Shown: piece by piece, positions 1 through 19,903 of the stretch
Layout of the letters: each line of letters starts with the position of its first letter
Numbering within the stretch: the first letter of the stretch is position 1
Assembly: GCA_040755715.1 (NCBI GenBank)
Contig: JBFLXN010000037.1
Span: forward strand, 1-19,903
DNA: 19,903 nucleotides
Source of the DNA: JBFLXN01 sp040755715 [NCBI: Candidatus Edwardsbacteria bacterium]
Lineage (GTDB): Bacteria; Edwardsbacteria; AC1; JBFLXN01
Reading direction: 5' to 3'
Made by a program: the position numbers and the translations under genes
Notes under the pieces: model-generated
Told to the model about the DNA's origin: nothing
Database searches by the model: none
What the model saw: only the letters and a program-made list of their open reading frames with translations

Positions 1-128
1 GTACCTCCTCTTTAGAGGAAGCCTACCATAATTAATCAAACCTTCGTCAAGAGACCATTACGACCAATTCTATATTTCTAAATGACCAAAAATAACTCAG
101 AATTTGCACCGAAATCGGTGAAGCCCCT
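1..128. other. Non-coding left flank ending at a gene-truncation junction
   Basis: No open frame with a plausible start is visible. A short inverted repeat lies at 107-120. Methyltransferase homology starts abruptly near base 129, at the residues INPLAVLTARANYL. The residues just before it (TEIGEAP) do not resemble the D-[LI]-N-P motif context expected in this family, so the junction is placed at about 125-129. What this flank originally belonged to is unknown; it could be an element end, or the site of a deletion or an assembly join. Confidence 0.5.
107..120. repeat. Short inverted repeat at the truncation junction
   Basis: Arms CACCGA (107-112) and TCGGTG (115-120) are separated by AA. The hairpin lies 8 bases before the point where methyltransferase homology begins. 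Subterminal hairpins occur at the ends of some mobile elements, but no element is otherwise identifiable here. Confidence 0.4.
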
Positions 129-1991
129 ATAAATCCACTTGCAGTTCTTACAGCCCGAGCAAACTATCTGATTGCTTTTTCAAAATTCATCCCTTATGTC
201 AGACCAATAACTATACCGGTTTATCTGTGTGATTCTATACTTGCCCCGAGCAGGTATCAAGAGGAAGACAAACTACCGTATGAAAATGCAATTCCTTTTA
301 CTACAACGAAATGTGTTTACTGGTTTCCTGTTTCAGCACAAAGTAAAGAGTATATTGATGGGTTTACGGCAAAAGTAGATATTGCCCTAAAAGGAAAACT
401 AAAACCTGAAAAATTTGAAGAACAAATCAGGAATGACTTTAAACTCCCCGCTAAAGATATAGAACTCTTAACCAATATTTATAAACAAATAAAGCAATTG
501 GCTGATAACAATGAAAATGGTATTTGGGCAAAATACTTAAAGAATGCTTTTGCACCTGCTTTTCTGGGTAAATTTGATTTTGTAATTGGCAATCCACCGT
601 GGATAAGATGGGATTTTCTTTCAGATGATTACAGAAAAGCAACACTTAAACTCTGGCATAAATACGGACTTTTTTCACTTAAAGGATACGAAGGTCGTCT
701 TGGTGGTGGTAAAAAGGATTTTTCAATGCTGTTCACTTATGCCTGTGCTGATAACTATTTAAAAGATAAAGGAATTTTGGGATTTGTAATTACAATAGAT
801 GTATTTAAATCAAAAGGGCGAGGTGAAGGTTTCAGAAGTTTTACCATAAAGAATAATAATGTAAATCTTAAAGTTCTAAGTATGGAGCATTTGGTAGATG
901 TTGAGCCATTTACCACTGCAAGGAATAGAAATAAAACATCTATTTTCTTTTTAAGAAAAGGAGAAAAAACAACCTATCCTGTCCATATTATTGAATGGAG
1001 AAAAAAACACGGTATAGGAAAAATAACCCCTGATTGGTCATTGGAAAAAGTTATAGAAAATTCCGAATTAAAAAATTTGGAAGCAATCCCTATTGTGTCC
1101 AAAAAGTTAACTTCTTCTTGGCAGACAGGTTCTGTTTCTAACCATAGATTATTTGATAAGATAAAAGGGAAAAATCCTTACAAGGCACATGCAGGAGTAT
1201 ATGGTGTGCCCTATGGTGTTTTCTGGATGGAACTCAAGGAAGTTAGACCTGATGGAAAAATTGTTGTTAAAAATATGACTGAGCGTGGAGATATTAAAGT
1301 CCAACCCGTAACTACTGTGATAGAATCAGATTTAATATTTCCTGCTGTTAGTGGTAGAAATATTACGAGGTTCGGTATAAAATCTCATTTTTATATGTTA
1401 GTTCCGCAAAACCCAAAAACTCGGAAGCCCTATCCTGAAGATTGGATGCTTGAAAATACACCTATGACTTTTGCTTATCTCAAACAATTTGAAAAGGTAT
1501 TACTTTCTCGTAGGTCCAAATCTGTCAGGGAATTAGCAAATAAAACAGAACCTTATGCTATATTCGGAGTAGGGGAATATACTTTTGAAAAATATCGTGT
1601 AACATGGATGGGATTAACGGATAGAATTTCTGCTGTTGTCTTATCAAAGATTAGAACAGATTTTGGAATAAAACCAATAATTTCTACACATCTTACTTCT
1701 TTTATACCGGTAGATAATAAAGAAGAGGCTCATTATCTTTGTGCAGTTTTAAATTCAGAACTTGTAAATAATTTTATAAAAAGTTTTTCACTCCGAGGTG
1801 GCGGATTCGGAACGCCATCATCAATAAAGCCACTTGCCATTCCGCAATTTGACCCGAACAATAAAATCCATAAAAAACTCGCAGAACTTTCTGAAGAAGC
1901 GCATAATCATGTGAAAAGAGACATTGATATTTCTGATATTGAAAAAGAAATAAATTCAGAGGTAGAAAAATTATGGAATATAAAGTATTGA
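129..1991 (+). pseudogene. 5'-truncated adenine-N6 DNA methyltransferase (Eco57I / type IIG-like) remnant
   Basis: This frame stays open from about base 96 to the TGA at 1991, giving 620 residues of homology from base 129. It contains the motif IV signature NPPW (591-602), the catalytic N-P-P-[YFW] of adenine-N6 methylases, and the upstream motif NPLAVLTARANYL common in large Eco57I/PglX-like enzymes. The segment after NPPW, with LGGGKKDFSMLFTYACADNYL, continues the methylase fold, and the C-terminal half looks like a target-recognition region. Motif I (the AdoMet-binding D-P-x-C-G-x-G) is absent, and the N-terminal third is missing. No ATG or GTG occurs in frame near the junction; the first usable codon is a TTG at 498, inside conserved sequence. 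The gene is therefore most likely a recent truncation, or an assembly chimera, since the remaining frame has no internal stop. The family could have carried a helicase or nuclease partner upstream, which is not visible. Confidence 0.75.
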
Positions 1992-2806
1992 CTTGTGATG
2001 ACCCCCAATATCCCAAAAAACTTAAAGAACGACTCGGCTCTGAATGTCCATCTAAACTTTATTACTGGGGACCACTAAAATTTTTAGATATATTCACTAT
2101 GGCCGTAATTTCTGCTGATTCAATTGGCGGTATAGCATATATGGCGGCAAATCAGGTTTTGTTTACTATAAGAGATTATGCAATGAACTATATTGGACCG
2201 CATTACTCCGTTATGGAACACGAAATCTTCCGACTGGGATTATGGAAGAAATGCCATAATACAGTTACACTTTTCACGGCGAAAGGTTTGGCGGTTGAAA
2301 GTTATGGATCATTCTTATTAGACAGATTTTATCCGCCATTTGATAAATTTCCTGAAAGAGAAGAATATTTCCGGAGGGCACAAGACCACGAGTTGCTGAT
2401 GCTTTCAGTTGCTGAGCCAAACCAAACAAGACAAATTCGTAAAAGCATCATGGAACGCAATTGGATTGCGTGTAATCTCGGTGATATAGTTTTTGTCCCT
2501 TATGGAGTAAAAGGTTCAAAAACCTATACTATGTGCAAAAGAATCGTAAAGGCAGGTAATATACCAATTTTCACTACAGACAGCGAACAAAACAAAGACC
2601 TTCACCAACTCGGTATCCCTGCATATAACCGAAAGACAGTTAAAGGGTTTCTTGAAAAACACGGTGTCAAACTGTGGACATCAGAAAACGATAAAAATAC
2701 AGTGGAACAAGAATATGCTTTTTCTACAGAAAATCATTCTTACGGCAAGAAACATACCCAATTGCAGATGGAATTTTTGGGGAAAAATAAGAAATTGAAA
2801 AAATAG
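1973..2806 (+). CDS. DprA/Smf-like SLOG-domain protein
   Basis: This 277-residue protein begins inside the end of the methylase frame (19-base overlap), so translation is probably coupled. Its N-terminus (DDPQYPKKLKERL, then LYYWG) matches the opening of DprA/Smf proteins, where Y-P-x-x-L precedes a P-x-x-L-x-x-x-G motif. The Rossmann-like core follows: AVISADSIGG aligns with the DprA V-G-x-R region, and MERNWIACNLGDIVFVPYG with R-N-R-I-I-A-x-L-S. GSKTYTMCK aligns with the S-G-T-x-x-T-A segment. Several canonical DprA residues are altered, so it is unlikely to be the housekeeping natural-transformation protein. SLOG-superfamily proteins are often nucleotide or nucleic-acid binding and recur in conflict systems. 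Pairing with an adenine methylase suggests a modification or defence role, which is inference. The residues after about 240 are polar and look disordered. Confidence 0.7.
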   Translation: MEYKVLTCDDPQYPKKLKERLGSECPSKLYYWGPLKFLDIFTMAVISADSIGGIAYMAANQVLFTIRDYAMNYIGPHYSVMEHEIFRLGLWKKCHNTVTLFTAKGLAVESYGSFLLDRFYPPFDKFPEREEYFRRAQDHELLMLSVAEPNQTRQIRKSIMERNWIACNLGDIVFVPYGVKGSKTYTMCKRIVKAGNIPIFTTDSEQNKDLHQLGIPAYNRKTVKGFLEKHGVKLWTSENDKNTVEQEYAFSTENHSYGKKHTQLQMEFLGKNKKLKK

Positions 2807-2816
2807 TTTGAGGTAT

Positions 2817-4595
2817 ATGTCCAATCGCATTCCTGATAATCTTATAGAAGAAATTCGTCTGGCCAATGACATTGTGGAAGTAATTTCAGAACATCTCTCC
2901 TTAAAGAAAGTTGGCAAATATTATAAGACCCTCTGCCCCTTTCATCAAGAAAAGACTCCATCCTTCATCGTTACTCCCGAAAGACAAATTTATCACTGTT
3001 TTGGCTGCGGTAAAGGCGGCAATGTCTATGGCTTCTTGATGGAATACGAAAAAGTCAGTTTTTTTGAGGCAATCAAGACCTTGGCCAAAAGAGCCGGAAT
3101 AAATCTTCCCACCAGAGAGGAAAAGAAAGAAGGCAACGACCTTCTGTATCAAGCCAATGAGTTCGCCGCCAAATTCTATCGAGAAATATTATTAAGTGAA
3201 AAAGGAAAAGGAGGGAGAGAATATCTGATAAAGAGAGGCATCAACGAAGAGACTCAGGAAGAATTTAGATTAGGCTATGCCCCTGATGCCTGGGACGAGT
3301 TATTAAAGGCGGGCGGGAGAAAATCACTCTCTAGCAAGATTCTGAAGGACGCCGGCTTGATTATTGAGAGAGAAGATAAAAGTGGTTTCTATGACCGCTT
3401 CCGTAATCGCCTGATGTTTCCTATCTTTTCCACTACTGGGCGAGTCGTTGGTTTTGGCGGAAGAAGCTTAGAGACTAAGGAAGAAGCGAAATATGTTAAT
3501 TCGCCAGAAACCGCTATCTATCAAAAGGGAAGAACACTTTACGGATTGTTTCAGGCTAAAAATGAAATTCGCCAAAAAGAAGATGCTATTTTAGTGGAAG
3601 GAAATTTTGACCTTCTGATACCTTATCAGGCTGGATTTAAAAATATTGTGGCTTCACTGGGCACAGCTCTGACCGAAGAACAAGTTAAAGTTCTCTCACG
3701 CTACACCTCAAAAGTATTTATTGTCTATGATGGAGATTCTGCCGGACTCAATGCCGCCTTGAAGGCCATTGACCTTCTCTTAGAGGCAAACTTGGAAGTG
3801 AAAGTATCCAGATTGCCAAAAGAAACTGACCCGGACAACCTCATCCGTAGTCAAGGTAAAGAGGCATTCTCAAAAGTTTTACAATCTGCCACTGATTTTG
3901 TTGATTTTAAACTGGCTCTCTTTTCCGAAAAGAGTGACCTTAGAGAGATAGCACAAAAGGCAAAAATAGCTGAATTACTTCTGGAAAGTATGAGAAAAGT
4001 CAGAGATGAAATGCGACAAAGGCTTTATCTAAATAAAATGGCCCAAAGACTTGCCTTACCAGAAGAAATTTTGTGGCACAGTTTGACAGTCAAAAGGAAA
4101 ACAATTAAAGAACAGTTTGCTTTTACCCCACCGGCCATTGATTTAAGTCATTTTGAGACTGAATTACTTGGCTTCATTTTGACTAATCCAGACAAAATCT
4201 CTGAAAGAATACAAGACTTAATGGTAGAGGGTTTTTCTGACCATCGTTGTCAGGAAATTTTAAAAGAGATTATCAAAGCAGGAGAAAAGATTGATTTTGC
4301 AGATTCATTTAATCATTTAAGTCAGGATAGTCAAAGCCTTTTCTCTGAAATTTTAGTGAAAAGAGATATGCAAGAAAAAGCATTTGGAGGAGATGAGGAA
4401 GAAATCACCAGAGCCATTCAAGACTATTTAAAGAAAATCAGAAAGATTAAACTTGAACAAAAAATCAAAGAAATAAAAACCCTATTAGTTACTGGGGGGG
4501 GGGACAAAGAGAGCACAGATAATCTTTTGCGAGAGTATCATTCTTTAAAGAAAGAGACAGTGAGAGGAGCAAAAGGGGAGAATAGAGAGAAATGA
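2817..4595 (+). CDS. dnaG: DNA primase DnaG
   Basis: This 592-residue primase makes RNA primers for replication forks. The N-terminal CHC2 zinc ribbon is complete: C40, H43, C61 and C64, within [11 protein letters not shown] and [12 protein letters not shown]. The catalytic TOPRIM core has V-E-G at residues 260-262, D-G-D at 305-307, and DPDNL downstream. A C-terminal helicase-interaction region follows. ATG 2817 is chosen because [13 protein letters not shown] matches the usual DnaG start; a TTG nine bases upstream would add only three residues. The ribosome site is poor (GAGG only 3 bases before ATG), and the start lies 10 bases after the SLOG gene's stop, so coupling to upstream translation is likely. 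A run of ten G (4494-4503) sits in codons 560-563. The stop overlaps the rpoD start as ATGA. No rpsU precedes it, unlike the classic rpsU-dnaG-rpoD order. Confidence 0.96.
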
Positions 4596-6319
4596 AAGAA
4601 CGTCGCTTGAAGGAAAGATATAAGAAACTTTTAGCCATAGGAAAGAAGGAAGGTTTTCTCACCTACCAAAAGATTAACGACCTCTTGCCGGAAGAGATTA
4701 TCTCACCCGAAGAATTAGACAACATCATTATGATGATAAGCGAAGCAGGGGTGGAAGTCGTTGATTCTGAAGAGGAATTTCTTCAACAAAAGGCCTTCAA
4801 GGAGAAGCGTAAAAAAGAGGCGCTGGCTGAAGAAGTAATTCCGGTGAAATACGATGACCCTGCCCGATTGTATCTCCAGGATATCGGCAGAATTTCGTTG
4901 TTGACTAAAGAGCACGAGCAGAGTATCGCTGACAGGATTGAGCAGAGTGAACGAAAAATTCTACAACTCCTCTTTGAGTCAGAATCCCAGATTGATGAAC
5001 TTTTACAGTGGGGTAAAGAATTTGAAAAGAAAAGACTTCCTTTGGAAGAATTTGTTCACTTAGATTCAGAAGAATTGTTATTAAATTTGCCACTCTGGCG
5101 TGAGAGAGTGAGAATCCGACAAAGATTAAAAAAAATAAAGAATGAATATCGTGAATTAAAAAAGCTAAAAGCCCGCAAAAGGAGAAATGAGACGGTTGAG
5201 AGAGAAACATTTCAACAGCAAGAAAAATTTATCAATGAAGTTCTTATTCTTAAACTACATTCCAAAAGAAAGGACATATTAGTGCAGAGGATGAAAGAGT
5301 GGGCCGCCCAAATTGAAGAATGTTTTGCTACCATTGAGCGAGTTTGTCAAGAGGCCGGGATGAGCAAACAAGAAATGAAACATTGGGCTCGCCGTCTAGC
5401 CGGAGAGAAGAAGAAACTTTTAAAAAGAGAGAAGAAACAATGTCCTTTTAACCGGGCCGAGCTTCTGACTTTTTTAGAAAAAATCAAGGAGGCCACCAAG
5501 AAAATAAAAAAAATAGAACAGCAAGCTAATATTCTTTCCACAGACATTGGCAAAGTTGTAGAAGAGATTGAGGCCGCAGAACAAGTAGCGAAAGTAGCTA
5601 AGAAAGAAATGGTAGAGGGTAATGTCCGTCTGGTTATTTCTACCGCTAAGCGATATACTAATCGTGGCTTGGATTTCCTGGACTTAATTCAGGAAGGAAA
5701 TGCCGGTTTAATGAAAGCAGTAGAAAAATTTGATTATCGTAAAGGTTACAAATTTTCTACCTATGCTACTTGGTGGATTAGACAGGCAATTACTAGAGCC
5801 ATTGCTGACCAAGCCCGGACTATCAGAGTGCCAGTGCATATGATTGAGGCAATTAATCGTGTCTCTAAAACCTCACGAAAATTGGTGCAAGAATACGGTC
5901 GGGAGCCCACCTCTGAAGAAATTGCCGAACATCTTGATTTGTCTTCAGAAAAAATAAAGTCAATTATCAAAGTAGCTCAAGAACCAATTTCCCTGGACCG
6001 AACAATTGGTGATGATGAGGAATCTACCTTTGGCGATTTTATTGAAGATGTTACTGCTAAATCGCCAGCTAAATCCGCCACTTTCCTTATGCTCCAAGAC
6101 CGCATCTCCAGAGTTCTGGGGACCTTGACTAAGCGTGAAGAGAAGATTGTTAGACTGCGTTTTGGCTTAGAAGACGGTATTCCTAGAACCTTAGAAGAGG
6201 TTGGCGTAATCTTTAATGTTACCCGAGAACGGGTGAGACAGATTGAAGTCAAGGCTTTGCGTAAACTGCGACATCCGTCCCGCGCCAGGAGATTGGAAGA
6301 GTTTTTAGAAGCTGTCTGA
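4592..6319 (+). CDS. rpoD: Primary sigma factor RpoD (sigma-70)
   Basis: This is a 575-residue housekeeping sigma factor. Region 1.1-like sequence occupies roughly residues 1-65. Region 1.2 begins near residue 87 with [19 protein letters not shown] Lys/Glu-rich non-conserved region follows, about 200 residues long. Region 2 starts at residue 340 with [16 protein letters not shown] and continues through [20 protein letters not shown] and the -10 recognition helix [17 protein letters not shown]. Regions 3 and 4 follow, ending with the region 4.2 helix-turn-helix [20 protein letters not shown], which reads the -35 element. The ATG overlaps the dnaG stop (ATGA), so the two are translationally coupled. 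Canonical regions 2.4 and 4.2 fit the TTGAC/TATAGT promoters found in this window. Length and domain order are normal for a primary sigma factor. Confidence 0.96.
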
Positions 6320-6384
6320 GAAGGCAGAAGGCAGAGAGAAAAATATAGCCTGCCTATTGCTTACTGTTAACATAGGAGACCAAA

Positions 6385-7713
6385 ATGAAGCAGACTAACC
6401 TTATCAAGAAAGTAGAAAATGACCGGGTGAAATTTATCCATCTCCAGTTTACCGACATCTTAGGCACAATTAAGAATGTGACTAAACCAGTTGAACATTT
6501 GCCCCGAATCCTAGAAGAAGGTGTCTGGTTTGATGGTTCTTCCATTGAAGGTTTTGCTCGAATCTGTGAAAGCGATATGCTTTTGGTTCCAGACCTTTCT
6601 ACTTACCATCTCCTTCCCTGGAGTGAAAATGAAAAAAGAGCCGCCAGAATTATCTGTGATATCCAAACCATAAATACTCAACCATTTGAAGGAGACCCTC
6701 GCTATATTCTTAAGCGTATGCTTAAAAAGGCTAAAGAAAAGGGATACATCTATAACACCGGGCCAGAAGTGGAATTTTTCCTTTTGCAAAAGATAGACGG
6801 GCGCCCCAAGCCTGTGCCTCACGATGTCGGTGGTTACTTTGATTTTTCCCCACACGACCCTGCCTCCGAAGTTAGAGAAGAAACACTTTTAGCCTTGAAA
6901 GAGTTAGGAATCAATGGAGAATCAAGTCAACACGAAGTCGCTGGTGGTCAACATGAAATTGACATCCGCTATGCTGATGCTCTTACTTCTGCTGACAATG
7001 TGATGACCTTAAAATATACCATTCGGGCCATTGCCCATCGCCATGACCTTTACACCACCTTTATGCCCAAACCCATCTTTGGCATCAATGGTTCAGGAAT
7101 GCACACTCACCAGAGTCTTTTCAACACTAAGGGAGAAAACCTTTTCTTTGCCAGAGATGACCGCTATAAACTTTCTAAACTAGCTTATTCTTTTATTGCT
7201 GGGCAGTTGGCTCATGCCAAAGCTTTAGCAGCGATTGTCGCTCAGACGGTGAACTCCTATAAAAGATTGGTGCCGGGATATGAAGCTCCGGTTTATATTT
7301 GTTGGGGACAGGTGAATCGCTCAGCCTTAATTCGCATCCCTCGCTACTCTAAAGGGAGAGAACAAGCTACCAGAGCGGAACTGCGCTGTCCTGACCCTTG
7401 TTGTAATCCCTATCTTGCCTTTGCCTGTATGCTCGCCGCGGGACTAGATGGAGTTGAAAAGAGGATGAAACCACCAGAGCCAGTGGAAGAAAATGTCTAT
7501 CATTTTGATGACCAAAAACTAAAGGAACTCTCTATTGATTCACTGCCAGGCTCATTAGAAGAGGCTCTGAATGAATTAGAGAAAGACAAAGTTTTACTTG
7601 AGGCGCTGGGTTCCCACACCGCAGAGAAATTGTTACAAGCCAAGAAAACTGAATGGAATGATTATCGCACTCAGGTAACCCCATGGGAACTTCAGGAGTA
7701 TTTGGAATTCTAA
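6385..7713 (+). CDS. glnA: Glutamine synthetase, type I-alpha
   Basis: This 442-residue enzyme makes glutamine from glutamate, ammonia and ATP. The family signatures are in order: FDGSSIEGFARICESD (residues 49-64), the metal-site stretch GPEVEFFLL, HEVAGGQHEID, NGSGMHTHQSLF, the ATP/glutamate region NSYKRLVPGYEAPV, and NRSALIRIPRYSKG. The length, the absence of the roughly 25-residue insertion, and a Bacillus-like C-terminus (TQVTPWELQEYL) place it in the I-alpha class, which is feedback-inhibited rather than adenylylated. R59 in FARICESD corresponds to the arginine linked to glutamine feedback in Bacillus subtilis. ATG 6385 has AGGAG at 6374-6378, spaced 6 bases. It lies 65 bases after rpoD in the same direction and may be cotranscribed. 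Its stop codon overlaps the TA at the left edge of the inserted element at 7711-7915. Confidence 0.97.
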   Translation: MKQTNLIKKVENDRVKFIHLQFTDILGTIKNVTKPVEHLPRILEEGVWFDGSSIEGFARICESDMLLVPDLSTYHLLPWSENEKRAARIICDIQTINTQPFEGDPRYILKRMLKKAKEKGYIYNTGPEVEFFLLQKIDGRPKPVPHDVGGYFDFSPHDPASEVREETLLALKELGINGESSQHEVAGGQHEIDIRYADALTSADNVMTLKYTIRAIAHRHDLYTTFMPKPIFGINGSGMHTHQSLFNTKGENLFFARDDRYKLSKLAYSFIAGQLAHAKALAAIVAQTVNSYKRLVPGYEAPVYICWGQVNRSALIRIPRYSKGREQATRAELRCPDPCCNPYLAFACMLAAGLDGVEKRMKPPEPVEENVYHFDDQKLKELSIDSLPGSLEEALNELEKDKVLLEALGSHTAEKLLQAKKTEWNDYRTQVTPWELQEYLEF

Positions 7714-7915
7714 ACCGAAGTTTGACACTTTTTCCCTAAAAAATGGCTCGCCTTAGCGCGATTTCAAGGCTTCCAGACCAAAAAATGACGAAAAACTCGT
7801 AGTGTAACTTTTTTCATTTTATACAACTTTTAAAAAAGAGGGTTTGTAGTATAACTCAAAAATTAACTTCTTTTATATCAATGAGTTAGAAAACCAAGTG
7901 TCAAACTTCGGTTTA
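7711..7915. mobile_element. MITE-like element with TA target duplication
   Basis: A perfect inverted repeat frames this gap: aaccgaagtttgacac (7713-7728) and gtgtcaaacttcggtt (7898-7913). It is bordered on both sides by TA (7711-7712 and 7914-7915), and the match extends three further bases outward (TTC and GAA). The 201-bp core is non-coding and A+T rich, as expected for a miniature element mobilised by an IS630/Tc1-mariner-type transposase, which duplicates TA. Removing the core and one TA leaves GAATTCTAGAAAG, so glnA would have ended in TAG where it now ends in TAA, without changing the protein. Each arm carries TTGACA reading inward. No transposase gene is in the window. The hairpin could also act as a terminator between glnA and tldD. 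Confidence 0.65.
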
Positions 7916-7942
7916 GAAAGTTGATTTTTCTGGTAGGTCTTT

Positions 7943-9355
7943 ATGAATCAAATTCAAGCCAAACAAATTCTTCTGACACTTTTGTCCAGAGGTGGTGATT
8001 TTGCGGAAATCTACCTCCAGGAGGATTATTCCGCCAGAGCAACTTTTGATGATGGAAAAGTAGAAGACCTGGTATATGGGAAAGAGGCTGGGATTGGCCT
8101 GCGAGTTGTTGAAGGAGAAAAAACTTATTTTGCTAACACAAATCACCTTGACTATAAATCTCTCCTCTCGCTAGCAAAGAGTCTTGCTTCTGGAATTGGA
8201 AAATCTAAAAAAATTAAGACAATTCCGCCTAAAACACGGCGGCTCTCCGACAAATTTAAGAGACGCAAACTTTTGGAGAGATGTCCGGTAAAAATTGACC
8301 CGACTAAAATAGATATTAATAGAAAGATTGCGCTTCTTCATTCAGCTGACCAAGCCGCACGGGACTATGACTCACGAATTAATCAGGTGAGTATTCTCTA
8401 TTCTGATAATATCTCAAGGATTACCATCGCTAATTCCGAAGGAATCTTTGATAAAGAAACCAGAGTAGATTCAGTTTTACGAGTAAGTTGTGTCGCTAAG
8501 GATAAAGAACAAATCCAATCAGGGTTGGCGGTGGCGGCGGAGAAGCGAGGATTTGAACTCTTTCACAAAGAGAAGCCCACTAAATTAGCTCGGGAAGCAG
8601 CCAGATTAGCCATTCTGCAATTGTCGGCCGAGCCTGCCTCCGCAGGTATTTTCCCCGTAGTCCTGTCATCTCAAGCCGGTGGAGTAATGATTCATGAAGC
8701 CTGTGGACACGGCTTAGAAGGAGACTTCGTTAAACGAAAGCTCTCTGTTTATGCCGGAAAAATTGGTGAAAAAGTAGCCTCAGAGTTAGTCACGGTGATT
8801 GATGATGGAACACTCAGAAACAAAAGGGGTTCAGGAAAGATGGACGACGAAGGCAACCCTACCAAGCGAAATGTCTTAATTGAAAAAGGAATCTTGAAAG
8901 GTTATTTGCACGACCAAAAGTCAGCTAAAGAGAATGGTGTTACTCCCACTGGCAATGGACGACGCGAAAGTTATCGCTTCTTGCCGATTCCTCGGATGAC
9001 TAATACCTTCATTGCCCCGGGAAAAGATAAGCCTGAAGAAATTATCAAATCTGTAAAATCCGGAATTTTCGTGAAGGATATGGGTGGAGGACAGGTTGAC
9101 ATTGTTAATGGAAATTTTGTCTTCAAAGTTACTGAAGGATATTTGATTGAGGGCGGCAAAATTACCAAACCGGTGAGAGGAGCAACTCTTACCGGTAATG
9201 GCCCGGAAGTCTTAAAGAGTATTGATATGGTCGGCGATGACTTGACTTACTTCTCCCCGGGAACTTGTGGCAAAGACAATCAGGGAGCTCCGGAGACAAG
9301 TGCTCTGCCAACAATTCGCATTCCTAAAATAGTCGTGGGGGGAATAGTAAAATGA
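7943..9355 (+). CDS. tldD: TldD metalloprotease subunit
   Basis: This 470-residue protein is the metal-bearing half of the TldD/TldE protease, which degrades peptides; in other bacteria it is involved in CcdA degradation and microcin or RiPP maturation. The zinc-site motif HEACGH (H-E-x-x-x-H) is at residues 251-256, and a conserved cysteine metal ligand is at about residue 442 in SPGTCGKDNQGAPE. Other family blocks include VIDDGTLRNKRGSGKMDDEG and TPTGNGRRESYRF. ATG 7943 has only a weak TAGGT site about 5-9 bases upstream. The gene is separated from glnA by the MITE-like insertion, so its promoter may lie within or just after that element; none stands out. tldE follows after 91 bases. Confidence 0.95.
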   Translation: MNQIQAKQILLTLLSRGGDFAEIYLQEDYSARATFDDGKVEDLVYGKEAGIGLRVVEGEKTYFANTNHLDYKSLLSLAKSLASGIGKSKKIKTIPPKTRRLSDKFKRRKLLERCPVKIDPTKIDINRKIALLHSADQAARDYDSRINQVSILYSDNISRITIANSEGIFDKETRVDSVLRVSCVAKDKEQIQSGLAVAAEKRGFELFHKEKPTKLAREAARLAILQLSAEPASAGIFPVVLSSQAGGVMIHEACGHGLEGDFVKRKLSVYAGKIGEKVASELVTVIDDGTLRNKRGSGKMDDEGNPTKRNVLIEKGILKGYLHDQKSAKENGVTPTGNGRRESYRFLPIPRMTNTFIAPGKDKPEEIIKSVKSGIFVKDMGGGQVDIVNGNFVFKVTEGYLIEGGKITKPVRGATLTGNGPEVLKSIDMVGDDLTYFSPGTCGKDNQGAPETSALPTIRIPKIVVGGIVK

Positions 9356-9378
9356 TGTTTGGCAAATAAATACCTCAA

Positions 9379-9439
9379 TGCAAAATTAGCATTTATCAAT
9401 AAAAGAAATAATTTTGCAATGCTAATTGCTAATTTTGCA
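9379..9439. repeat. Palindromic word-repeat element between tldD and tldE
   Basis: A perfect 13-base inverted repeat pairs tgcaaaattagca (9379-9391) with tgctaattttgca (9427-9439). Between the arms the same words recur (attttgcaat, gctaatt), so the whole gap is built from one short word and its complement. It occupies the space where the tldE ribosome site would be expected, and no Shine-Dalgarno is visible before tldE. It could form a hairpin in the transcript. Confidence 0.6.
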
Positions 9440-9446
9440 ATTTACA

Positions 9447-10781
9447 ATGAATAATTTAATCTCAAAGATTTTATTCCTCATCAAAGACACCAAGGCAGAA
9501 GCAGGTGAAGTCTACTTCATAGACTCTCAAAGCACTCGGATAGAAATTGAAAGTGGGAAGCCCGCTAAACATATTATTGAAGAGAGACAAGGAGTAGGTA
9601 TCCGCATTTTGGACAAGCAGCGAATTGGCTTTGCTTATACTACCGACTTGACTTTGGCTTCCTTAAAAGCTACGGTGCGAGCCGCCTATCACCATGCCCA
9701 ATTAACAACACCAAATCCAAATATCTATTTGCCTATCAAACAAGAGCCACTTCTGCCTCTCCAAATTTTTGACCTTGAAATTAAAAAAATTAGCCTTGAA
9801 GAAAAATCTGAACTCGCTCTAAAAATAGAATCTGCCGCAAGAGAATTTGATGTTCGCATTACCAATTTTCGTATCACTCGCTACAGTGATGAACTTCAAA
9901 AGATTATTATAGCGAATACCTTTGGACTAAACTATACTTACCAGCGAACAAAATTTGAGATTTTCACCAGTCCGTTAGCGCAGGAAAAAGAGTTTTCGGA
10001 AATTGCCTATGTTTCTGACTATGCCCTCCGTTTCCGGGATTTGAAACCGGAAGATTTTGGTCACCAAGCGGCACAAAAAGCTATTCTAAAATTGCACGCC
10101 ACTTCTTATCCCACCCGAAAAGTTGACCTAATTTTTTCTCCAGAAATTTGTGCCGAGTTCTTGGAGGCAGTTGCTCCGGCTTTATTTGGTGAAAATGTGA
10201 TGAAAGGAAAATCTCTCTTTCAGAATAAAATAGAAAAGGAGATTGCCAGTCCTGTGGTGACTTTGATTGATGACGGAAGGTTAAAAGACGGACCAAATAC
10301 TACACCAGTTGATGACGAGGGCTCATCAACTCAAAAATCTATCCTCATTTCTGAGGGAAAATTGATGGGTTTCCTCCACGATACCCAAAGCGCCACACAC
10401 TTCAAGACAAATCCGACTGGCAATGCCCGACGTTATTCTTATTTCTCTTTGCCAAAAACCTCAATTTCCAATTTATATCTGAAGCCCCAAGAGATTTCAG
10501 CCGACGACCTCATTTCACAAGTTAAAGATGGTTTATATATTAGCGGGCTTTTAGGGCTCCATACAATAAATACTATTTCTGGAGATTTTTCTGTAGGAGC
10601 TACCGGCAATATTATCAAAGACGGTTCTATTGGGCAGGCAGTCAAAGGGATTGCCCTGGCTGGCAATATTAAAGATTCGCTTCTTTCAATAAACTCTGTG
10701 GCTAATGACTTAAGATTTTTCCCCACCGGTGGTGGCGGCTCTACTGTTCTAATAAGCCAGGTGAGTGTGAGTGGGGAATAA
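9447..10781 (+). CDS. pmbA: TldE/PmbA, partner subunit of TldD
   Basis: This 444-residue paralogue of TldD lacks the zinc-binding HExxxH motif, as expected for TldE; the corresponding region reads PEICAEFLEAVAPALFGEN. Shared blocks include VVTLIDDGRLKDGPNTTPVDDEG, NPTGNARRYSYF and the glycine-rich C-terminal NDLRFFPTGGGGS. ATG 9447 is preferred because MNNLISKILFLIKDTKAEA matches the usual start; an upstream TTG (9426) lies inside the palindrome and would add only seven residues. No Shine-Dalgarno precedes ATG. It follows tldD in the same direction, and the two products form a heteromeric protease in characterised bacteria. Confidence 0.93.
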   Translation: MNNLISKILFLIKDTKAEAGEVYFIDSQSTRIEIESGKPAKHIIEERQGVGIRILDKQRIGFAYTTDLTLASLKATVRAAYHHAQLTTPNPNIYLPIKQEPLLPLQIFDLEIKKISLEEKSELALKIESAAREFDVRITNFRITRYSDELQKIIIANTFGLNYTYQRTKFEIFTSPLAQEKEFSEIAYVSDYALRFRDLKPEDFGHQAAQKAILKLHATSYPTRKVDLIFSPEICAEFLEAVAPALFGENVMKGKSLFQNKIEKEIASPVVTLIDDGRLKDGPNTTPVDDEGSSTQKSILISEGKLMGFLHDTQSATHFKTNPTGNARRYSYFSLPKTSISNLYLKPQEISADDLISQVKDGLYISGLLGLHTINTISGDFSVGATGNIIKDGSIGQAVKGIALAGNIKDSLLSINSVANDLRFFPTGGGGSTVLISQVSVSGE

Positions 10782-10783
10782 AG

Positions 10784-10846
10784 AAATTTGAGATTTCGCA
10801 ATTTGGAGATTTTGAAATCCATTTCTCATTATAAATCTCAAAATTT
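10784..10846. repeat. A/T-rich imperfect inverted repeat before the Mth938-type gene
   Basis: Arms aaatttgagattt (10784-10796) and aaatctcaaaattt (10833-10846) match as inverted copies apart from one extra A. The words gagattt and aattt recur inside. This is the same architecture as the tldD-tldE gap but with different words. No Shine-Dalgarno site is visible before the ATG at 10852. Confidence 0.45.
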
Positions 10847-10851
10847 AATTA

Positions 10852-11193
10852 ATGATTGAATCCTATTCATTTGGTCAAATTAAAATAGACGGAAAAACCT
10901 ATACCTCGGATGTGATTATTTATCCTAATAGAGTAAATGCTTCTTGGTGGCGCAAGGGAGGGCATTGTCTTTGTCTGGAGGACTTAACCGAGGTCTTGCA
11001 GGACAAGCCTGAGATTTTGATTATCGGAACTGGTGCGGCCGGAATAATGCAAGTGCCAAAAGAGACTAAGGAAAAGATGGAAAAAGCGGGAATTGAACTG
11101 CACATTTTGAAGACCAAAGAGTCCTGTAAGAAGTATAATGAATTATTGAAAGCAGGCAAAAAGGTTATCGCCGCTTTACATCTCACCTGTTAA
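10852..11193 (+). CDS. Mth938-domain (DUF498) protein
   Basis: This 113-residue protein matches the small Mth938/DUF498 family, also related to the AAMDC and NDUFAF3 group. The signature is a beta-rich opening (IESYSFGQIKIDGKTYTSDV), then WWRKGGHCLCLEDL, then PEILIIGTGAAGIMQVP, and a C-terminal half with alternating strands and helices. The biochemical function is not established for bacterial members. The gene is complete. It follows tldE by 70 bases and precedes dtd by 16 bases, so it probably belongs to the tldD-tldE-dtd transcription unit. No Shine-Dalgarno is evident at its start. Confidence 0.85.
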   Translation: MIESYSFGQIKIDGKTYTSDVIIYPNRVNASWWRKGGHCLCLEDLTEVLQDKPEILIIGTGAAGIMQVPKETKEKMEKAGIELHILKTKESCKKYNELLKAGKKVIAALHLTC

Positions 11194-11209
11194 ACTGGGT
11201 AAACTCAAG

Positions 11210-11650
11210 ATGCGTTTAGTTATTCAACGGGTAAAAAAAGCGAGTGTCTTAGTGGATAGTAAGACTATCGGCGAGATTGGGCAGGGACTGGTAATCCTAA
11301 TTGGCGTGGGGTTAAATGATACCTTAGAGAATGCTCATTATTTAGCGGAAAAAGTAGTCAATCTTAGAATCTTTGAAGATACCGAAGGCAAAATGAACTG
11401 CTCAATTTTAGAAATCGGTGGAGAGATTCTAGCGGTCTCTCAATTTACCCTTTATGGAGACTGTGGCAAAGGGCGTCGCCCCAGTTTCAGTTCTGCCGCC
11501 CCGCCAGAAATAGCCGAAAAACTATGTGAGAAATTTGTGGAATATTTGCAGACTTATGGAATAAAAGTCTCTTGTGGCAAATTTCAGGCAAAGATGTTAG
11601 TGGAAATCCACAATGATGGGCCGGTTACCTTTGTCTTAGAAGACCAGTAA
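11210..11650 (+). CDS. dtd: D-aminoacyl-tRNA deacylase
   Basis: This 146-residue enzyme hydrolyses D-amino acids wrongly attached to tRNA, protecting translation. The family hallmarks are MRLVIQRVKKASVLVD at the N-terminus, the catalytic SQFTLYGDCGKGRRPSF segment, and the C-terminal NDGPVTF motif, whose Gly-Pro enforces chirality. The length is normal. The start at 11210 gives the standard Dtd N-terminus, but only a weak ribosome site is visible. The gene lies 16 bases after the Mth938-type gene in the same direction. Transcription probably ends in the following 179-base gap, though no clear intrinsic terminator is seen. Confidence 0.95.
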   Translation: MRLVIQRVKKASVLVDSKTIGEIGQGLVILIGVGLNDTLENAHYLAEKVVNLRIFEDTEGKMNCSILEIGGEILAVSQFTLYGDCGKGRRPSFSSAAPPEIAEKLCEKFVEYLQTYGIKVSCGKFQAKMLVEIHNDGPVTFVLEDQ

Positions 11651-11651
11651 T

Positions 11652-11687
11652 TCAGACATAAGACCTATAGACACCAGACTTCAGACT
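11652..11687. repeat. Iterated short-word stretch after dtd
   Basis: The word cagac or agac recurs five times in 36 bases (tcagacataagacc, tagacaccagac, ttcagac). It resembles the other low-complexity gaps in this window. No function is apparent. Confidence 0.3.
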
Positions 11688-11722
11688 AAAGAAAAATGAA
11701 CAGAAATTATAAGATTTTTTCC

Positions 11723-11751
11723 TTGACCACAAAACGGATTTGTGATAGAAT
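11723..11751 (+). promoter_or_regulatory. Sigma-70-type promoter of the isocitrate dehydrogenase operon
   Basis: TTGACC (11723-11728) and TAGAAT (11746-11751) are separated by exactly 17 bases. A T-tract (TTTTTTCC) directly precedes the -35 box, as at the two minus-strand promoters in this window. Predicted start of transcription is about 11758, giving a leader of about 70 bases before ATG 11830. Confidence 0.75.
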
Positions 11752-11773
11752 TTTGATTGAGAGAGGAAATATC

Positions 11774-11875
11774 ATGAGCAAAATTTCAATTTTTAACAGA
11801 ACCAAAATCCTAAAGAAGGAGGGAACAAAATGCCCAAAAGAGCAAAAAAGAAAGTCCCAAGGGGGAAGAAGGTAA
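11774..11875 (+). CDS. Possible leader ORF overlapping the icd start
   Basis: An ATG at 11774 has a good ribosome site (GAGAGG at 11761-11766, spacing 7) and lies just after the promoter. It reads 33 codons (MSKISIFNRTKILKKEGTK...) to TAA at 11873-11875, in a different frame from the downstream gene and passing through its start. Translating it would deliver ribosomes across the icd ribosome site. It may be a leader peptide, or the decayed start of an older gene; coding status is uncertain. Confidence 0.25.
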   Translation: MSKISIFNRTKILKKEGTKCPKEQKRKSQGGRR

Positions 11876-13074
11876 CCAGTAAGCGAAAGAAGATGCCTGC
11901 TAAACCAATCAAAGTGAAAAACAAATTGATTAATGAAGCAAAGGGAAAATTTGGAAATCTTCTTGAGAGACAATGGGAGAGAGTAGAGGAAATTAAGAAA
12001 GGCGAAGAGTGGCTTGATTTTTCAAAACTCCCCAAAATCAGAATTGGCATCTGCGGTGGAGATGGGATAGGTCCATATATCTCAAAAGAAGCAAGGAGGG
12101 CTCTTGAGTTTCTTCTCAGAGACGAAGTAAAAAGGGGGAAAATTGAATTGGTGGATATTGAAGGACTCACCATTGAAAATCGCTTTGCTCATATGAAGCC
12201 TATTCCTGATGATGTCCTGGCAGAACTTAAGAAATGTCCAGCGATTCTAAAGGGTCCTACTGAAACTCCACAGAAGGGAGACCCTCGGGGGAATATTGAA
12301 AGCGCAAATGTGGCAATGAGAAAGTATCTTGACCTCTTTGCTAATGTGCGACCATTTAAGGTTCCAGAACTCAATATTGACTGGGTGTTTTTCAGAGAAA
12401 ATACCGAAGATGTTTATGCCGTGGGGACAGAAGGTTTTGAAGTTGGAGACATTGCAGTGGATTTCAAAATAATTTCTATACCAGGGACCGAAAGAATCGT
12501 AAGAGCCGCCTTTGATTATGCAAAGAAGAATGGAATAAAACGCTTGACCGTAATAACTAAGGCAAATGTAGTCAAGACAACCGATGGAATCTTTAGTGAA
12601 ATTACCTTTAAGATGGCTAAGGATTATCCGGATATTGTTGTTGACGAATGGTATATTGACATTATGACGGCAAAACTAATTGACCCGGCAAGAAGAAGTG
12701 AATTCAGAGTCTTTGTCTGTCCCAACTTATATGGTGATATTCTTACTGATGAGGCCGCTCAGATTCAAGGTGGTGTAGGAACGGCGGGCGCTGCCAATAT
12801 CGGAAAGAGATATGCAATGTTTGAAGCAATTCATGGCAGTGGCACAAGAATGGTCAAGGAGGGACGCGCCGGATATGCCGACCCGAGTAGTCTTTTGAGA
12901 GCAGTAGTACTTATGCTCCAGCATATAGGTTATCCCGAAAAGGCAAGGAAACTTGAACAGGCCTTAGATATCTGCTGTCTTCAGGAGAAGAAAGTCCTAG
13001 CTACTGGTAAGAAGGATGGAGCCACGGCGGCACAATTTACTGATTATCTGATGGAGAAGATTGAAAGTCTATGA
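11830..13074 (+). CDS. icd: Isocitrate dehydrogenase with basic N-terminal tail
   Basis: This 414-residue member of the isocitrate/isopropylmalate dehydrogenase family oxidatively decarboxylates isocitrate to 2-oxoglutarate; in some bacteria the reaction runs in reverse. IESANVAMRKYLDLFANVRP carries the S-x-N-x-x-x-R substrate pattern of IDH rather than LeuB. VFFRENTEDVYA supplies the catalytic Tyr, ITKANVVKTTDG the catalytic Lys, and CPNLYGDILTDEAA the metal-binding aspartates. FEAIHGSGTR marks the cofactor region, where the sequence does not settle NAD versus NADP. The first 32 residues are unusual, with 16 Lys or Arg. The start is well supported: AAGGAGGG at 11816-11823 lies 6 bases before ATG, whereas an internal Met22 (11893) has only a weak site. 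A 9-base gap leads to the membrane subunit gene, so the two are cotranscribed. Confidence 0.88.
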   Translation: MPKRAKKKVPRGKKVTSKRKKMPAKPIKVKNKLINEAKGKFGNLLERQWERVEEIKKGEEWLDFSKLPKIRIGICGGDGIGPYISKEARRALEFLLRDEVKRGKIELVDIEGLTIENRFAHMKPIPDDVLAELKKCPAILKGPTETPQKGDPRGNIESANVAMRKYLDLFANVRPFKVPELNIDWVFFRENTEDVYAVGTEGFEVGDIAVDFKIISIPGTERIVRAAFDYAKKNGIKRLTVITKANVVKTTDGIFSEITFKMAKDYPDIVVDEWYIDIMTAKLIDPARRSEFRVFVCPNLYGDILTDEAAQIQGGVGTAGAANIGKRYAMFEAIHGSGTRMVKEGRAGYADPSSLLRAVVLMLQHIGYPEKARKLEQALDICCLQEKKVLATGKKDGATAAQFTDYLMEKIESL

Positions 13075-13083
13075 GAGGAAAAA

Positions 13084-13986
13084 ATGTTTTCTAAGGTAAT
13101 TCAGGGTCTATTAACTATTCTAATTGTCCTTTTTCTTTCACCTCTATTTGAAGGGGTCTTACGAAAATTAAAGGCTTTGATTCAATCAAGGATTGGGCCA
13201 CCTCTGATCCAGCCCTACTTAGATTTACTAAAACTATTGGGCAAAGAGGAAATGGAAGTTTCTCATTCCTTTTTGGGAAGATTTACGCCACTTTTAGCAC
13301 TTTGCTCAGTTTTGGTGGCTTCATTACTGGTGCCATTAGGGGGGGGGAGAGCGTTAAGTTCAGGAGATATGATTCTTTTTATTTATCTCATTGCTATTTC
13401 GGCAGTGGCGATTATCCTCGCTGGATTAGATTCGGGGACACCGTTCTCTGTGGCAGGTGCAAGTAGAGAGACGATGAGTTTTCTGGTCGTTGAACCGGTG
13501 CTCTTTATTGCCCTCATCACCGCCAGTATCAAGGCGCGTTCGTTTGACTTTTTTGCCATGATGAATTGGCATTATACCTCTGGTCTATCGTTATCAATGG
13601 GCATTTCTGCTGTTGCTTTTTTTCTAGCTTTACAAGCCCAATTTTCTAAGATTCCCTTTGATATTCCAGAGGCTGAAACAGAGATTATGGGAGGGCCTTT
13701 TATTGAACAATCTGGACCGAGATTAGCCTTTTTCAAGTGGGCCTTCTTTGCCAAGCAGATCCTCTTTACTTCTCTCTTTTGTCAAGTCTTTATCCCTTGG
13801 CCTAAGACCTTTGTCTTTGGAGTTGACCTTTTGATAAATTTGGTGAAGATGCTTGTAGTAATTGTTTTAGTAGGGGTGATTGATGCAGTGAACCCTCGTT
13901 TGCGGATTGACCAGGCGATTGTTTATTTCTTTGGAGTAATTGTAGCGGCTTTGGTTGGTTTGACTTTTGCCTTGGTGGGTGCGTAA
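13084..13986 (+). CDS. Complex I subunit 1 / group 4 hydrogenase membrane subunit (NuoH/HycD/EchB-like)
   Basis: This 300-residue integral membrane protein has about eight hydrophobic segments. The opening segment LFEGVLRKLKALIQSRIGPP, followed by QPYLDLLKLLGKEE, is characteristic of HycD/EchB/MbhM-type subunits. IPFDIPEAETEIMGGPFIEQ keeps the acidic loop of the NuoH family that faces the quinone or hydrogenase module. The length fits group 4 hydrogenase subunits (about 300) better than NuoH (about 330). GAGAGG at 13073-13078 overlaps the icd stop and lies 5 bases before ATG. No other complex I or hydrogenase gene follows; the next gene is convergent 14 bases away. A run of nine G (13339-13347) lies in its coding sequence. 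It could belong to a complex whose other subunits are elsewhere. Confidence 0.85.
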   Translation: MFSKVIQGLLTILIVLFLSPLFEGVLRKLKALIQSRIGPPLIQPYLDLLKLLGKEEMEVSHSFLGRFTPLLALCSVLVASLLVPLGGGRALSSGDMILFIYLIAISAVAIILAGLDSGTPFSVAGASRETMSFLVVEPVLFIALITASIKARSFDFFAMMNWHYTSGLSLSMGISAVAFFLALQAQFSKIPFDIPEAETEIMGGPFIEQSGPRLAFFKWAFFAKQILFTSLFCQVFIPWPKTFVFGVDLLINLVKMLVVIVLVGVIDAVNPRLRIDQAIVYFFGVIVAALVGLTFALVGA

Positions 13987-14000
13987 TTGCTAAATCATTT

Positions 14001-14753
14001 TCACCCTATCCACATATGAGACTTTGGTGATTTCTCCATTCTTCTTTGTATCTCTGTTTCTTTCAATTTTTTGTTTGTTTCTCTGAGGCGAGTGGAGAGG
14101 GTCTTAGTGAATGCCTTGTAGAGTTTGAGGCTTAAGAGTGGTTCGGCTGAAAGTAGTGAATCAAAATCCTCTTTCTGGAGAGAAAGAAGGAGACAGTCCT
14201 CTTGGACAGTAGCGGTAGCTGACCGAGGAAAGTCGTCAATGAGAGCCATTTCTCCCAAGTAATCTCCGGCAGAAAGAGTGGCCAAAATTTGGTCAGGTCC
14301 GCCAGGGATGCGTTTGCTAATCTTTATTTTCCCAGAAATAATAATATATAACTCACTCCCCTCATCACCTTCAAAGAAGAGAGGAGTTTCCTTAGCCAAA
14401 TATTTCTCCCGAGTGATAAACAGGAGAGCGGACAATTCTTTCTCGGTTAAATCCTTAAATAGATAGACCTTTTTGAGCATCTCTTTTCTTTGAATTAGAA
14501 TATCTGGCTCAAGTCGGGTTGATTTGAACCAGGCTTGGAATAAAAGGGCTTTGTAGAGAAGCTCTTCGGTGAGCATCCCCTCTTTAACCATAACTTCACC
14601 TAATTTTAATTCAGGATTTTCCAGACTGGCCTTTAACGCTTCCTGAAGTTGTTCCGGGGTGATGCATTTCAAGTCAACCAAGAGTTCACCGATTTGCTGA
14701 CGCTCCGTAATTGGTTCTTCTCCCAAAAAGTCGCTAAAAAAACTGTTTAACAT
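14001..14753 (-). CDS. MshEN-like plus cyclic-nucleotide-binding domain protein, no HTH
   Basis: This 250-residue protein has two recognisable sensor modules. Residues 20-73 resemble the MshEN domain of type II secretion and pilus ATPases: two half-motifs, QIGELLVDLKCITPEQLQEAL and KLGEVMVKEGMLTEELLYKAL, about 30 residues apart, the pattern that binds c-di-GMP in MshE. The first half-motif has Q for the leading R, and K for a usual G. Residues 95-215 are a Crp-like cyclic-nucleotide fold. Its phosphate-binding cassette, GEMALIDDFPRSATA (167-181), keeps the G-E and R-x-A residues seen in cAMP-binding proteins. The C-terminal 35 residues are a short charged tail with no helix-turn-helix, so it is not a Crp-type transcription factor. 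It is the last gene of a three-gene minus-strand operon, 28 bases after its neighbour; no clear Shine-Dalgarno is seen. Confidence 0.8.
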   Translation of the reverse strand: MLNSFFSDFLGEEPITERQQIGELLVDLKCITPEQLQEALKASLENPELKLGEVMVKEGMLTEELLYKALLFQAWFKSTRLEPDILIQRKEMLKKVYLFKDLTEKELSALLFITREKYLAKETPLFFEGDEGSELYIIISGKIKISKRIPGGPDQILATLSAGDYLGEMALIDDFPRSATATVQEDCLLLSLQKEDFDSLLSAEPLLSLKLYKAFTKTLSTRLRETNKKLKETEIQRRMEKSPKSHMWIG

Positions 14754-14781
14754 AATTCAAAATTGTTCAAGGTTGTTTATT

Positions 14782-15369
14782 TTAAATTTTCTCTTCCATT
14801 TCCTTGATTGCTTCAATAGCGGCTGGATACATTCCAGATTGAAGCAGAACAGTCACTAATTTGATGTAGCGTTCTTTTTCAGATTCGGATTTTGGGAGCG
14901 GTTCCTGAACTCCGTTTCTGGGCAGAACGGGGTGAACCGCCTCTCCAGGGGCCCTGGTAGTGAGCTCTTCCGGTCCAAACTCTACGAAACCAGTGGGGCG
15001 AGGTGGAAGGGGGGAGGGAATCGCTTCTTTCGGGCTGACCAATTCTTCTGGCTGAAATTCTTTAATTCCCAAACCGAAAGAAGAAGGTGGTGCTGGTTTG
15101 CCAGCCGGTTCTTGAGGAGTAGCAAAATTGGTTCCAGGAAAATCTCTCCTACCTCCGGCAATTCTCTCTTCCTCTCCTGTCACACTACCGGCGGACAAGC
15201 CCGCTACTGGTTTGCCGTAGTGAACAATACCCAATTCTTCCTCTTTGGCAGGAGTCTTCTCCTCTGTTATTATCTCTTCTTTCTTTCCGGCTTTAACCAG
15301 TTCCTCTAAGAGTGAAGTTTCTTTTTTTTCCTCAGCGAGTTTTTGCATTTTTTTTAATAAATCAATCAT
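14782..15369 (-). CDS. Pro-rich, low-complexity linker protein of unknown function
   Basis: No family is recognised for this 195-residue protein. Residues 1-45 are a charged helix rich in Lys and Glu. Residues 50-160 are Pro/Gly-rich and probably disordered, with two related motifs, GIKEFQPEELVSP and GFVEFGPEELTT. The last 30 residues form a predicted helix (YIKLVTVLLQSGMYPAAIEAIKEM). The shape suggests a tether with short linear motifs that join partners, which is inference from composition. It lies between a coiled-coil/TPR gene and the MshEN/cNMP gene on the same strand, 64 and 28 bases from them. A G-rich site (GGGGGTAAGAG on the minus strand) precedes the ATG. Confidence 0.7.
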   Translation of the reverse strand: MIDLLKKMQKLAEEKKETSLLEELVKAGKKEEIITEEKTPAKEEELGIVHYGKPVAGLSAGSVTGEEERIAGGRRDFPGTNFATPQEPAGKPAPPSSFGLGIKEFQPEELVSPKEAIPSPLPPRPTGFVEFGPEELTTRAPGEAVHPVLPRNGVQEPLPKSESEKERYIKLVTVLLQSGMYPAAIEAIKEMEEKI

Positions 15370-15382
15370 CTCTTACCCCCTT

Positions 15383-15428
15383 CTAACCGCTAATGACCGA
15401 TGGCGGAAAGCGAGCGGCTGGCGGTTAG
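15383..15428. repeat. Palindromic element between operon genes
   Basis: Arms ctaaccgc (15383-15390) and gcggttag (15421-15428) enclose a G/C-richer centre (ccgatggcgg, gcgagcggc). It sits in the 64-base gap between the coiled-coil/TPR gene and the Pro-rich gene, just upstream of the latter's ribosome site. It could slow ribosomes or RNases between the two cistrons. Confidence 0.45.
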
Positions 15429-15433
15429 TGATT

Positions 15434-17563
15434 TCATCTTTTATACACCCCCAGCTTCTTTTTTGCCTCCTGAAGGGTCGGGTCAATTTCTAAGGATTTT
15501 TCCCAGGCTTTCAAGGCTTGGTCAAATTTCTCTAATTCTTCATAGGCATTTCCCAAATTAAGATAAGCTAAGGCATAATTACTCCGCTTGCTAATTGCCT
15601 GATTGAAGAGTTCCACTGCCTCTTCGTAGCGACCTTTTCCTTTATGTAAAGCACCCAAATTGTTATACGCCTCAGCAAAATCCGGATTGATTTCAATTGC
15701 TCGCTTAAATGAAGCAACCGCCTCCTTTTCCTTTCCACTCTCACTCAAAGCCAACCCTAAATTATTATAGGTTTCCAGGAGATTAGGATTTAATTCTAAA
15801 GCCTTTTCAAATTCCACTACCGCCGCCTCAAATTCTCGCTTGAAATATAAAGCGATACCCTTTTCATTATGTTCAACGGCAGATTGTTCAACTCTAATTT
15901 TTTCTTCTTCTTCCTTTCGTTTCTTTTCTTCCTCCAAGAAAGTCAGCGTTTGTTTATTAGCGGTGAGAATTTCAGCAGTAATCTTTTCTAACCGGTCATT
16001 GCGGTCCTTCTCTAAAAGAACTAGACTTTTAATAGCGGTAGAAGTATCATCCAGATTTTTTGCCAATACTTCAAGCATTTCTTGATTTGCTTTTTTTATT
16101 TCCTCTCTGGTTGATTTCTGCTCAGTAGTTTGTAATTTTATTTCTTCAAGTAAGCGGTCATTAAGTCTTACATTTTCTTCCATCTCTTTAGTCAGAAGCG
16201 CAGAAAAAACATCGCTTTTTTTGGAAACATCGGTGAGCGAAGAAATAATCCCTTCCCCATTGGTTTTGGTTTCAGAAAGTAATTCCTGCCAGAGTTTATG
16301 TTCTTCCTGGAAATTTTTATCAAACTGCTGATAGTTTTTTTCATTCTCTCTCAATAAGTTAGAAAAGGAATTAACTAAAGCCTCTTTTGTCTCACTTTGT
16401 TTACCAATAAGATTTTCCCAAAGAGATTTGTTTTCTTGAAATTTGTTCTCTATGGTAGTAATGAGGGCTTCGCTCTTCCTGGTCATCTCCAGAAGAAGAG
16501 GCAATTGCTCTCTTTTCATAAATTCCTGATAAGTTTCCTGATTTGCCTTTAATGCCTGACTATTTTCCAAAGCATTTGTTTGCAGGGCTTCTAATAGTGC
16601 CTCGTTTTTTTGAACGATTTCTTTAAGAATCTCTTTTTGAATAATAAAGTTTTCTTTATTTTCGCTACTGAGTTTTGCAAAGAGTTCTCCCACTTGACTC
16701 TGGTTTGTCTTCAGGATGCTGAGAAGCTCATTGGAGTCTTTCGTTTGTTGCTCAAGTCCCTTTTCTAAAACATCAATTTGGGAATCTCCGTGGGTTCTGA
16801 TTTCCGAGAGTAAAGTAATATTCTCTTTACTTTGGAGAGCCGTTTCGCTTAAGATTTTTGTCAATTCTAAAGAGCTTTGTTTGGACTCTTCTTGAGTGGT
16901 TTTAAGAGATTCATTTATATCTTTTTGGCCCCTGGCAATTTCTACTAAGATTTCTCTTTGACTCGTTAGATTCTCTATATTCTCCTCGCTACTCTTTTTA
17001 ATAACTTCGGAGAGGGCATCACTCTTTTTCAAAAGATGCAACAAAGAAGCCGCAGTTGTCTCTTTGCTCTCTTTAATTTCAAAAATAAGGGATTCTAATT
17101 TTTCTCCTATACCGCTAAAGATTTTCACACTATCTTGATAGAGACTTTTGATTTCTTCCTTCCATTCGTCTTCTTTCTCCTTTTCCATCACTTGGGTGAG
17201 AGTTTCATTGACTTTCTTCATCTCAGCGAGCAATACTTCAAGATTATTTGTCAGTTCTTCGGGAAGGCGAATTTTTTCTGTAGAACTGGTTTGAATAAAT
17301 TTTTCCAGAGAACCTTTTAATTCACTAAGGGTAGAAAATGCTTGTTCTGACTTTGTTTGAAGGCTATCAAAACCTCGGATGCATTCAGCTACTAGTGGTA
17401 GAGAACATTCGGACGCCAGGACATCGTAGAGTTCACATTCTTCCTTCAGGCATTCAAGGAGTTGAAAACTGGGCGTTTCCTTTTGTTCAATGATTTTCCC
17501 CTCAGCGTCATATTTTATTTCACTCAAGATTTGTCTTTGAGAAGAAAATGGACACTTGCTCAT
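15434..17563 (-). CDS. Cys-cluster, long coiled-coil and TPR scaffold protein
   Basis: This 709-residue protein is of unknown function. Cysteines lie at residues 4, 38, 43, 53 and 61 (SFQLLECLKEECELYDVL, then SECSLPLVAECIRG), which could bind zinc or iron-sulphur. From about 70 to 555 the sequence is charged, helical and heptad-like, with loose internal repeats such as ENKSLWENLIGK and EEHKLWQELLSE. A very acidic/basic stretch (EEEKKRKEEEEK) leads into four 34-residue TPR units at about 562-696, with motifs such as AYNNLGALHKGKGRYEEAVELF. No signal peptide or membrane segment is seen, so it is probably a cytoplasmic scaffold. The start is strong: GGAGGAGG lies 7 bases before ATG, and a promoter lies at 17586-17615. 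It is the first gene of the minus-strand operon. Confidence 0.8.
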   Translation of the reverse strand: MSKCPFSSQRQILSEIKYDAEGKIIEQKETPSFQLLECLKEECELYDVLASECSLPLVAECIRGFDSLQTKSEQAFSTLSELKGSLEKFIQTSSTEKIRLPEELTNNLEVLLAEMKKVNETLTQVMEKEKEDEWKEEIKSLYQDSVKIFSGIGEKLESLIFEIKESKETTAASLLHLLKKSDALSEVIKKSSEENIENLTSQREILVEIARGQKDINESLKTTQEESKQSSLELTKILSETALQSKENITLLSEIRTHGDSQIDVLEKGLEQQTKDSNELLSILKTNQSQVGELFAKLSSENKENFIIQKEILKEIVQKNEALLEALQTNALENSQALKANQETYQEFMKREQLPLLLEMTRKSEALITTIENKFQENKSLWENLIGKQSETKEALVNSFSNLLRENEKNYQQFDKNFQEEHKLWQELLSETKTNGEGIISSLTDVSKKSDVFSALLTKEMEENVRLNDRLLEEIKLQTTEQKSTREEIKKANQEMLEVLAKNLDDTSTAIKSLVLLEKDRNDRLEKITAEILTANKQTLTFLEEEKKRKEEEEKIRVEQSAVEHNEKGIALYFKREFEAAVVEFEKALELNPNLLETYNNLGLALSESGKEKEAVASFKRAIEINPDFAEAYNNLGALHKGKGRYEEAVELFNQAISKRSNYALAYLNLGNAYEELEKFDQALKAWEKSLEIDPTLQEAKKKLGVYKR

Positions 17564-17585
17564 AGTTTTGCCTCCTCCAAGAAAT

Positions 17586-17615
17586 ACTATATCAAATTTC
17601 AGTAAGGTAAGTCAA
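17586..17615 (-). promoter_or_regulatory. Promoter of the coiled-coil/TPR operon
   Basis: On the minus strand TTGACT (17615-17610) and TATAGT (17591-17586) are separated by 18 bases, with a T-tract (GGTTTTTTCC) directly upstream of the -35 box. The expected start of transcription lies about 15-20 bases before ATG 17563, with GGAGGAGG in between. It is nearly the same design as the promoter at 19281-19309. Confidence 0.8.
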
Positions 17616-17659
17616 GGAAAAAACCTTACCACGGAGACACGGAATTTACCAGAACTAAC

Positions 17660-17758
17660 TGTGTAATGTGAAATGTTTGATGTGTAATGAAGAACATGAC
17701 GATTATGGCGAGCAAAGCCGAACCATTACCTGACACATTTCACATAACACATTACACA
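17660..17758. repeat. Palindromic word-repeat element upstream of the coiled-coil operon
   Basis: Arms tgtgtaatgtg (17660-17670) and cacattacaca (17748-17758) are exact inverted copies. The words gtgtaatg, aaatgt and acattac recur within each half. The centre contains the G/C-richer ggcgagcaaagcc. It lies between two minus-strand transcription units and could end the radical-SAM transcript. Confidence 0.55.
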
Positions 17759-17811
17759 AAAATGTGATTCTGTAGTATAATTTCCTATGCCATCAAGGTA
17801 ATTTTGCGACA

Positions 17812-18960
17812 TTATGCCCTCTTCCATATACCGGGAATTCTTTCATTACAAAATTTGCACATACTATCTTTAAGATTATTTTTAACTATAGAAAAGTGAA
17901 ATCTACTAATCAGCAATTTCTTGCATCTCGGACAGTAGGTACTATTTCCTTTATGCCCCGGTACATTTCCTACATAGATAAATTTTATCCCCACTTCTTC
18001 AGCAATCTTTTTGCAGCTCTCTAAGGTTTTAACCGGCGTAGGGGGAAGATTGGTCAGTTGGTATGAGGGGTAAAATCTATTGAAATGAAGAGGAACATCT
18101 TCACCTAAATTTTCTTTTATCCACAGACACATCTTCTTTATATCTTCAGAATTATCATTTGCCGTAGGAATTACCAGATTCACTATCTCTAACCACCTTC
18201 CGGATTCTTTAATTATCTTAAGAGACGCCAGAACAGGTGAAAGAGAAGCAGAAGAGTATTGACGATAGAAATGCTCGGTAGAGCCTTTCAAGTCAATAGT
18301 AATGGCATCAAGAAATTTCAATAGTTCTCTCAGAGGTGCTGGCCTGAGGGAACCATTTGTATGACAAAGAGTGTTGAGTCCTTTTTCTTTTGCAATCTTC
18401 ACTATATCAATCATATATTCATAAAATGCGATGGGGTCGTTATAGGTAAATGAAACTGTCGGACAGTTTTCCCTTATTGCCAAGTTGACTGTTTCCTCTG
18501 GTGAGAGGCTGTAGTTTTGTGTTTCTTCTATACTTCTCTGAGACATATGCCAGTTCTGACAAAATTTACATCTAAAATTGCAGCTTGCTGTTCCAAAGCA
18601 TAGAATATTTGTTCCTGGGAGATTGTGGAAGGAAGGTTCCTTTTCTATGGGGTCAATTTGAATGGCACAGGGTTTGGAATGAACCAGATTATAGAGGAGT
18701 CCATGGCGATTTTCTCTATTGCGGCAAAATCCACGGTTCCCTTGAGAAATTATACATTGGCGAAAACAGACTTCGCATTGAACCTTATCGTCTTCTAATT
18801 TTTTATAAAACATCGCTTCACCTAAGGTCTTTCCTTTCTTCTTTAAATTTTTTTCTTGAAAGAAAGCCCCAAGGCTTAAAAAGGCAAGACTACTTTTCTT
18901 GAAAAACTCTCGCCGGGTAATATTTATTTGTTTAAAGATGGCGTCTAGATTAAACAGCAT
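17812..18960 (-). CDS. Radical-SAM enzyme of the AmmeMemoRadiSam type with a twin-arginine N-terminus
   Basis: This 382-residue enzyme keeps the radical-SAM cluster motif CNFRCKFC (C127, C131, C134; C-x3-C-x2-C). Upstream cysteines 62, 65, 69 and 79 (QCEVCFRQC, RGFC) and a C-terminal CPRC...CKFC ribbon suggest further metal sites. The blocks PTVSFTYNDPIAFYEY and FLDAITIDLKGSTEHFY and the C-terminal LHFNRFYPSYQL match the enzyme that co-occurs with AMMECR1 and Memo proteins; the reaction is not established. The N-terminus ITRREFFKKSSLAFLSLGAFF (about 14-34) looks like a Tat signal, with RR at 16-17. No clear A-x-A cleavage site follows, so it may be an uncleaved anchor. ATG 18960 is preferred over a TTG 12 bases upstream. 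No Shine-Dalgarno is obvious. AMMECR1 and Memo genes are not adjacent. Confidence 0.88.
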   Translation of the reverse strand: MLFNLDAIFKQINITRREFFKKSSLAFLSLGAFFQEKNLKKKGKTLGEAMFYKKLEDDKVQCEVCFRQCIISQGNRGFCRNRENRHGLLYNLVHSKPCAIQIDPIEKEPSFHNLPGTNILCFGTASCNFRCKFCQNWHMSQRSIEETQNYSLSPEETVNLAIRENCPTVSFTYNDPIAFYEYMIDIVKIAKEKGLNTLCHTNGSLRPAPLRELLKFLDAITIDLKGSTEHFYRQYSSASLSPVLASLKIIKESGRWLEIVNLVIPTANDNSEDIKKMCLWIKENLGEDVPLHFNRFYPSYQLTNLPPTPVKTLESCKKIAEEVGIKFIYVGNVPGHKGNSTYCPRCKKLLISRFHFSIVKNNLKDSMCKFCNERIPGIWKRA

Positions 18961-19015
18961 AATTTTTTGCAAAATATTGAAAACACATGGCTAGATACAT
19001 CAGAGAGCTCAGGGA

Positions 19016-19141
19016 GCTCCGTAGGAGCGATATACTATGCAAAATGCTTTTGTTTGAATAGATCAAAGATTATATCGCTCCTGACGGAGCTTAAAAAGCA
19101 TTGTTTTTCCTTGCTCTATTAATATTTTGCTCCTACGGAGC
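19016..19141. repeat. Three REP-like hairpins (GCTCC-GGAGC)
   Basis: Three copies of one small palindrome occur: gctccgtaggagc (19016-19028), gctcctgacggagc (19077-19090) and gctcctacggagc (19129-19141). The first is in inverted orientation to the other two. The first two are extended by gatata and tatatc, so they pair as a 19-base imperfect inverted repeat. Such pairs are typical of REP/BIME sequences. They lie in the long leader between the promoter at 19281-19309 and the radical-SAM gene. Confidence 0.7.
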
Positions 19142-19280
19142 TAATGTCGTATCATAGGTGAAAGGTTGAATTGATTTAGCCTCGCCTCCTTCTAATAAAT
19201 ACGCAGTCTGTAATTCTAAGGATGACGCGTAAATTTCCGTCCATTCGTGGCTTCATTTTTCGCATTACATTCCCCAAGAT

Positions 19281-19309
19281 ACTATAGCAGATTAGTAGAC
19301 AGTAGTCAA
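19281..19309 (-). promoter_or_regulatory. Minus-strand promoter upstream of the radical-SAM gene
   Basis: On the minus strand TTGACT (19309-19304) and TATAGT (19286-19281) are separated by 17 bases. A T-tract (AAGTTTTTTTC) precedes the -35 box, and CTTGG follows the -10 region as in the 17586 promoter. The nearest downstream gene on this strand is the radical-SAM gene, about 310 bases away across the REP-like hairpins. Confidence 0.7.
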
Positions 19310-19390
19310 GAAAAAAACTTGCTTTTCTCAAGAAGATAGTTTATATTCTTATACTGACTTGGCAAGTAAATAACGGTATGATTACGGCGA

Positions 19391-19502
19391 TTCACCCCGT
19401 TAGAAAAATATCTTTTTTAGTTCTTATATTAGTTTATCCCAAAAATTCGTGAATAGAGTGAACACAATTTCTGCCATTATGGTGGTTTTCTAACGGGGTT
19501 AA
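19391..19502. repeat. Inverted-repeat element upstream of the zinc-ribbon gene
   Basis: Arms ttcaccccgttagaaaa (19391-19407) and ttttctaacggggttaa (19486-19502) are inverted copies with one mismatch, enclosing 78 non-coding bases. It resembles a short MITE or a decayed element end. The edges do not show a clean target duplication, since TA is present only on the right. Confidence 0.5.
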
Positions 19503-19538
19503 AATAGTGATTACAGAGATAAAGATACCATCGGTAAT

Positions 19539-19903
19539 ATGAAGGCGAAATGCTGTAAATTATGTGGGAGACGATTCTTTTCTCAGAGTGGGCGGCATAT
19601 TTATTGTCCGCCTTGCGCTAAAGAGAGGAGAAGAGACTCCCAGAATGATTGGAGAAAAAGCCATCCTGATTATCAAAAGAAATGGAGAGAAAAATATTTC
19701 CTTGAAACCAAAGAGAGGTATGACGATTCAGAGAAAACAAGACGGTGGCTAAAAAGGCATCCAAAATATTTTCAGAAGTGGCTAAAGAAACACCCTGAAT
19801 ATTTTAGCAAATATTATTCTGTGCATAAAACTTACTGGAGAGAGTGGCGTAAGAAAAACAGGGAAAGATATAATGAATACAAGAGGAAATATATGCGAAA
19901 ATA
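19539..19903 (+). CDS. Zinc-ribbon protein with tandem 11-residue repeats (3' end beyond window)
   Basis: An uninterrupted frame of 121 codons runs from ATG 19539 off the end of the window. Residues 6-26 form a zinc ribbon: C6-x2-C9 and C23-x2-C26 in CKLCGRRFFSQSGRHIYCPPC. The rest is very basic and aromatic. From residue 74 it consists of back-to-back 11-residue units (HPKYFQKWLKK, HPEYFSKYYSV, HKTYWREWRKK, NRERYNEYKRK), with an earlier copy HPDYQKKWREK at 42. Strong Lys/Arg content suggests nucleic-acid binding. No family is named with confidence. No Shine-Dalgarno is clear. The start is the only in-frame candidate after a TAA at 19500. The amino-acid pattern is coherent in this frame and not in the overlapping one. 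Confidence 0.65.
   Translation, partial: MKAKCCKLCGRRFFSQSGRHIYCPPCAKERRRDSQNDWRKSHPDYQKKWREKYFLETKERYDDSEKTRRWLKRHPKYFQKWLKKHPEYFSKYYSVHKTYWREWRKKNRERYNEYKRKYMRK

What the first reader, a model, noticed from the sequence alone, without database searches (positions are those of the whole stretch)
14001..17563. Undescribed three-gene scaffold and dual nucleotide-sensor operon
One promoter drives a Cys-cluster/coiled-coil/TPR scaffold, a Pro-rich tether with paired EFxPEEL motifs, and a protein that joins an MshEN-like domain to a cyclic-nucleotide domain without any HTH. MshEN binds c-di-GMP in MshE and Crp-like domains bind cAMP or cGMP, so the last protein could integrate two second messengers. 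The lack of an output domain in it, next to two adaptor-like proteins, suggests that output comes through assembly. The combination does not match a system I know.
Basis: partly seen in the sequence, partly recalled or inferred. Interest (0 to 1): 0.62.

Follow-up and report, generated by a model that had tools for sequence, protein, structure and literature searches.

The report
Scaffold, tether and nucleotide-sensor gene trio
Three neighbouring genes in an uncultured bacterium encode a scaffold-like protein, a flexible partner protein and a sensor-like protein; the first two stay together in all ten sister-group genomes examined and look like an undescribed pair, while the sensor lies beside them only here and may link them to small-molecule cell signalling.

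Summary
In detail: three same-strand ORFs at the stated coordinates encode a four-Cys/coiled-coil/TPR protein, a proline-rich protein with paired EFxPEEL motifs, and an MshEN-like plus CNBD protein without HTH. Profiles confirm MshEN (NF053729, 49.2 bits, cut-off 38) and CNBD (PF00027, 1.8e-24). By RpoD the window is sister to Edwardsbacteria (100/100). In 10 of 10 Edwardsbacteria genomes scaffold and tether are same-strand neighbours 1-6 bp apart; the four cysteines are invariant and the tether keeps 2-3 motif copies. The third gene is not part of this unit: in 9 of 10 genomes its halves are two adjacent genes elsewhere, so the window carries a fusion beside the pair. MshEN motif I is degenerate (6/11 key positions), so c-di-GMP binding is doubtful; the CNBD phosphate cassette is intact. 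All 10 genomes have GGDEF and class III cyclase domains; in 2 of 10 a cyclase gene lies directly upstream of the pair, but in 5 of 10 the upstream genes are NadA and lipid A genes. Best reading: an assembly platform with exchangeable clients, here a cyclic-nucleotide sensor. Mechanism is inferred; the two-messenger idea is open but unproven.

The parts
15434..17563 (-). Gene 1: scaffold (709 aa): N-terminal four-Cys domain, coiled coil, C-terminal TPR
17366..17563 (-). four-Cys domain, residues 1-66 (C4, C38, C43, C53); predicted beta-hairpin followed by a turn region and a long helix
   Evidence: A1 profile hits 10 of 10 Edwardsbacteria genomes; Cys invariant in 13 of 13 rows; best model pLDDT 82.5
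15878..17365 (-). coiled-coil-like middle of gene 1, variable length among relatives
   Evidence: alignment; helices predicted at residues 55-95 and 102-132; rest by reading
15452..15877 (-). TPR region of gene 1, about residues 563-704
   Evidence: Pfam TPR_1 2.1e-34 and others; strongly conserved
14782..15369 (-). Gene 2: proline-rich tether (195 aa)
15211..15222 (-). HYGK motif of the tether (residues 50-53), HYGK, HYAK or HLSK in relatives
15040..15060 (-). EFQPEEL motif 1 (residues 104-110)
14962..14982 (-). EFGPEEL motif 2 (residues 130-136)
14001..14753 (-). Gene 3: MshEN-like domain fused to CNBD (250 aa)
14535..14696 (-). MshEN-like tandem motif, residues 20-73; motif I degenerate, motif II fits the relaxed pattern
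   Evidence: NF053729 49.2 bits; motif scoring; predicted four helices
14148..14405 (-). CNBD, residues 117-202
   Evidence: PF00027 1.8e-24; Foldseek best 4.3e-13
14217..14255 (-). phosphate-binding cassette GEMALIDDFPRSA (residues 167-179)
   Evidence: G167, E168, R177, S178 invariant in 14 of 14 rows
17586..17615 (-). promoter-like site upstream of gene 1 (TTGACT-18-TATAGT with TG)
   Evidence: consensus match only

Best explanation
Genes 1 and 2 encode an assembly platform. Gene 1 is an elongated, probably oligomeric scaffold whose four-Cys N-terminal domain probably binds a metal and whose C-terminal TPR groove holds partners. Gene 2 is a disordered tether whose repeated EFx[LP][DE]EL-type motifs dock on the scaffold TPRs or on client proteins. 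Gene 3, in this lineage a fusion of what are elsewhere a small MshEN protein and a stand-alone CNBD protein, is a client: a CNBD, probably dimeric through its long C helix, senses a cyclic mononucleotide and passes the change to its MshEN four-helix bundle, which serves mainly as a docking module. Output comes from recruitment to the platform. Shown: gene structure, domain homology, conservation of the pair, split versus fused state of gene 3, presence of GGDEF and class III cyclase domains in relatives. Inferred: disorder of the tether, metal binding, TPR-tether docking, dimerisation, cNMP binding, signal flow, and that gene 3 acts with the pair.
For: Scaffold and tether neighbours, same strand, 1-6 bp gaps in 10 of 10 sister-group genomes. 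One scaffold match per genome in 10 of 10, none at E<=1e-3 in the other 183 of 193 with the single sequence. Four Cys invariant in 13 of 13 rows. 2-3 tether motifs in 11 of 11 proteins. MshEN and CNBD genes adjacent in 9 of 10 relatives and fused here, a fusion-type link. CNBD cassette invariant in 14 of 14 rows. Class III cyclase domain matches (3-6) and GGDEF matches (8-18) in 10 of 10 genomes (catalytic residues not checked). In 2 of 10 (G001, G002) a cyclase gene lies directly upstream of the pair, preceded by a GAF-GAF-HD gene; Pfam on the G001 proteins gave CHASE2 1e-55, Guanylate_cyc 1.8e-21, HD_5 1.6e-36.
Against: Gene 3 is beside the pair only in the window, so the functional link rests on one genome of a lineage with no close relative held. 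The cyclase neighbourhood is in 2 of 10 genomes with similar proteins, perhaps one event. The commonest upstream neighbours are not signalling genes: NadA, with LpxK and mostly a Kdo transferase gene beyond it, on the same strand in 5 of 10, and a convergent pair of M16-type peptidase genes follows downstream in 7 of 10. The four-Cys model has no significant PDB match (best E 0.32) and three of its five models are poor. No complex was modelled. Four more distant scaffold homologues have no tether beside them by reading.
Confidence: 0.35

Rival explanations
1. Two-messenger receptor: gene 3 binds c-di-GMP through MshEN and a cyclic mononucleotide through the CNBD and integrates both on the scaffold.
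For: NF053729 above cut-off; A6 profile matches PilF 6e-20 and MshE 1.3e-8; motif II fits the relaxed pattern 11/11; a published c-di-GMP site works with Lys/Leu in place of the first Arg and with a second motif one residue short (PMC11731258, passages), and imperfect motifs are said to be tolerated (PMC5013675, passages); GGDEF domains in 10 of 10 relatives.
Against: Motif I has Q1, I2, K10, C11, S24 at key positions (6/11) and fails the published relaxed pattern at 3 of 11; spacer 6 not 5; the four small MshEN relatives scored also have a weak motif I, 5-7 of 11 by the extended pattern.
Confidence: 0.15
2. Gene 3 is unrelated in function: a sensor that by chance came to lie behind a conserved two-gene module.
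For: Not adjacent in any of 10 sister-group genomes; gene order around the pair differs among them.
Against: Same strand with a 28-bp gap; a cyclase gene is beside the pair in G001 and G002.
Confidence: 0.35
3. The scaffold and tether are an assembly factor for the cell envelope or pili, not part of signalling.
For: LpxK, NadA and mostly a Kdo transferase gene lie upstream on the same strand in 5 of 10 genomes; the best NCBIfam matches are TPR assembly proteins (MamA, PilW, Tgl), all under cut-off; a FlgT_C-like gene is beside one distant homologue.
Against: Those upstream genes were not seen beside the pair in the other 5 of 10; NadA is not an envelope gene and lies between; no signal peptide or lipobox is evident by reading, so the scaffold looks cytoplasmic.
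Confidence: 0.25

Closest known systems
MshEN domain (VcMshE, PDB 5htl; PilF GSPII domains; NCBIfam NF053729)
   Same: tandem two-motif four-helix unit; profile above cut-off; PDB profile matches
   Different: motif I degenerate, spacer 6, no ATPase domain; fused to a CNBD
CRP/FNR-type cyclic nucleotide-binding domain (PF00027; 2pqq, 4ev0, 3gyd)
   Same: fold and phosphate-binding cassette
   Different: no HTH; N-terminal MshEN-like domain
Small MshEN gene + CNBD gene of Edwardsbacteria (this work)
   Same: the same two modules; CNBD 46-51% identical in the seven genomes where it was matched alone
   Different: two genes rather than one, and not beside scaffold and tether
TPR proteins MamA, PilW, Tgl
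   Same: TPR repeats
   Different: all under curated cut-offs; no four-Cys domain plus coiled coil in those families (recalled)

Membership tests
MshEN c-di-GMP receptor domain | profile match over curated cut-off | tested here: met
   NF053729 49.2 vs 38 bits; three of three small relatives tested 46.1-48.1
MshEN c-di-GMP receptor domain | two intact 24-residue motifs | tested here: not met
   motif I 6/11, motif II 8/11 strict and 9/11 extended; consensus from PMC5013675 and PMC11731258 (passages)
MshEN c-di-GMP receptor domain | 5-residue spacer | tested here: not met
   spacer is 6 (sequence)
MshEN c-di-GMP receptor domain | four-helix bundle | tested here: inconclusive
   four helices predicted, 15-27, 33-45, 51-57, 63-78; the packing was not examined
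MshEN c-di-GMP receptor domain | c-di-GMP binding | not testable with these tools
   needs a binding assay
cNMP-binding domain | profile and fold | tested here: met
   PF00027 1.8e-24; Foldseek 4.3e-13
cNMP-binding domain | phosphate-binding Glu and Arg | tested here: met
   E168 and R177 invariant in 14 of 14 rows; the role of these residues is recalled
CRP/FNR transcription factor | C-terminal HTH | tested here: not met
   no HTH hit; C-terminus predicted as one helix 205-241
TPR protein | TPR repeats over cut-off | tested here: met
   TPR_1 116.3 bits vs 27.8
Conserved three-gene system | three genes adjacent in relatives | tested here: not met
   two of the three in 10 of 10, the third in 0 of 10

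The most novel reading that the evidence does not exclude
Scaffold and tether form a dedicated second-messenger platform of this part of the bacterial tree, onto which different lineages plug different modules: a GAF-HD protein and a CHASE2 cyclase in one, a fused MshEN-CNBD coincidence receptor in the window, so that c-di-GMP and cAMP/cGMP signals are combined by assembly rather than by a DNA-binding or enzymatic output.
Probability: 0.14. Interest if true: 0.75.

Novelty: new variant of a known kind. Interest (0 to 1): 0.5.

Why it matters
Many known receptors of second messengers act through an attached enzyme or DNA-binding domain (recalled). A scaffold and tether kept throughout a phylum, with separate exchangeable sensor proteins, would be a bacterial parallel to scaffolded nucleotide signalling, and the fusion of a small MshEN protein with a CNBD protein gives a direct test of which parts work together. 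The pair is found once per genome and has invariant key residues, so it is easy to express and test.

Tried and rejected
Three-gene conserved operon: rejected, since gene 3 is elsewhere in the sister-group genomes. Carriage on mobile DNA: no relative of the Cys domain or of gene 3 confirmed in viral contigs (pattern scans that reach mostly close relatives); in plasmids gene 3 gave two records, CRP-type CNBD matches of 30-36% identity. Carboxylate-clamp binding of the tether by the TPRs: considered by eye only, from recalled patterns; not computed. Fold of the Cys domain: no significant PDB fold match and nothing significant in PDB sequences (best 0.059). Hairpin between genes 1 and 2: z -1.25, 22 of 200 shuffles as good, so no evidence of a structure. 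Alignment A3 was dropped because the small MshEN rows were misaligned to the CNBD; A4 has 14 rows where A3 had 21. Weak scaffold hits: G118, G120, G121, G375 were accepted by reading their proteins; G151, G310, G370 and G254 were read and rejected; G185, G189, G204, G311, G329, G345 were not read. The PDB profile search for MshEN also matched designed helical repeat proteins (4yxx 1.5e-9 and others), so its weaker hits need care. Literature (listings only unless said): MshEN with cyclic di-GMP and motif, 49 papers, three of them opened for passages; MshEN with 'cyclic nucleotide-binding domain', one paper, not opened; Edwardsbacteria with cyclic, none; MshEN with tetratricopeptide and scaffold, four papers, three listed; T2SSE_N with cNMP_binding, none; two broader searches. 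No search was made for the four-Cys scaffold by name, as it has none; 'undescribed' means no Pfam or NCBIfam family for its N-terminus and nothing in these searches.
Full report
What is there. Three minus-strand ORFs fill 14001-17563 exactly as described: 709, 195 and 250 aa, with gaps of 64 and 28 bp. Downstream a convergent NuoH-like gene ends 14 bp away; upstream an AmmeMemoRadiSam-type radical SAM gene lies on the same strand after a 248-bp gap. A promoter-like site sits just upstream of gene 1, but such sites exceed expectation in the region scanned (14 found, 6.3 expected), so 'one promoter' is not shown.

Domains. Gene 3 matches NF053729 (MshE-related c-di-GMP motif) at 49.2 bits over a cut-off of 38 and PF00027 at 1.8e-24. 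Pfam gave no MshEN match on the whole protein. A profile of the window segment plus five relatives finds PilF (6e-20), MshE (1.3e-8) and PilB in the PDB, but also designed helical repeat proteins such as 4yxx (1.5e-9). AlphaFold2 gives four helices over the MshEN part and a CNBD ending in one long helix (mean pLDDT 83); the best Foldseek PDB hits are CNBDs and CRP proteins, and the MshEN half was not searched by fold on its own. Gene 1 has TPRs; gene 2 has no significant family match.

c-di-GMP site. Against the published motif (passages of PMC5013675, PMC11731258 and PMC12943098) motif II scores 9/11 (extended) and 11/11 (relaxed), motif I 6/11 and 8/11; the spacer is 6 residues instead of 5. 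The tandem total of 19 of 22 was reached by 0 of 20,000 shuffles, so the resemblance is not chance, but binding is doubtful. The four small MshEN relatives scored there have motif I at 5-7 and motif II at 8-9 of 11 (extended). The CNBD phosphate cassette is intact and invariant in 14 of 14 rows.

Where the window belongs. No genome is held for it. In a search of 386 relatives of an Edwardsbacteria genome the seven best RpoD matches by E-value are Edwardsbacteria; the nine Edwardsbacteria with a match at 1e-120 share 52-54%, the best other genome, G118, 51%; G001 has no match at that threshold. An RpoD tree of 27 rows (26 of the 30 loci kept plus the window; L154, L155, L156 and L158 left out) puts the window beside the nine Edwardsbacteria rows, 100/100, on a branch of 0.74. 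The name rests on record titles of L002 and L004 and on the phylum set of 10 genomes given for G003.

The conserved pair. The four-Cys N-terminus occurs once in each of 10 of 10 Edwardsbacteria genomes and, by single sequence, in none of the other 183 of 193 at E<=1e-3. In all 10 the tether follows on the same strand, 1-6 bp away. The tether keeps an HYGK-like motif and 2-3 copies of an EFx[LP][DE]EL-type motif in 11 of 11 proteins including the window's. With a wider profile over 386 genomes the scaffold also appears in G120 (1.5e-13) and G121 (8.3e-10) and, weakly, G375 (0.0034) and G118 (0.0053); these four keep four Cys and TPRs with a coiled-coil-like middle by reading, but no tether is seen beside them. 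The four Cys are invariant in 13 of 13 rows. The best model of the N-terminus is a beta-hairpin followed by a turn region and long helices; Cys 4 and Cys 38 fall at neighbouring hairpin ends, as they would in a metal site (inference from secondary structure), with no significant PDB match.

The third gene. Of 38 loci found with gene 3, L001-L004 match both halves; the other 34 match the CNBD part only. In Edwardsbacteria the MshEN part is a separate small gene just before the CNBD gene in 9 of 10 genomes: in the eight measured it encodes 62-69 aa and the gap is 19-33 bp in seven and 222 in G015; the ninth, G001, was read from the alignment. A LysM-type gene precedes it where read (profile match under cut-off for L003). 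G016 has no such match at 1e-11. The scaffold lies elsewhere in these genomes. Further small MshEN genes occur in 7 of the 10 genomes, up to three in all per genome. The window's gene is therefore a fusion, relative to these genomes, that lies beside the pair.

Neighbours of the pair. Class III cyclase domain matches (3-6 per genome) and GGDEF matches (8-18) are in 10 of 10 genomes; catalytic residues were not checked. In G001 and G002 the genes directly upstream of the pair are a GAF-GAF-HD gene and a cyclase gene (Pfam run on the G001 proteins only, CHASE2 and Guanylate_cyc; in G002 the cyclase reading changes frame once and the HD gene reaches the end of the stretch fetched). Against this, in 5 of 10 genomes (L070, L071, L074, L075, L076) NadA is the upstream gene of note, with LpxK before it (Pfam LpxK on L070, L074, L075; by motif in L071, L076) and a Kdo transferase gene in four of the five (Pfam on L070 only, by motif in the others), all on the same strand; in L069, L072 and L073 a thioredoxin-type gene lies upstream on the other strand; and a convergent pair of M16-type peptidase genes follows in 7 of 10 (Pfam M16 on three of them). 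So the commonest context is lipid A and NAD synthesis, not signalling.

Judgement. Its link to nucleotide signalling rests on two separate neighbourhoods, the window's and that of G001/G002, against a commoner non-signalling one. Mechanism is inference.

Noticed in passing
L189, L190, L191 (G003, G014, G003): Extra small MshEN genes with no CNBD gene seen by eye in the surrounding 8 kb; up to three small MshEN genes per Edwardsbacteria genome.
   Followed up: partly
window 17660-17685 and 17733-17758: 26-nt inverted repeat, 81% complementary, 47 nt apart, between the radical SAM gene and gene 1.
   Followed up: no
window 19015-19037 and 19120-19142: 23-nt inverted repeat (AGCTCCGTAGGAGCG...), 87% complementary, 82 nt apart, perhaps a repeat element.
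   Followed up: no
window 14782-14880: The window tether has a C-terminal helix-like extension of about 30 residues that none of the 10 relatives aligned has.
   Followed up: no
L125 7359-11246, L126 7699-11523: A TPR protein of about 1280 aa lies directly upstream of the scaffold homologue in both G118 and G375.
   Followed up: partly
Edwardsbacteria genomes: 6-13 matches to gene 3 per genome, nearly all in the CNBD part, some of them two in one protein of about 1080-1140 aa.
   Followed up: no
L070, L071, L074, L075, L076: LpxK, NadA, scaffold, tether in that order on one strand, with a Kdo transferase gene further upstream in four of the five; a possible envelope link of the pair.
   Followed up: partly
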